Origin: Acidaminococcales bacterium
GTDB lineage: Bacteria; Bacillota; Negativicutes; Acidaminococcales; JAISLQ01
Direction: 5' to 3'
DNA: 55,144 nucleotides
NCBI GenBank assembly: GCA_031290885.1
Contig: JAISLQ010000082.1
Coordinates: 1-55,144 of the forward strand
Part shown: positions 1-55,144 of the stretch, piece by piece
Position numbering within the stretch: position 1 is the first letter of the stretch
Layout: each line of letters begins with the position of its first letter
Position numbers and translations under genes: made by a program
The notes under the pieces: model-generated
What the model was told of the DNA's origin: nothing
The model's database searches: none
The model's input: the letters and a program-made list of their open reading frames with translations, nothing else

Positions 1-190
1 GTGGAACGACAATCTGCCGAGGAAGATTTTAGGCTGCATGACGCCTGCGGAAGCGTTCGCGCAAGAGCTTATGAAAATCAAAGAGGCAATCGCGGCATAA
101 TCCCCTTGCCTAAGCCATGGCAATACAAGGATTGGTGCATGCCAAGCCCTATGGGAAATTTGTTGCATTTGATATTGCAATGAACCGCCC
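1..190 (+). mobile_element. 3' end of an IS30-family insertion sequence (left part outside window)
   Basis: The window opens inside an insertion element. Bases 2-100 encode the C-terminal 32 residues of an IS30-type transposase, and the following 60-90 bases up to about 187 read like the element's terminal segment, ending near the sequence TTGATATTGCAATGAACC. The exact inverted-repeat boundary cannot be fixed because the other end is not in view. The element sits directly upstream of the promoter of the DUF3793 gene, so its outward end lies about 35 bases before that -35 box. Confidence 0.6.
2..100 (+). CDS. IS30-family transposase, C-terminal fragment (partial, cut by window edge)
   Basis: In the frame beginning at base 2 the sequence reads as the end of a transposase, with the motif LPRKILGCMTPAEAF about 15 residues before the stop. 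This matches the conserved C-terminus of IS30-family DDE transposases (RPRKxLGxxTPxExF). The DDE catalytic residues lie upstream, outside the window, so integrity cannot be judged. A longer GTG-started frame over the same bases (1-183) has no family features and is rejected. Confidence 0.7.
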   Translation, partial: WNDNLPRKILGCMTPAEAFAQELMKIKEAIAA

Positions 191-221
191 AAAAAAATTC
201 GCGAATTTTTTGGTTTGCCTA

Positions 222-310
222 TTGACAAACAAAATCGGAACTGGTATTCTATGTTTAGTTAGTTGCGGCTAACTAAATTAAATGCCCTTTAGTTATCTAA
301 GACTAACTAA
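222..310 (+). promoter_or_regulatory. Promoter with two tandem 8-6-8 palindromic operators before DUF3793-flavodoxin
   Basis: A sigma-A-like promoter is visible: TTGACA at 222-227 and TATTCT at 245-250 with a 17-base spacer. Immediately downstream are two inverted repeats of the same design: TTAGTTAG (255-262), 6 bases, CTAACTAA (269-276); and TTAGTTAT (289-296), 6 bases, CTAACTAA (303-310). They start 34 bases apart and cover the transcription start and leader, a position suited to repression. The TTAG-rich half-sites recall DtxR/MntR-type boxes, and the downstream genes are of the iron-limitation kind, so a metal-responsive repressor is a reasonable inference. Confidence 0.65.
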
Positions 311-335
311 GCGCGTTTGTAGCAAGGAGCTGGCT

Positions 336-944
336 ATGCCGGAAATAGCGCGTTTTCTCTCCGACCTGCCTAAATGTGATGGCCGCGAGTACGTTTTGCG
401 GATGCTGGCGTTTACGTTGTCGCCGGTTTTAAAAAAAGTCAAGCCGGCGGAAATAGTGATATTGACCGAGCCTTGCCTTTCCGGTTGCTGGGAAAGGGAA
501 AAAGGCGCCCTGCTGCAAGGACTTAGTTTGTCCTGCCGGGAGCTTTGGTCGACCCGGGGGCGCGCCTGTCTTTTGTTTTATGACCGCAGCCTTTTGGAAA
601 ATGCCCTGTCCGATCCGGAGGCGTTGGGCTTGCTCGGGAACGGCGGCTACGCCGTCAAAGACGGCGCGGAGTCTTTGCTCAATCAATTGGCAAGTCGGAT
701 GGGGCAGCGGGATTTCCCGCACGAAGTCGGCGTTTTCCTCGGTTACCCAGCACCCGACGTAGCTGCTTTTATACGGTTTGGCGGCAAGAATTTCGCGCTT
801 TGCCGCTATTGGAAGGTGTATCATGATGTGGAAGCGGCGCGGCGAAAGTTCTCCGCGATCGACGAAGCCAAAAGGCGGGCGGCTTGCCTTTTGAACAGCG
901 AAGTGCCGGCGGATGCCGCGATTGCCCTTTTGAAAGCAGGCTGA
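336..944 (+). CDS. DUF3793 family protein
   Basis: The product is about 202 residues and belongs to the DUF3793 family. The best marks are near the C-terminus: HEVGVFLGYPAPDV, followed by FRFGGKNFALCRYWKVYHD-like sequence (family pattern HEIGxFLGYPxxDVxxFI...KNxxxxGYWKVY). No biochemical function is established. I start it at ATG 336 because AAGGAG lies at 324-329; an ATG at 282 would begin between the two operator palindromes and has no ribosome binding site. A flavodoxin gene follows 62 bases later. DUF3793 genes are often found beside flavodoxin and ferrous-iron transport genes in anaerobes, which suggests a role in iron or redox homeostasis, but that is inference from context. Confidence 0.8.
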   Translation: MPEIARFLSDLPKCDGREYVLRMLAFTLSPVLKKVKPAEIVILTEPCLSGCWEREKGALLQGLSLSCRELWSTRGRACLLFYDRSLLENALSDPEALGLLGNGGYAVKDGAESLLNQLASRMGQRDFPHEVGVFLGYPAPDVAAFIRFGGKNFALCRYWKVYHDVEAARRKFSAIDEAKRRAACLLNSEVPADAAIALLKAG

Positions 945-1006
945 CGGCGGCCGGCCGTACGGTATAATTTGATTGTTGAAAAATTTTATAGGCGGTGTCC
1001 AAAAAG

Positions 1007-1423
1007 ATGAAGATTTCTCTTGTTTATTGGAGCGGTACAGGCAATACCGAAGCTATGGCGAAGTTTATCGCCGAAGGAGCGGCGGCGGCCGGCGCCCAAG
1101 TCGAGGCAAAGGCTGTCGGCGCGGCGGCAGCCGGCGACGTCCATGGCGCCGATCTCGTGGTTCTCGGCTGCCCCTCCATGGGCGACGAAGCATTGGAGGA
1201 ATATGAGTTCAGCCCGTTTCTGGAGAACGTGCTGCCGACGCTGAAAAATAAAAAAGTCGCCCTTTTTGGTTCTTACGGCTGGGGCGATGGCCGCTGGATG
1301 CGCGAATGGCAGGAAAAAATGTCGGCCGCCGGCTGCTTGCTGGCAGCGGACGGCCTGATGGTCAACGGCGCCCCGGAAGGCGAAGAATGCAAGAAGTTTG
1401 GCGAGTTGCTCGCCAAAGCTTAA
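1007..1423 (+). CDS. Short-chain flavodoxin
   Basis: This is a 138-residue flavodoxin, an FMN electron carrier used by anaerobes in place of ferredoxin when iron is short. The FMN phosphate-binding loop is clear close to the N-terminus (SGTGNTEAMA), with the second loop LGCPSMGDEALEEYEF and the third FGSYGWGDGRWM typical of clostridial-type flavodoxins. A GTG at 995 is in frame, but AGGCGGTG at 990-997 resembles AGGAGGTG and sits 9 bases before ATG 1007, so I use 1007. It is probably co-transcribed with DUF3793 and shares its palindromic operators. Two hairpins follow the gene. Confidence 0.9.
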   Translation: MKISLVYWSGTGNTEAMAKFIAEGAAAAGAQVEAKAVGAAAAGDVHGADLVVLGCPSMGDEALEEYEFSPFLENVLPTLKNKKVALFGSYGWGDGRWMREWQEKMSAAGCLLAADGLMVNGAPEGEECKKFGELLAKA

Positions 1424-1440
1424 CGACGCTATCCCCCTTA

Positions 1441-1468
1441 ACAAAAAAGTCCCCCAACACTTTTTTGT
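1441..1468. terminator. Perfect 10-bp hairpin, probable bidirectional terminator
   Basis: ACAAAAAAGT (1441-1450) and ACTTTTTTGT (1459-1468) are perfect inverted repeats around an 8-base loop. The A/T-rich arms give a U-tract on either strand. It lies between convergent genes (flavodoxin and the metallo-hydrolase). Confidence 0.55.
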
Positions 1469-1488
1469 TCTACTTTATATCCCCCAAA

Positions 1489-1535
1489 CAAACAAGCAGT
1501 CCCTCGCTTACCCCGGCGGGGGATTGCTTGTTTTT
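1489..1535. terminator. Second hairpin with T-tract between convergent genes
   Basis: AACAAGCA (1491-1498) pairs with TGCTTGTT (1525-1532), with further CCC/GGG pairing inside, and the plus strand ends in TTTTT at 1531-1535. It overlaps the last codon of the minus-strand hydrolase gene, so it can end transcription coming from the flavodoxin side. Confidence 0.6.
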
Positions 1536-2154
1536 ACTGCAAAAAGGGGTTCATGCGGCGTTCCCACCCTACCTCGGTAGCCGGGCCGTGTCCGGGCAGA
1601 AGCTTGACGCCGTCCGCAAGGGTGAGTATTTTGCTTTTGATCGACTGCAGCAGTTGGGAATAGGAACCGCCGGGAAAATCGGTGCGGCCAATGGATTCGC
1701 AAAATATCGTGTCGCCGCAGAACACGACGTCCCCGCATTTAAAACAGCAGCCGCCAGGGGTGTGCCCGGGAGTTGCCATAACTTCAAAAGACAGCCCGGC
1801 AACCTCAATTATTTCGCCGTCTTTGAGCAGGCGGCTGGCTTTGTCGCAGGTTATGTTTTCCCCCATAAAGGCGGAAAGGTTAATCCGTGCGCTGGTGAGC
1901 ATGTTCGCGTCTTTCTCCCCGATCATCACCGGCACTTTCAAGGCCCCGGCGACTTCCTTCAGCGCCCCGATATGGTCGGAATGGCCGTGGGTGAGCAAAA
2001 TGGCTTCGATTGTCAATCCCTCGTCTTTGACTGTTTGGAGGATGCGGCGGGCGTCCGCGCCCGGATCTATGATCACGCCGCGCTTTTCTTTTTCGTTGGC
2101 CGCTATATAGCAGTCCGTGCCCAAAGCCCCTACTTCCAAAAGTATTATTTTCAT
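1534..2154 (-). CDS. MBL-fold metallo-hydrolase, glyoxalase II-like
   Basis: A 206-residue metallo-beta-lactamase-fold hydrolase of the hydroxyacylglutathione-hydrolase-like group. The zinc motif HGHSDH is at residues 56-61, with H131 (TPGHTPGG), D148 (CGDT) and H189 (LPGHG) completing the usual set of metal ligands. The true substrate is unknown; thiol-ester hydrolysis is the family activity. The start at ATG 2154 is preceded by GGGGAGGG about 7 bases upstream; an in-frame start at 2220 would add 22 unlikely residues. It lies downstream of dtd on the same strand (71-base gap), as is common in Firmicutes rel-dtd regions. Confidence 0.85.
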   Translation of the reverse strand: MKIILLEVGALGTDCYIAANEKEKRGVIIDPGADARRILQTVKDEGLTIEAILLTHGHSDHIGALKEVAGALKVPVMIGEKDANMLTSARINLSAFMGENITCDKASRLLKDGEIIEVAGLSFEVMATPGHTPGGCCFKCGDVVFCGDTIFCESIGRTDFPGGSYSQLLQSIKSKILTLADGVKLLPGHGPATEVGWERRMNPFLQ

Positions 2155-2225
2155 AAATAAACCCTCCCCGCTGAAATACCGGCGCGAACGAGCGACTGTA
2201 AGGCGGCCGCCCTGCGGCAAAAATT

Positions 2226-2672
2226 TTAAAACGTCTTTCTGCTGTCAAGCAGTATGGTAACAGGCCCGTGATTGACCAGCCCGACAAACATTTCTTCCCG
2301 GAACCGTCCTGTTTGCACAGAAACGGCCTTGGCGCAAATGGCGGCAAATTTTTCATAAAGCCGCTTGGCGTCATCCGGCGGCGCGGCGGCGTCAAATCCC
2401 GGCCGCCGGCCGCGGCGGCAGTCCGCCAGCAGGGTAAATTGAGATACTGCCAGCAACTGGCCTTTTATGTCCTTGAGCGACAGGTTCATTTTTCCGCCGC
2501 CATCGTCAAATATGCGCAGGTTGACGATTTTTTCCGCTAAATAGGCCGCGTCTTCTTCGGTATCGCCCTTTTCCACGCCCAAAAGCGCGGCCAGCCCCCT
2601 GTCTATCCGCGCCGCCCGGACGCCGGCGACGTCCACCCAAGCGTTTGTTACTCTTTGCACAACCGCGCGCAT
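2226..2672 (-). CDS. dtd: D-aminoacyl-tRNA deacylase
   Basis: A 148-residue DTD protein, which hydrolyses D-amino acids (and glycine) from mischarged tRNA. Family hallmarks are the N-terminal MRAVVQRV, the SQFTLLADCRRGRRPGFD segment with the catalytic SQFTL, and the C-terminal NHGPVTILLDS that forms the other part of the cross-subunit active site. Another ATG at 2681 overlaps the relA stop codon (ATGA) and would add three residues; homologues start at MRAVVQ, so I use 2672, but coupling from 2681 is possible. The gene is translationally tied to relA. Confidence 0.92.
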   Translation of the reverse strand: MRAVVQRVTNAWVDVAGVRAARIDRGLAALLGVEKGDTEEDAAYLAEKIVNLRIFDDGGGKMNLSLKDIKGQLLAVSQFTLLADCRRGRRPGFDAAAPPDDAKRLYEKFAAICAKAVSVQTGRFREEMFVGLVNHGPVTILLDSRKTF

Positions 2673-2677
2673 GCCGT

Positions 2678-4882
2678 TCATTCGCCTTTCGCCGAATGGC
2701 GCTCAACGCTTATGACATCTTTGAAGCGCCTCATTTTGCTGATAATATGTTCTAATTGGCTGAGATCGTTTATTTCCAGTTCCATGGAAAGATTGGCCGT
2801 TTTGTTCCGGTGGTTGGTCTTTACTTTGAGCGCGCTCACATTGACTTTTATGTCGGAGGGGACGCTGACTATTTCCGCCAGCACGCCCGGTCTGTCGGTA
2901 GTCAGGGCTTCAATGTTGACGCGGTACAGGGAATTGGGGTCGGCGTCCCAGCTTACGTCGATCATGCGGGCAAATTCATCATCGCTGTTGAGGACGTTCA
3001 GGCAGTCGCGGCGGTGTACGGACACGCCGCGGCCGCGCGTGATGTAGCCGATTATGCTGTCGCCGGGCACAGGGTTGCAGCATCTGGCCAACCTGACCAT
3101 CAGGCCGGACTCGCCTTTGACCAATATGCCTTGGCTCGCTTTGCTTTTGCCGCCTTTGGGCTTTAGTTCGGAAAGCATCTGCGATATTTCCTGGGGCATG
3201 TCCACTTTGAGTTCGGCTTTGTGCATTTCGACAAGTTTCGTAATGACGCCGGGGACGGTCAGCCCACCATAGCCAAGCGATGCCAGCAGGTTGTCTTCCG
3301 AAACGAGGTTCATCTTGGCCGCGAGGTTCTTCAGCCGTTCGGATTTCAGGAAGGCCTTTGTTTCATAGCCCAATCTTTTGCTTTCGCGTTCCAGGAGTTC
3401 GCGCCCTTTGGCTATGTTTTCCTCCCGCCGCGCTTTTTTGAACCAGGCGCGTATTTTGCTTTTGCTGTCCGAGGAGGCGACAATGTTCAGCCAGTCGCGG
3501 CTCGGCCCGTTGGCCTGTTTCGAGGTGATGATTTCGACAATGTCGCCGTTTGAGAGTTTGTATTCCAACGGCATTATGCGCCCGTTGACTTTCGCGCCTA
3601 TGCAGCGGTTGCCGACGTCGGTATGTATCCTGTAAGCAAAATCCACCGGCACGGCGCCGGCCGGCAGATCAATCACGTCGCCGCGCGGCGTAAAGACAAA
3701 TACTTCTTCTTCGGTGAAAACGTCGGTTTTTACGGTGTCGATAAATTCCTTGGTGTCGCGCATGTCTTTGTGCCATTCCAGCATTTGCCGAAGCCAGGAG
3801 AGTTTTTCCTCAAAAGACTTGCTCGCGGATTTGCCGCCTTCTTTGTAGCGCCAGTGCGCGGCGATGCCGTATTCGGAAATGCGGTGCATTTCAAACGTCC
3901 TGATTTGTATTTCCAGCGGCTGCCCCTGGTTTGACATAACGGTAGTATGCAGCGATTGGTACATATTGGACTTGGGCATGGCTATATAGTCTTTGAAGCG
4001 GCCGGGCATGGGCTTCCAGATGGTGTGCGCGACGCCGAGGGCGCCGTAGCAGTCTTTGACGCTGCCGACCAGTACCCGGACCGCCAAAATGTCATATATT
4101 TCACTAAGTTCTTTATGGTCGCGCTGCATTTTCCGATAGATGCTGTAAATGTTTTTTGCCCGGCCGTGCGTGCGGCATTCAATGTTTACTTTGTCCAGTT
4201 CGTTTTTCAGCGTCGCCATGGCCTGGTCGATGATGCTCTCGCGCTCGCGCCTTTGCGCTTTTACTTCATCGACAAGGCCGGCGTAGATGGCAGGTTCGAG
4301 ATAACGGAAAGCAAGATCCTCCAGTTCCCATTTGATGGTATATATGCCCAGCCGGTGCGCCAGCGGGGCAAACAGCTCCAGCGTTTCACGGGCGATGGAT
4401 TTTTGTTTTTCCGGCGGCATGTAAACGAGGGTGCGCATGTTGTGCAGCCGATCGGCCAGTTTGATCAGCACCACCCTGATGTCTTTCGCCATAGCCAGAA
4501 ACATTTTACGGTAGTTTTCCGCCTGCTGGTCTTCTTTGGAAAGGTATTCGATTTTGCCCAATTTGGTCAGGCCGTCCACCAGCAAGGCGACTTCCGCCCC
4601 GAAACCTTCTTTAATGCTTTCGAGGGTGGCGTCCGTGTCTTCCACGACGTCATGCAAAAGCGCCGCAGCGACGCTGTCGGCGTCAAGCTGCAGCATTGCC
4701 AGGATATAGGCCACTCCGAGGGGATGCACTATATAGTCTTCGCCGGAAGCGCGTTTTTGCCCTTTATGGGCGGACAGGGCAATGTCATAGGCTCTTTTCA
4801 GGACTGCTATCTGTTCCGGCGCAAGGTATGTTTCCAACTGCGCAAACAATAAATCCGGCGCAGCAAGTTCTTTTTCCCGCAT
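2678..4882 (-). CDS. relA: Bifunctional (p)ppGpp synthetase/hydrolase, Rel
   Basis: The 734-residue product has the full long-RSH layout: HD hydrolase domain with LLHDVVEDT at residues 75-83, synthetase domain with GRFKDYIAMPKSN, then TGS, a Cys-containing zinc finger domain (RLARCCNPVPGD) and a C-terminal ACT domain. The intact HD motif and the RFKD (RxKD) motif mark the enzyme as bifunctional, able to make and destroy (p)ppGpp. Start ATG 4882 is preceded by GGGAGGAAAA; an extended frame to 5050 would run into recJ. The stop overlaps the dtd start region. recJ lies upstream by 28 bases, so recJ-relA-dtd is probably one transcript. Confidence 0.95.
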   Translation of the reverse strand: MREKELAAPDLLFAQLETYLAPEQIAVLKRAYDIALSAHKGQKRASGEDYIVHPLGVAYILAMLQLDADSVAAALLHDVVEDTDATLESIKEGFGAEVALLVDGLTKLGKIEYLSKEDQQAENYRKMFLAMAKDIRVVLIKLADRLHNMRTLVYMPPEKQKSIARETLELFAPLAHRLGIYTIKWELEDLAFRYLEPAIYAGLVDEVKAQRRERESIIDQAMATLKNELDKVNIECRTHGRAKNIYSIYRKMQRDHKELSEIYDILAVRVLVGSVKDCYGALGVAHTIWKPMPGRFKDYIAMPKSNMYQSLHTTVMSNQGQPLEIQIRTFEMHRISEYGIAAHWRYKEGGKSASKSFEEKLSWLRQMLEWHKDMRDTKEFIDTVKTDVFTEEEVFVFTPRGDVIDLPAGAVPVDFAYRIHTDVGNRCIGAKVNGRIMPLEYKLSNGDIVEIITSKQANGPSRDWLNIVASSDSKSKIRAWFKKARREENIAKGRELLERESKRLGYETKAFLKSERLKNLAAKMNLVSEDNLLASLGYGGLTVPGVITKLVEMHKAELKVDMPQEISQMLSELKPKGGKSKASQGILVKGESGLMVRLARCCNPVPGDSIIGYITRGRGVSVHRRDCLNVLNSDDEFARMIDVSWDADPNSLYRVNIEALTTDRPGVLAEIVSVPSDIKVNVSALKVKTNHRNKTANLSMELEINDLSQLEHIISKMRRFKDVISVERHSAKGE

Positions 4883-4910
4883 TTTTCCTCCCAAGACAGG
4901 AAACAGCCGC

Positions 4911-7265
4911 TCATTCCCCAAAAACCAGGCGCGCCATTTCTTCACGGCTGAGGCTGATACATTGCGCAAGCGCCGAACGGGCACGTTCGGCGTCTTTGAT
5001 CTTTTGCCGGTAAGTATCCGAAAGGTCAAGGCTAAGTTTAGTACCGCCATTTAACGGCGACAAAAAGAAGCTGCCCGCGCTTTCACGGATCGCCCCGATT
5101 TCCCGCAATATTTGCAAGGCGGCGGTTACGGCCGCCAATGGGCGCCCTTCCGCCAGGCGCGGCAACTCCTCGGCGGACGCGCCGCCTAAGGCGCGCAGGT
5201 GCCTATACACGCCGCGCAAGAATTCCGCGTCCGGCTGGAGCGACGCCAGAAGGTCAAGCCGATTGTTGACATCATCTATATTATACAGCAAATGCGCCGT
5301 TTTGATAGAGAGTTTACGCAGGGCGCACCAAAAATTTTGATCATCCAGTGCCGCAAAGGGCGGTTGGGCGAAAGCCGCGTCCGTGGCCGCCGCAGCAGCC
5401 GCAAGGTCAAACTTGGCCGTATCCGGCAAAACGGCGGCCAATTTTTCTTGACATTCCCGGTCAGGGCAGTAAACAAAAATCTCCGCGCGGCGGGCGGCCA
5501 ATTCTTTAAGGTAGCCGATACGGTCAAAACCGGCGCCGCCTCTAAAATCGTATACTATATGGCGAGGCTTCAAATCGGAAGCGATCAAGGTGATCGTTTT
5601 GACTTTGTTCCATTCGTCTTCTTTCGGTTTAAAGGCAATCCCTAATTTGCTTTCCTCGTAAACAATATCTTTCCAGCCGCCCCCGCGCCACATAATAACC
5701 GGCAAGTCGCGGCCGCCGCCGCAGGCTCTGAATTTAAGATGCTGTTTGTCCCTGCCGATAACGGTTATGTTTCTGGCCAGGACTTCTTTTGCCGCCAGCA
5801 CGGGTTCGGGGTTTCCCGCGCCGAAAGGCTCAAGCGCCGACAATTCACGCAAAAGCCGTCCGTCAATCGCGCAAAGCCCGTCAATTTCCATGTCGATCCG
5901 CTGCCGCGGCAAATAGTCGTCAGCAGTGAGGTTGTTGCGGGCATATTCAATTACCGTCCGGGAAAAGTCCGCTATTTTATCTTTTTTGATGGAAAAGCCG
6001 GCCGCCTGGGCATGGCCGCCGTAGCGCAGAAGGTGCTCCCCGGCATAAGAGAGCGCCTCGTACATGTTGAAGCGGCTTATGCTCCGGCAAGACGCTTTGC
6101 AAACATCGTCGCCGCCGCTGACGCTGATTAGCGCGGCGGGGGCATTGTAACGCTCAACCAGCCGGGAAGCTACTATGCCTATGACGCCGGGGTGCCAGCC
6201 GTTTCCGGCCAGCACCAAGAATTCCCGCGCTCCGCCCTGCTTTATGAGCAACTCTTCGGCTTCGGCAAATATTTGCTTTTCAATGCTTTGCCTTTGCGCG
6301 TTCTCTTGTTCGAGCTGCTGCGCCAGTTCGCCGGCGCAATGGGGATCGTCGGTGGTCAACAGTTCCACGCCGCGCCGCGCGCTGGACAGCCGGCCGGAAG
6401 CGTTTAGGCGGGGCGCCAGGCCAAAACTTATGTCGCCGGCGCCTATCGCGCGCCCCTCCAGCCGCGCCTCCTTGATCAAATGCCGCAGACCCACGTTGTC
6501 CGTATTGTTGAGCGCTTTTATCCCCAAGCGCGCTATTTCCCTGTTTTCGTCAAACAGAGGCACTATGTCGGCGACCGTGCCCAAGGCCGCCAGTTCGATT
6601 GAGCCTGTCCAAAATTCGTCGGCGTTTTTTAGTTTTTGCCAAAGCCCCTGGCATAGCTTGAAGGCTACCCCCACGCCGGCCAATTCCTTGCAAGGATAAG
6701 GGCAGCCGGTCTGTTTGGGGTTGATAAGCGCGTAAGATGCCGGCAGTTCGGCGGGCGGGGTATGGTGGTCGGTGATGATGACATCCAGCCCCGGCGGGGC
6801 GTTTTTTATTTCCTCGACCGCGCTTACGCCGCAATCCACCGTTATGACCAGCGCCGCGCCGCCGGCGGCGATCTGTCGCAAGGTATTGCCGTTAAGTCCG
6901 TACCCTTCCGTTTGTCTGTCCGGTATACAGTATTCGACAGGATAGGCAAAGTCCCGGAAAAAGCGGTATAAAAGCGAAACGGCCGTTACCCCGTCCACAT
7001 CGTAGTCGCCGTAAAGGCAGATTCTCTCCCCCTTCTCCAGTGCCCGGACGATGCGCGCAGCCGCCTTTTCCATGTCTTTCAGCAGCCAGGGCGAGTAAAA
7101 GGGCTCTTTGCGGCCATAAAGAAAATCCCGCGCTTGGGCGGGATTTTCGATGCCGCGCGCCAAAAGTATCCCGGCGGCCGTTTGCGAGATGCCGGCCGCT
7201 TGGGCAAGTTCTGCGGCGGCGCTTTTATTTGTGTTGGGCAGTATCCATTTTTTAACAGGAAACAT
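4911..7265 (-). CDS. recJ: Single-stranded-DNA-specific exonuclease RecJ
   Basis: A 784-residue RecJ, a 5'-to-3' ssDNA exonuclease for recombination and mismatch repair. DHH-family motifs are present in order: GDYDVDGVTA, VDCG, ITDHHTP, and the DHHA1 motif GGHAQAAGFSI. After the core comes a long C-terminal region of the kind found in Firmicutes RecJ. The only ATG near the N-terminus is at 7265; the ribosome binding site is weak. LapA-like and secF genes lie directly upstream on the same strand. Confidence 0.95.
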   Translation of the reverse strand: MFPVKKWILPNTNKSAAAELAQAAGISQTAAGILLARGIENPAQARDFLYGRKEPFYSPWLLKDMEKAAARIVRALEKGERICLYGDYDVDGVTAVSLLYRFFRDFAYPVEYCIPDRQTEGYGLNGNTLRQIAAGGAALVITVDCGVSAVEEIKNAPPGLDVIITDHHTPPAELPASYALINPKQTGCPYPCKELAGVGVAFKLCQGLWQKLKNADEFWTGSIELAALGTVADIVPLFDENREIARLGIKALNNTDNVGLRHLIKEARLEGRAIGAGDISFGLAPRLNASGRLSSARRGVELLTTDDPHCAGELAQQLEQENAQRQSIEKQIFAEAEELLIKQGGAREFLVLAGNGWHPGVIGIVASRLVERYNAPAALISVSGGDDVCKASCRSISRFNMYEALSYAGEHLLRYGGHAQAAGFSIKKDKIADFSRTVIEYARNNLTADDYLPRQRIDMEIDGLCAIDGRLLRELSALEPFGAGNPEPVLAAKEVLARNITVIGRDKQHLKFRACGGGRDLPVIMWRGGGWKDIVYEESKLGIAFKPKEDEWNKVKTITLIASDLKPRHIVYDFRGGAGFDRIGYLKELAARRAEIFVYCPDRECQEKLAAVLPDTAKFDLAAAAAATDAAFAQPPFAALDDQNFWCALRKLSIKTAHLLYNIDDVNNRLDLLASLQPDAEFLRGVYRHLRALGGASAEELPRLAEGRPLAAVTAALQILREIGAIRESAGSFFLSPLNGGTKLSLDLSDTYRQKIKDAERARSALAQCISLSREEMARLVFGE

Positions 7266-7277
7266 GATCGGCTTTCG

Positions 7278-7601
7278 TCAATTTTCTGGGGGCGCGTTAT
7301 CGGGGACGGGCTGCGCCGCTTTCTCCAATTCTTCTATCTTTTTTTCCAGCAGAATCTTTTCGTCGGTAAGGATTTTAATTGTTTCATTTTTTTTGCGGCC
7401 TTCCCAAAAGTGTTTCACTTTGAGGTACATGGTAAAAGAAACGCCCACAAGAAGGCCCAAAAAGGCCGAGGCGAGGATCACCAGCACCAACGACGCTTCC
7501 TGCTGAAAAAAAATGAATTTTACCGGCACGACCACCGCGTTTTGCAAGGCAAAAACCGCTACGACCATGCATATCAGCATGGTTACGATAATGAAGGGCA
7601 T
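7278..7601 (-). CDS. LapA-family (DUF1049) small membrane protein
   Basis: A 107-residue protein with two predicted membrane segments (about residues 3-24 and 40-60) followed by a charged coiled-coil (residues 66-95) and a Pro-rich tail. This is the LipopolysAccharide assembly protein A / DUF1049 pattern, with the conserved ALQNAVVVPVKF motif after the first helix. In diderms the family takes part in envelope assembly; its job in Negativicutes is not shown. GGGAGGT sits 7 bases before the ATG. The stop is 12 bases ahead of recJ. Confidence 0.75.
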   Translation of the reverse strand: MPFIIVTMLICMVVAVFALQNAVVVPVKFIFFQQEASLVLVILASAFLGLLVGVSFTMYLKVKHFWEGRKKNETIKILTDEKILLEKKIEELEKAAQPVPDNAPPEN

Positions 7602-7665
7602 GTTAAAACCTCCCGGATAAATATATAGCCGGCTTTTGCGGGGATTTTGCCCCGCAGTTCATTGT

Positions 7666-8556
7666 TCATTTAACCGATTTCAGTTTGCGGCTGTTCAGTT
7701 CGACCCAGAAAGAACCGGCGCAGAAAATGGATGTGTAACTGCCGAAAACCAGCCCCACGAGCAGCGCCAAAGAAAAATTGCGCGTGGTGTCGCCGCCGAA
7801 GCAGTAAAGCGCCGCCGTAACAAAAAGCACGGTCAATACGGTATATATGGAACGGGCCAGCGTTTGCCGGATGCTTTTGTCGGCCAGCGCGGTCAGGGAG
7901 TCGGAACGCCGGAAAGTGCGCATGTTTTCCCTTATCCGGTCAAAAATGACGATGGTGTCGTTTATGGAATAGCCGATGATGGTAAGCAGCGCGGCAACGA
8001 AAGTAGCGTCAATCTCGACCTGAAAAAGCGAGAAAAAGGTCAGTACGGCCATGACGTCCTGCAAAAGGGCGATAATTGAGGCGATGGCGAACTTGAACTC
8101 AAAGCGCCAGGTTATGTAGGCAATCATCAAAAGCCAGGAAAGCGCTATGGCAACGACCGCTTGCCGGGTGATTTCCCCGCCGAGCACGGCGCCGACGTTT
8201 TCTATGCGCAGTACGTCGAAAGCACCCGCTTTAGCGGCCAGGTCATCGGTAACTTTTTTTCGCGCCGAGTCGTCCAAGGCCGCCGTGCGGATAAGCACCG
8301 TACTGTTTCCGTCGGCCCGGCCGGTTTCGCCGGCCAATTGTATTACGCTGTTTTCCAGGCCGTGCGCCCGCAATACTTCCCGTATTTCTTCAATGGTGAC
8401 GGGTTTTGTAAATTTCAGTTCCAGCAGGCTGCCGCCGGTAAAGTCTATCCCGAGGTTAAAGCCGCGGACAAACATTGAAACGAGACCAACCGCCACAACT
8501 ATGGCGGAGATGGCAAACCATATTTTTCTTTTTTCTGTGATCGGAAATATTTTCAT
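7666..8556 (-). CDS. secF: Protein translocase subunit SecF
   Basis: A 296-residue SecF, partner of SecD in the proton-driven complex that helps the Sec translocon export proteins. Visible features are the first membrane helix followed by GIDFTGGSLLELKF, the periplasmic P1-like domain, and the membrane-domain motifs (GYSINDTIVIFDRIRENMR) with five further helices. It follows secD by 19 bases and precedes the LapA-like gene, so the order secD-secF-lapA-recJ is likely one operon. Confidence 0.95.
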   Translation of the reverse strand: MKIFPITEKRKIWFAISAIVVAVGLVSMFVRGFNLGIDFTGGSLLELKFTKPVTIEEIREVLRAHGLENSVIQLAGETGRADGNSTVLIRTAALDDSARKKVTDDLAAKAGAFDVLRIENVGAVLGGEITRQAVVAIALSWLLMIAYITWRFEFKFAIASIIALLQDVMAVLTFFSLFQVEIDATFVAALLTIIGYSINDTIVIFDRIRENMRTFRRSDSLTALADKSIRQTLARSIYTVLTVLFVTAALYCFGGDTTRNFSLALLVGLVFGSYTSIFCAGSFWVELNSRKLKSVK

Positions 8557-8575
8557 CAGTCAAGTAAATCCTTTC

Positions 8576-9781
8576 CTATGCCCCGAGAATCCTGCCGCTT
8601 TTGAAAATGCCGCTGCCGATGAGCGATTTAAGCATAAATTTGGTTACGGTAATGGCAGTAAACATGCTAAGGACAATGCCCAGCGCCAAAGTAACGGCAA
8701 AGCCCCGCACAGGGCCCGTTCCCATATAAAACAGCACGCCGGCCACAAAAAGCGTCGTAACATTTGAATCCAAAATCGTGGCAAAGGCCCGGCTGAACCC
8801 GGCATCAATCGCCGAGCGCAAGGTTCTGCCCGCATACAGTTCTTCCTTGAACCGTTCAAAAATGAGGACGTTGGCGTCCACCGCCATGCCGATGCCGAGG
8901 ATGATGCCGGCGATTCCCGGCAGGGTAAGCGTAGCCTGGAGCAGTTTCATAGCCAGAAGGAGCAGCAACACGTAAAGCAAAAGGGCTATCGTGGCCACCA
9001 GCCCCGACAAGCGATAATAAGCGAGCATGAAAATGACGATGCCGGCAATTCCGATGACAAAGGCTTGCGCGCTTTTGTCTTTGGAGTCCTGCCCGAGGGT
9101 CGGGCCGACCGTCCGATTTTCGATTACTTGCATTTTCACCGGCAAAGCGCCGCTGCGCAGGAGTATCGCCAACTGCTCCGCTTCCTCTATGGTGCGGCTG
9201 CCGGTGATAACGGCCTTGCCGCCGCGTATCGGTTCATTGACGACCGGAGCGGTGAGCACCTGCCCGTCCAAAAGTATGGCGATAGTTTTACCTACGTTAA
9301 GCGAAGTAAGATTGAAAAAGACTTCCCCGCCTTCATCCGTAAATTCAAGCGATACTTGGGCACCCTGCCCCGGGGCGGCTTGGGCGCGCGAATCCCGCAG
9401 GTCTTTGCCGGTCAAAGCCGTCTTCCCCGAAGGGTCTTTAAATTCCAGCAGGGCGGTTTTCCCCAGCATGGCGATAGCCGCGTCCGGATCTTTTATGCCC
9501 GGCAGTTCGACAATGACCCGCCTTGAACCCTGCCGCTGAATGAGCGGTTCCGTAAGCCCGAGTTCATTTACCCGCCGTTCGATTATCCTGACCACGCGGT
9601 TTAAAGCGTCGTCGCTTACCGGCGCGTCGGGAGTATCCACCGCTTCAAGCACGACATGGGTGCCTCCCTGCAAATCAAGCCCCTGCTTGATGGACAAAGC
9701 CAGGGGGGTTATATAATAAAAAAATACGCCCGTTATAGCCAGCGCGGTAATGAGAAACCTCATCATACTGTTCCAGCGCAA
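8576..9781 (-). CDS. secD: Protein translocase subunit SecD
   Basis: A 401-residue SecD with the N-terminal helix, the DLQGGTHVVLEA motif, a periplasmic domain, and the C-terminal RND-type membrane domain carrying GMAVDANVLIFERFKEEL. It works with SecF downstream. The start is TTG at 9781, supported by GGAGGCG 7 bases upstream; two ATGs five and six codons further in have no comparable site. Length is normal for Firmicutes SecD, shorter than the proteobacterial form. Confidence 0.95.
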   Translation of the reverse strand: MRWNSMMRFLITALAITGVFFYYITPLALSIKQGLDLQGGTHVVLEAVDTPDAPVSDDALNRVVRIIERRVNELGLTEPLIQRQGSRRVIVELPGIKDPDAAIAMLGKTALLEFKDPSGKTALTGKDLRDSRAQAAPGQGAQVSLEFTDEGGEVFFNLTSLNVGKTIAILLDGQVLTAPVVNEPIRGGKAVITGSRTIEEAEQLAILLRSGALPVKMQVIENRTVGPTLGQDSKDKSAQAFVIGIAGIVIFMLAYYRLSGLVATIALLLYVLLLLLAMKLLQATLTLPGIAGIILGIGMAVDANVLIFERFKEELYAGRTLRSAIDAGFSRAFATILDSNVTTLFVAGVLFYMGTGPVRGFAVTLALGIVLSMFTAITVTKFMLKSLIGSGIFKSGRILGA

Positions 9782-9799
9782 TGTTTTCGCCTCCGTTTT

Positions 9800-10378
9800 C
9801 TAAATCCGCCGGCAAGCCGTTATGCCCCGTTCGCTCACCAAAAAATCCATATTTACGTCACTGTTTGCCAATGGCAGACTTGGCGCGATCTGCGGGGTCA
9901 GGGTTATCCCCGCTTTGACGGTTTCGCTCAAATCCGCCAAGAAGCGGTCATAATAGCCGGCGCCCATGCCCAGCCTGCCGCCTTTTTCCGTAAATGCAAG
10001 ACCGGGCGCCAGCACTAAGTCCAGCCGCTCCGGGTCTATAAAAACATCGGCGTTTTCCGGCGCCCTTATTCCGTAGCGCCCCAAGACAAGCCCGGAAAAG
10101 GAACGCAGCCGGACGGCGCGCATGATTTTTCGGCCGGACGGCGGCACATAAGGAACATAAACTTTTTTGCCCAGCGCGGCGGCTTGCCGCAAAAACCCGT
10201 CAAGCGCAACCTCCTGGCCGAAAGATAGATAGCCCATGATATGGACGGCCTCGGCAAATACCGGCCATTCCAGCAAGCGCGCGCACACCGCGCGGCTTTT
10301 TTCCTCAAGCCATTGCGGATCGTAGCTGTCGCGTATGGCCGCGAATTTTTGCCTGATAATTTCCTTTTCGCCCTCCAT
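9800..10378 (-). CDS. 5-formyltetrahydrofolate cyclo-ligase
   Basis: A 192-residue enzyme of the 5-FTHF cyclo-ligase family, which uses ATP to turn 5-formyl-THF into 5,10-methenyl-THF. Typical motifs are the N-terminal region with basic residues, IMGYLSFGQEV, and the C-terminal LVLAPGLAFTEKGGRLGMGAGYYDRFL, whose Gly-rich part (GGRLGMGAGYYDR) is the family signature. It lies between yajC and secD on the same strand with gaps under 20 bases. No clear ribosome binding site precedes the ATG, which may mean coupling to yajC. Confidence 0.9.
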   Translation of the reverse strand: MEGEKEIIRQKFAAIRDSYDPQWLEEKSRAVCARLLEWPVFAEAVHIMGYLSFGQEVALDGFLRQAAALGKKVYVPYVPPSGRKIMRAVRLRSFSGLVLGRYGIRAPENADVFIDPERLDLVLAPGLAFTEKGGRLGMGAGYYDRFLADLSETVKAGITLTPQIAPSLPLANSDVNMDFLVSERGITACRRI

Positions 10379-10391
10379 GACACAAAACCAC

Positions 10392-10712
10392 TTATTTTTT
10401 ATCTTTCATTTCGTTTTCAGCCAATTCTTGCTTGGTTAAGTCTTGAAAACGCACGATCGCGCTGCGGGAAAAATCTATTTCGACTTTTTCCGCCGCACGC
10501 AAAGTTATCTTTTGTTCGCTCATCGCCGTGATCACGCCGAATATGCCGCCGGCCGTTACCACTTTGTCGCCCTTTTTCAGGCTGTTTTGAAACATTTCCC
10601 TTTTGCGTTCTTCTTTTTTCTGCGGCCGGATGATAAGAAAATAAAACATTACGCACATGAATAGAATTATGCCAATATTAAAAAGCGCCGGATCCTGCAA
10701 AAATGATTCCAT
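10392..10712 (-). CDS. yajC: Preprotein translocase subunit YajC
   Basis: A 106-residue YajC: a single membrane helix (about residues 10-29) ending in FLIIRPQKKEERKR, then a small soluble domain with the KKGDKVVTAGGIFGVI signature. It associates with SecDF. ATG 10712 has AGAGGTG six bases upstream; an in-frame start at 10754 would place 14 odd residues before the helix. It precedes the folate cyclo-ligase and secD. Confidence 0.93.
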   Translation of the reverse strand: MESFLQDPALFNIGIILFMCVMFYFLIIRPQKKEERKREMFQNSLKKGDKVVTAGGIFGVITAMSEQKITLRAAEKVEIDFSRSAIVRFQDLTKQELAENEMKDKK

Positions 10713-10793
10713 AAATACACCTCTCATACTTGCTCTCTCATAATTGCTTGACAACTCTTTGTAGCCTATTCGACAATTATATTAAAATACCTG

Positions 10794-11945
10794 TCAATGT
10801 TGCCATTTTTCTAAAAAATTTTTTCTGAATTCTGGGAAATTGCCCTTTATTATGGCCGACCGGACATCGCGCATAAACCGCGCGATAAAATATAAATTAT
10901 GCAAAGACAGGAGGCGCGGCGCGAAAGTTTCCCCGGCTTTCAGCAAATGCCTTATATAAGAGCGCGAATAGTTGCGGCAGGCGTAGCAGCCGCAGCCCGG
11001 TTCAATCGGCAGGAAATCTTCGGCGTAGCGGGCGTTTTTTAGCGGCAGGCGCCCCCGGTAGGTCATGGCCATGCCGTTACGCGCCACCCGGGTCGGGAAA
11101 ACGCAGTCAAACATGTCCACGCCCAACGCGACGGCTTCCACTAGGCAATCCGGCGTGCCGACGCCCATGAGGTAGCGCGGCTTTTCCTTCGGCAGGCAGT
11201 CCGTAACCGCGCCAAGCATTTCGTACATCACCTCTTTGGGCTCGCCGACGCTCAAGCCGCCTATGCCGTAGCCCGGCAGATCCAATTCCGCCATGCGTTC
11301 GGCGCTCATCCGGCGCAGATCGCCATATGCGCCGCCCTGCACTATGGCGAAAAGAGCCTGCTCGCCGCGCGTTTTTGCTTTAGCGCAACGCAGCGCCCAG
11401 CGCCCGGTGCGTTCGGTGGAAGAAAGCGCGTAAGCGTAATCCGCCGGATAGGGGATACATTCGTCAAAAGCCATTATTATATCGGCGCCCAGCGCCTCCT
11501 GTATTTTTGTCGCCCGCTCCGGCGTGAGCGTTTGCCGCGAGCCATCGATGTGCGACCGGAAAGCCACCCCTTCCTCCGTTATCTTGCGCAGCGCGCCTAA
11601 GCTGAATACTTGGAAGCCGCCGCTGTCGGTTAAAATCCCCCTGTCCCAATTCATGAATTGGTGCAGGCCGCCGGCTTTTGCCACTACGCCCTCGCCCGGG
11701 CGCAAAAAAAGATGATAGGTATTGGCCAGGATGACATCGGCTCCTGTCCCTTTAATTTCTTCCGGCGAAAGCGTCTTGACTGCGGCCTGCGTGCCCACCG
11801 GCATGAAAAGCGGCGTTGGAAAGCTGCCGCGCGGCGTGTGCAGCATGCCGGCGCGCGCGCCGGTAACCGGGCATTCTTTGCTTATTTTTATATATACCGG
11901 CGGCAAAAGCCTTCCATCCCTTCTTCCGGCAAATATGCGGCTCAA
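10794..11945 (-). CDS. tgt: Queuine/preQ1 tRNA-guanine transglycosylase
   Basis: A 383-residue bacterial TGT, which swaps guanine 34 of GUN-anticodon tRNAs for preQ1. Seen are the catalytic [11 protein letters not shown] segment, the second catalytic region with [12 protein letters not shown], and the zinc site [17 protein letters not shown]. The start is uncertain: the only upstream initiator is TTG 11945, overlapping the queA stop, and it lacks a clear ribosome binding site; another TTG at 11906 follows GGAAGG and would give a start closer to homologues. Together with queA and queH this makes a queuosine cluster. Confidence 0.95.
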
Positions 11946-12958
11946 ACGATGAGCATGGCGTCGCCGAAGCTGAAAAACCGATAGTCCTGCTCAATAGCTT
12001 CCCGATAGGCGGCAAGCATGAATTCGCGCCGGCAAAAAGCACTTGCCAGCATAAGAAGCGTACTTTGCGGCAAATGAAAATTGGTAACGAGGGCGTCCAT
12101 GATTTTAAATTGATAACCGGGATAAATAAATATGTCCGTCTGCCCGGCCGCCGCCCGCATACGGCCGCCCGCGCCCGCGCTCTCCAATACGCGGGCGCAA
12201 GTCGTGCCGATGGCAATCACCCGGCCGCCTTTTTTTCTGGCCGCGTTGATTTCTTCCGCCGTTTGCGCGCTCACGCTGTAATATTCGCTGTGCATCACGT
12301 GTTCGTCCACGTTTTCCGCGCTGACCGGCCGGAAAGTGCCAAGCCCTACGTGCAGGGTAACAAAGGCGGATTTTATCCCCGCGGCCTTTATTTTTGCCAA
12401 CAGCCCTTCGGTAAAATGAAGGCCGGCCGTGGGCGCGGCCGCCGAGCCTTCCACCTTCGCGTATACAGTCTGGTAGAGGGAAAAGTCTTTTATTTTTGTG
12501 TGAATGTAAGGCGGCAAAGGCACTTCGCCAATCTTTTCCAGCGCTTTCGCGAAGTCCCCTTCGTGATAAAATCGCGCTGTCCGGCCGCCAAAATCAGTTT
12601 TTCCAATTATTTGGCAACTTATGCCGCCGCCAAAATCCAAAAAATCGCCTGCCTTTGCTTTTTTGCCCGGCCGCGCCAATATTTCCCAATCGCCGCCGTC
12701 CAAACGGCGCAAAAGCAGGACCTCTATCCTGGCGCCGCTGGCTTTGCGCCCGAAAAGCCGAGCCGGTATGACTTTGGTATCGTTGAACACTAATATGTCG
12801 TTGCCTTGCAAATATTCCGTTATGTCGTAAAAACGCCGGTGCGAAAAAAAACCGGTTTGCCTGTCCATGACCATAAGGCGCGAGTGATCGCGCGGGTTGG
12901 CGGGGGTTTGGGCTATTTTTTCCGCCGGCAGGCGATAATCAAAATCTTTGACAAGCAT
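11942..12958 (-). CDS. queA: S-adenosylmethionine:tRNA ribosyltransferase-isomerase
   Basis: A 338-residue QueA, which transfers the ribosyl part of SAM to preQ1-tRNA to give epoxyqueuosine. The N-terminus [19 protein letters not shown], the [12 protein letters not shown] motif, the [14 protein letters not shown] motif and [21 protein letters not shown] near the end are family hallmarks. I start at ATG 12958, preceded by GCAGGAAAA; a longer frame to 13135 overlaps the neighbouring SpoIID gene and is not supported. The stop overlaps the tgt start region, so tgt translation is probably coupled. Confidence 0.95.
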
Positions 12959-13041
12959 TTGTTTTCCTGCTTTCGGGCAAATAACGGCGATACGTTCTTT
13001 GGGGACGCAGAGGGCACGTTGGCGCTGCCGCTTGGCGCGCC

Positions 13042-14319
13042 CTAATACATTTTTCCGATCTGCGTGCCCGGGAAATAATGTCCGAGAATCTCCCCGTGGC
13101 TTTTGCCCGCCAGCGCGAGCCCGCGCCCGCCCCATTGGCTGTAGCCGAGGCCGCTTCCTTTGCCGCGTCCCTTGACGATGATTTTTTCATTGTCCGCCCA
13201 GGATACTCTTTGCGCCAGCGGCCGGCCGGCGGGGAAAATCGGTTCGGCGTTTACCGTGACCGGTATTTTTTTTACGCCCACGACGTTGCCGTAAGGATCG
13301 GAGATCGGCACGTCAATAGATTCCGGCAAAAGATTGGCTATGGCGATGTCAAAAGCGCCGCTCGGCAGATCTAACATTGCGGCGAATTCTTCCCCCTTAA
13401 TAACGGCGAAGCCGCGATCGCCAAGCACCTTTATGCTGACGAGCCGCCCGGATTTTCCCCTGTCCGGCGTTTCGGCGCCTTCCAGGGCGGAAAACTCAAA
13501 TCCCCGCAACCGGCCGATGTCTCCATGCCCGGCGTATTTGAGCCGCTCATCAACAAATTTCACGTTGAAGGTCTTTTTCCATTCAAAATCCGGGCAATCT
13601 TGGTCATAATCAACGACCGACCGGATATAGGGCAATGCAGCCAGTTCTTCGGTGCGCCCGCCGCCGGCGGCATGGAAAAACGCCCGGATGGGTTCGCCTT
13701 GCCGGATAACGACCTGCCCGGCGGTCGCCCTGATCGCCTCCGTTATCTCAGGCCGCTCAATATCCCGGCCGTAATAAGCGTTGCCTTGATACAAAGCGGG
13801 AAGATCAAAATCTTTTTGCCGCCCGCCGGCTATGGCGCAAAAGGCTATGGTACGGCTGATCACCGCCTGCGCCCTCATCGCCTCCTCCGGCCAAAGCGGC
13901 GGTATTTCATTGGGCACGGTGCCGTAAAGGTATTCTTCTACCGGCAGGACGTTCACTACATTGAGGGCTTCGCCGCCGGCCGCTATGCTGACTTTGAAAG
14001 CGCCGCGAAAAACCTTTCGGTTGACCTCGGCCGCGCTGCCGGCAGTTTCGGATGTTATAGTAACGCTTTTCCCGGCGGTAAGGCGTCCGTCAATTTTCAA
14101 AAATCCGTTTTCCGCCGTCAGCAGGTGTTTGGCTTCAGGCAAAAAATCCAAAAATTCGCCGCTGTCCAGCCGGGCTGAAAACAGGGCGGTTTGGGCGGCA
14201 ATGAGCGCCGAACGCTGCCCTGTTACCACGCTTACCCTAATATTGGGGCCGGTCGCGGCCAGGGCGCTTGTCCCCCAAAAAACCAACAAAAAAAAAGCCA
14301 AGAAAGTCCGTTTTGTCAT
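13042..14319 (-). CDS. SpoIID/LytB-domain exported protein
   Basis: A 425-residue protein with a signal peptide (hydrophobic residues 4-21, likely cut after ALA) and a SpoIID/LytB domain from about residue 110. Family signs are the VLPVEEYLYGTVPNEIP motif, the AQAVISRTIA stretch, HAAGGGRTEEL and the C-terminal GLGYSQWGGRGLALAG...HYFPGTQI. SpoIID of Bacillus is a lytic transglycosylase acting on denuded glycan strands during engulfment; LytB is a modifier of amidase. In a non-Bacillus genome it may be vegetative, so sporulation should not be assumed. AGGTGA lies 7 bases before the ATG. Confidence 0.85.
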   Translation of the reverse strand: MTKRTFLAFFLLVFWGTSALAATGPNIRVSVVTGQRSALIAAQTALFSARLDSGEFLDFLPEAKHLLTAENGFLKIDGRLTAGKSVTITSETAGSAAEVNRKVFRGAFKVSIAAGGEALNVVNVLPVEEYLYGTVPNEIPPLWPEEAMRAQAVISRTIAFCAIAGGRQKDFDLPALYQGNAYYGRDIERPEITEAIRATAGQVVIRQGEPIRAFFHAAGGGRTEELAALPYIRSVVDYDQDCPDFEWKKTFNVKFVDERLKYAGHGDIGRLRGFEFSALEGAETPDRGKSGRLVSIKVLGDRGFAVIKGEEFAAMLDLPSGAFDIAIANLLPESIDVPISDPYGNVVGVKKIPVTVNAEPIFPAGRPLAQRVSWADNEKIIVKGRGKGSGLGYSQWGGRGLALAGKSHGEILGHYFPGTQIGKMY

Positions 14320-14326
14320 CGCGCTT

Positions 14327-14542
14327 TCACCTGCGGGTCAAGAAATTGAACACAAAAGACAGCACTACGCTGATTAGTATACAACTGACAACAGGAAAAC
14401 TGAAGCTGAAATTTTCCCTCTGTATCCTGATGTCGCCGGGCAGATGAAAGAGTGGGAAAAACTTGCCGCCGAAATGGACAAGCGCGCCCAAAACCAAAAG
14501 CGCCGCCCCAATTGACATCAATGTCTTGCCCATAAAGTTCAC
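14327..14542 (-). CDS. DUF2905 small membrane protein
   Basis: A 71-residue protein with two membrane helices (about residues 8-24 and 50-68) and the conserved PLFHLPGDIRIQRENFSF loop between them, which defines DUF2905. Function is unknown. The GTG start at 14542 overlaps the queH stop codon and AAGGA sits just upstream; an ATG three codons later is also possible. It is wedged between queH and the SpoIID-domain gene, an arrangement seen near ruvB in many Firmicutes. Confidence 0.85.
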   Translation of the reverse strand: MNFMGKTLMSIGAALLVLGALVHFGGKFFPLFHLPGDIRIQRENFSFSFPVVSCILISVVLSFVFNFLTRR

Positions 14543-15084
14543 TTCTTCCTTTTCTTTTCATAACGGTCGCGCTCGCTGAAAACGCAGCCGCAGTAAGACT
14601 GCCGGTACATGCCGCAGGCGCGGCTTGTTTTTTCCCCCTCGCAGAACCCGGGGCGAAAATCGTAATACTCAAAACTTACGCCAAATTCCGCCGCCGCCGC
14701 CCGCGCGAAACCGGCAATCTCGTCGTGCCGCTGGTAAGGGCTGCCCAAAAGCGTGGCGGAAAAAGCGCCGTAGCCGTTGTTGGCGGCAAATTCGGCCGTT
14801 TTGCGCATCCTCAGTTTGTAGCAGTAATGACAGCGGATTATAGGTTCGCGCAGGGCGCAAACCAAGAAATCTTCTAAAGGATAACTTTTGTCGACGGCAA
14901 GTTTTATCCCGCCCGCAGCGGCGAATTCGCGCAAAGCGGCCAGCCGCCGTTTAAACTCCCGGTAAGGCTGTATGTTGGGGTTGAAAAAATATAGGGTAAA
15001 ATCCCTTCCTTTGCCGCGCAAAAAGGCGGACGGGAAAATCGAGCAGGGCGCGCAGCAAGCATGCAGCAACAGATCGCCGCTCAT
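14539..15084 (-). CDS. queH: Epoxyqueuosine reductase QueH
   Basis: A 181-residue QueH (former DUF208), the metal-dependent enzyme that reduces epoxyqueuosine in tRNA to queuosine, replacing cobalamin-dependent QueG. Conserved cysteines are in the expected places: HACCAPC at the N-terminus, CHYCYKLRM mid-protein and YCGC near the end; FYFFNPNI-type sequence follows the first motif. Its start ATG overlaps the ruvB stop by ATGA. With tgt and queA nearby, the late queuosine steps are all encoded within 4.3 kb. Confidence 0.92.
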
Positions 15085-16088
15085 GTTTCCCGTTCCTTTG
15101 GCGAAACGCCGAGGTAATGATAGGCCGTAGCGGCGGCGACCCGGCCGCGCGCTGTCCGCTGCAAAAAACCCAGCTGCATCAGAAAAGGCTCGTAAACATC
15201 TTCAACTGTCTCCGCTTCTTCGTTTATGGCGGTCGCCAAGGCCTCTACCCCCACCGGCCCGCCGGAGAAGGTTTTGACCAAAGCGGTAAGCAGCCTGCGG
15301 TCGTTGCGGTCAAGCCCGAGTTTGTCCACTTCCAGCCGCCCCAGCGCCCTGTCCGCCACTTCCGCGGTAATGATCCGGCAGCCGTCCACTTGCGCAAAGT
15401 CGCGCACGCGCTTTAACAGCCGGTTGGCCACCCGCGGCGTCCCGCGCGCTCGCGCGGCAATTTCGTCCGCTCCCGCGCCGTCTATCTCCACGCAAAGCAC
15501 ATCGGCCGACCGCTCAAGGATCAACCGCAATTCATCGGCATTGTAATATTCCATGCGGCAGCTGACGCCAAAGCGATCGCGCAAGGGTCCCGCCAAAGCG
15601 CCCGCCCTGGTGGTTGCCCCGATCAGGGTGAACTTAGGCAAGTCCAGGCGGATGGAACGCGCGCTCGGCCCTTTGCCGATGATAATGTCCAGCGCGAAAT
15701 CCTCCATAGCGGAATAAAGCACTTCTTCCACGGTTTTGGACAGGCGGTGTATCTCATCAATGAAAAGCACGCCGTTTTCCGGCAGGTTGGTCAGCAGTGC
15801 GGCCAAGTCGCCCTGGCGCTCGATTGCCGGGCCGGAGGTGATCCGAAAGTTTACCCCCAGCTCGTTGGCGATAATTCCGGCCAGCGTCGTTTTGCCAAGC
15901 CCGGGCGGGCCAAAAAGCAAAACATGGTCAAGCGCTTCTTTGCGCTCGCCGGCCGCTTTGATAAATACGGACAAATTGTCCTTGATGCGGCTTTGCCCGA
16001 TATATTCGGCCAGCCGGCGCGGGCGCAGGCTGTACTGCCACCGGTCGCCTTCTTGCCCGTCGCCGCTGATTATCCGTTCCTCGTCCAT
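15081..16088 (-). CDS. ruvB: Holliday junction branch migration helicase RuvB
   Basis: A 335-residue AAA+ motor of the RuvABC resolvasome. Walker A is GPPGLGKTT, Walker B is FIDEIHRL, sensor 1 is IGATTRAG and the arginine-finger/sensor 2 region contains GPLRDRFG; the C-terminal winged helix contains [18 protein letters not shown] precedes ATG 16088. It follows ruvA with a 1-base gap. Confidence 0.97.
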
Positions 16089-16089
16089 T

Positions 16090-16689
16090 TTACCTCCCGG
16101 ACAATCCTTTCAGCGCGGCTTTGACAATTTCCTGCGTTGTCATCAGCCCCGTGTCCACCTTTTTCAATACGGGCATTATTTCGCCGCCGGAATAGCCAAG
16201 CGCCAGCAAGGCCTGGGCCGCCTCGTCGCGGGCGCCGGAGGCGGCGCCGTCCGAAAAGCCGTCCGCCGGAGAATCTTTGCCCTCGGCCGAAACGCCCAGC
16301 TTGTCGCGCAATTCCAGCAACAGGCGCTCGGCAGTTTTTTTTCCCACGCCCGGCAGTCGCGTGAGCGCCTTGACATCCTGGCGCAGCACCGCCACCCTGA
16401 AAGCGTCCGGCGCGGTAAAAGACAGTATGCCCAAAGCGCCGCGCGGCCCTATGCCGCTTACGCCCAGCAAAATGAGGAAAAGCTTGTATTCGTCGTAGTC
16501 AAAAAAGCCGTAAAGGCAAATGGCGTCTTCCCGCACGGCCGTATGCACATAGAGCTTCGCTTGCCGGTCAAGTTCCAGTTTGGACAGCGACGGCGAAGTC
16601 ATAAAGACGCGGTAGCCCACGCCGCCGGTTTCCACTATGGAATATTCCGGCGTTACAAGCGTTACCTGTCCTTTCAGAGAACCTATCAC
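16090..16689 (-). CDS. ruvA: Holliday junction DNA helicase RuvA
   Basis: A 199-residue RuvA, which binds the four-way junction and loads RuvB. The OB-fold N-terminus ([12 protein letters not shown]), the helix-hairpin-helix motifs ([16 protein letters not shown] and [16 protein letters not shown]) and the C-terminal three-helix RuvB-binding domain ([15 protein letters not shown]) are all visible. It starts with GTG two bases after the ruvC stop, with GGGGGT just upstream, so ruvC-ruvA-ruvB are translationally coupled. Confidence 0.96.
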
Positions 16690-16691
16690 GT

Positions 16692-17171
16692 TTACCCCCC
16701 GCCGGCAAAATGCAGGGCGCAGATCGCCGCCGCCAGGGCATCGGCGGCATCGTCCGGCCTTGGTTTTTCCTTGATCCCCAAAATTCTCTGGATCATAAAA
16801 GTTACCTGCTCCTTGGTGGCGTTCCCGTAGCCCGTAACCGCCTGCTTGATTTGCAGCGGCGTGTATTCGGCGACTTTGATTTTTCGGTGGGCGGCGGCCA
16901 GCAGTATGACGCCCCGCGCCTGCCCGACCGTCATGGCGGTCGTGACGTTGCGGTTAAAGAAAAGCTGTTCCACCGCCATAAGGTCAGGATCATACTCTGT
17001 GATGATTTTTGTCAGCTCGGCGTAAATAATGGCCAGCCGTTCCTGCGGCGGGCACTGTTTGTCGGTAGTGACCGCGCCGAAACGCACAGGCCGCAGACGG
17101 CCGTTTTGCGCCTCGACAAGGCCAAAGCCGCATATGGCAGTTCCGGGGTCTATGCCAAGCGCGAGCGTCAT
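16692..17171 (-). CDS. ruvC: Crossover junction endodeoxyribonuclease RuvC
   Basis: A 159-residue RuvC resolvase. The acidic catalytic residues are in LGIDPGT (D7), VEQLFF (E near residue 68) and PDDAADALAAAICA (two D near the C-terminus). GGGGAG lies 7 bases before ATG 17171. First gene of the ruvCAB-queH set; yebC lies upstream by 94 bases, as in many bacteria. Confidence 0.96.
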   Translation of the reverse strand: MTLALGIDPGTAICGFGLVEAQNGRLRPVRFGAVTTDKQCPPQERLAIIYAELTKIITEYDPDLMAVEQLFFNRNVTTAMTVGQARGVILLAAAHRKIKVAEYTPLQIKQAVTGYGNATKEQVTFMIQRILGIKEKPRPDDAADALAAAICALHFAGGG

Positions 17172-17265
17172 CGCGCATCTCCCCGCCGCCTACGCAGAAA
17201 CGCCCCGCCCCGGCCGCCGCGCGGCAGGCCGGGAAATGGCCGACAAAAAATAAGCGCCATCCTAA

Positions 17266-18006
17266 TCATTCGCCTAAAATGTCCGGCAAATCCGCATTGG
17301 AAAACACATCCTGAACATCGTCCAAATCTTCCAGCGCTTCCAGCATTTTTTCTATCCGTTCGGCGTCCGCGCCGTTAACGGCGGTGTAATTGTCCGGTAT
17401 CAGCGCGATTTCCGCCGAGGCGACTTCAATATTATTGTCCGCCAAGGCCTTTTCCACTTGGTCGAAGCCTTCCGGCCGGACAATTATTTCGTAAGCGTCC
17501 GCTTCGGTTTTAAGGTCATCCGCCCCGGCATCAAGCGCTATGAGCATCAATTCTTCTTCCTGCGCGCAGGCTGCGCGTTCCACCACAAAAAGGCCGCGGC
17601 GCTTGAACATCCAGCCAACGCAGCCTGTTTCGCCGAGATTGCCGCCGTATTTGGAAAACAGATGCCTTATCTCGGCTGCCGTGCGGTTGCGGTTGTCAGT
17701 GAGCGCCGCCACTATGACGGCAACCCCGGCGGCGCCATAACCCTCGTAAGTTATTTCCTCGTAATCGGAACCGTCAAGCGCCCCTTGCCCCTTCTGGACC
17801 GCCCGCTGAATATTTTCCTTGGGCACGTTGTTCGACTTGGCCTTTTGCAAGGCCAGTTTCAGGCGGGTGTTGCCGATAGGGTCCGTTCCGCCCATTTTGA
17901 CGGCAATCGTTATTTCACGCGATATTTTAGTGGTAAGCTTGCCTTTTATGGCGTCCGCTTTGCCCTTGCGGTGCTTTATATTGGCCCATTTTGAATGACC
18001 GGACAT
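17266..18006 (-). CDS. YebC/PmpR family transcriptional or translational regulator
   Basis: A 246-residue YebC/TACO1 family protein. N-terminus MSGHSKWANIKHRKGKADA is the family signature; the ENIQRAVQKGQG and YEGYGAAGVAVIVAALTDN motifs also match. Members have been described as DNA-binding regulators and, more recently, as factors that help ribosomes pass proline-rich stretches. ATG 18006 is used; upstream frame extension to 18135 has no support. It is the last housekeeping gene before the accessory island. Confidence 0.92.
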   Translation of the reverse strand: MSGHSKWANIKHRKGKADAIKGKLTTKISREITIAVKMGGTDPIGNTRLKLALQKAKSNNVPKENIQRAVQKGQGALDGSDYEEITYEGYGAAGVAVIVAALTDNRNRTAAEIRHLFSKYGGNLGETGCVGWMFKRRGLFVVERAACAQEEELMLIALDAGADDLKTEADAYEIIVRPEGFDQVEKALADNNIEVASAEIALIPDNYTAVNGADAERIEKMLEALEDLDDVQDVFSNADLPDILGE

Positions 18007-18118
18007 CAGGATACCCCTTTCAACGCCCATAAGTTGCTGCGGGGATATTTTACCACAGATACGCAAAATAGTAAACACGCCAGCCGCCGCCCCGTTTGAC
18101 AGTAGACATCCTGCGCGA

Positions 18119-18356
18119 CTAAACGGCTCTGTCAAAATTACACAACCTGCAAATCAAGCTGAAGCGGAGAGCAAGACGTTTCCTGCGGCTGCGGTAACGT
18201 TCAGCAACGATTCTGAAGCGCTTGACAAAGCCAATCACATGCCCGTTGCACGCGCCGGCTTGAAATGTCGTGGTTGCGGAGCTTGTCCGCCTTGCTCAAA
18301 GGGCTTAGTTTGAAACGCTTCTTGGGCAGGACGCAATTGGAGTGGATCTTTGCCAT
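18119..18356 (-). pseudogene. Frameshifted IS5-type transposase C-terminal remnant
   Basis: Two reading frames together spell the C-terminus of an IS5-family (DDE_Tnp_4-like) transposase. The first frame (from about 18356) reads LSKADKLRNHDISSRRVQ; after a frame change near 18240-18245 the second reads VIGFVKRFRIVAERYR and then RSRRKRLALRFSLIC before a stop at 18119. The family pattern is (L)TxxxKxxNRxLSxxRVxVEHxIGxxKRFxIxxxRYRNRRRRFGLRFNLI. No intact start, DDE triad or terminal repeats remain. It lies between yebC and rtcB and marks one side of the accessory island. Confidence 0.65.
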
Positions 18357-18377
18357 CCCTTTTCCAATTCATTAAGT

Positions 18378-19589
18378 TCATTCGCACGCCTTGAAGTTAT
18401 ACACCGGGCGCACACGCGCGATAATGTCGGCGGTCGGGGCGATGTGCCTGATGATTTCGTCGATGCTTTTGTACGCCATCGGCGACTCGTCAAGCGTCCG
18501 GCTGTTCACGGACGTTGTGAAAATTCCGTTCATCTCGGCGGCGTACTCGTCCATAGACAGCGTTTTGAACGCCGCCGAGCGGCTCATCAGCCGTCCCGCG
18601 CCGTGCGGGGCTGACTGATTCCAATCGTCGTTGCCCTTGCCAACGCAGATAAGACTGCCGTCGCGCATGTTTATCGGTATCAGCAGACGCTCGCCCGCTT
18701 TTGCGGACACGGAGCCTTTGCGGAGTATCATCGCGTCCGTGTCGATGTAGTTGTGAATCGTCGTGAAGCGGCCGGCTTCGGTGAGTTTCATGCCGCGCAG
18801 GATAACCTCGGTCATCGCCCGGCGGTTAAGCACGGCGAACCGCTGAATTATCCTCATATCATGGACATAGTCGTCGAACAACGCGCCGCTGACGTAGGCA
18901 AGGTCTTTCGGTATCGATCCGATTTCGCGGTTGACTTCGTTTTTCAGCCGCTTGATTGTGTCCGCAATCTCGCGGTCGCGCCCCTCGGCTTTGAGCGCGG
19001 CGACTGTGTCGGCTATCTGCGCCTTGGAGTTGCCGCAGAGCGTCCTGTACGCTTCGTCCTGATAGTAGTCCGCGACTTCCGTGCCGATGTGCCGGCTGCC
19101 GGAGTGGACGACAAGATAAAGCTCGCCGCTATCGGCGCGGCCAACCTCAATGAAGTGGTTGCCGCCGCCGAGTGTGCCGATGCTCCGCGTTGCGCGATTG
19201 GCGTTGACCTCACGGATACAGCGCAGTTCGCCAAGATTGATTTCGCCGTTCAGCGGGTGAGGCGTGTCGCGAACTTCGCGCCCGCTCGGTATCTCGCGGC
19301 GAATGAGGTTGTCGAGATCTGCAAAATCAATCGCGCGCTCCGCAAGTTTGACCGTTTCCATACCGCAGCCGATATCCACGCCGACCATGCCCGGCACGAT
19401 TTTGTCGGTTATCGTCATTGTCGTGCCGATAGTACAGCCTTTTCCGGCGTGAACATCAGGCATTATGCGGATTTTGCAGCCCGCGAACTCGGCGCGGTCG
19501 CAGACCGCCTTGATTTGCTTAAAGGCGGCGGATTCAAGCTCGCCCGTGTAGCAGATGGCCGTGTTGTGTGTTCCGGTTACTTGCATCAT
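18378..19589 (-). CDS. rtcB: RtcB-family RNA-splicing/repair ligase
   Basis: A 403-residue RtcB, the GTP- and Mn-dependent ligase that joins RNA 2',3'-cyclic phosphate or 3'-phosphate ends to 5'-OH ends. Metal and guanylylation residues are present: VGVDIGCGME (D and C), GGGNHFIEV, VHSGSRHIG and the nucleophile histidine in PHGAGRLMSR (about residue 329). The length fits the shorter bacterial RtcB subtype rather than the about 480-residue archaeal form. GGGGAG precedes ATG 19589. The gene begins 3 bases after the stop of a YjbQ gene, so it is co-transcribed with two YjbQ paralogs; no archease gene or RtcA is nearby. Confidence 0.93.
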   Translation of the reverse strand: MMQVTGTHNTAICYTGELESAAFKQIKAVCDRAEFAGCKIRIMPDVHAGKGCTIGTTMTITDKIVPGMVGVDIGCGMETVKLAERAIDFADLDNLIRREIPSGREVRDTPHPLNGEINLGELRCIREVNANRATRSIGTLGGGNHFIEVGRADSGELYLVVHSGSRHIGTEVADYYQDEAYRTLCGNSKAQIADTVAALKAEGRDREIADTIKRLKNEVNREIGSIPKDLAYVSGALFDDYVHDMRIIQRFAVLNRRAMTEVILRGMKLTEAGRFTTIHNYIDTDAMILRKGSVSAKAGERLLIPINMRDGSLICVGKGNDDWNQSAPHGAGRLMSRSAAFKTLSMDEYAAEMNGIFTTSVNSRTLDESPMAYKSIDEIIRHIAPTADIIARVRPVYNFKACE

Positions 19590-19592
19590 AGG

Positions 19593-20009
19593 TTACTCCC
19601 CGATAATCTTCACGAGCACGCGCTTGTCGCGCATGCCGTCGAACTCGCCGTAGAAGATTTGCTCCCACGTCCCGAAGTCGAGTGTGCCGTCCGTCACGGC
19701 CACGACGACTTCGCGCCCCATCACGGAGCGTTTGAGGTGCGCATCGGCGTTGTCCTCGTAACCATTATGGTCATATTGTTTATAGGGCTTCTCCGGAGCG
19801 AGCTTTTCAAGCCATCGCTCGAAGTCATGGTGCAGGCCGCTCTCGTTGTCGTTAATGAACACGCTCGCGGTGATGTTCATCGCGTTCACAAGGCACAAGC
19901 CCTCGCGGATTCCGCTCTCGGCAAGCGCGGCTTCGACCTGCGGCGTAATATTGACGTAGGCGCGGCGCGTCTTGGTATTAAAGTGCAGCTCTTTGCGGCA
20001 TGATTTCAT
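19593..20009 (-). CDS. YjbQ/UPF0047 family protein, paralog 1
   Basis: A 138-residue protein of the YjbQ (TIGR00149) family, which forms compact trimers and has a weak thiamine-phosphate synthase activity in some members. The characteristic C-terminal [14 protein letters not shown] and the [14 protein letters not shown] stretch are clear. Where family members usually carry a histidine (HxTAS), this copy reads AMNITASVF, an asparagine. ATG 20009 has AAGGTGAT 7 bases upstream; a TTG at 20015 overlaps the previous gene's stop. It sits between the second paralog and rtcB, without gaps. Confidence 0.85.
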
Positions 20010-20011
20010 AA

Positions 20012-20401
20012 TCAAATCACCTTCACATAAAATTTTCGGCTTCGCGGCGGGTCAAACTCGCAAAAGTATATGCTCTGCCACGTACCCAACAAAAGTTTGC
20101 CGCCGTCAACAATCACGGTCACGCTTGAACCGATTGCGCTCGCTTTCAAGTGCGCCGCACTATTGCCCTCGGAGTGCCGGAACTCCGGTCGGTCGGGGAA
20201 AGTCTTGTCAAGCGAGAACAGCAAGTCGCGAACCACGTCCGGGTCGGCATTCTCGTTTATCGTAACGCCCGCCGTCGTGTGAGGGCAGTAAACCACGGCA
20301 GCGCCGTTCGTTACGCCGCTTTTGCTGGCCGCTTCGCGGACTTGCGCCGTGATATTGTAGAAATTCTGCTTGGGCGCGTCAAGTTTGTATTCAAACAGCA
20401 T
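20012..20401 (-). CDS. YjbQ/UPF0047 family protein, paralog 2
   Basis: A 129-residue YjbQ-family protein with the complete motif set: [28 protein letters not shown] and [14 protein letters not shown]. Unlike its downstream neighbour it keeps the histidine of the PHTTA motif. The start ATG is preceded by GCGAGGA about 10 bases upstream. It is the first gene of a tight three-gene set yjbQ-yjbQ-rtcB; a 175-base gap separates it from tag. The cellular role of the family is unsettled; linkage to RtcB suggests an RNA-related job (inference). Confidence 0.87.
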
Positions 20402-20576
20402 GGTTTCAAGTCCTCGCTCTCAATTTACAAAAACTGCTTGCCTTTTCGTGCATTTCAACCGCGCTAACGTCGCCGCCCGCGATTGTTCGCGTCAAAAAGC
20501 CTTTCGCCCGCCCGTTTCGCCCACAAGCGCGAACATCTTCTTGTTCGCTTGGTGCATTGTTGCCGGCGCAACCGCG
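20402..20576 (-). other. Gap between tag and the yjbQ-yjbQ-rtcB set
   Basis: No convincing gene is present. A short unassigned frame just after the tag stop reads MHQANKKMFALVGETGG before ending, which could be the debris of another gene. The region should hold the promoter of the yjbQ-yjbQ-rtcB set, but I could not pick a clear -35/-10 pair. Confidence 0.3.
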
Positions 20577-21221
20577 TCAAACGGGCAGCCCTCCTACGCT
20601 TGCGGCAGCTCGAGGCGGATGCCGATTAATCCGCGTCGCGTCACTTTGCCCGCCCCTGAATGCGCAGCTTTCGATGTGGTCGTTCACCACGCCGACAGCT
20701 TGCAGGTAGCTGTAAACAATCGTGCTCCCAACAAATTTGAAGCCCAGTTTTTTCATGTCTTTGCTGATACGGTCGGAGAGCTCCGTTTTCGCCGGAACAT
20801 CCGACATTTGCGCCCAACCGTTATCTATCGGTTTGCCGTCAACGTAGCCCCAAATGAAGTCGGAGAGCGAACCGAGTTTCAGCGTTGCCTGCGCGTTTGT
20901 TACGGCAGAGCGGATTTTCAGCCGATTACGGACAATCCCCTGATTGGCAAGCAATTGCGCGATTTTAGCCTCGTCATAGGCGGCGATTTTGGCGATGTCC
21001 CAATCGTCAAAGGCGGCGCGGTAGTTCTCGCGCTTGTGGAGAATCGTTGCCCACGACAGCCCGGCTTGCGCTCCTTCCAAGGTCAGCATTTCAAACAGCT
21101 TTCGCTCATCGCGGCAGGGCTTGCCCCATTCGTTGTCGTGATAATCACGCATTTGCGGGTCGCTGTCCTTGCCGCTTGCCCAAGTGTCGCCCCAAGAGCA
21201 ACGGATTTTATTGTCGGACAT
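20577..21221 (-). CDS. tag: DNA-3-methyladenine glycosylase I
   Basis: A 214-residue TAG glycosylase that removes 3-methyladenine from alkylated DNA. Family marks are RCSWG near the N-terminus, MRDYHDNEWGKP, GLSWATIL, the FVGSTIVYSYLQAVGVVNDH helix, and the zinc-snap residues Cys (RCSW), His (DYHD), and the C-terminal His/Cys of NDHIESCAFR. About 23 residues after that motif are not typical and may be a read-through extension. AGGAGAT lies before ATG 21221. It begins 9 bases after a fossil reading frame, so it survives inside a decayed region. Confidence 0.92.
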   Translation of the reverse strand: MSDNKIRCSWGDTWASGKDSDPQMRDYHDNEWGKPCRDERKLFEMLTLEGAQAGLSWATILHKRENYRAAFDDWDIAKIAAYDEAKIAQLLANQGIVRNRLKIRSAVTNAQATLKLGSLSDFIWGYVDGKPIDNGWAQMSDVPAKTELSDRISKDMKKLGFKFVGSTIVYSYLQAVGVVNDHIESCAFRGGQSDATRINRHPPRAAASVGGLPV

Positions 21222-21229
21222 ATTATCTC

Positions 21230-21367
21230 CTATCTGCGAACTTGCGCATCTTCATTTGTTCCATGTTCGGGTTGGGCATCAACACGCGTTCCCGGATTGC
21301 GGCGTGCGCGCGGCTCGACGGCGGGTTCGTCGCCCTTGCCGATCCAAGTGAGTTCCAGTTTTTGCAT
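21230..21367 (-). pseudogene. Fossil of a type III-like DNA methyltransferase (Mod) N-terminus
   Basis: ATG 21367, with GAGGAGG 10 bases upstream, opens a 45-residue frame that begins MQKLELTWIGKGDEPAVEPR. This matches the usual start of type III/ISP-like site-specific methyltransferases (LxLTWIGKxxxPxLEPRILLE). After EPR the similarity stops; the rest reads Arg/Asn/Pro-rich sequence. A different frame of the same bases ends VLMPNPNMEQMKMRKFADRR just before tag, probably the C-terminus of another lost gene joined by deletion. No SAM-binding or DPPY motif remains, so it is non-functional. Confidence 0.5.
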
Positions 21368-21435
21368 TTATGCGCGTCCTCCTCAATTTATCGCAAACGC
21401 GATGGTCATGACGTGTTCCGTACGGCTCGCGCCGT

Positions 21436-21859
21436 TCATTCTGGCTTTGCTCGCGCCCTGCGGCGGGCGTTCTCCGCTTCTATTTCGTCCTCACGGTCAT
21501 ATATCTCGCGTTTCATTTTCTTTTCCCTTGCCTTGAGAGCGTTAATCCCCCCCCCGCATAGCCACCCTATCGGCGAGCGCGAAGGAACGCCTCGCCGCGT
21601 TCCTCGGCGTCTTTCCACCGCGCATTGTATGTTTTGCCTTTGTAGGCAAAGCGCGCGGCGTCAAGCTCGGCAACGTCCGGCGAACCCCATGCGGCAAAGA
21701 AGTTAGAGAGCCAACGGCCAAACCGGTCAAGGCCGGCGCGTGTCCGTTCGTCGCACGTTTTAAGCAGCGCCGCCACTTCAGCGTCAAAGTTTTCGAGAAT
21801 TGACTGCGCAGAATCTGCTCCGCAAAGTAGCGCGCTTGATGCGGCGTGTATCTTTTCAT
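21436..21859 (-). pseudogene. Fossil of an SNF2-type helicase of a restriction/defence cluster
   Basis: Three fragments in different frames appear to come from one large helicase gene. From ATG 21859: MKRYTPHQARYFAEQIL, the usual N-terminus of SNF2-like helicases that accompany methylase genes. Then LDRFGRWLSNFFAAWG and YNARWKDAEERGEAF (21567-about 21800). Then KMKREIYDREDEIEAENARR (ending 21436), resembling the C-terminal coiled-coil. A run of nine G/C bases at 21550-21558 lies at one break. Large deletions between the pieces remove every helicase motif. Order relative to the Mod fossil fits known helicase-methylase clusters. Confidence 0.45.
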
Positions 21860-21871
21860 GTTCTGCTTCAC

Positions 21872-22078
21872 CTATGTTTTTGCGTCGTTCCTGCCGTCTG
21901 CGGACATCTCCATGATGTCTTGATCTTCCGGGACGCCCACACCGCAAATCGTGGACGCAAAGATGCGGCTCGCCGCCCAAAGACTGCGCGAAACAAGGCG
22001 CGTACCGCCGCTCCCGCCCGTTGCCGCAATCAGTTTTGAGTGCAACGCGATTATTTCGCGGGCGGTCAGAATGATCAT
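21872..22078 (-). pseudogene. Truncated Doc-type toxin (death-on-curing, Fic fold) remnant
   Basis: The frame opens with MIILTAREIIALHSKLIAAT and GGSGG, the normal start of Doc toxins (MIILTxEEIIxLHxKLIxxTGGSxGLRDRGLLESA), then diverges and ends after 68 residues. The Fic motif HxFxxGNKR required for kinase/AMPylase activity is absent. The ATG overlaps the phd stop (ATGA), preserving the usual coupling. The gene is therefore a dead toxin behind a living antitoxin. A short helicase fossil starts 13 bases after its stop. Confidence 0.7.
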
Positions 22079-22317
22079 TGCGCGAGTTTGTTTAAGGCTT
22101 CGAGATTTTCGGCAATGACATGATCAACTGTCGCGCCGATAAATTTTTGACGCGCGGCTTGGATTTCATCATATTCCGAAAATCGCAAAACCATATAACG
22201 CGGCGTGTTATTTTTTAGAATTACGGCCATGCCGCTCTCGTCAACAAGCCGCACGACTTTGGAAAAGTTTTGATTGGCTTCGGTCATTGGCACAAGCAGA
22301 TTTGTGTCAAGCGTCAT
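22075..22317 (-). CDS. Phd/YefM-family antitoxin
   Basis: An 80-residue antitoxin. The N-terminal DNA-binding fold is clear: LVPMTEANQNFSKVVRLVDE followed by AVILKNNTPRYMVLRFSEYD, the hallmarks of Phd proteins. The C-terminal third (QKFIGATVDHVIAENLEALN) would bind the toxin. ATG 22317 is chosen because GGGGTGG lies 5-6 bases before it; a GTG at 22326 is weaker. It has its own promoter at 22383-22411 and normally represses it. The cognate Doc downstream is broken, so this is an orphan antitoxin. Confidence 0.87.
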   Translation of the reverse strand: MTLDTNLLVPMTEANQNFSKVVRLVDESGMAVILKNNTPRYMVLRFSEYDEIQAARQKFIGATVDHVIAENLEALNKLAQ

Positions 22318-22382
22318 AAAGGCCACCCCACTCTGTGAAATTATTACGGATGTCAGCCGCGATTCGGTTTTTGGCCAATATT

Positions 22383-22411
22383 ATTATACTCCAAACATAG
22401 GATTAAACCAA
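22383..22411 (-). promoter_or_regulatory. Promoter of phd
   Basis: On the minus strand TTGGTT (22411-22406) and TATAAT (22388-22383) are separated by exactly 17 bases, about 65 bases before the phd start. This is one of the best promoter matches in the window and supports the view that the antitoxin is still expressed. Confidence 0.6.
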
Positions 22412-22439
22412 CCTATATTTTGGCAAGGAGCGTATCGCG

Positions 22440-22610
22440 CTGGCCACCCGCCACCTGAGCATCAAAATCATCAGCCGGGGCAAAGGCAAGCCCGCCGTGG
22501 CCGCCGCCGCGCAAATGGAGCGCAAAGGCGTCCGCGCCGAGCGTTGCGATCGTTTCGGAAATCGGCGTGGATATGTCCGTATTCCAAACTTTCGTCCTCG
22601 AAAAGATTTT
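22440..22610 (+). pseudogene. Fossil of a MobA/MobL relaxase N-terminus
   Basis: Reading from CTG 22440, about 9 bases after AAGGAG, the frame gives LATRHLSIKIISRGKGKPAV followed by AAAAQ. This is the conserved start of MobA/MobL conjugative relaxases (MAxYHLSxKIISRGKGxSAVAAAAYRSG), with the ATG changed to CTG and the catalytic tyrosine/RSG part lost. The downstream sequence does not resemble a relaxase. In another frame bases 22540-22580 read SEIGVDMSVF, slightly like IS110 transposases, but this is too short to call. The fragment shows that a mobilizable element once inserted here. Confidence 0.55.
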
Positions 22611-22650
22611 ATAATTTTCCGCTTCACGTTTACAAATGGCCTGCCTGCCC

Positions 22651-22679
22651 TTGACTTCGCGTCTTTGGCATACTATGAT
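22651..22679 (+). promoter_or_regulatory. Promoter of the ECF S-component gene
   Basis: TTGACT (22651-22656) and TATGAT (22674-22679) with a 17-base spacer. Transcription would start near 22686, leaving a leader of about 230 bases before the coding sequence. Confidence 0.55.
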
Positions 22680-22755
22680 AAAAATGTTGAATTTGCCGGC
22701 TTTACAACAAAAATGGGGCGCATTGCCAAGCGGACGGCAAAAAAATGGCTGCCTC

Positions 22756-22820
22756 GACTGCCGGAACAAGCCCCGTTGCATAACGGCGCGGCTTCCAAGC
22801 CGAAGGCGGGGCGCGCAGTC
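22756..22820 (+). ncRNA. Candidate structured leader RNA before the ECF S-component gene
   Basis: Inside the 230-base leader, nested complementary segments occur: GACTGC (22756-22761) with GCAGTC (22815-22820); GCCCCG (22770-22775) with CGGGGC (22807-22812); an inner stem CGGC...GCCG (22789-22802 region). A competing hairpin CCGTT-GCAT-AACGG (22773-22786) would break the second helix, a switch-like arrangement. S-component genes are often controlled by vitamin riboswitches. I do not recognise a known class (no TPP, FMN, cobalamin, THF or preQ1 consensus found by eye), so this is only a candidate. Confidence 0.35.
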
Positions 22821-22919
22821 CGTTGCCGCAAAAAATCTTTGGATTTTTGAAAAAACAAGGGGTACAAATATTTCAGGCCGTATGGACAAGTTCCGAAACA
22901 TGGAAAGGATGCTCGGAAA

Positions 22920-23477
22920 ATGATTTATTGGACGACGCGGAAAATGACGATAGCCGCCCTGCTCACCGCCATTGGGATCGCCATCCCGGTTTTTTCGCCG
23001 CTGCGCATTGTCCTTGAGCCGGCCTCTTTCACATTGGCCAGCCATGTGGCCATATTCATTGCCATGATGATCTCCCCCGGCATCGCGGCCGCCGTAACGG
23101 CCGGCACGACGCTGGGCTTTTTCCTCACCTTTCCGCCCGTGATTGCGCTTCGCGCCGCCAGCCACATAGTTTTCGCCATCGTCGGCGGCATATACCTCAA
23201 CCGCCGGCCCGAAACGCTGTCTTTTGCCATAAAAGCGCGCGTTTTCTCTTTTTTGCTCGGCGTCCTGCACGCGGTTTGCGAAGTCGCGGTCGTCGGCGCT
23301 TTTTATTTCAGCGGCGGCGCGGGCAGCGGTTATTACGCCCAAGGATTCGTACATTCCGTCCTGCTGCTGGTGGGCGTGGGTTCGCTTGTCCACAGCATGT
23401 TTGATTTCGAGATCGCCCTGGCGCTGTATAAAATTTTGCGCAGTCAAAAAGGGCCCGCCGCGTTGCGGGACAAATAG
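22920..23477 (+). CDS. ECF transporter S component (substrate unknown)
   Basis: A 185-residue integral membrane protein with about six helices, resembling substrate-capture (S) subunits of energy-coupling-factor vitamin transporters. Features are the N-terminal KMTIAALLTAIGIAIPV, the SHVAIFIAMMISPGIAAAV segment and ALRAASHIVFAIVGG; the A-rich first helix is where S components touch the EcfT subunit. No EcfA/EcfT genes are in view, so it must share a module encoded elsewhere. ATG 22920 follows AAAGGAT. Folate, riboflavin, niacin or queuosine precursor are all possible; the sequence alone does not decide. Confidence 0.75.
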   Translation: MIYWTTRKMTIAALLTAIGIAIPVFSPLRIVLEPASFTLASHVAIFIAMMISPGIAAAVTAGTTLGFFLTFPPVIALRAASHIVFAIVGGIYLNRRPETLSFAIKARVFSFLLGVLHAVCEVAVVGAFYFSGGAGSGYYAQGFVHSVLLLVGVGSLVHSMFDFEIALALYKILRSQKGPAALRDK

Positions 23478-23532
23478 CGCCGCCTCATGGCCCGGCGCGG
23501 CGACATTCGCGCCCGGGGAACTTTCGCGTTGA

Positions 23533-23579
23533 TTGAAAATATTCGGAACATGATATACAATGATGTTAGTATTGTATAT
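23533..23579 (+). promoter_or_regulatory. pduL promoter with overlapping 9-9-9 palindromic operator
   Basis: TTGAAA (23533-23538) and TACAAT (23556-23561) are 17 bases apart. The -10 box lies inside a perfect inverted repeat: ATATACAAT (23553-23561), 9 bases, ATTGTATAT (23571-23579). A dimeric repressor bound there would block the promoter. The regulator is not identified in this window. Confidence 0.6.
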
Positions 23580-23625
23580 TTTTATTTTTGCCTGTTGCGG
23601 GCAAAATTTTGCGAGGGGGGGCTTT

Positions 23626-24198
23626 GTGGTGCGTATGATCAAATTGGGCGTGTCCGCGCGCCATATTCATTTGGACCGCGGGGCAATGGATGTCCTTTTC
23701 GGCACGGGCAGCCAGTTACGCAAAATAAAGGATCTTGGGCAGCCGGGGGAATTTACCAGCGAAGAAAAGGTCGATTTGGTTTCCGATAAAGCGACGCTGC
23801 GCGGACTGCGGGTCATCGGGCCGCTGCGCAAACAGACGCAGATCGAGCTGGCGATGGCGGACGCCCGCGCGTTGGGGCTGAACCCGCCGCTCAGGGATTC
23901 CGGCAATCTGAAAGGCTCGGCGGGGATAAAGATTATAGGGCCCAAGGGCGAACTGTCCATCACGGAAGGCGTGATCGTCGCGGAGCGGCACATACATCTT
24001 GATCTGCCGACTGCGGCGGCTTTCGGGCTGAAAGACGGGGAGCGCGTCCGCATAAGGGTTTCCGGCGCGCGCCCGGTTGTTTTTGAGGCGGTGCTGGTGC
24101 GCGTCAAGGCAAACTACGCCCCGGAATTTCATATTGACACGGACGAGGGCAATGCCTGTTTTGCCAAAAACGGCGACATGGTCGAAATACTCGGCTGA
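23626..24198 (+). CDS. pduL: PduL-type phosphate propanoyltransferase/phosphotransacetylase
   Basis: A 190-residue PduL protein, which interconverts acyl-CoA and acyl-phosphate (acetyl or propanoyl). Both histidine-rich zinc motifs are present: SARHIHLDR near the N-terminus and AERHIHLDLPTAAAFGL in the second half, as is GLRVIGPLRKQTQIEL. No microcompartment shell genes or targeting peptide are visible, so it is likely a free housekeeping phosphotransacetylase. GTG 23626 is preceded by AGGGGGG at 5 bases; ATG 23635 is a less well-placed alternative. It has its own promoter and operator. Confidence 0.9.
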   Translation: MVRMIKLGVSARHIHLDRGAMDVLFGTGSQLRKIKDLGQPGEFTSEEKVDLVSDKATLRGLRVIGPLRKQTQIELAMADARALGLNPPLRDSGNLKGSAGIKIIGPKGELSITEGVIVAERHIHLDLPTAAAFGLKDGERVRIRVSGARPVVFEAVLVRVKANYAPEFHIDTDEGNACFAKNGDMVEILG

Positions 24199-24502
24199 TA
24201 CACGGCGCGGCCGCGCCCGGATAGCAGGAGGGGCTCGCCGCCGCTATCCCCAACGGCTGTTTTTCCGCCGCAAACCGGCTGCCCGGCCGCTTCCCGCTTG
24301 GCTGCGCGAAAAGGCGCCAGTTTTTTGCTATGCGCCTATAGCGCCGCTTCCCGGTTAAAACACATAAGATTTGCGGTTTGCTTTGCCGCCCTGCGAAACG
24401 CAAAACACAGACGGATCCATGGATTCGGCGATGGTTTGCGGCCAAGCGGCAGGGCAAAGGAACCGTAGTTTTGGCCGCGGAACAGCATAAAGGATAAAGT
24501 CT
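24199..24502. other. Intergenic region without recognised gene
   Basis: About 300 bases between pduL and the MATE gene. I see GC-rich sequence with no sustained coding frame that resembles a protein and no strong hairpin with a T-tract. It presumably contains the MATE promoter, but no convincing boxes were found. AAAGGA lies before the MATE start. Confidence 0.4.
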
Positions 24503-25861
24503 ATGAATCTGGCCTTTTATGCGCCAAGCATTATAACCAAATATATGATTGGCCGTATCTTGCTCTTATCCTGGCCGGTGGTGGGCGAGATGATCTGCTT
24601 GGTTATCGGCGGGGTGATGACGACCGCGATGGTCGGACGCTTCGGCGCGGTTGAGATGGCGGCGGTGGGGCTTGCCACTATGTTACAGGCAACCTGTGCC
24701 ATGGTAATATCGGCCGCCGGCACGGGCGCGGGCGCGTTGGTCGCGCGCGCCTACGGCGCGCGGCGGGCAGACGAGGCCCAGCGGATCGCCGGGCAGTCGC
24801 TTGTCATAGCGGTAACGGCCAGTACGCTGGCGGCGGCTTTTTGCTACAACGCCGGGCGATCCCTGATCGCCGCCGCCAGCCCGGATCCAGCTGTTGTTGA
24901 GATGGCGAACGGTTTTTTGGCCGTGATGGCTTTTTTTCTTCCTTTCATAGCGGTAACCAGCGTATGCCTCGCCTCCATACGGGCTACCGGAAAAACACGG
25001 GTGTCCATGCTGGTAGCGGTGGCGGGGCAGCTTATATCTTTGTCCGTAACTTATACCCTGCTTTTCGTTTTTAAAGCCGGGGTAAGCTATGCCATAGCCG
25101 GCATGGCTTCCTCGCAGGCGCTAGCGTCAATGATCAGTTTCCTCGCGACGCGTTCCTCCTGGACGCTCGGGCTGCGCTGGCGGCACATCTATCCGTTGCG
25201 GCGCGACATAATTTACGGCGTGCTGAAAGTCAGTTCGGCGGCGGGCATGGAACAGGTGGCCCTGCAAAGCGGGCGCATAACCTTTGTGCTTTTAATGGCG
25301 ACGGCCGGGGCGGTGCAGTTTGCCGGGCACAATGTTTCGCTGCAAATAGAATCAATTTCTTTCATGCCGGGCATGGCCTTCGGCATAGCGGCCATGACCC
25401 TGGTAGGCTACAACTTGGGCCGCGGGCTGACGCACCGGGCCAGGCAGTACGCGTGGCTGACCTGTATCATCGGCGCGTGTGTCATGGGTTGTTGCGGCGT
25501 AGTGTTCTACTTTTTTGCGGAGGAACTGACCCAGTTTTTCACCGACGACCCGCAGGTGCTGGCCTGGGGCATTGGCTGTATGCGTATAGCCGCTTTGGAG
25601 CAGATCTTCCTGGCGGTGGACATGGTGCTGCCCGGCGTGCTGCGCGGCTGCGGCGATGCGGTTACCGCCATGTACGTGGTCATTTTCGGCACTTGGTGTT
25701 TTCGCATACCGGCGATCCTGCTGATAAAGCAATTAGGCTGGTTTGACGTTGTTACCGGCTGGGGCTGCGCCTTTCTCGACATGGCCATCAGGGCGGTTTT
25801 GTTTGTTTACATTGTGCGCTCCAAGGACTGGGGCAAAACAAAAACCGGAATTTACGTTTGA
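24503..25861 (+). CDS. MATE family multidrug/solute efflux transporter
   Basis: A 452-residue, 12-helix MATE exporter that drives out organic cations or similar solutes using a Na+ or H+ gradient. The two pseudo-symmetric halves are visible, each starting with a helix with conserved P/E residues: LLSWPVVGEMICLVIGGVMT and the second-half VSSAAGMEQVALQSGRITFV. GAGALVARAYGARR is the cytoplasmic loop motif of the first half. Start ATG 24503 follows AAAGGA with about 9-base spacing. Substrate cannot be told. It is followed by a transglycosylase gene 30 bases later. Confidence 0.9.
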   Translation: MNLAFYAPSIITKYMIGRILLLSWPVVGEMICLVIGGVMTTAMVGRFGAVEMAAVGLATMLQATCAMVISAAGTGAGALVARAYGARRADEAQRIAGQSLVIAVTASTLAAAFCYNAGRSLIAAASPDPAVVEMANGFLAVMAFFLPFIAVTSVCLASIRATGKTRVSMLVAVAGQLISLSVTYTLLFVFKAGVSYAIAGMASSQALASMISFLATRSSWTLGLRWRHIYPLRRDIIYGVLKVSSAAGMEQVALQSGRITFVLLMATAGAVQFAGHNVSLQIESISFMPGMAFGIAAMTLVGYNLGRGLTHRARQYAWLTCIIGACVMGCCGVVFYFFAEELTQFFTDDPQVLAWGIGCMRIAALEQIFLAVDMVLPGVLRGCGDAVTAMYVVIFGTWCFRIPAILLIKQLGWFDVVTGWGCAFLDMAIRAVLFVYIVRSKDWGKTKTGIYV

Positions 25862-25891
25862 CCGGATCAACGGGCGGAAAGAAGGGAATAA

Positions 25892-26653
25892 ATGTTCAAG
25901 TTGCTTTTCGCGCTTATTTTCGCGGTGAGTTTGTTCATCGGCTATGAAAGTTACAAACCGTACCTGCCCGCGCCGCTGACCGAAAACATTGACAAATTGG
26001 CCGACGGGCGGCTGCTGAGAGAAAATACGCCGCAAGAGGTAACGCGCGTCCTCCGTTTTTTCAAGGCGGAAGAAGAAATACGGCAAAAGATGGCCGCGCC
26101 CGGCTGGGTGAAATTGGACGACATACCCCTATCCATGCAGCAGGCGATCATTTCCGTCGAAGACAGCCGTTTTTATCAGCACGGCAGTTTTGACCCGGGC
26201 GGTATCGTCCGCGCGCTGCTGGCAAACCTGCAAGCCGGCGAAATCGTTGAGGGCGGCAGCACGATTACCCAGCAGCTAGCCAAAAACCTTTTTTTGGGGC
26301 AGGAACAGACAATGGCGCGCAAGGCGGAGGAAGCCGTCTACAGCGTCATCATCGAAAATTCCTTCACTAAGGAAGAAATACTTGAAACATATCTTAACAT
26401 TATTTATTTCGGCGCGGGCGCTTACGGGATAAAAGACGCCGCCCGCCTTTATTTTAAAAAACGGCCGCAAGAACTTACCCTGGCGGAAAGCGCCATGCTG
26501 GCCGGCATCCCCGCCGCGCCTTCGCTTTATTCGCCGCTGAAGGACTTTAAGGCGGCCAAAAGGCGGCAAGCCGTGGTTCTTGAAACAATGGTCAAAAACG
26601 GTTTCGTCGGCCCACAAAAGGCAAAAGAACTGCTGGAGGAGAAACTCTTCTGA
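25892..26653 (+). CDS. Monofunctional peptidoglycan glycosyltransferase (GT51)
   Basis: A 253-residue protein with an N-terminal membrane anchor (residues 1-18) and a GT51 transglycosylase domain that polymerises lipid II into glycan strands outside the membrane. Motifs in order are [20 protein letters not shown] with the catalytic Glu, [30 protein letters not shown] and [19 protein letters not shown]. There is no transpeptidase domain, so it resembles MtgA. The start ATG follows AAGAAGGG. It is placed directly before the AmmeMemoRadiSam genes with a 26-base gap. Confidence 0.92.
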
Positions 26654-26679
26654 AAAATCCCCGAAGGAGGAGATGTTTT

Positions 26680-27996
26680 ATGGACAAGTTGCTGGCCGGG
26701 GCGTTTATGCCGCATCCGCCCCTGATCATTCCGGAAGTGGGGGAGCGCCACCATGGGCAGGTCGCCGGGACAATCCGGGCGATGAAGGCGGCAAGCGAAC
26801 GGCTGGTTGCCCTCAACCCGCGCACCGTCATTGTTGCCTCTCCGCACGGCGTCCATTTTAACGGCGCGCCCAGCATAGCCTTCGGCCGGCGCATGGAAGG
26901 CGGCATGGAGGATTTTAACGCGCCGGGCTGCCGATTGTCTTTTCCCATAAATCAGCGGCTGGCCGAAACAATATGCATAGCGGCGGAAAACGCCGGAATT
27001 TCCTTATATAAAGCCGGCAAGCCCGCGGAAGAAGCGTCCGTGCCGCCAATAGACTCCGGCGCGTTTGTGCCGCTTTATTATTTGCGCATGGCGGGCTTTG
27101 CCGGGGACATAGTGCATATCTGCCCCGGGTTCATAAGCCTTGAGGCGGCGCTGGCGCTGGGCGAGGCGATCGCCGGCGCGGCGGCGGGAAATGACGCCGT
27201 GCTGATCGGTTCGGGCGACCTTTCGCATTATTTGAAAGATTCGCCGCCTTACGGCCTGCGGCCGGAAGGCGCGGCCTTTGACGCGCTGGCGGTGGAAGCG
27301 ATAAAAGAAAATGACCCCGGCAAATTGCTGGCGCTCGACAGGGAACTGATAGGCAGGGCCGGCGAATGCGGCCTGCGCTCGCTGCTTATATTGCTGGCGG
27401 CGGCAAAGGGTCTTGCCAGTAATTTTTATTCTTACGAAGATACCTTTGGCGTGGGCTATGCCGTGGCCGTCTGGGAAAGGCCGTCCGGGATCGCCCCTTC
27501 CGTTCCTGCCCGGCTGGCCCGCTGGTCTATAGAAAACAGTTTCGCCGATGGGCAAAAAGCCGCCCCCGCTTGGGCCGACGGCCTTAAAGAGCGGGCGGGC
27601 GTGTTTGTTTCCCTGAAAAAAGCGGGCGCTTTGCGCGGCTGCATCGGCACTTTTCTGCCGCAATGCCTTTCTGTCAAAGAAGAAATTTTGCGCAACGCGC
27701 TGTCCGCAGCTTTTTCCGACCCGCGTTTTCCGCCGCTTTCCCGGGATGAATTGCCGGATTTGGAAATATCCGTCGATGTCTTGTCGCCGCCGGAAATGGT
27801 CGGCAGCTTGTCCGAACTTGACGAGAAAAAATACGGCGTCTTGGTAACGGACGGCGCGCGCAGCGGCCTTTTGCTGCCGGATCTCGACGGCGTAAACAGC
27901 GTTGGGGAGCAGCTTGACATTGCTAGGCAAAAAGCCGGCATCGCCCCGGGCGCAAAAGTCGATGTTTATCGTTTTACGGTCAGGCGTTATGCATGA
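26680..27996 (+). CDS. amrA: AmmeMemoRadiSam system protein: LigB/Memo-like domain fused to AMMECR1
   Basis: A 438-residue fusion. The N-terminal part (about 1-265) is a class III extradiol-dioxygenase/Memo-like domain with the metal-type histidines in [15 protein letters not shown] and [12 protein letters not shown]. The C-terminal part (about 270-438) is AMMECR1, with the signature LRGCIGTF and a [21 protein letters not shown]-type segment. Such proteins occur with a dedicated radical SAM enzyme, which follows here and overlaps the stop codon. The system's chemistry is not settled in bacteria. GGAGGAG lies before ATG 26680. Confidence 0.9.
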
Positions 27997-28855
27997 AAAT
28001 GCCGTACAGGCGAGCTTCTGGCAGGGCAGCGCTTCCGGCGCGGCCCGCTGCGGCCTGTGCCCGCACGCCTGCGTCCTGCCGGAAGGCGGCGTGGGCCTTT
28101 GCCGGGCAAGAAGGAATGTTTCCGGCGTTTTGTACGCCGAAAGTTATGGCGAAGTAAGCGCCTTGGCACTTGACCCCATCGAAAAAAAGCCGCTTTGCCG
28201 CTTTAAGCCGGGCAGCCTGATCCTTTCCGCCGGCAGCCGCGGCTGTAATTTTTCCTGCCGCTTCTGCCAGAATTGGCGAATATCCCAGGCGGAGCCCGCA
28301 GTAAAGTTTTTCCGCCCGGAGCAATTGGTTGATCTGGCGCTTGCGAAAGTAAAAGAAGGCAATATAGGCTTGGCCTATACTTATTCCGAGCCGGCCGTTT
28401 GGTATGAATTTGTAAGGGACTGCGCGCTTTTGGCCAAAGAGGCGGGACTTGACAATGTATTCGTAAGCAATGGCTACCTAAATCCTGGCCCGCTGAGAGA
28501 GATCGCGCCGCTTCTCGCCGCCGCCAACATCGACCTGAAATCCTGCGCGGACGATTTTTATCGCCGGATGTGCGGCGGCCGCCTCGCGCCCGTGCGGGAA
28601 AGCATAAAAATATTGGCCGGCTTCTGCCATGTGGAGGTAACTACCCTTGTCATACCGGGCTGTAACGACAGCGAGGACGAGATCGCCCGCATTGCCGCCT
28701 GGCTTGCCGAAATCAGCCCGTCCATCCCTCTCCACGTAACCCGGTATTATCCCAATTACCGTTTTTCTGCGCCGCCCGCGCCCAAAGAAAAGATCTTGCG
28801 CCTTAAAGAAGTGGCCGAAGAGTTCCTGTCCTATGTCTGCGCCGGCAATATATGA
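27989..28855 (+). CDS. amrS: AmmeMemoRadiSam system radical SAM enzyme
   Basis: A 288-residue radical SAM enzyme related to pyruvate-formate-lyase activating enzymes. The cluster motif CNFSCRFC is at residues 86-93, and an extra N-terminal cysteine set (CGLCPHAC at 21-28 and C38) is also typical for this subfamily. [15 protein letters not shown] and [11 protein letters not shown] in the C-terminal half complete the match. ATG 27989 overlaps the AMMECR1 gene by 8 bases, so the two products are probably made together. A strong terminator follows. Confidence 0.92.
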
Positions 28856-28878
28856 TTTTTATGCGAAGGCGCGTTAAA

Positions 28879-28921
28879 CGGCGCGGCCGCCCTGTTCCGG
28901 GCGGCCGCGCCGCTATTTTTT
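28879..28921 (+). terminator. Rho-independent terminator after the radical SAM gene
   Basis: A 14-bp perfect GC-rich stem (28879-28892 with 28899-28912, loop TGTTCC) is followed by a T-run at 28915-28921. It closes the plus-strand unit that contains the MATE, GT51 and AmmeMemoRadiSam genes. Confidence 0.88.
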
Positions 28922-28991
28922 GCCGGTTGCCGGCATTTGCGCCGCCCCCGCTGTCGCATGGATTTACCGCTTGCCGAGGACGCGTCCCCTG

Positions 28992-29348
28992 TCAGCGCTT
29001 TTTGGGCGGAGAGATCATCCTCATGCCGGCGTAAATTATAAATATGCCAAAAATTTTTTTAAGCACCAAAGGCGATATGAAGTGCGCAAAGTTCGCGCTC
29101 AGCAGCGCGCCGGCGACCGAACCCGCCGCGAGATGCCGCACGGCGCGAAAATCCACCAAGTTGCTCTTTCTAAGCGCTATCAGCCCCGAGATCGAGGTGG
29201 GAATGATTACGAGCAGCGATATTCCCTGCGCCAGATGCTGCGGCGTGCCCAAAATGAGGGCCAGCATGGGGACAAGCACAACGCCGCCGCCAATGCCCAA
29301 AACGCCGCTTAACAGCCCCATGACAAGTCCGATCAAAAGTTCCGTCAT
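28992..29348 (-). CDS. Half-size TauE/SafE (DUF81) permease, second subunit
   Basis: A 118-residue membrane protein with four helices and the TauE/SafE repeat pattern LLSGVLGIGGGVVLVPML. Full-length TauE/SafE anion exporters are about 250 residues with two such repeats; this is one repeat. Its ATG overlaps the stop of the preceding half-size gene (ATGA). Together the two proteins would form one transporter, possibly for sulfite or organosulfonate-type anions, though substrates are unproven. The order of domains suggests a natural pair and not a recent frameshift, since each half has its own start. Confidence 0.8.
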   Translation of the reverse strand: MTELLIGLVMGLLSGVLGIGGGVVLVPMLALILGTPQHLAQGISLLVIIPTSISGLIALRKSNLVDFRAVRHLAAGSVAGALLSANFAHFISPLVLKKIFGIFIIYAGMRMISPPKKR

Positions 29349-29716
29349 GACAATAGCATCCTAACGCCCGTCAAGCAAAGCAGCAGGCCGAACAATCGTT
29401 TTAAAACGGCGGCGGGGATTTTCTGCATCGCGCGCGCGCCGATGGTCGCCCCAACGATGCCGCCGATCGCCAGCTTGGCGCCCAGCACGATGTCCATGTC
29501 GCCGTGAAATCCATAAATAGCCGCCCCGACTATGGCGGTTGGCAGCACCACCGCCAACGAAACGGCATGCGCCTTGTGCTGGACAAGGCCAAAGTAGACC
29601 GTGAGGAGCGGTATCAAAAATATGCCGCCGCCAACGCCCAAAAGTCCGCTCAATATACCGATGATAAACCCGGCGAAAAGATATTTCCACGTCAACCCGT
29701 CAGCCGCTGAACCCAT
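29345..29716 (-). CDS. Half-size TauE/SafE (DUF81) permease, first subunit
   Basis: A 123-residue membrane protein carrying one TauE/SafE repeat, with GILSGLLGVGGGIFLIPLL near the N-terminus and LGAKLAIGGIVGATIGARA in the second helix pair. ATG 29716 follows AGAGGCGG; a start at 29740 would add eight residues without a better site. The stop overlaps the next half-size gene, so co-translation is expected. Both genes lie alone between two opposite or unrelated operons. Confidence 0.8.
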   Translation of the reverse strand: MGSAADGLTWKYLFAGFIIGILSGLLGVGGGIFLIPLLTVYFGLVQHKAHAVSLAVVLPTAIVGAAIYGFHGDMDIVLGAKLAIGGIVGATIGARAMQKIPAAVLKRLFGLLLCLTGVRMLLS

Positions 29717-29920
29717 GTTCCGCCTCTCTGCCGGCGGCAACCCGCCAGTTCGTTTATATTTTTCTTGTCAAATTGCGCCCGCAGCCAAAACAAGCGCGGC
29801 TTTACCCGCCTTGCCCCACACTCCGAAAAACAGATTTGTTTTCGCGCCTTTGGCGGCAGGCATCGGCGCTCGTCTGCGCCCGGAAAGCAATTTCCCGGGC
29901 AATAAGCCGCCCGCCTGCGT

Positions 29921-30625
29921 TTATATCCCCAAATAGGCCTTTTTCACCAGTTCGCTGCCAAGCAGTTCCTTGCCGGATCCTTCGATCACAACCTGCCCTG
30001 TTTGCAATACATAGGCGCGATCCGCCAGATCAAGCGCTTCATACACGTTTTGCTCCACTAAGAGGATGGTTTTGCCCAGTTCCCGGATCGTCCTGATGAA
30101 CTGGAATATCTGCGTGACAAGCATGGGCGCGAGGCCGAGCGAAGGCTCGTCGAGCAGGATAAGTTTAGGGTCCGACATCAGGCCGCGCGCTATGGCCAGC
30201 ATCTGCTGCTCGCCGCCGGAGAGCGTGCCGGCTTTTTGCGCGAACCGTTCTTTCAGGATGGGGAACATTTCATAAACGCCGGCGTATAGCTCTTCTTTTC
30301 TGGCATTGTCGCCAACGGTGAAAGCGCCGAGAGCCAAATTCTGCTCCACGGTCATATTGGCGAAGGTCATGCGCCCCTCCGGCACATGGGCTATGCCGGT
30401 CTTTACTATCTCATGCGCCGGGGTGTTTGCTATGTCGGCGCCTTCAAAGACTATGCTGCCGCCCATCACCGGCAAAAGGCCGGAGATCCCTTTCATGATG
30501 GTTGATTTGCCGGCGCCGTTGGCACCTACGATGACGGTGATCTCGCCTTTGTTCGCCGCAAAGGACACTCCTTGGATCGCCAATATCCCTTTGTAGCCCA
30601 GTTTTAGCTCAGAAACTTGCAGCAT
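29921..30625 (-). CDS. livF: Branched-chain amino acid ABC transporter ATPase LivF
   Basis: A 234-residue ABC ATPase with Walker A GANGAGKS, signature LSGGEQQMLAIARGLM, Walker B LILLDEPSLGL and a C-terminal LivF-type ending. It powers uptake of branched-chain or related amino acids with LivG as partner. Its start overlaps the livG stop by 17 bases. It is the last gene of livJHMGF. Confidence 0.93.
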   Translation of the reverse strand: MLQVSELKLGYKGILAIQGVSFAANKGEITVIVGANGAGKSTIMKGISGLLPVMGGSIVFEGADIANTPAHEIVKTGIAHVPEGRMTFANMTVEQNLALGAFTVGDNARKEELYAGVYEMFPILKERFAQKAGTLSGGEQQMLAIARGLMSDPKLILLDEPSLGLAPMLVTQIFQFIRTIRELGKTILLVEQNVYEALDLADRAYVLQTGQVVIEGSGKELLGSELVKKAYLGI

Positions 30626-31340
30626 TGTATTTTTCCCCCAGATAGGCTTTTATGACATCCTCGTTATTGGCTACTTCTTCCGGCGTCCCTTCGGCGATTT
30701 TTTTGCCGCCGTCCAGCACCATGATCCGATGGGAAATTGGCATGACCACCTCCATGACGTGTTCGACGACAAGAAGCGTGATGCCGGCGCGGTTGATTTT
30801 TTTTATAAGCTCGACCGCTTCCTGCGTCTCCTTTGGCGTCAGGCCGGCCATTACCTCGTCAAGCATCAACAGTTCCGGCTGGGTGGCGATCGCCCGGGCC
30901 AGTTCAAGGCGTTTTTTATCGGCAATAGTCAACGAGTTGCTCAATTTATCGCGCAAATTTTTAAGCCCGGTAAACTCCATTATTGCTTCCGCCTTTTCCC
31001 GCGCGGTTTTTCTGTTTTTGTCGCGCAAAAAGGCGCCGACCAAAATATTGTCGAGCACCGACAGCAAACCCAGCGGGCGCACAATCTGGAAAGTCCTGGC
31101 GATGCCGAGCTGGCAGATGGTTTCGGGCGGCTTGCCGCCGATCTCCTCGTCCCGGAAAATGATCGCGCCGCCGTCCGGTTTGTAAAAACCGGAAACCGTG
31201 GCGAAAAAAGTGCTTTTGCCCGCGCCGTTTGGCCCGATTATGCCAACGATTTCCCCTTGGAGGATTTCTATCGATATATCGCTGTTGGCTATCAGCCCGC
31301 CGAATTTTTTGGTTAAATTTTCTATTTTTAAAAAGGCCAT
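30609..31340 (-). CDS. livG: Branched-chain amino acid ABC transporter ATPase LivG
   Basis: A 243-residue ABC ATPase of the LivG type. Walker A is GPNGAGKS and Walker [12 protein letters not shown]. The ABC signature is divergent: the usual LSYGEQ is replaced by [14 protein letters not shown], a variant I associate with one LivG subgroup. The EVMAGL after Walker B is shared by that subgroup. It pairs with LivF encoded immediately downstream. Confidence 0.92.
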
Positions 31341-31393
31341 TGTGTCCCCTCCCCGTCGCCTGTATTGAACAAGGCTCCCTTCGGCGGCAAGTC

Positions 31394-32404
31394 CTACTCC
31401 CGCCGGACGTTCGCCGCCGCTTGGCCGGCGCCGTCCGCAGAGGCGGAGCGCCTGGCGCGGACTATCTCAGTAATAAAGCCCATAATGCCGGTCGGTTTGG
31501 CTATGGCGAAAATCATTATAAGCAGCCCGTAAATAATAAGATCGAGCGCGTTGCCGCTGCCGCCCAGCGACGCGCGGATAAACTCGGACAGAGGGAACAT
31601 GACGAAAGCGCCGATCACCGGGCCGAAAACCGTGCCGAGCCCTCCCAGTATCGGTATGAGGCAGACCTGCGTCGACAGTACGTTGGGCAGTACGCTTTCC
31701 GGGTCGATATATAAAAGATATTGCGCGTAAAAAGTGCCGCCCGCCGCCATAAAAGCCGCGCTGAAGGCCATGGCCGCCATTTTGTATTTGGTTATATTGA
31801 TGCCGAGGCTCCTGGCGGTGTCTTCATCCTCGCGGATGGCCTGAAAATAATAACCGAGGTAGCTTTTTTGCATGAGATAGGTAAAGACAAGCTGCACGAC
31901 GAGAAAAGACAAGGCTATGTAATAATAGGCTATTTTGCCGGCAAACTGAAAGACAGCCAACCCCGGCGGCAGAAGCGGGATATGTTTGCCAACCGCGCCG
32001 CCTACCCATTGCCAGTTGGTAAAAATCACAAAGGCAATCTCGCCGAGCGCTATGGTCGCTATGACAAAATAATGCCCCTTGATGCGAAAACAGGGATAAC
32101 CCAGAATCGCCGATACGGACACGGACAAAAACATGCCTATGAGCATGCCTATCCACGGGTTCACGCCCGCCTCCAGCATCAGCATGGTCGACGTATAGGC
32201 GCCTATGCCGAAGTACAAAGCATGTCCCAGCGACACCTGCCCGGCGTAGCCGCCGAGTATGTTCCAGGCGCCGCCCAAAAGGGCGTACAGAAAGACCAAT
32301 ATCAATATATGCAAATAAAAAGTCTGTGCGACAAGCGCGGGCAATATGAGCAAAACGGCCAGTATGAACGCGGCAAACAGGCTATAAATGTTTTTCAGCA
32401 TCAT
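31394..32404 (-). CDS. livM: Branched-chain amino acid ABC transporter permease LivM
   Basis: A 336-residue permease with about eight to ten helices. The GGAWNILGGYAGQVSLGHALYFG segment is the LivM hallmark (N-x-GGYAGQxSxGH), and REDEDTARSLGIN is the coupling-helix region (EAA-like loop). ATG 32404 follows GGAGGTG at 7 bases; a longer frame to 32464 would overlap livH's end without ribosome-binding support. The C-terminal 20 residues are Ala/Arg-rich and atypical. Confidence 0.93.
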   Translation of the reverse strand: MMLKNIYSLFAAFILAVLLILPALVAQTFYLHILILVFLYALLGGAWNILGGYAGQVSLGHALYFGIGAYTSTMLMLEAGVNPWIGMLIGMFLSVSVSAILGYPCFRIKGHYFVIATIALGEIAFVIFTNWQWVGGAVGKHIPLLPPGLAVFQFAGKIAYYYIALSFLVVQLVFTYLMQKSYLGYYFQAIREDEDTARSLGINITKYKMAAMAFSAAFMAAGGTFYAQYLLYIDPESVLPNVLSTQVCLIPILGGLGTVFGPVIGAFVMFPLSEFIRASLGGSGNALDLIIYGLLIMIFAIAKPTGIMGFITEIVRARRSASADGAGQAAANVRRE

Positions 32405-32420
32405 TGATTGGCACCTCCGC

Positions 32421-33290
32421 TCAGGCACTGCCCAAGAGTCCTTTCGGCCGGAATATGACGACAAGGAGATAGACGGTGAAAACTATGGAGTATTTATATG
32501 ACGGATCCAGCAAAAACCCGGCCAGCGCCTCTATGAGGCCGATTATCAGCCCGGCCGCGAATGCGCCGGTTATACTGCCAAACCCGCCGAAAGCCACGAC
32601 GATAAAGGTCAGAAAGCCGAAGATCGCGCCCACTTCGGGGAACACATAATAAAAATTAGCCAGAAGGCACCCGGCCACGCCCACGCAGGCGGCGCCTATC
32701 CCCCAAGCAAGGGCGAACATCTTGTTGGAATCTATGCCCATGAGCGTAGCGGCTTCGCGATTTTCCGCCACCGCCAGCAGCGCCCAGCCCGTGCGTGTTT
32801 TGGTGATGAAAAAATATACTGCGGCGAACATCACCACCGCGCCGATTGCGGCGATAAGCTGCGGCGTGGATATGAATATGCCGCCGATGTCAAGGCGCGT
32901 CGCCTGTAACGCCGTGGGAATGGTGCGAAAATCGATGCCGAAAATAAATTGCGCCAAGCCGCGCAAAAAAACCATAAGGCCAAAAGTGGCGAATATCTGC
33001 GCGAGCATGGGCGCGTTGAGCACTGGCTTTATCAGCAGCCGGTAGGTAACAATCCCCAGCAGAAACAGCGCCGCGACCACGAACGGCAAGGACTGGAGAG
33101 GGGAAAACCCAACGGCAATGCTTAGCACATACGCCAAAAACATGCTGATCATCAGGAAATCGCCGTGCGCGAAATTAACGATGTTGACGATTCCATAAAT
33201 GACGGTCAGGCCAAGCGCGGTCAGAGTATAGATAGCCCCCCATAAGAGCCCGGTTACGATCGTTTGCCCAAGCATTATGTCAAAACTCAT
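32421..33290 (-). CDS. livH: Branched-chain amino acid ABC transporter permease LivH
   Basis: A 289-residue permease with the LivH signature ALGLTVIYGIVNIVNFAHGDF near the N-terminus and the coupling loop ENREAATLMGIDSNK. ATG 33290 is preceded by GAGGAGG; a TTG within that site would be in frame but cannot be the start. livM begins 16 bases downstream. A long gap with a hairpin separates it from livJ. Confidence 0.93.
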   Translation of the reverse strand: MSFDIMLGQTIVTGLLWGAIYTLTALGLTVIYGIVNIVNFAHGDFLMISMFLAYVLSIAVGFSPLQSLPFVVAALFLLGIVTYRLLIKPVLNAPMLAQIFATFGLMVFLRGLAQFIFGIDFRTIPTALQATRLDIGGIFISTPQLIAAIGAVVMFAAVYFFITKTRTGWALLAVAENREAATLMGIDSNKMFALAWGIGAACVGVAGCLLANFYYVFPEVGAIFGFLTFIVVAFGGFGSITGAFAAGLIIGLIEALAGFLLDPSYKYSIVFTVYLLVVIFRPKGLLGSA

Positions 33291-33466
33291 TTTAATGCGA
33301 CGCCTCCTCAATTTAAGAACGCGGACGTAAAAATATTCCGTTCGGGGAAACAGCCCGCCCGGACTTCGTCGCAGTTACGGCGCCCGGGCAAAAACACAAG
33401 GCAGCTGAAGGCCGGCGTTTTTGAAATCATGGCAAGGTCATTTGCGTTTGCCCGAAAGCCCGGCAA

Positions 33467-33499
33467 GCAAAAGCGCCGTTTGCCTAACGGCGCTTTTGC
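33467..33499 (-). terminator. Perfect 14-bp hairpin between livJ and livH
   Basis: GCAAAAGCGCCGTT (33467-33480) and AACGGCGCTTTTGC (33486-33499) form a perfect stem with a 5-base loop. No long T-run follows on the minus strand, so it may act as a partial terminator or as an mRNA 3'-end stabiliser that lets the binding protein be made in excess over the membrane parts. The rest of the 33291-33586 gap shows nothing else I can name. Confidence 0.55.
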
Positions 33500-33586
33500 C
33501 GGCAATGCGCCCGGCCGGTTGGCACAGGGAGAAGCATCCGGGCGCTATCTAAGCATACATAAGCCCTGCCGCCCGTCTCCGGTTTG

Positions 33587-34909
33587 CTATTTGCGCGCGT
33601 TCCATTTCGGCATCGGCCAGATAATTTCTTTGGAAGCCAAATTCCACGGCCATACGGTTACGTACTCGCCGTTTTCTTGTATCTGCACGATTATGCCTTG
33701 CCCCAGGATGTTCTGGTGCGTTTTCGGATCAAATTTTATGCCTTTCCAGGGCATTATGAGCTGATCAGGAGGAATGTCGGTGGCCAGGAGCGCTTTCTGG
33801 ACAGCGGCGGGGGCGGTGGACCCGGCGCGGTTTATAGCGTCAGCCAGCACCAGCAGGCCGGTAAAGGCGCGAGAAACATTGCCGGTCATGTTCACGCCGT
33901 GTTTGTCTTTAAACATCTTGTTGACTTTTTCCACAATGGGTTTTGCTTTGGCAAGGTCAAGCGCCCAGACTTCACGGCTCAAAATATAATAACCGTCTTT
34001 GCCCGCGCCCTTAAGATAGGCATCATCGATAAATCCCGCGTCCATGGCGAGAATTGCCGCCGGGTTGTAATCAAGGTCTTTGTAGGTTTTCATATAAAGT
34101 ATGGCGTCGGAAGCGTAAGACGCTTGCAGAACAATATCCGCGCCGCTGGCTTTAAGTTTTTGGACTTCGCTGCCTACGTTAGTGCTTTTGGCCGGATAAG
34201 CTATGTCGCTCACTATATTGTATTTATGCGCTTTGGCGGATCTGGTTTCCGCCTTGCCGACATCCGTGCCGAAGAGGGTGTTCTCATATAAAATGGCCAG
34301 TTTCGGGTCGGTGATCAATTTTTTGGCCTTTAAATCGTCGAGGAAAACGAAGAAGTTCTCGGCGAACATGTCGTCGTCCGGCGTCGTCCGGAAAAACCAC
34401 TGGTAATTTCTCGCGATAAGCGAGGGCGAAGTCGAGTCGGCGTTCAGGAAAGGGATTCCGTTGCGCTCGGCCACCTGGCTGGCGGTATTGGTTACGGCGC
34501 TGCCGTAGCAGCCCATAAGGGCCGTTACCTTCTCCTGCGTGATCAAGCGTTCCGCTTCGCTCATGCCCTTTTCCGGCGAAGCCTGATGATCGCCCGCCAC
34601 CAGCACAATCTTGGCGCCGCCCAGATTGGTCAGGCCCTTGCCTTTCGCCATGGGCAGAGCAAGGTCAGGATATTCATTGTTGACAATCTCAACGGCAAGT
34701 TCTACGCCGCGCATAAGCTCCAGGCCGGTTACGCCCTGGACGCCGGTCATTGGATAGATAGCGCCGATTTTCACTTCCTTGACGGCCGCCGCTTTGCCAT
34801 CGGCGGCCGGTTTCGGCGTGGAAGAGCTGCCGCAGCCGGCGAGCAAAAGAATGAGCGCAGTTGCCAAAAGAGCGGACAGTAATGGTTTTTTGCGTGTTAT
34901 GACGTACAT
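33587..34909 (-). CDS. livJ: Branched-chain amino acid ABC transporter substrate-binding lipoprotein
   Basis: A 440-residue periplasmic-type binding protein of the Leu/Ile/Val (Peripla_BP_6) family. The signal peptide ends in a lipobox, LLAGC, with the lipidated cysteine at residue 26, followed by a Ser/Pro/Ala linker. The mature part begins VKIGAIYPMTGVQGVTG and contains ALMGCYGSAVT and SYASDAILYMKT. ATG 34909 follows GAAGGG at 7 bases. First gene of the liv cluster, with its own promoter. The exact amino acid bound cannot be told. Confidence 0.92.
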   Translation of the reverse strand: MYVITRKKPLLSALLATALILLLAGCGSSSTPKPAADGKAAAVKEVKIGAIYPMTGVQGVTGLELMRGVELAVEIVNNEYPDLALPMAKGKGLTNLGGAKIVLVAGDHQASPEKGMSEAERLITQEKVTALMGCYGSAVTNTASQVAERNGIPFLNADSTSPSLIARNYQWFFRTTPDDDMFAENFFVFLDDLKAKKLITDPKLAILYENTLFGTDVGKAETRSAKAHKYNIVSDIAYPAKSTNVGSEVQKLKASGADIVLQASYASDAILYMKTYKDLDYNPAAILAMDAGFIDDAYLKGAGKDGYYILSREVWALDLAKAKPIVEKVNKMFKDKHGVNMTGNVSRAFTGLLVLADAINRAGSTAPAAVQKALLATDIPPDQLIMPWKGIKFDPKTHQNILGQGIIVQIQENGEYVTVWPWNLASKEIIWPMPKWNARK

Positions 34910-34933
34910 CAATCAACCCTTCTTTCATTTTTT

Positions 34934-35023
34934 TGCATCAATAAAGTCGTAAATTACCGAAAACGCAAAAAACTTAGTTGATGCATTTTTAGTAATGATA
35001 CCAAATTTTTATGCTCTTGTCCA
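34934..35023 (-). promoter_or_regulatory. liv operon promoter and leader inverted repeat
   Basis: On the minus strand TGGACA (35023-35018) and TATCAT (35000-34995) are 17 bases apart. The predicted leader begins near 34988 and contains an 8-bp perfect inverted repeat, TTGATGCA (34978-34985) with TGCATCAA (34934-34941), enclosing 36 bases. It could be an operator for an Lrp-like regulator or an mRNA hairpin. Confidence 0.55.
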
Positions 35024-35257
35024 TACTTTTTTATCGCTGCCCGCAAAAAAACAGTTCCCCAAAAACAATGGGCGGCTTAACGGGCGCAATTTGCCGCCGC
35101 AAAGCAAACAGGCGCTTGCCGCAACGAAGCCGCCGGAAAACGATCTGCGGCCTTTGCTTATAAATATGAATTTTTATTTATTTTATAAAAAATGCCCGGC
35201 CCGCAATCTTGCCCCGCCGCCTATTACGGCGCGCTCGCCAGCGGCAAACGGCCGTAT
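35024..35257. other. Remaining dinB-liv intergenic stretch without gene
   Basis: AT-rich patches (for example 35161-35190) alternate with GC-rich sequence. No reading frame here resembles a protein. Part of it is the 3' flank of dinB on the minus strand; no strong hairpin was found. Confidence 0.4.
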
Positions 35258-36457
35258 TCAGTTGTCAGGCCGCATATATTTGCAGCCCGGCTTTTCCGTT
35301 TTTTCAGCGGTGAGCCCGCGCATGATGATGTTTTCGCCAAAGCGGCCTTTCAAGCTGTCGACCGCCTCCGCCCGCCTTTGCTTGCGCTCGTCTTCTTCGC
35401 CTTGCGCGAACAGCCGGATTGTTCGGTCGGCCCTTTCCAGCTTGCCGACAGCAACGCCAAGCAGCCGCACCCCTTCCGCTATGTCGCATTTCGCGCAAAG
35501 CCGCAAAACAGCGGCGTAAATATCTTCGTCATAATAAAACCCGTCGCTGTGCGTGATGCTGCGCGTAATGACGGCAAAGGAAGGATAGCGTATTTTCAGC
35601 GAAAGCGTAAGCCCCCGCATTTTCATATGGCGCAGCCGCCAACCGGTCTCCTGCGACAATTTGAGCAGCTCTTTATGGATGGCCGATAAGGAAAAAAGGT
35701 CATGGTCATAGGTTGTTTCCCGGCCAACGGACTTCGCGTCCCGTTCCGGCGTAACCGGCCGGGTGTCCAGGCCCTTGGAAAAGAGCAAAAGGGCGTCGGT
35801 TTGGCGGCCGGTCATTTTAGTCAGCAAGCGCCGGTCCGTTTGCTTGAATTCGCCTATGGTGTTTATGCCGCGGCTTTTTAATATTTTCTCCGTCGCCTTG
35901 CCCACGCCGGGAAGTTTGCCCACCGGCAGCGGCGCCAAAAAATCTTCCGCGCTTTCCGGCCTTATCAGCATAAAGCCATCAGGCTTGTTATAGTCCGAAG
36001 CGAGCTTGGCCAAGAATTTGTTTGCCGCAAGCCCTGCGGACGCTGTAAGGCCGGTTTTTTCATATATGTCTTTTTTCAGCCGGCGGACATAGGCGCAAAA
36101 ATCCGGCTCCCTGGTTTTTATGCCGGAAATGTCCAAAAAAGCCTCGTCAATGGAAACCTGCTCAACAACCGGCGAATATCCGCCCAATATGGCCATGATC
36201 TGTTTGGAGACTGTTTCGTAGCGCTTGTGATCGGGCGATATGAATATTCCCTGCGGGCACAATTGGCGGGCAAGCGCCATGGGCATAGCGGAATGTACGC
36301 CAAAAAGCCTGGCTTCATAAGAGGCGGTGGAGACAACCCCCCGCCCGCCGAGGCCGCCGACAATTACCGGCAGCCCCCTCAGGCGGGGATTGGCGCGTTG
36401 CTCGACCGCGGCAAAAAAAGCGTCCATATCAACATGTGTTACCCATCTTTCTTGCAT
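35258..36457 (-). CDS. dinB: DNA polymerase IV (Y family)
   Basis: A 399-residue translesion polymerase. Catalytic motifs are THVDMDAFFAAVEQ and QVSIDEAFLDIS, with the fingers segment PVIVGGLGGRGVVSTASYEA, the helix-hairpin-helix LPVGKLPGVGKATEKIL, and the little-finger domain in the last third. It makes short error-prone or bypass patches at lesions. ATG 36457 follows AGGCGG at 6 bases; an extension to 36523 is not supported. It stands alone, between the liv operon and the divergent DUF1015 gene. No LexA-like box was evident. Confidence 0.95.
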   Translation of the reverse strand: MQERWVTHVDMDAFFAAVEQRANPRLRGLPVIVGGLGGRGVVSTASYEARLFGVHSAMPMALARQLCPQGIFISPDHKRYETVSKQIMAILGGYSPVVEQVSIDEAFLDISGIKTREPDFCAYVRRLKKDIYEKTGLTASAGLAANKFLAKLASDYNKPDGFMLIRPESAEDFLAPLPVGKLPGVGKATEKILKSRGINTIGEFKQTDRRLLTKMTGRQTDALLLFSKGLDTRPVTPERDAKSVGRETTYDHDLFSLSAIHKELLKLSQETGWRLRHMKMRGLTLSLKIRYPSFAVITRSITHSDGFYYDEDIYAAVLRLCAKCDIAEGVRLLGVAVGKLERADRTIRLFAQGEEDERKQRRAEAVDSLKGRFGENIIMRGLTAEKTEKPGCKYMRPDN

Positions 36458-36670
36458 GGCGCGCCGCCTAAACTTTTGGTGCCCGGGGACATTCCGAACG
36501 CGAAAGGGCTTGAGTGGCCGCATTTCTCGGCGTTTTTATTTTAGCGTATTTTCGCCTTGGGCACAAGCAATCTTTTTTTGCCGGCTTTATGGCAAATATC
36601 TGTGAAAACGAATAAAAGTATAGTAAAATTGTTGCCATGAAGTAATTTCAAGAATCAGAGGTGTTGGGCA

Positions 36671-37930
36671 TTGGCTGACATAAGACCCTTCCGGGCGCTG
36701 CGGCCGGCGGCGGACAAGGCAAAGGGGATCGCTTCGCTTCCTTATGACGTGATGGACAGGGAAGAAGCGCGCGCCGCGATAAAAAAACAGCCGCTTAGTT
36801 TTTTGCGCGTTACCAGGCCTGACGCCGCTTTCCCTGACGCAATCGGGCAATATGACGGCGCCGTGTACGAAGAGGCGGCCTCCGTTTTTCAAGAGTATCA
36901 GGCGGACGGCCTGCTGCGGACGGAGGCCGAACCGTGTTTTTATATATACAGGCAGAGAATGGACGGGCGCGAACAGACCGGGCTGGTCGCCGCCGCTTCG
37001 GTGGAAGAATATCGCGCCGGCGCGACAAAGAAACACGAACTCACCCGCCCGGACAAGGAAGGCGACCGAGTGCGCCATATAAAATGCCTGGCGGCGCAAA
37101 CCGGGGCCGTGTTTTTGTCTTACAAAAGGGCGCCGGCGGCCGAACTTTTGATCGCGGAGATTGTCGGCAGGACACGCCCTGACTATGACTTTGTCGCCGA
37201 TGACGGCATCGGCCATATTTTTTATACTGTAAGCGCCCCGGCCGATATAGAGGCTCTCCGGCGCGTTTTCGCCCCAATAGGGCCTTTGTATATCGCCGAC
37301 GGGCACCACCGCTGCGCCGCCGCCTTGAGGGTTGCGGACATGGCGCGGGCAAACAATCCCAAGCATACAGGCTCGGAGGAATATAACTACTTTCTCGCGG
37401 CGATCTTTCCTGACGATATGACGCGGATACTTGAATATAACCGGGCCGTGAAGGATCTTAACGGATTGACGGCGGCTGAATTTTTGGCAAAGGCCGGCGA
37501 CAATTTCCTTGTGCAAACAATCGCTTCCCCGGCCAAACCGTCCGCCAGGCACGAGTTTACCATGTGCCTTGAGGGCAAATGGTATAAATTGACGGCAAGA
37601 GGCGGCACGTTTGACGAAAAAGATCTTAGCGGCAGACTGGACGTAAGCATATTGCAGGACAACCTGCTGCGCCCCGTACTGGGAATCCTTGACCCGCGCG
37701 CCGACCAAAGGATAGAGTTCATCGGCGGCATACGCGGCGTAAGCGCCCTGTCCGAACTGGTGGCCGCCGGGAAAGCGGCCGTTGCCTTTTGCCTTTATCC
37801 CACTTCCATGCAAGAGCTTATGGCGGTTGCCGACGCGGGCAAAATAATGCCGCCTAAGTCCACTTGGTTTGAGCCTAAATTGCGCGATGGTTTAGCGGTG
37901 CATTTGCTTGAGGAAGATTTTTTGAAGTGA
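36671..37930 (+). CDS. DUF1015 family protein
   Basis: A 419-residue DUF1015 protein. The family opens with a motif like FRALRPAADKAKGIASLPYDV and contains the histidine-rich IADGHHRCAAAL, both seen here, and ends with a domain including FCLYPTSMQELMAVADAGKI and MPPKSTWFEPKLRDGL. The domain is distantly ParB/Srx-like in the HHR motif and its role is unknown, but the gene is repeatedly found with serine biosynthesis genes. The start is TTG 36671 with GAGGTG upstream. serC follows by 9 bases. Confidence 0.85.
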   Translation: MADIRPFRALRPAADKAKGIASLPYDVMDREEARAAIKKQPLSFLRVTRPDAAFPDAIGQYDGAVYEEAASVFQEYQADGLLRTEAEPCFYIYRQRMDGREQTGLVAAASVEEYRAGATKKHELTRPDKEGDRVRHIKCLAAQTGAVFLSYKRAPAAELLIAEIVGRTRPDYDFVADDGIGHIFYTVSAPADIEALRRVFAPIGPLYIADGHHRCAAALRVADMARANNPKHTGSEEYNYFLAAIFPDDMTRILEYNRAVKDLNGLTAAEFLAKAGDNFLVQTIASPAKPSARHEFTMCLEGKWYKLTARGGTFDEKDLSGRLDVSILQDNLLRPVLGILDPRADQRIEFIGGIRGVSALSELVAAGKAAVAFCLYPTSMQELMAVADAGKIMPPKSTWFEPKLRDGLAVHLLEEDFLK

Positions 37931-37939
37931 GGTTTCAGC

Positions 37940-39028
37940 ATGGCGAGAGTTTTTAATTTCAATCCCGGCCCGGCGACCTTGCCGATGGAAGTGCTGCGGG
38001 AAGCGCAGGCGGAATTTTTGGACTATCAGGATAGCGGCATGTCCATTATCGAAATGAGCCACCGCTCCGCGCCTTACGAAAAAATAAACGACGAGGCGCG
38101 CCAAGACTTGAAAGACTTGCTGGGAACAGGCGACGACTATGAAGTTTTGTTTATGCAAGGCGGCGCCACTATGCAATTTTCCCTTGTCCCGCTCAATCTT
38201 ATAAGGGAGGGCCGGACGGCGGATTACGCGGTAACAGGCGAATTTGCCGCCAGGGCTTTCGCGCAGGCCGCGCAAATAGGCGCGGCCCGTGCCGCAGTTG
38301 ATTTGTCGGGCGAAGGGTTCCGGCGCGCGCCCGCGGCTAACGAACTGCGCTACAGCGACCGGCAGGCCTATCTTCACGTAACTACCAACAACACCATTTT
38401 CGGCACGGCCTGGCGCGAATACCCTGATTTCGGCGTAAAAACATTAGTGGCCGATATGTCGTCAGACTTTCTCAGCCGCCCTTTCGACGTCCGGCAATTT
38501 TCGCTGATTTACGCCGGCGCGCAGAAAAACATAGGCCCGGCGGGAGCGGCGGTGGTCGTGATTAAAAAATCGTTGCTGGACGGCGCGAACGAAAAGCTGC
38601 CGGAATATTTCAGTTACAAGGCGCACGCCAAAAACAATTCCCTATTGAACACTCCGCCGGTTTTTACCGTGTACATGATCGGGAAAATTCTTAAATGGCT
38701 GAAAAACAAGGGCGGCCTGGCGGCTATGGGCAAGCTCTGCTTGCAAAAATCTTCGCTTGTTTACGGCCTCATCGACCGTTATCCCGATTTTTACCGGGGA
38801 CACGCCGAAAAAGGCAGCCGTTCGCTTACCAACGTAACCTTCCGTTTGCCGGATGCGCGGCTGGATGATGCTTTTGTCAGGCAAGCTGCCGCGCAAGGGC
38901 TATCAGGCGTGAAGGGCCATCGCTCGGTCGGAGGCATACGGGTATCCATTTATAATTATATGCCGGTGGAAGGCTGCGAAAGACTGGCGGAATTTATGGA
39001 GGATTTTTACCTTGGCAACCGCCGCTGA
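37940..39028 (+). CDS. serC: Phosphoserine aminotransferase
   Basis: A 362-residue SerC (PLP fold type I), transferring the amino group from glutamate to 3-phosphohydroxypyruvate in serine synthesis. Family features are NFNPGPATLPMEVL at the start, MSIIEMSHRS, LFMQGGATMQFSLVP, and the lysine region LIYAGAQKNIGPAGAAVV. No serA or serB is in view. GAGGTT precedes the ATG. Its last codons overlap possible upstream starts of the next gene. Confidence 0.95.
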   Translation: MARVFNFNPGPATLPMEVLREAQAEFLDYQDSGMSIIEMSHRSAPYEKINDEARQDLKDLLGTGDDYEVLFMQGGATMQFSLVPLNLIREGRTADYAVTGEFAARAFAQAAQIGAARAAVDLSGEGFRRAPAANELRYSDRQAYLHVTTNNTIFGTAWREYPDFGVKTLVADMSSDFLSRPFDVRQFSLIYAGAQKNIGPAGAAVVVIKKSLLDGANEKLPEYFSYKAHAKNNSLLNTPPVFTVYMIGKILKWLKNKGGLAAMGKLCLQKSSLVYGLIDRYPDFYRGHAEKGSRSLTNVTFRLPDARLDDAFVRQAAAQGLSGVKGHRSVGGIRVSIYNYMPVEGCERLAEFMEDFYLGNRR

Positions 39029-39071
39029 TATGGCGGCGCGGCAAAAAGCAAAAGGCAAGGAGGCGTTCGGC

Positions 39072-39932
39072 TTGAATGTTGATTATGACATAGCCGTGGT
39101 CGGCGGCGGGCCGGCAGGCCTTTCCGCCGCGCTCAGCGCGTTGCGGCGGGACAAAAAAACCGTTGTTTTTGACCAGCGCGGCGCAAAGTCCAAACTGGCC
39201 AAGGCGCCGCTCGTCGACAATTACCTCGGCCTGCCCGCAATAAGCGGCCAGGAACTCATGCGCGTTTTTTCCGGGCATGTGAAAACGCGCGGCATACCGA
39301 TACTCGAAGAGAAAATCGTCAATATATATCCCGGCGGGGGCGGCTTCACGCTCATCGCCGGCGACAATGCCTGGCAGTCCGCTTCCGTGGTGTTCGCCGC
39401 CGGCGCCCCCTCCGGGCAGACTTTGCCGGGCGAAAGTGATTTTTTGGGGCGGGGCGTCAGTTACTGCGCTGTCTGCGACGGGCTGCTCTTTCGCGGCAAG
39501 AAGGTTGCCATAATCGCCGCCACGTCCGGCAGCCGGGAAGATACATCCTTTCTGGCCGGGCTTTGCCGGGAAATATTATATTTTCCATTGTACGCGGGCG
39601 AGCATCCGCAGCATCCCAACCTGAAAACGCTCAAGGAACTGCCCAAAGAAATAACCGGCGCGGATACCGTCGGCGCGATAAAGACGGACAAAAACAGCCA
39701 CGCGGTGGACGGCGTGTTTATTTTCCGCGCGAACGCGCCGCCTGACAGCATTTTGCCCGATTTGGCGCTCAAAGATAATTTCGTCCGGACCGACAGTTTA
39801 ATGCGGACGAATGTTCCCGGCTTCTTCGCGGCCGGCGACTGCACCGGCCAACCCTGGCAAATCAGCCGGGCCACGGGGCAGGGGCAGATAGCCGCCCTCA
39901 GTGCCGCCTCTTACATAGACGGGCATAACTGA
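39072..39932 (+). CDS. Thioredoxin reductase-like flavoprotein lacking the NADPH motif (FFTR-like)
   Basis: A 286-residue protein with the TrxB fold. The FAD-binding GGGPAGLSAA is at residues 11-20, the redox pair is C132-C135 (YCAVCDG) and the C-terminal FAD motif FFAAGDCTGQPWQISRATGQG is complete. In contrast, the site that should hold the NADPH-binding GGGxSA reads VAIIAATSGSREDTS (146-158), and no HRRxxxR follows. This is the pattern of the ferredoxin-dependent flavin thioredoxin reductases of clostridia and some cyanobacteria. TTG 39072 follows AAGGAGG by 8 bases; the frame could extend to 39012 within serC. Probably reduces thioredoxin using ferredoxin (inference). Confidence 0.82.
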   Translation: MNVDYDIAVVGGGPAGLSAALSALRRDKKTVVFDQRGAKSKLAKAPLVDNYLGLPAISGQELMRVFSGHVKTRGIPILEEKIVNIYPGGGGFTLIAGDNAWQSASVVFAAGAPSGQTLPGESDFLGRGVSYCAVCDGLLFRGKKVAIIAATSGSREDTSFLAGLCREILYFPLYAGEHPQHPNLKTLKELPKEITGADTVGAIKTDKNSHAVDGVFIFRANAPPDSILPDLALKDNFVRTDSLMRTNVPGFFAAGDCTGQPWQISRATGQGQIAALSAASYIDGHN

Positions 39933-40043
39933 CGCAACCGCGGCAAATTTTCAGCTTGCGTTTTAATCCGCGTCCTGGGCGGATTTGGGTTTGCCGACAA
40001 AACCCGCCCCGATACGGGCGGACGGCGGAAAAAGGCCGATAAT

Positions 40044-40697
40044 TCAGATTCTTTTGGGAAAAAGCGCAAAAAGATCCGGCGGCGGCTCGGATGCAAATAC
40101 ATAATCAGGCCGGGCTTCGGCGCATTTTTCCACGGCGGCTTTCAGGTCGTAGTGAACCTGCCATTTGGCCTGTTTAAGGCTGTCGCCGTGAAGCCTGAGC
40201 AAATAAGCCGGATGATAGGTGGTAATGCATGATGCGCCGGATTTGCCGACAAACCACTGCCCGCGTTCCTTGGTGATGCGCTTGTCCGGCGAGCCGAGGT
40301 AATGCAGGGCCACGCTGCCGAGCGCTATCACCACGGCCGGGCGGATGATTTCCAACTCCAGGCTTAGCCAGCGGTCGGCGCAAAAAGCGGCGGCGGCGAC
40401 CGTCGGCGTCCGGTTGTTTTCCGGGCGGCATTTCACCGTATTGGTCGTCAGTATGCGATCGCGCGTTACGCCGACCGAGGCGAGCGCCTTGTCCAGCAGC
40501 TGCCCGGAAGGGCCAATCAGCGGGCAGCCGTATTCGTCCTCTACCCGGCCCGGCCCTTCGCCGACTATGACCAACGGGCTGGCGGCATCGCCGTACCAGC
40601 CGACCGGAGCTATGCAACCGGCGCGCAGTTCGCATTCCGAACAGGCTTTCAGTTCCTGGCCCAACGCTTCCAGCGCCCGGGCGGCGTCTATTTTCAT
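40044..40697 (-). CDS. Family 4 (Fe-S) uracil-DNA glycosylase
   Basis: A 217-residue family 4 uracil-DNA glycosylase, which removes uracil from deaminated DNA. It has the Fe-S cysteines (CSECELRAGC near residue 18-27 and two further ones) and the motifs VIVGEGPGRVEDEYG, PLIGPSGQLLDKAL, TNTVKCRPENNRTP and TTYHPAYLLR. ATG 40697 follows GCGAGG by 9 bases; an ATG at 40706 overlaps that site. It lies alone, convergent with the flavoprotein gene. Fe-S UDGs are common in anaerobes and thermophiles. Confidence 0.9.
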   Translation of the reverse strand: MKIDAARALEALGQELKACSECELRAGCIAPVGWYGDAASPLVIVGEGPGRVEDEYGCPLIGPSGQLLDKALASVGVTRDRILTTNTVKCRPENNRTPTVAAAAFCADRWLSLELEIIRPAVVIALGSVALHYLGSPDKRITKERGQWFVGKSGASCITTYHPAYLLRLHGDSLKQAKWQVHYDLKAAVEKCAEARPDYVFASEPPPDLFALFPKRI

Positions 40698-40812
40698 AAT
40701 GTCCATCCTCGCAAGTTGCTTTGGCCTACAGGAAACCTCCAACAATCCATCGCCATAGCAAGCGGTTATCAAAAGCTCCCTATATATTCGCCCAATACAC
40801 TTTGCAATCCTT

Positions 40813-40859
40813 TTGAAAAAGCGGGCGATTGTGTTAAAATGTTTAGAGGCTCTCTAAAC
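40813..40859 (+). promoter_or_regulatory. serS promoter with a perfect palindrome at the start site
   Basis: TTGAAA (40813-40818) and TAAAAT (40835-40840) are 16 bases apart. Starting directly after the -10 box is GTTTAGAG (40841-40848), 3 bases, CTCTAAAC (40852-40859), a perfect 8-3-8 palindrome over the expected transcription start. It could be a repressor site. No T-box antiterminator consensus was found upstream of this synthetase gene. Confidence 0.6.
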
Positions 40860-40878
40860 GGGTAAGGAAGTGTACGAT

Positions 40879-42144
40879 ATGCTTGACATCAAATTCATAC
40901 GGGAAAATACCGCCATAGTGGAAGATGCGCTGAAAAAACGCCGTATGCCGATGGCGCTGGATGAATTTCTGCGTTTGGACAAAGAACGGCGCTCTCTTTT
41001 GATAACAGTGGAAAATCTGAAAAGCGAACGCAACCAAGTTTCGCAGGAGATAAGCAGGCTGAAAAAAACGGGCGCCGATGCCGCCGCCAAAATAGCTTCC
41101 ATGCGCGAGACAGGCGATGCCATCGCCGGCTATGACGCCAAATTGCGGGAGATTGAGGAGAGTTTGCGGGAGATTGCCCTGCGGCTGCCCAATATCCCCA
41201 ATGAGGCCGTGCCGCCGGGTCAGGATGAACGCGACAATCCGCAGGTGCGCAAATGGGGCGCCGCGCCGGATTTCCCCTTCCCGCCAAAACCTCACTGGGA
41301 AATCGGGGAACGGCTCAACATACTGGATTTTGAGCGGGCGGGCAAGGTGGCCGGCGCCAGGTTCGTTTTTTATCGCGGCTTAGGCGCGCGCCTGGAACGC
41401 GCGCTGATCAATTTCATGCTTGACTTGCATACCAAAGAACACGGCTATACAGAGGTTTTCCCGCCGTTCATCGTCAATGGAGCCAGCATGACCGGCACTG
41501 GGCAGCTGCCTAAATTCGCCGCCGACGCTTTCCGGCTGGAAAACAGCGATTATTATCTGGTCCCTACGGCCGAAGTGCCTGTAACCAATATGCACCGGGG
41601 CGAAATATTGGCGGAAAGCTGCCTGCCGCTTTATTACGCCGCCTACAGCGCCTGTTTCAGGAGCGAGGCGGGCGCCGCCGGGCGCGACACGCGCGGGCTC
41701 ATACGCCTGCATCAATTCAACAAGGTGGAACTGGTGAAATTTTCCCTGCCGGAAAATTCCTGGGCGGAACTGGAAAAACTGACCGCCGACGCGGAAAGCG
41801 TGCTGCGGCTCTTGGAGCTTCCCTACCGCACAGTAAAATTATGCGCGGGCGACTTGGGTTTTGCTTCCGCCCTGACTTATGACATAGAAGTCTGGCTGCC
41901 CAGCGCCGGCTGTTACCGCGAAATATCCTCCTGCTCAAACTTTGTCGATTTTCAGGCGCGCCGGGCGGACATACGATTTCGACGCGCCGGCGGCAAACCG
42001 GAATTTGTCCATACCCTGAACGGTTCAGGGCTGGCGATCGGGCGCGCCGTCTCGGCTATTTTGGAAAACTGCCAGCAGAAAGACGGCTCTGTGCGCGTAC
42101 CCCAAATACTGCAGGAATACATGGGCACGGACACGATAAAATAA
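40879..42144 (+). CDS. serS: Seryl-tRNA synthetase
   Basis: A 421-residue class IIa synthetase charging tRNA-Ser. The N-terminal coiled-coil arm (residues 30-105) is seen as Lys/Glu-rich heptads, motif 2 contains [15 protein letters not shown], and motif 3 contains [20 protein letters not shown] 40879 follows AAGGAAG at 8 bases; a GTG at 40870 overlaps this site. It is a single-gene unit with its own promoter, matching the tRNA-Ser gene elsewhere in the window only in function. Confidence 0.96.
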
Positions 42145-42258
42145 GCGCGGGAAAGCGCTTGCCGCCGCCGCCCGAAAGCGCGGGACTATATCGGGCGTTC
42201 CCGTCAAACGTTCATTGCCGCAGCGGGAAACCGCGCGCAAATTTTTTTTTGCAAATTC

Positions 42259-42297
42259 CCACAAACCTATTGCGCTTTCAAAGGTTTGTGGTAAAAT
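42259..42297 (+). promoter_or_regulatory. Promoter of the decarboxylase gene with 10-bp inverted repeat
   Basis: CCACAAACCT (42259-42268) and AGGTTTGTGG (42282-42291) are perfect inverted repeats with 13 bases between them. They overlap a promoter, TTGCGC (42270-42275), 16 bases, TAAAAT (42292-42297), so a regulator binding both arms would flank and cover the -35/-10 spacer. Confidence 0.55.
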
Positions 42298-42374
42298 TTA
42301 TACGATATTAAACATTTTGGTAAATAATGCTAAACATAGCTGCCTTGAAATACCGATCCGAAAGGAGCGTTGAT

Positions 42375-43550
42375 ATGAAAAACAGCAATTATTTCCGTTT
42401 GACGCAAAATGCCGTAAAACAACTGGCCGATGTGTATGATACGCCATTTTTGGTATTGTCCCTTGAACAGATCGAAAACAATTACCGGCTTTTGCAAAAA
42501 TACATGCCGCAGGTCAAAATACACTACGCGGTCAAAGCAAATCCCGACAAGAATATAGTCGCCGCAATAAACAGGCTTGGCGGTTGTTTCGATGTTGCGT
42601 CCGGCGGCGAAATAACCGAACTGGCCGCCTTAAACATTGCCAGCGACCGGATGCTTTACGCCAATCCCTTTAAAACGGATGCGGGGCTAAAAGCCTGCCG
42701 CCGCTATGGCGTGAACAAGTTTACCCTTGACAGCCGGACCGAAATAGACAAATTGGCGCAATGCTTCCCGGGCGCCGGCGTCCTTTTGCGCCTGCGCATA
42801 GACAATACCGGCGCGGTCGTCGATTTAAACAAGAAATTCGGCGCGCGGCCGGAACAGATATTGCCGCTTTTAAAATACGCGGCCGCCGCCGGGCTCAATG
42901 TCCTAGGGCTGTGCTTTCACGTTGGCAGCCAGACGCTTTCGGCCGCCCCCTACATCCGCGCCCTGAAAAAAAGCCGCGAGTTGTTTGACGCGGCGCGGCT
43001 GGAGGGCTACCATCTGAAAACGCTGGACATTGGCGGCGGCTACCCTGTCCCGAGCATGATCGACGATGTGGACATAGCCGGGCTGCTCACAAAAATAAAC
43101 GAATGTCTGGAAAACCTTTTCCCCGATACGGAAATCTGGTCGGAACCCGGGCGGTTTGTCTGCGCCACCGCAGTGAACATGCTGACCAAAGTGATTGGCG
43201 TTACCGAGCGCAACGGCCAGCCGTGGTATTTTCTGGACGAAGGGGTTTACGGCGCTTTCTCCGGCGTCCTTTTTGACCATTGGGACTATGAATTTGTCAG
43301 TTACAAAAACGGCCCGGGCCTTTTGTCCACTTTCGCCGGCCCCAGCTGCGATTCTTTGGATGTGATCTGCTGCGGCCGAGCGTCCCCGCCCCTTCTGCCG
43401 AACGACATATTGCTTGTGCCGGCCTGCGGCGCGTATTCATCGGCATCGGCGACCAGTTTCAACGGTTTCGCCAAAGCGCAGACCATTGTTTGGGAAGAAG
43501 CGCGGGAAAAACTCAGCCTCGCGGAATTTTGCTTCGCTCCGGCCGTTTGA
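42375..43550 (+). CDS. Fold-III PLP decarboxylase, lysine/ornithine type
   Basis: A 391-residue enzyme of the ornithine/DAP/arginine decarboxylase 2 family. The PLP lysine is K54 (YAVKANPD), with ICFHVGSQ-like LCFHVGSQTLSAAPYI, DIGGGYPVP, SEPGRFVCATAVN and the active-site cysteine in GPSCDSLDV. The layout closely resembles the dual lysine/ornithine decarboxylase of Selenomonas ruminantium, where cadaverine or putrescine is attached to peptidoglycan. Whether this protein uses Lys, Orn or both is open. ATG 42375 follows AAAGGAG. It has a palindromic operator and ends at a strong hairpin. Confidence 0.88.
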   Translation: MKNSNYFRLTQNAVKQLADVYDTPFLVLSLEQIENNYRLLQKYMPQVKIHYAVKANPDKNIVAAINRLGGCFDVASGGEITELAALNIASDRMLYANPFKTDAGLKACRRYGVNKFTLDSRTEIDKLAQCFPGAGVLLRLRIDNTGAVVDLNKKFGARPEQILPLLKYAAAAGLNVLGLCFHVGSQTLSAAPYIRALKKSRELFDAARLEGYHLKTLDIGGGYPVPSMIDDVDIAGLLTKINECLENLFPDTEIWSEPGRFVCATAVNMLTKVIGVTERNGQPWYFLDEGVYGAFSGVLFDHWDYEFVSYKNGPGLLSTFAGPSCDSLDVICCGRASPPLLPNDILLVPACGAYSSASATSFNGFAKAQTIVWEEAREKLSLAEFCFAPAV

Positions 43551-43565
43551 CCGCCCAAAGCGAAA

Positions 43566-43594
43566 ATGGCCGCTGCCGAAATGGCAGCGGCCAT
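43566..43594 (+). terminator. Hairpin terminator after the decarboxylase gene
   Basis: ATGGCCGCTGCC (43566-43577) and GGCAGCGGCCAT (43583-43594) form a 12-bp perfect stem with a 5-base loop, 15 bases after the stop codon. The T-tract is short (CTGTTT). The remaining bases to 43845 hold no recognised gene. Confidence 0.65.
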
Positions 43595-43845
43595 CTGTTT
43601 GGCTATTTCCCCGCCTGTTTTCCAGGTTTTCGGCCGTGCCATGTCCTTGCGGATTTGGCATTGCGCTTTTGGGCCGATACTGTTCCCAAATCAAAAGTTG
43701 CCTGAAATCCTTTTAAGGCCGGCGCCCGCTCTTGCCGGCGAAAGGCATCCGCGCTTGGGTGCCCCTTCTTCCAGCGCGGACAAAACCGCAAAAGGCGCGG
43801 CCGCGCCGGCAGCGGCCGCCCGCCATAACGCAGGAGGCTCGATTA

Positions 43846-45117
43846 ATGAAAAAACCGTTTGTCAGCAAGGAAAAACTCGAGGAAATTATAAAGCAATATC
43901 CCACCCCCTTTTATCTTTATGACGAAAAGGGGATCAGGGAAACCGCGCGCGCGCTGCTAAAAGCGTTTTCCTGGAACGCGGGCTACCGGGAATATTTCGC
44001 CGTCAAGGCCACGCCCAATCCGGCGATCCTTAAAATCTTGCGGGAAGAAGGCTGCGGGGTGGACTGCTCAAGCCTGACCGAACTCATGCTGGCCAAAGCC
44101 GCCGGTTTCAGCGGCCGGGACATAATGTTTTCCTCCAACGCCACCCCCGCCGAGGAATTTGTCTATGCCAGAAAAATCGGCGCCATCATCAATCTCGACG
44201 ACTTTACCCATATAGATTTTCTCGAGCGATGCGCCGGACTGCCGGAGACGATCTGCTGCCGTTTTAACCCCGGCGGGGAGTTCGCCATACATACCGCCAT
44301 CATGGACAGGCCCAAAGACGCCAAATACGGTTTTACCAAAGGGCAGCTTAAAGAAGGGTTCGCTGTTTTGCAAAGAAAAGGCGTCATGGAGTTCGGTCTG
44401 CACGCTTTTTTGGCCAGCAACACCCTTACCAACGAATATTATCCCACGCTGGCGGCGGAGCTGTTTGCAACCGCCGCCTGGCTGAAAGAGCAAACCGGCG
44501 TGGCGGCCGCCTTCATAAACCTTTCCGGGGGAATAGGCATACCCTACCGGCCGGAGGACAAACCAAACGACATAATGGAAATAGGAAGGTTGGTCAAAGG
44601 CGTATACGAGCGGATACTGGTGCCGGCCGGCATGGGGGGCGCGGCGCTTTTCACCGAATTGGGGCGTTTTGTGCTGGGTCCTCACGGTTGCCTGGTCGCC
44701 ACCGCCATACACAAAAAAAATATTTACAAAAAATATATAGGGCTCGATGCCTGCGCCGCCAATCTGATGCGCCCGGCCATGTACGGCGCTTATCACCATA
44801 TCACGGTGGCCGGCAAGGAAAACGAGGCGGCGTCCGCCGTCTATGACATAACCGGCTCTTTGTGCGAAAACAATGACAAATTCGCCATAGACAGAAAATT
44901 GCCGCCGATCGAAATCGGCGATCGCCTTGTCATCCATGACGCGGGCGCGCACGGTTTCGCCATGGGGTACAACTACAACGGCAAATTGCGCTCCGCCGAA
45001 TTGCTCCTCAAAGAGGACGGTTCTGTCCGGCTCATCCGCCGCGCCGAAACGCCGGAGGATTATTTTGCCACCTTGAAAATTTCCGGGCTTTTTGACGACA
45101 TGGAAAGTCTGCGGTGA
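43846..45117 (+). CDS. lysA: Diaminopimelate decarboxylase
   Basis: A 423-residue LysA-type fold-III decarboxylase that removes CO2 from meso-diaminopimelate to form lysine. The PLP lysine is K54 (YFAVKATPNP); GCGVDCSSLTELMLAKAAGF, INLSGGIGIPYRPEDKP and TELGRFVLGPHGCLV follow, and ITGSLCENNDKFAID carries the cysteine that helps the active site. It belongs to a subgroup whose sequence differs from standard LysA, so a related substrate is possible. ATG 43846 follows CAGGAGG. An in-frame start at 43732 adds unlikely residues. The previous gene encodes another fold-III decarboxylase. Confidence 0.87.
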   Translation: MKKPFVSKEKLEEIIKQYPTPFYLYDEKGIRETARALLKAFSWNAGYREYFAVKATPNPAILKILREEGCGVDCSSLTELMLAKAAGFSGRDIMFSSNATPAEEFVYARKIGAIINLDDFTHIDFLERCAGLPETICCRFNPGGEFAIHTAIMDRPKDAKYGFTKGQLKEGFAVLQRKGVMEFGLHAFLASNTLTNEYYPTLAAELFATAAWLKEQTGVAAAFINLSGGIGIPYRPEDKPNDIMEIGRLVKGVYERILVPAGMGGAALFTELGRFVLGPHGCLVATAIHKKNIYKKYIGLDACAANLMRPAMYGAYHHITVAGKENEAASAVYDITGSLCENNDKFAIDRKLPPIEIGDRLVIHDAGAHGFAMGYNYNGKLRSAELLLKEDGSVRLIRRAETPEDYFATLKISGLFDDMESLR

Positions 45118-45223
45118 AAACCCGGCTATTGGCGAAAATATTTGCCGGACAAGCCGGGCGCGGCATCGGGCGCCGGCTTGTCCATGGGCGCCGCCACATT
45201 TTGGAAAAAGGGAGGGGATTTTT

Positions 45224-46162
45224 GTGAAAAAAACGCTTCTGTTTCTCGTCATTGTTTTCAGCCTGAAGTTTTCCGTCTGCTCCGCCGCTTATTATACCTT
45301 CAAGTTGGTGGGGCCGGCGGAAAACTACGATATGAAATATGATACGGAAAACGCTTACTTTTCTTTCGCGCTGGCGAAGAAAAACCCCGACAGGCTGCTT
45401 GTTTCCATTTACAACAAAACCGATGGAATAATTACGGTTGATTGGGGGAAAACCTCGCTCATTTTCGGGCAGAAGGCTTATAACGTATTGCCGGGTTCGC
45501 AGTTCAGCCCGGATTCCAATATATACAGCGGCCTTAATCCCGCCAGCATCCCGCCGCATACGCTGGTTGAGGAAAGTTTGTTCGCCGAGGGCAGCATAAC
45601 CGTAATAAATTCGGCGCCGATAGTCACCGGCGGCTTTGGTTTTGGCTACTTTCCCCGCCCCTGGGGCGGCTGGCTGGGGTTTGACGACTTTTACCGCATA
45701 CCGGGCTACAGCGGCTGGAAGGTACGCCCGTTCTTTTCCGCTGCGGACGAGGAAGCGGCGAACAATTCGGTTGGCTACAAATTTGCCTTGTTTTTGCCGG
45801 TAATCGCAAAAGATGCCCAAACAAATTACCGTTTTGATTTCGAGATAGTCAGGGCAAGCGAAGAAACAAGCCCGGGCGTTTTAGGTCTGTCGCTCACCGA
45901 CCGCAGGGAACGGGCGATATGGGGAGAAGCAGCGCGGCCGGCAAAAGGCGTGGAGGTAGTCGGCCTTTCCCGCAAGGGCGCGGCAAAGAAAGCCGGTCTT
46001 TTGCCTGGCGACAACATCATAAAAATAGACGGCCTGGCAATAGACAATACTGATGAATTTGTTTTTTATGTCAACAAGAAAGCAGCCGGCGAGTCCATAA
46101 CGATCACCTATCTGCGCGGCGGCGCGGAATACGCCGCCACGGCAAAACTGGGCAAAGCTTGA
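45224..46162 (+). CDS. Exported PDZ-domain protein of unknown function
   Basis: A 312-residue protein with a signal peptide (KKTLLFLVIVFSLKF, cut after about CSA) and a C-terminal PDZ domain (about residues 235-310) containing GVEVVGLSRKGAAKKAGLLP and GDNIIKIDG. The middle (about residues 30-225) matches no family I know and includes an aromatic/glycine-rich patch, GGFGFGYFPRPWGGWLGFDD. There is no protease domain, so it is not a DegP-like enzyme. GTG 45224 follows GGGAGGGG. It lies between lysA and an RNA methyltransferase gene, 106 bases after lysA. Confidence 0.75.
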   Translation: MKKTLLFLVIVFSLKFSVCSAAYYTFKLVGPAENYDMKYDTENAYFSFALAKKNPDRLLVSIYNKTDGIITVDWGKTSLIFGQKAYNVLPGSQFSPDSNIYSGLNPASIPPHTLVEESLFAEGSITVINSAPIVTGGFGFGYFPRPWGGWLGFDDFYRIPGYSGWKVRPFFSAADEEAANNSVGYKFALFLPVIAKDAQTNYRFDFEIVRASEETSPGVLGLSLTDRRERAIWGEAARPAKGVEVVGLSRKGAAKKAGLLPGDNIIKIDGLAIDNTDEFVFYVNKKAAGESITITYLRGGAEYAATAKLGKA

Positions 46163-46199
46163 CCGGCGGCCGCCGCGCCGGGCGCCCTGAGGAGAGGTT

Positions 46200-46997
46200 A
46201 TGGAAGCGGCAATAACCAGCCTGGCCAATCCTGTGGTCAAAGAAGCGGCCGGGCTGCTGCAAAAAAAATATCGCGACAAACGCCGGGCTTTTTTGCTGGA
46301 AGGCTGGAAAAACGTCAGTGAGGCCATAACGGCGGGGCTTTGCCCGCAGAGAGTTTTTTTTGACCCTTCCGCCCTGCCGTCAAGCGCCGTAGCGTTTTTA
46401 AAGGAAACCGACATGGCGGCGGGAACCGACTTGCTTGCGGTATCCGGCGGAATCATCAGGAAACTTTCCGATACCAAAACGCCGCAGCCGATAGTGGCGG
46501 TTTTTGACAAGTTTTCCTTTGCCTTGCGCGACATTCCCCTGCACGGCGAAAGTTTCGTCATCGTGGCGGACGGGCTTAAAGACCCCGGCAACCTTGGCGC
46601 GATCATCCGCACTGCGGACGCCGCCGGAATTGACGCGGTCATCCTCGCGGAAAACTGCGTCGATCTTTTTGCGCCGAAAACCCTGCGCGCGGCTATGGGT
46701 TCGGCCTTTCACCTGCCGGTGCTGGCGGGCTTTGCCAACACGGACATTCTTGCTTGGCTGCGCGCTCAGGCGTTCGCCATTTTCGCCGCCGTCCCCCGCG
46801 CCGCGCAAACCGTCTATCAGGCGGACTTTTCCGGCCGCGCGGCGGTCGTTCTGGGCAGCGAGACGCAAGGGGTGAACGATTTTTTCGCGCAGGCCGCCGC
46901 GCATACAGTGTCCATACCCATGAAAGGGCGGGCGGAATCCTTGAACGCGGCGGTCGCCGCCGCGCTGTTTATTTACAAGGCCAGGGGCGGCGGCTGA
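46200..46997 (+). CDS. TrmH/SpoU-family RNA 2'-O-methyltransferase
   Basis: A 265-residue SPOUT-class methyltransferase acting on the 2'-hydroxyl of rRNA or tRNA. An N-terminal substrate-binding domain (KRRAFLLEGWKNVSEAI) precedes the knot domain with motif 1 ADGLKDPGNLGAIIRTADA, motif 2 VVLGSETQGV and motif 3 IPMKGRAESLNAAVAAAL. It resembles the RlmB/TrmH group; the target base is unknown. GAGGAGAGG precedes ATG 46200 by 2-3 bases. Confidence 0.92.
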   Translation: MEAAITSLANPVVKEAAGLLQKKYRDKRRAFLLEGWKNVSEAITAGLCPQRVFFDPSALPSSAVAFLKETDMAAGTDLLAVSGGIIRKLSDTKTPQPIVAVFDKFSFALRDIPLHGESFVIVADGLKDPGNLGAIIRTADAAGIDAVILAENCVDLFAPKTLRAAMGSAFHLPVLAGFANTDILAWLRAQAFAIFAAVPRAAQTVYQADFSGRAAVVLGSETQGVNDFFAQAAAHTVSIPMKGRAESLNAAVAAALFIYKARGGG

Positions 46998-47058
46998 CAT
47001 TGCCCGGCAGTTCCCGCTGCGCGTCCCAATCCTTTGCGAAAGCAAACGTGGCAGTCAA

Positions 47059-47120
47059 AGCCTGTTAACGCTGCCGTTCAACGCCCAAAATCAGAACATT
47101 TCAGATAGTGTTAACAGGCT
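47059..47120. repeat. Perfect 11-bp inverted repeats enclosing 40 bases
   Basis: AGCCTGTTAAC (47059-47069) and GTTAACAGGCT (47110-47120) are exact inverted repeats. The 40 bases between them show no coding content. It could be a small MITE-like relic or an RNA hairpin after the methyltransferase gene. No second copy was noticed in the window. Confidence 0.4.
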
Positions 47121-47163
47121 CCAATGTGCCGGGCAACAATACAAAAAAGCAAAACAGCGCCGC

Positions 47164-47203
47164 GAAAAGACAAGCCGCCGCATGCCTGGCGGCATACGGC
47201 GGC
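47164..47203 (-). terminator. Terminator after yjiG
   Basis: On the minus strand a 13-bp stem (47203-47191 with 47186-47174, one G-T pair, 4-base loop) is followed by TTGTCTTTT at 47172-47164. It lies 20 bases after the yjiG stop and closes the M20-yjiH-yjiG unit. Confidence 0.8.
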
Positions 47204-47224
47204 GCAGGGGCTTCCCCTTTATTT

Positions 47225-47698
47225 TTAAAAGAAAACCAAAACCAGCCTGGTCAGAAACATGACCATAACGGCGTCTACGATAGGGGCGGCGAAAAGGACG
47301 GGGTAAAACTTTTTGTTGGCGTTGGACACTAACACTATGCGGGCAAAGTGCCCGACAAGAGTGCCCATGGTAACGCAGGCCGGGAAGAGGATGGTGGCCT
47401 GGGCCGCATCTATTTTCCCGGCGGTATAAAGGGTAGCCGCAGCGGCGCAGCCAGCCGCTTTGGCGAAGAAAGCCGCCAAGAGGGCGACCGTCGCTTCGCC
47501 CGGCAGTCCGAAGATCCCCATGACGGGGTTGAGCACCTTGCCGATGATGGGCATAAGGCCCGTAATGTTCAGAAATTCTATCAGCGCGTACGCCATGACC
47601 ATAGCCGGCGCGATCATCTCAACGCCGATATAAAAGCCTTTTTTGGCTCCTTTCATGAATTCTTCCACAATATTTGTGCCGTTGGCTTGTATAGCCAT
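47225..47698 (-). CDS. yjiG: YjiG-family nucleoside-recognition-domain membrane protein
   Basis: A 157-residue membrane protein of the YjiG/SpmB group with about five helices, containing MIAPAMVMAYALIEFLNITG and GLPGEATVALLAAFFAKAAG. ATG 47698 follows AAGGTG at 7 bases; the upstream TTG overlaps the yjiH stop. It forms a pair with YjiH. In E. coli yjiG-yjiH lie beside a dipeptidase gene, and here beside an M20 peptidase, so the pair may carry peptides or amino acids (inference). Confidence 0.82.
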   Translation of the reverse strand: MAIQANGTNIVEEFMKGAKKGFYIGVEMIAPAMVMAYALIEFLNITGLMPIIGKVLNPVMGIFGLPGEATVALLAAFFAKAAGCAAAATLYTAGKIDAAQATILFPACVTMGTLVGHFARIVLVSNANKKFYPVLFAAPIVDAVMVMFLTRLVLVFF

Positions 47699-47700
47699 GC

Positions 47701-48369
47701 TCAAGCACCTTCTTCCAGCGGGTGTTTTTTGCGGTAAGTGCCCATATAGAACCTTACCAAAATGGCGCCAAATATCTTGCAGATAAAAATCAGGCCGATA
47801 ATGGCCCCCACAGGCAAAACCGAAATGGGGATAAGCGGGCCGCCTGTGCCGAAGGTGTTTGTGACTACCGCCGACCCTGCGTATTGGTAGGAAACGAAAA
47901 TGACCCTTTCGTCGTCCGTCATCATTTTGTTTTCAACTAATTCTTTGGTCATAACCGCGCCTACGTCGGAACTTGTAAAACTGCTGACAAAAGCCAGCCC
48001 CGCCACGCCGGGTATGCCCAAGAAGGGGCGCAGGAAAGGGCGGAAAAGTTTCTCCGCCGCCCTCAAGGCGCCTAGTGACTCGGCTACTTGTATGAACCCA
48101 AGGGCCAACATAACGGTTGGGATAAGGGTGATGGTAAAGAGCAAGCCTTCCCTGGCGCCTATGCCGCCGGCTCCCTGGAAAATGTGCTTGCTGCCCGCGA
48201 TGGTGCCGAACTTGCCGGTCAAAGCGGTAAAGTCAAGCGCCCGGAAAACTGTGGGGCTGCTAGTCAGGAGGCCGGAGAAGGAGATGCAAAGGAAGGCCAA
48301 AGACAGCCAGCCTTTCCAGGTAACTTTATACTTTCCGGCAATTTCCTTTTCAGCTTGTTGTTCTGACAT
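47701..48369 (-). CDS. yjiH: YjiH-family membrane protein
   Basis: A 222-residue membrane protein with a nucleoside-recognition-like (Gate) domain; SFTSSDVGAVMTKELVEN and SAVVTNTFGTGGPLIPI mark the YjiH family. ATG 48369 follows AAAGGAGAAAAAAC. The stop overlaps the region of the yjiG start. It is 148 bases after the M20 peptidase gene on the same strand. Confidence 0.85.
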   Translation of the reverse strand: MSEQQAEKEIAGKYKVTWKGWLSLAFLCISFSGLLTSSPTVFRALDFTALTGKFGTIAGSKHIFQGAGGIGAREGLLFTITLIPTVMLALGFIQVAESLGALRAAEKLFRPFLRPFLGIPGVAGLAFVSSFTSSDVGAVMTKELVENKMMTDDERVIFVSYQYAGSAVVTNTFGTGGPLIPISVLPVGAIIGLIFICKIFGAILVRFYMGTYRKKHPLEEGA

Positions 48370-48516
48370 GTTTTTTCTCCTTTCATTAATGGATGCAAGA
48401 GTTTAATTTGCCGGCAGACTTCCGGGCGGACAAAGGCCGTTGCGGGAATAGCCTGCCGGATCCGGGCAATTTCATGCCGGACGGGACGGCCCGTTCAGCA
48501 AAGCGACCGCCAACTG

Positions 48517-49674
48517 TTATATTTCATCAAGTTTAAGGATGGTGGCCGCCAGCAGTTTGGCGCGCTCAAACAGGGCGTCCACCACCGCGAATTCATCGGG
48601 GCTGTGGTTTTTGCCGCCCTTGACGCCCACGGAGCAAAGGGAGGGAGCGCCCCCCATGACGGTATAAGCGGCATCGGAAGCGCCGCCGGAAACAATGGCG
48701 GACGGCGTGCCAAAGCCATTCTCTTCGCTGGTTTTTTTCCAAAGCTCGAAAAGTTTTTTCACGCTGTCGGTGGTTTTCATGGCGTTGATTCCCAACCGAA
48801 AATCTTTCAGTTCCGTGCGCGTGCCTTCTATGTAGGTTTTGGCAAGCGTTTTCTCCACCATGTCTTTGAGTTTGCCGGTGATGGCCGGATCCACGTAACG
48901 GATGTCGACAGCTATCTCGCAATAGCCCGGCACGGCATTGACTACCGTGCCGCCCTCTATGACGCCCACGTTGAAAGTATAACCTTCCTCCCAATTGGTC
49001 AGGTTCTGTATGTCGATGATTTTATGGGCCATTTCCAATATGGCGCTGCGTCCCCTTTTAGGGTCGTTGCCGGCGTGGGCGGCAACGCCGTGGACAGCCG
49101 CCTTGAAAGTGGCCATGCCCTTGCGGCCAACCACCACTGAGTTGTCCACAAAGCCGGTCTCGCAGTCGAAAGCGGCGGCGCAGCCTTTGGCTTCGTCCAC
49201 AAAAACGTCGGCGGCGTTGGAATGGGGATGGGCGATTTCTTCGTCGCCCGCAAAGGCAAATTTCAGCGGACGTTCCCGGTAACCCGCCGCCCGCAGCGCC
49301 CGGGCGGCATAAATCGCTATGACGATGCCGCCTTTCATGTCAAGGACGCCCGGCCCGTAGGCAATGCCGTCCTTAATAGTGAAAGGGCGTTTGGCGACTT
49401 CGCCGAATTTGAACACCGTGTCCATGTGCCCGCAGAAAAGCACCGGCGCTTTTGCGCCGCCGGGGATCTCCCCCAGCGCCATGTTGCCCGCTTTCTCGTA
49501 CTCGACAAGACGCGCCTTGGCCCCTGACTCTTCCAGCTCCTTTTTCACTCTGTTGGCTACGGCGTCCACGCCTTCGACATAGGCGGAACCGCTTTCCATG
49601 TTGACGAGGTCCCGCCAGAGAGACACCATTTCATCCTTTTTGCCGTCAATAAATTGAAATGCTTTTTCTTTCAT
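48517..49674 (-). CDS. M20-family metallopeptidase (carboxypeptidase G2-like)
   Basis: A 385-residue M20 dipeptidase/carboxypeptidase. Metal ligands are in FCGHMDTVF (H), GPGVLDMKGG (D), FAGDEEIAHPHS (EE) and AFDCETGFV, with a final histidine in GKNHSPDEF. An M20 dimerization domain lies between residues 180 and 295. It probably frees glutamate or similar from peptides or folate-like compounds. ATG 49674 is used; TTG 49680 is closer to AAGGAG and cannot be excluded. It has a clear promoter and precedes yjiH-yjiG. Confidence 0.9.
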   Translation of the reverse strand: MKEKAFQFIDGKKDEMVSLWRDLVNMESGSAYVEGVDAVANRVKKELEESGAKARLVEYEKAGNMALGEIPGGAKAPVLFCGHMDTVFKFGEVAKRPFTIKDGIAYGPGVLDMKGGIVIAIYAARALRAAGYRERPLKFAFAGDEEIAHPHSNAADVFVDEAKGCAAAFDCETGFVDNSVVVGRKGMATFKAAVHGVAAHAGNDPKRGRSAILEMAHKIIDIQNLTNWEEGYTFNVGVIEGGTVVNAVPGYCEIAVDIRYVDPAITGKLKDMVEKTLAKTYIEGTRTELKDFRLGINAMKTTDSVKKLFELWKKTSEENGFGTPSAIVSGGASDAAYTVMGGAPSLCSVGVKGGKNHSPDEFAVVDALFERAKLLAATILKLDEI

Positions 49675-49718
49675 GCGCAAAACCACTCCTTTTGCTTTTA
49701 GTGCGAAAATTTGGGCTT

Positions 49719-49747
49719 AATATAGTATTTTTTATAGTACCTGTTAA
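49719..49747 (-). promoter_or_regulatory. Promoter of the M20-yjiHG unit, with TATAGTA direct repeats
   Basis: On the minus strand TTAACA (49747-49742) and TATATT (49724-49719) are separated by 17 bases. Two copies of TATAGTA (plus-strand 49721-49727 and 49733-49739) lie in direct repeat 12 bases apart inside the promoter and may be a regulator site. Confidence 0.6.
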
Positions 49748-50654
49748 TTATAACTTATAAAATTGCCTTTTTCCAGAAAAATTTTTCGTTTTGGATTTCT
49801 TGCCAAAAATTTTTTGTGCGTCCCCCGTCGGGCAAAACGCAAATTTTTTCGCCGCGAAAAAACGCCGCCGGCCGCTAAAAGATAGGCGCCGTTGCCGCGC
49901 TTGCGGGGACGCGTCCAGGTGAATTGTGTGCTAATATTTATGCAGGAGGCCATCGCCGCGCTTACGGGGGCGCGCCCCCCGCCCATATACTTTTCGCTTT
50001 TCGATTCGGCCTGGGCTTTTTCACTTATCGGCCGCATAGGGCGTTAATGTTATACTTGAAGCGAAGGTATGATATAATAAGCACATACTGCAAATAGATC
50101 ATTGAGGCCGCCAAGTCAAAAATTTCAGCTTCCTGCCGCGCCAACCGCAGCGGCAACATTATAATGACGCCAAAGTTGCCTTTCCCTGTCGGCTCCAAGG
50201 TAACGAAACGCGGAGAATGTTACCTCGCGTTTTTTGCGGCAGCTATGAGCCTTTTTAGCATATTTTAATTTTGGGGCCAGGCAACGAATGCATTTTCGCA
50301 AAACGGCGAACCGGCTTTGCAAGCTGAAATTATCGGCTCTTTTTACAGTCAGTCGAAAATGGACAAGCTGGTTAGCAAAAGGCCGGGCAACAGCTCTTTG
50401 CCGGTATCCGGCAAAGAGCAAGGGCCAGTTCTCCTTGGCAATGTTATGCCGCCATGCGGCCTGTTACCTGTCCGCCCGGGCAAGGGGCTTGTTTTTCGTG
50501 CTTGGTCATGGCTGCAATTTTACAGGTTGTTCCCCGGTTTCCCCTCCTCCGGAGGTTGAACATTCGCCGGCCGTTTTTCCGAAACGGCGTATTTGCGTGT
50601 TTTGCAACGTAGTCGAAAAAATGGTTTTAAAGGCAACGCGGGAGTTGACGCTAA
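49748..50654. other. Long non-coding region with repeats and a strong hairpin
   Basis: About 900 bases lack a recognisable gene. A 23-base sequence is present twice with three differences at 49894-49916 and 49955-49977 (GCCGCGCTTrCGGGGrCGCGyCC). An extended -10 element, TGATATAAT, is at 50070-50078. A perfect 12-bp stem with a 3-base loop lies at 50393-50419. An open frame at 50288-50686 runs over the hairpin and into the next gene; its composition gives no family resemblance and I do not call it. The region probably contains the promoter and leader of the PocR operon, and may include a small RNA. Confidence 0.45.
50393..50419 (+). repeat. Perfect 12-bp hairpin in the long upstream region
   Basis: GCTCTTTGCCGG (50393-50404), TAT, CCGGCAAAGAGC (50408-50419). 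There is no T-run after it, so it is not a standard terminator. It could be a protein-binding palindrome or part of a folded leader of the downstream regulator operon. Confidence 0.5.
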
Positions 50655-51317
50655 ATGGAACAAATCAACGCAAAACAGTGGCTTAATGTCATTGGCAAAG
50701 AAAAATTGCAGGCGTTCCAGGACAGCTTTGCCAAAACTTTCGGCATAAGCTTGTGTTTTCTTGATCTTTCAGGCGAACCGCTGTTGGTTTGGTCAAATCT
50801 GCCGCTGGTTTGCGATTATATGATAAAAAACAACCTGAAACGCTGCCTGATGGAAAGAAGGAAGGTAATCCAGGTTGCCAGGGGCACAAAGGATGTTTAT
50901 ATTCACCATTGTTTTACGGGCCTGGTTTTTTTCGGCAGCCCGATTTACTGCTTGGGCAGGATTGTTTGCATAGCTTACGGCGGCGGCGTACTTACGGTTG
51001 AGGAAGAACAATTCCACGGCATTATCAATCTCCTGAACGACATCTTTAATATGACTAACATTGACGAGAACTCATTTTTGCAGGCAAACCCGGCAAGCCC
51101 GCTGGAAACTTATCTGCGCGCCCGCCTGAGCGCCCGTGAATTGGAAGTGACCATGCTCATGTTAAAGAAAAATTCCAACCGCGATATCGCCCAGACACTT
51201 TATATAAGCGAAAAGACGGTCAAGACCCACGTCAGCCATATCCTGGGCAAACTGAACCTGAAAGACCGGCGCCAATTGTTCGCTCTGGAAAACGAGCTTT
51301 TGAAAGGCGGCTCGTAG
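50655..51317 (+). CDS. PocR-domain LuxR-type transcriptional regulator
   Basis: A 220-residue regulator. The N-terminal part (about 10-135) is a PocR-type sensory domain, with DSFAKTFGISLCFLDLSGEPL and a cysteine-containing HHCFTGLVFFGSPI typical of the family; PocR domains bind small ligands such as diols. The C-terminal part is a LuxR helix-turn-helix, SARELEVTMLMLKKNSNRDI followed by SEKTVKTHVSHILGKLN. GGGAG lies about 10 bases before the ATG. It is followed 2 bases later by a sensor kinase, so ligand sensing and phosphorelay may join in one circuit. Confidence 0.87.
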   Translation: MEQINAKQWLNVIGKEKLQAFQDSFAKTFGISLCFLDLSGEPLLVWSNLPLVCDYMIKNNLKRCLMERRKVIQVARGTKDVYIHHCFTGLVFFGSPIYCLGRIVCIAYGGGVLTVEEEQFHGIINLLNDIFNMTNIDENSFLQANPASPLETYLRARLSARELEVTMLMLKKNSNRDIAQTLYISEKTVKTHVSHILGKLNLKDRRQLFALENELLKGGS

Positions 51318-51319
51318 CT

Positions 51320-53320
51320 ATGTCCATCCGAAGAAAAATGATGATCGTCATTTTCATAGCCGTCATTTTCCCCAGCGCGCTTATGCTGGCATTTATCAAC
51401 TTTGAACAAAAAGACCAGATAAATCAGGATGCGCGGCAATACCTTTCCAACGCTTTCGCCGTAGCGTACAATATAGAAAACTCCCAGTTGTCGGAACTGA
51501 AGCTAAGCGCCAGCATGCTGGCCACCAACCCGGAATTTATCGGCAGAATGGAAGACCCGGAATACCTGACCGATTGCCTGGCCCGTTTGCAAAAACTTTT
51601 GCCCTATCTGGATTTTCTGGTGGTAATCCGACCGGACGCGGAAGAACTGATAGCGTCCTCCAAGCCCTTTCTCGCCGGCATCCCGGCCTCGCTGCGGGGA
51701 ATGCTGCTCTCCGGGGCGCCGCGGCATTCTGTCGTCTCTTCCGGGCTGGTCTTTGACCTTTCGGAGGTTTCCGTTCCCGACAGCCCGGAATGGGAACGCT
51801 ACCAAATAAAAATAATGAAGACAGGTGAACATTTCAACAAATGCCTTGCCGGCGTGGCGGTCGCGCCGATACTGCGCGACGGGCGGCTTGTCGCTTACAT
51901 GGCGCTCGCGGATATCGCCAACAATGACAGTTCCATGCCCACGCAGTTTACCAAAAACATCGAGGACGCCTACTTTTCGCTTACGGTAAGCGGCGTGCGC
52001 GTATGTTCCAATGTGCGCGACACCGCCGGCACGAGCTATATCGGCTCTTACGGCCCGGTCTCGGCCGACCAGTGGGAGCGGGTGGAAAAGATTGAATTTG
52101 GCCGGGTAAATGTCGGCAAAGAGGTACATGTTTTTTTCACCGGCTATATCAAAGATTACAACGGCAAGCCGATTGCCGCCCTGGGCGTGGGCATTCCGGA
52201 AGAACGTTTTTACGTCATCATGAACATCCAAAAACGCGTTACTGTCCTTATTTGCGCCGTTACCCTGCTGCTGGTTCTGACCTTCAGCTATTTCGTTACC
52301 GGAAAGATTACCAAGCCGATCAACCTGGCCACGGAAATAGCGCAAAAAGTCTCGCAAGGCGAAAGAAGCATCGCCGTGCCGCCCAACATGCTTGTGGGAA
52401 GGCAGGAAACGGCGCGCCTTTTAAGGGCGCTCAACGAAATGGCCAAGACCCTGGGCGCTATGGAACAGGAAATCAAACGTTTTGTGCAGGACCTTATCGA
52501 CAGCAACAACCAACTGGAAGAAAAAATCGAGCAGCGCACTGCGGCGCTGCGGCAGATGATTAGGGACCTGGAACGCTCCAATACCGTAAAATCACAATTT
52601 TTGTCCAATATGACGCACGAGTTGCGGACGCCGCTCAGCGCCGTGATTTGTTCCGGCGAGGCCCTGCTGGAAGGACATTTCGGCTTGCTGACAGAAAAAC
52701 AGGCCAAACATGTAAACAACATGATTTGCAGCGGCCGGCATTTATTGCAAATAATCAACGATATATTGGACATTTCAAAGATCGACGCCGGCATGATGAA
52801 ACTCAATTTCAGCGAATTCCGTTTCGCGGACGCGCTTGACCAAACACTTTTGACCTTTTATTCGGTTGCCGGCCGCAAGGAGGTCGCCATTCAGGAAAAT
52901 TGCCCGGCCAACATACTGCTTTACGCCGACGAAAAGAAAATCCGGCAAATTCTTTACAACCTTTTGTCCAACGCGATCAAATTTGTGCCAAGGGGCGGCA
53001 AGGTATGGGTGGACGTGCGGGAATTGGACAATATGCTGCGGATCGCGGTGAAAGACAACGGCATCGGCATCAGAAAAGAAGATCAGGAACGCATTTTTGA
53101 AGCTTTTGAACAGGCGGACAGTTCCTATTCCCGGGAATATGAAGGAACCGGGCTGGGACTGCCCCTATGCCGCTATTTAGTGGAAATGCACGGCGGGGAA
53201 ATATATCTGAACAGCCAGGAAGGCGTGGGCACGGAAGTAATATTCACCATTCCCCTGAACAAAAACAGCAAAGACGGGCAAGATGCCGCCGGCGCGGGCG
53301 AAAGGCCGAACGAAAGATAG
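51320..53320 (+). CDS. Membrane-bound sensor histidine kinase
   Basis: A 666-residue kinase with two membrane segments (about 8-24 and 307-327), a large extracytoplasmic sensor domain of Cache-like length between them, HAMP linker, a coiled coil, HisKA dimerization domain with H433 in SNMTHELRTPL, and an HATPase with LYNLLSNAIKF (N box), DNGIGI and GTGLGLPLCRYL. There is no receiver domain. AAAGGCGG lies before the ATG. Partner response regulator follows at 53388. A small GC hairpin (53323-53336) with TTTTT occurs in the gap. Confidence 0.92.
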   Translation: MSIRRKMMIVIFIAVIFPSALMLAFINFEQKDQINQDARQYLSNAFAVAYNIENSQLSELKLSASMLATNPEFIGRMEDPEYLTDCLARLQKLLPYLDFLVVIRPDAEELIASSKPFLAGIPASLRGMLLSGAPRHSVVSSGLVFDLSEVSVPDSPEWERYQIKIMKTGEHFNKCLAGVAVAPILRDGRLVAYMALADIANNDSSMPTQFTKNIEDAYFSLTVSGVRVCSNVRDTAGTSYIGSYGPVSADQWERVEKIEFGRVNVGKEVHVFFTGYIKDYNGKPIAALGVGIPEERFYVIMNIQKRVTVLICAVTLLLVLTFSYFVTGKITKPINLATEIAQKVSQGERSIAVPPNMLVGRQETARLLRALNEMAKTLGAMEQEIKRFVQDLIDSNNQLEEKIEQRTAALRQMIRDLERSNTVKSQFLSNMTHELRTPLSAVICSGEALLEGHFGLLTEKQAKHVNNMICSGRHLLQIINDILDISKIDAGMMKLNFSEFRFADALDQTLLTFYSVAGRKEVAIQENCPANILLYADEKKIRQILYNLLSNAIKFVPRGGKVWVDVRELDNMLRIAVKDNGIGIRKEDQERIFEAFEQADSSYSREYEGTGLGLPLCRYLVEMHGGEIYLNSQEGVGTEVIFTIPLNKNSKDGQDAAGAGERPNER

Positions 53321-53387
53321 CAGCCGCGCTTGCGGCGGCCGGCTTTTTGTTAGAGGTTTTCAGCTATTTTATTTGCGAGGTTTGCGT

Positions 53388-54305
53388 ATGGAGAAAATTT
53401 TGATTGTCGACGACAACGAACAGCATTGCGAATTGTTAAAAGATGTTTTGCTCAGTTGGGGCTATGACGTGCAGCTGTCCCTGCAAGGCATGGACGCGCT
53501 GGGAAAAGCCAAAAAGAATCTGCCGGATTTGATTTTGCTTGACGTCATGCTGCCGGGGCTGAACGGCTTTGAAGTATGCCGGGAATTGAAAAACTATCCC
53601 GGAACCAGGGATATTCCCGTGATAATGCAAACAGTCTTGGACGAAACCGACGACCGTATTCGCGGATACAAAGTGGGCGCGAGCCTTTTCGTCACCAAGC
53701 CTGTCAACTACGCCGAACTGCGGCACCATATTGAACGCCTGATCCAGGCCAAAAAAGGCATGGAAAGCAATGAAGGCCGTTCCGCCGTTGTGCGTACCCT
53801 GATCAGGATTATGGAAAAGTTGTCGCCGGAAATTTACGGACATGCCGCGCAAGTAGCCAATTATTGCAACAAAACCGCCAACTTGCTGGGAATGACTGCG
53901 GAACGCAAGACGCGCCTTGACATCGCGGCCTGGCTGCACGACTTCGGGCGGCTGGCGGACGAGGGGGAACTCGCCCACGGACAGGCCGGCGTGGAAATGC
54001 TCAAAGGGCTCAAGATGAGCGAATGGCTGAACGACTATCTTCTATATCATCACGAATACGCCGACGGCAGCGCGCCTTTGGGAAAAAAGGCGGGCGACCT
54101 GCCGGAAGACGTCTGGCTGTTGGCGGCGGTAAACCAATTCGTCCATTACCTTGATCAATGCCGTGACCAGGAGCAGGCGTTCACGGCCTTTCAGGAACAG
54201 TTAAGCCGCGAACGGTATCCGGAGGCCGCCCTCAACGCTCTGCGGCAAGTAATTCAGGACGAGATTTTCTTAAATAAAGCCTTCCCCGGCAAAATCCCCG
54301 GCTGA
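53388..54305 (+). CDS. Response regulator with degenerate HD-GYP-like output domain
   Basis: A 305-residue protein. The receiver domain (1-118) is complete: DDN, phospho-acceptor D52 (LLDVML) and the conserved lysine in FVTKPVNY. From about residue 140 to 290 comes an HD-type domain with GHAAQVANYC, WLHDFGRLAD (H184), LAHGQAGVEML and YHHEYADG (H221-H222). In HD-GYP enzymes this last part reads HHExxDGxGYP; here GYP is replaced by SAP, and the late aspartate in (I)LAVAD is AAVN. It may not hydrolyse cyclic di-GMP. ATG 53388 follows GCGAGG. Confidence 0.85.
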   Translation: MEKILIVDDNEQHCELLKDVLLSWGYDVQLSLQGMDALGKAKKNLPDLILLDVMLPGLNGFEVCRELKNYPGTRDIPVIMQTVLDETDDRIRGYKVGASLFVTKPVNYAELRHHIERLIQAKKGMESNEGRSAVVRTLIRIMEKLSPEIYGHAAQVANYCNKTANLLGMTAERKTRLDIAAWLHDFGRLADEGELAHGQAGVEMLKGLKMSEWLNDYLLYHHEYADGSAPLGKKAGDLPEDVWLLAAVNQFVHYLDQCRDQEQAFTAFQEQLSRERYPEAALNALRQVIQDEIFLNKAFPGKIPG

Positions 54306-54707
54306 TTTTCCCTTGCAAGGCAAATGTCCTGCCGCGAGGCATTAAGTTTTCAGCGGCGGACAGATCCCCGGCCCAAACCTTCCGAGCCAAAACCCAAAAA
54401 AGATGTTGAAATTTATGCTCTCAATGCAGTAAAATCAATAATGTCCATCAAAGAATCTTGGATAACTTCTTATACTGTCCTCGGAACAAAACATGACTAA
54501 AGCGCACGAGACAATTTGCCCTCCTGCGCGGCGCAAAACGTAGGCGAATCCTTAGCTTTAGGGCCAAGCAGGGCAGTAAATTGGACGCAAAGGCAGCATG
54601 CTTTTGACCTGCGGACATTATTATGGCCCCTGCGCGGCGTTTTGCCGCTTAAACGGCCGGCGCCGCGCCCCGTTCCAATGCGCAGCGCTAAAGCACAAAA
54701 CCAACAA
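54306..54707. other. Intergenic region before tRNA-Ser
   Basis: About 400 bases with no convincing gene. A long frame from 54516 that overlaps the tRNA is taken as spurious. It should contain the tRNA promoter. Sequence around 54455-54480 (TTGGATAACTTCTTATACTG) has promoter-like pieces but a poor spacer. Nothing else was recognised. Confidence 0.4.
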
Positions 54708-54797
54708 GGAGAGGTGGCCGAGCGGTTTAAGGCAGCGGTCTTGAAAACCGCCGCGGCAGCAATGCCGCCGTGGGTTCGAATCCCACCCTCTCCGCCA
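54708..54797 (+). tRNA. tRNA-Ser (anticodon UGA)
   Basis: A 90-base class II tRNA with encoded CCA. The acceptor stem is GGAGAGG (54708-54714) with CCTCTCC (54787-54793), discriminator G then CCA. The D arm is GCCGAGCGGTTTAAGGC, the anticodon loop CTTGAAA gives anticodon TGA, the long variable arm CCGCGGCAGCAATGCCGCC forms a stem as in serine tRNAs, and the T loop is GGGTTCGAATCCC. It reads UCA and related codons. Confidence 0.95.
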
Positions 54798-54906
54798 CTT
54801 TTTGCAGTTTTCGCCTTGTCACAAATGACCGTCAGGAAGGCAGTGGCACATAAAAAGTATGAAGCAGATACGAAGCATGAACGTACTGTCTTAAGTCAAA
54901 GTATAG

Positions 54907-55144
54907 TCAAATACTTTTAAAACAGTAGCAAAGAGCGTCATCAAAACAAGAAACATTAGCGAGCGTTCTGCGCAGTTTAGCTTTTAGCCATGCCAAAAAG
55001 TTTTCAATTGGATCCAATTCGGGTGAATGCGCCGGCAAAAAGATTGGCCTGTGCCCATGTTTCTCCGCAAGCGGAACAAGCTTCGATTTGCGATGAAAAG
55101 CTGCATTGTCCATGACGATTGCCGACTGTTGGTCAAGTTCGTCC
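54907..55144 (-). CDS. IS630-family transposase, C-terminal part (partial, cut by window edge)
   Basis: The final 78 residues of a DDE transposase of the IS630/Tc1-like group. SAIVMDNAAFHRKSKLVPLA contains the second catalytic aspartate and FLPAHSPELDPIENFLAWLK contains the catalytic glutamate (DPIE), with the typical ending. The gene continues beyond 55144, so integrity is not known. Between it and the tRNA, AGTCAAAGTATAGTCAAATA (54896-54915) contains a short direct repeat that may be near the element's end. Insertion just 3' of a tRNA gene is a common spot for mobile DNA. Confidence 0.85.
   Translation of the reverse strand, partial: DELDQQSAIVMDNAAFHRKSKLVPLAEKHGHRPIFLPAHSPELDPIENFLAWLKAKLRRTLANVSCFDDALCYCFKSI

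Follow-up and report, generated by a model that had tools for sequence, protein, structure and literature searches.

What reduces a thioredoxin reductase (TrxR)-like flavoprotein that has no recognizable site for NADPH, and what does such a protein reduce in its turn? The question is raised by one gene in the window, by which we mean the whole 55,144-nucleotide stretch of DNA that was analysed. A preliminary description of this DNA had assigned the gene to the NADPH-independent, ferredoxin-linked flavin thioredoxin reductases (FFTRs). We consider it likely that it encodes a clostridial-type FFTR, and one that is probably the sole thioredoxin reductase of this bacterium, whose order-level relatives are Negativicutes. 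The reading frame and its coordinates are correct, the stop codon ending at 39932, and the features of the region are collected in Table 1. An Rfam scan gave no match save one distant tRNA; what was found in searches for promoters and terminators is of doubtful value.

Table 1. Positions, strands and supporting evidence for the putative FFTR gene, its motifs and its neighbours in the window
Feature	Coordinates	Strand	Remarks and evidence
DUF1015 gene	36671..37930	+	9 nt before serC; PF06245
serC, phosphoserine transaminase	37940..39028	+	43 nt upstream of the putative FFTR gene; NCBIfam TIGR01364 above cut-off
Shine-Dalgarno sequence AAGGAGG	39057..39063	+	8-nt spacing to the TTG at 39072; from sequence
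Putative FFTR gene	39072..39932	+	286 residues, TTG start; phmmer vs PDB 6gnc 4e-68; tree clade 100/100
FAD motif 1, GGGPAG	39102..39119	+	Residues 11-16; alignment
Redox-active CxxC, CAVC	39465..39476	+	Residues 132-135, within GRGVSYCAVCDG; alignment
AATSGS at the NTR GGGxxA site	39516..39533	+	Residues 149-154, NADPH pyrophosphate loop lost; alignment
PLY at the NTR HRR position	39585..39593	+	Residues 172-174, followed by a deletion of ~8 residues; alignment
FAD motif 2, GDCTGQPWQ	39834..39860	+	Residues 255-263; alignment
Uracil-DNA glycosylase family gene	40044..40772	-	Between the putative FFTR gene and the serS-like gene; PF03167
serS-like gene	40870..42144	+	Common neighbour of this FFTR lineage; synteny
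lysA-like decarboxylase gene	42327..43550	+	Also common in the neighbourhood; TIGR01048 below cut-off; synteny

The protein has a two-domain FAD architecture, and in the alignment the CxxC and both FAD motifs (GGGPAG, CAVC and GDCTGQPWQ) are all present, as had been claimed. The GRG of the thioredoxin-binding motif is kept as well, and a C-terminal tail is absent, as it is from the C. acetobutylicum enzyme CaFFTR2. The alignment also bears out the loss of the NADPH site, with AATSGS replacing GGGxxA and PLY replacing HRR. Neither GxGxx[A/G] nor an HRR-like triplet was found in the protein or in any of the rows of its clade (25/25), whereas the 27 TrxB-type rows of relatives, which served as a control in the same alignment, have GxGxx[A/G] without exception (27/27) and an HRR-like triplet, defined by a loose pattern, in 18. 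As judged from the aligned sequences, loss of the NADPH motifs is a feature of the clade and not an accident of a single sequence.

Among solved structures the best matches by phmmer are the FFTRs of C. acetobutylicum (6gnc, 6gna and 6gnd, at 233, 229 and 224 bits, respectively). A TrxR follows next with 138 bits, and the Gloeobacter FFTR 5j60 scores 106 bits. The sequence match to the clostridial enzymes is full-length, and the fold search gives identities of 39% and 37% to the two of them. A 70-row maximum-likelihood tree, from which one locus with a gene split by a stop codon (L004) and identical duplicates were excluded and in which rows were cut to 330 residues, joins the protein with 6gnc, 6gna and 25 relatives in a 28-row clade at 100/100. 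The branch leading to it is long (0.87), and the tree program warns that its precise position next to the two Clostridium sequences may be artefactual. Because the C. acetobutylicum FFTRs are top-scoring, the clade is supported at 100/100 and the motifs agree, the protein resembles the FFTRs as a class. Membership of the clostridial type is thus well supported by sequence and phylogeny, and from it we infer dependence on ferredoxin.

NCBIfam places the protein in the TrxR superfamily, and one might ask whether it is an ordinary NADPH-dependent TrxB with diverged motifs. The fold is indeed common to the NADPH-dependent enzymes (NTRs), and among crystal structures the model of the protein fits best on NTRs that are in the flavin-oxidising conformation, but both NADPH motifs are lost in the protein and in all 25 clade rows, the TIGR01292 (NCBIfam) score of 180 bits is far under the cut-off of 343, and a tree in which the protein is constrained to group with the 27 TrxB-type rows is worse by 38.4 log-likelihood units (p-AU 0.001). 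On motif loss, family score and AU test this candidate was ruled out, and we regard it as scarcely credible; the grouping with NADPH-type TrxB that the preliminary description had named as its own counter-test is rejected by the tree.

FFTRs are homodimers of open, FR-like conformation. The AlphaFold model (pLDDT 81.5, pTM 0.66, built on 11 rows) is a monomer with the two domains of a TrxR in an NTR-like arrangement. In a Foldseek search ranked by E-value, its leading matches are the six FFTR chains from C. acetobutylicum, with a TM of ~0.5 and an rmsd of ~16. NTR crystals superpose better, with a TM of ~0.7; the VIA-align Z is 26.8 for the best of them and 22.7 for 6gnc (rmsd 15.7). We read this conflict between E-value and superposition in the predicted structure as domain rotation; the model does not tell an FFTR from an NTR.

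The genome comprises 2.13 Mb in 85 contigs and is 95.25% complete. No second TrxR-like gene was found in it: with TIGR01292 the protein scores 176 bits and the next match, a partial one, 53 bits, and a search of the protein against its own genome returned itself and one 19-bit fragment, nothing else. The catalytic subunit of the iron-sulfur FTR (FeThRed_B, PF02943) was likewise not found there. At this completeness an NTR may have been overlooked. The genome encodes one TrxA, with the active site WCAPC (contig C68), and a WCPPC-bearing protein beside another frame, which we take to be TlpA-like and CcdA-like, respectively. A 55-codon frame on contig C6 specifies a clostridial-type 2[4Fe-4S] ferredoxin, and PFOR is present on contig C72 (1887 bits).

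By analogy with known FFTRs, the chain from pyruvate through PFOR, ferredoxin and FFTR to TrxA would be complete in this genome. PFOR, for example, would charge the 2[4Fe-4S] ferredoxin from pyruvate, and the reduced ferredoxin would pass single electrons to the FAD of the protein. FADH2 would then reduce the C132-C135 disulfide after domain rotation, and the resulting dithiol would reduce the WCAPC thioredoxin. Since both NADPH-binding motifs are gone, NADPH should play no part in this cycle. The electron donor, thioredoxin as the substrate and essentiality of the protein are all proposals. The earlier suggestion that thiol redox control in this organism rests on ferredoxin is strengthened by the fact that no other TrxR or FTR was found in the genome; the use of ferredoxin itself we infer.

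Relatives of this bacterium carry reductases of another kind. Clade B, which comprises 15 tree rows (L061-L069, L071-L073, L075, L077 and L096), retains GxGxxA in every one of them, with T[N/D]G where HRR would stand; the best PDB match of the one member that was searched is 5nii, presumably DvTRi, at 201 bits. In sequence this pattern resembles the TRi of Desulfovibrio vulgaris, and in several genomes (e.g. G016, G018 and G023) no TrxR other than that of clade B was found. The authors of the DvTRi work suggest flavodoxin over ferredoxin as its reductant (PMC5627308), and our protein might similarly be an NADPH-independent TrxR whose donor is not ferredoxin, be it flavodoxin, another flavoprotein, a deazaflavin or a low-molecular carrier. 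It is not of the TRi type, however: it has no T[N/D/Q]G and no TQ/NGK, the motif that replaces HRRD in TRi, the aligned sequence being FPLYAGEHP, and it scores 233 bits against 6gnc vs 101 against 5nii. A clostridial-type ferredoxin is, moreover, encoded in the genome, and deazaflavin-dependent TRs are described as confined to deeply rooted methanogens (PMC5627308). A donor other than ferredoxin is accordingly rather unlikely in our judgement, and ferredoxin is preferred.

The DUF1015, serC and FFTR genes follow one another on the same strand, 9 and 43 nt apart, and are possibly transcribed together. No adjacent serA was noticed beside the DUF1015-serC pair (36671-39028). The preliminary description took the FFTR gene to be coupled to serC/DUF1015, but this adjacency proved to be local to the window. 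By flank synteny, neither serC nor DUF1015 lies near the gene in any of 27 other loci of its clade, the flanks being mostly 4-5 kb long, shorter on one side in L003, L013, L015, L016, L017, L018, L076 and L094, and including those of the split gene L004. Functional coupling as a general feature was rejected on this count (0/27), and for the same reason we do not tie the gene to serine synthesis. Outside the clade, a single locus, L062 of clade B, has serC within a few kb, and a fragment is present in L072.

The neighbour that the lineage does share is the serS-like gene, presumed to be serS from its sequence. It is adjacent or a few genes off in 15 of the 27 other loci, and in the window it stands one gene further on. 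The 15 serS-linked loci are all 13 of the CxxC-less loci examined (two of them from one isolate), which are described below, and the CxxC-bearing L074 and L005. Beyond serS the window contains tandem diaminopimelate-decarboxylase-like genes (42327-43550 and 43732-45117) which score 184 and 284 bits, both under the NCBIfam lysA cut-off of 298. Elsewhere in the window one frame (26680-27996) contains both AMMECR1 (PF01871) and a LigB-like dioxygenase domain (PF02900).

The clade is carried by 29 of the 63 genomes of the order. Scored by motif, the CxxC is intact in 17 of these 29, a count in which the gene of G057 is included in spite of its in-frame TAA, and it has been lost in the remaining 12. 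An FFTR gene broken by an in-frame stop was noted in L004 and L104 (G057), which are maybe the same contig or close relatives. The CxxC-less loci (L006-L018, L107-L114, L116-L118, L122 and L129) belong to Phascolarctobacterium and its kin. In the 70-row tree they form a single clade of 12 rows at 100/100, nested within the FFTR clade, whose members are Phascolarctobacterium and one Negativicutes lineage (L014). The residues found in place of the CxxC are CAKV, CAFV, CAKI, CATR, CTHG or SAKV; Ser takes the place of C132 in L017, in L018 and in each of the two G046 copies. C165 and C257, considered as a new cysteine pair in these proteins, are invariant in an 11-row alignment, and the cysteine of WQC is present in part of the clade only.

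Because of the serS synteny we regard the CxxC-less genes as positional orthologues of the gene in the window. Their frames are open and their FAD motifs intact, and dN/dS is 0.02-0.11 across the eight CxxC-less pairs that gave a value, with dS high in several and a ninth pair saturated. These orthologues are under purifying selection and are not debris. The gut bacterium P. faecium DSM 14760 is among those with a disulfide-free orthologue; among solved structures the P. faecium protein matches CaFFTR2 best (231 bits), and in fold searches its model finds the same structures as that of our protein. Since the clade includes twelve CxxC-less genomes, function has probably shifted within the very lineage to which the gene in the window belongs. 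Our best guess is that the CxxC-less orthologue is a ferredoxin-linked flavoprotein with an electron acceptor other than the CxxC. No description of CxxC-less FFTR orthologues was found in literature searches on thioredoxin in Negativicutes, Phascolarctobacterium and Acidaminococc- and on CxxC-less TrxR-like flavoproteins, subscription papers being outside their scope.

It could be argued that thioredoxin reduction is gradually being abandoned in the whole lineage, such that our protein, its CxxC notwithstanding, already serves the disulfide-free role of the Phascolarctobacterium orthologues. The purifying selection on those orthologues, together with their having the same serS neighbour, would fit such a drift, as would the WCAPC of the single TrxA where WCGPC might be looked for. 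Against it, the protein retains both the CxxC and the thioredoxin-binding GRG, and no other reductase for TrxA was found in its genome. We hold this to be very improbable and keep to a thioredoxin-reducing FFTR for the gene in the window.

With TIGR01292 matches counted at E up to 1e-42, eight genomes have only a gene of this clade. The gene bears a CxxC in four of them (G000, which is the genome under study, G002, G032 and the 72% complete G051) and is CxxC-less in the other four (G004, G011, G019 and G030); in the latter four a thioredoxin reductase of known type was not found, and the CxxC-less protein stands alone. FTR (PF02943) was not found in any of ten genomes tested, and these four CxxC-less cases are without it. 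A further genome of the same genus, G001, was considered as an FFTR-free case and rejected, as it is 75% complete, a contig ends within its serS and the place of the gene is missing. The TrxA active site is WCGPC in G002 and G032, as in the comparison genomes G008, G010 and G012. It is WCGHC in G004, a motif which is redox-competent elsewhere, and WCVPC in G011 and G030; a thioredoxin was not found in G019, and G051 yields a TlpA-like protein only. The altered thioredoxins of genomes with only the CxxC-less protein are suggestive, the genomes being few.

We would give about an even chance to the proposal that the lineage exists in two states. In a few genomes (the four CxxC-bearing ones listed above, G051 being incomplete) FFTR would be the sole TrxR. 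In Phascolarctobacterium and its kin the catalytic disulfide would have been lost once, leaving a conserved, ferredoxin-linked flavoprotein that lacks the CxxC as well as the NADPH site and has a new function; here G004, G011, G019 and G030 would be without a TrxR of known type, their thioredoxin being altered or not found.

If the protein is the only TrxR of its bacterium, the thiol redox state of a presumed anaerobe would depend on the ferredoxin pool, and NADPH could not stand in for it. Of greatest interest is the conserved orthologue of Phascolarctobacterium that has no disulfide: what does a flavoprotein with the TrxR fold, but with no CxxC and no NADPH site, do in common gut bacteria, and by which route is TrxA re-reduced in those genomes where no other reductase was found?

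Several known systems bear comparison. According to PMC8469568 (Table A1), 6GNC is CaFFTR2, 6GND its covalent complex with Trx2, and 5J60 and 6XTF are the Gloeobacter FFTR. The C. acetobutylicum FFTRs (6GNC, 6GNA/6GNB and 6GND) are the full-length best match and share with our protein the CxxC, the FAD motifs, the lack of NADPH motifs and the tail-less C-terminus; in contrast to them, it comes from a relative of the Acidaminococcaceae, has no adjoining trxA and is apparently without an NTR in its genome. FFTR is reported as the sole TR of Gloeobacter and Prochlorococcus, with ferredoxin as the donor and no NADPH site (PMC12796991, PMC9025218); the flavin of the Gloeobacter enzyme has a potential of -448 mV (PMC12796991). 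Our protein, too, lacks the NADPH site and is apparently the sole TR, but it is without the C-terminal tail and flavin-stacking Trp of the cyanobacterial enzyme (5J60, 6XTF) and matches it at 106 bits only.

Most Negativicutes possess two to four TrxBs, NTRs along with non-NTRs that are probably FFTRs (PMC10880999). The C. difficile FFTRs TrxB1 and TrxB4 are of the non-NTR type without NAD(P)H motifs (PMC10880999), as is our protein; they adjoin trxA and have NTRs alongside, whereas it stands apart from trxA and alone. The TRi of D. vulgaris is an NAD(P)H-independent TR with TQ/NGK at the HRR position, and TRi is the sole TR in three thermophilic clostridia (PMC5627308). It resembles our protein as an NAD(P)H-independent TrxR of anaerobes, but its TQ/NGK type is that of clade B and not of the gene in the window. 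Since FFTR-only cyanobacteria, TRi-only clostridia and the prediction of FFTRs in Negativicutes have already been described, the enzyme is of a known kind, and so is the sole-reductase state; what is added here is an apparently sole FFTR in this order. Lastly, the ferredoxin/flavodoxin-NADP reductases of the YumC type (FdRs) have, like the Phascolarctobacterium orthologues, a TrxR fold without a CxxC; according to PMC5627308, FdRs keep a similar NADPH-binding motif, whereas the Phascolarctobacterium orthologues have lost the CxxC and the NADPH motifs alike.
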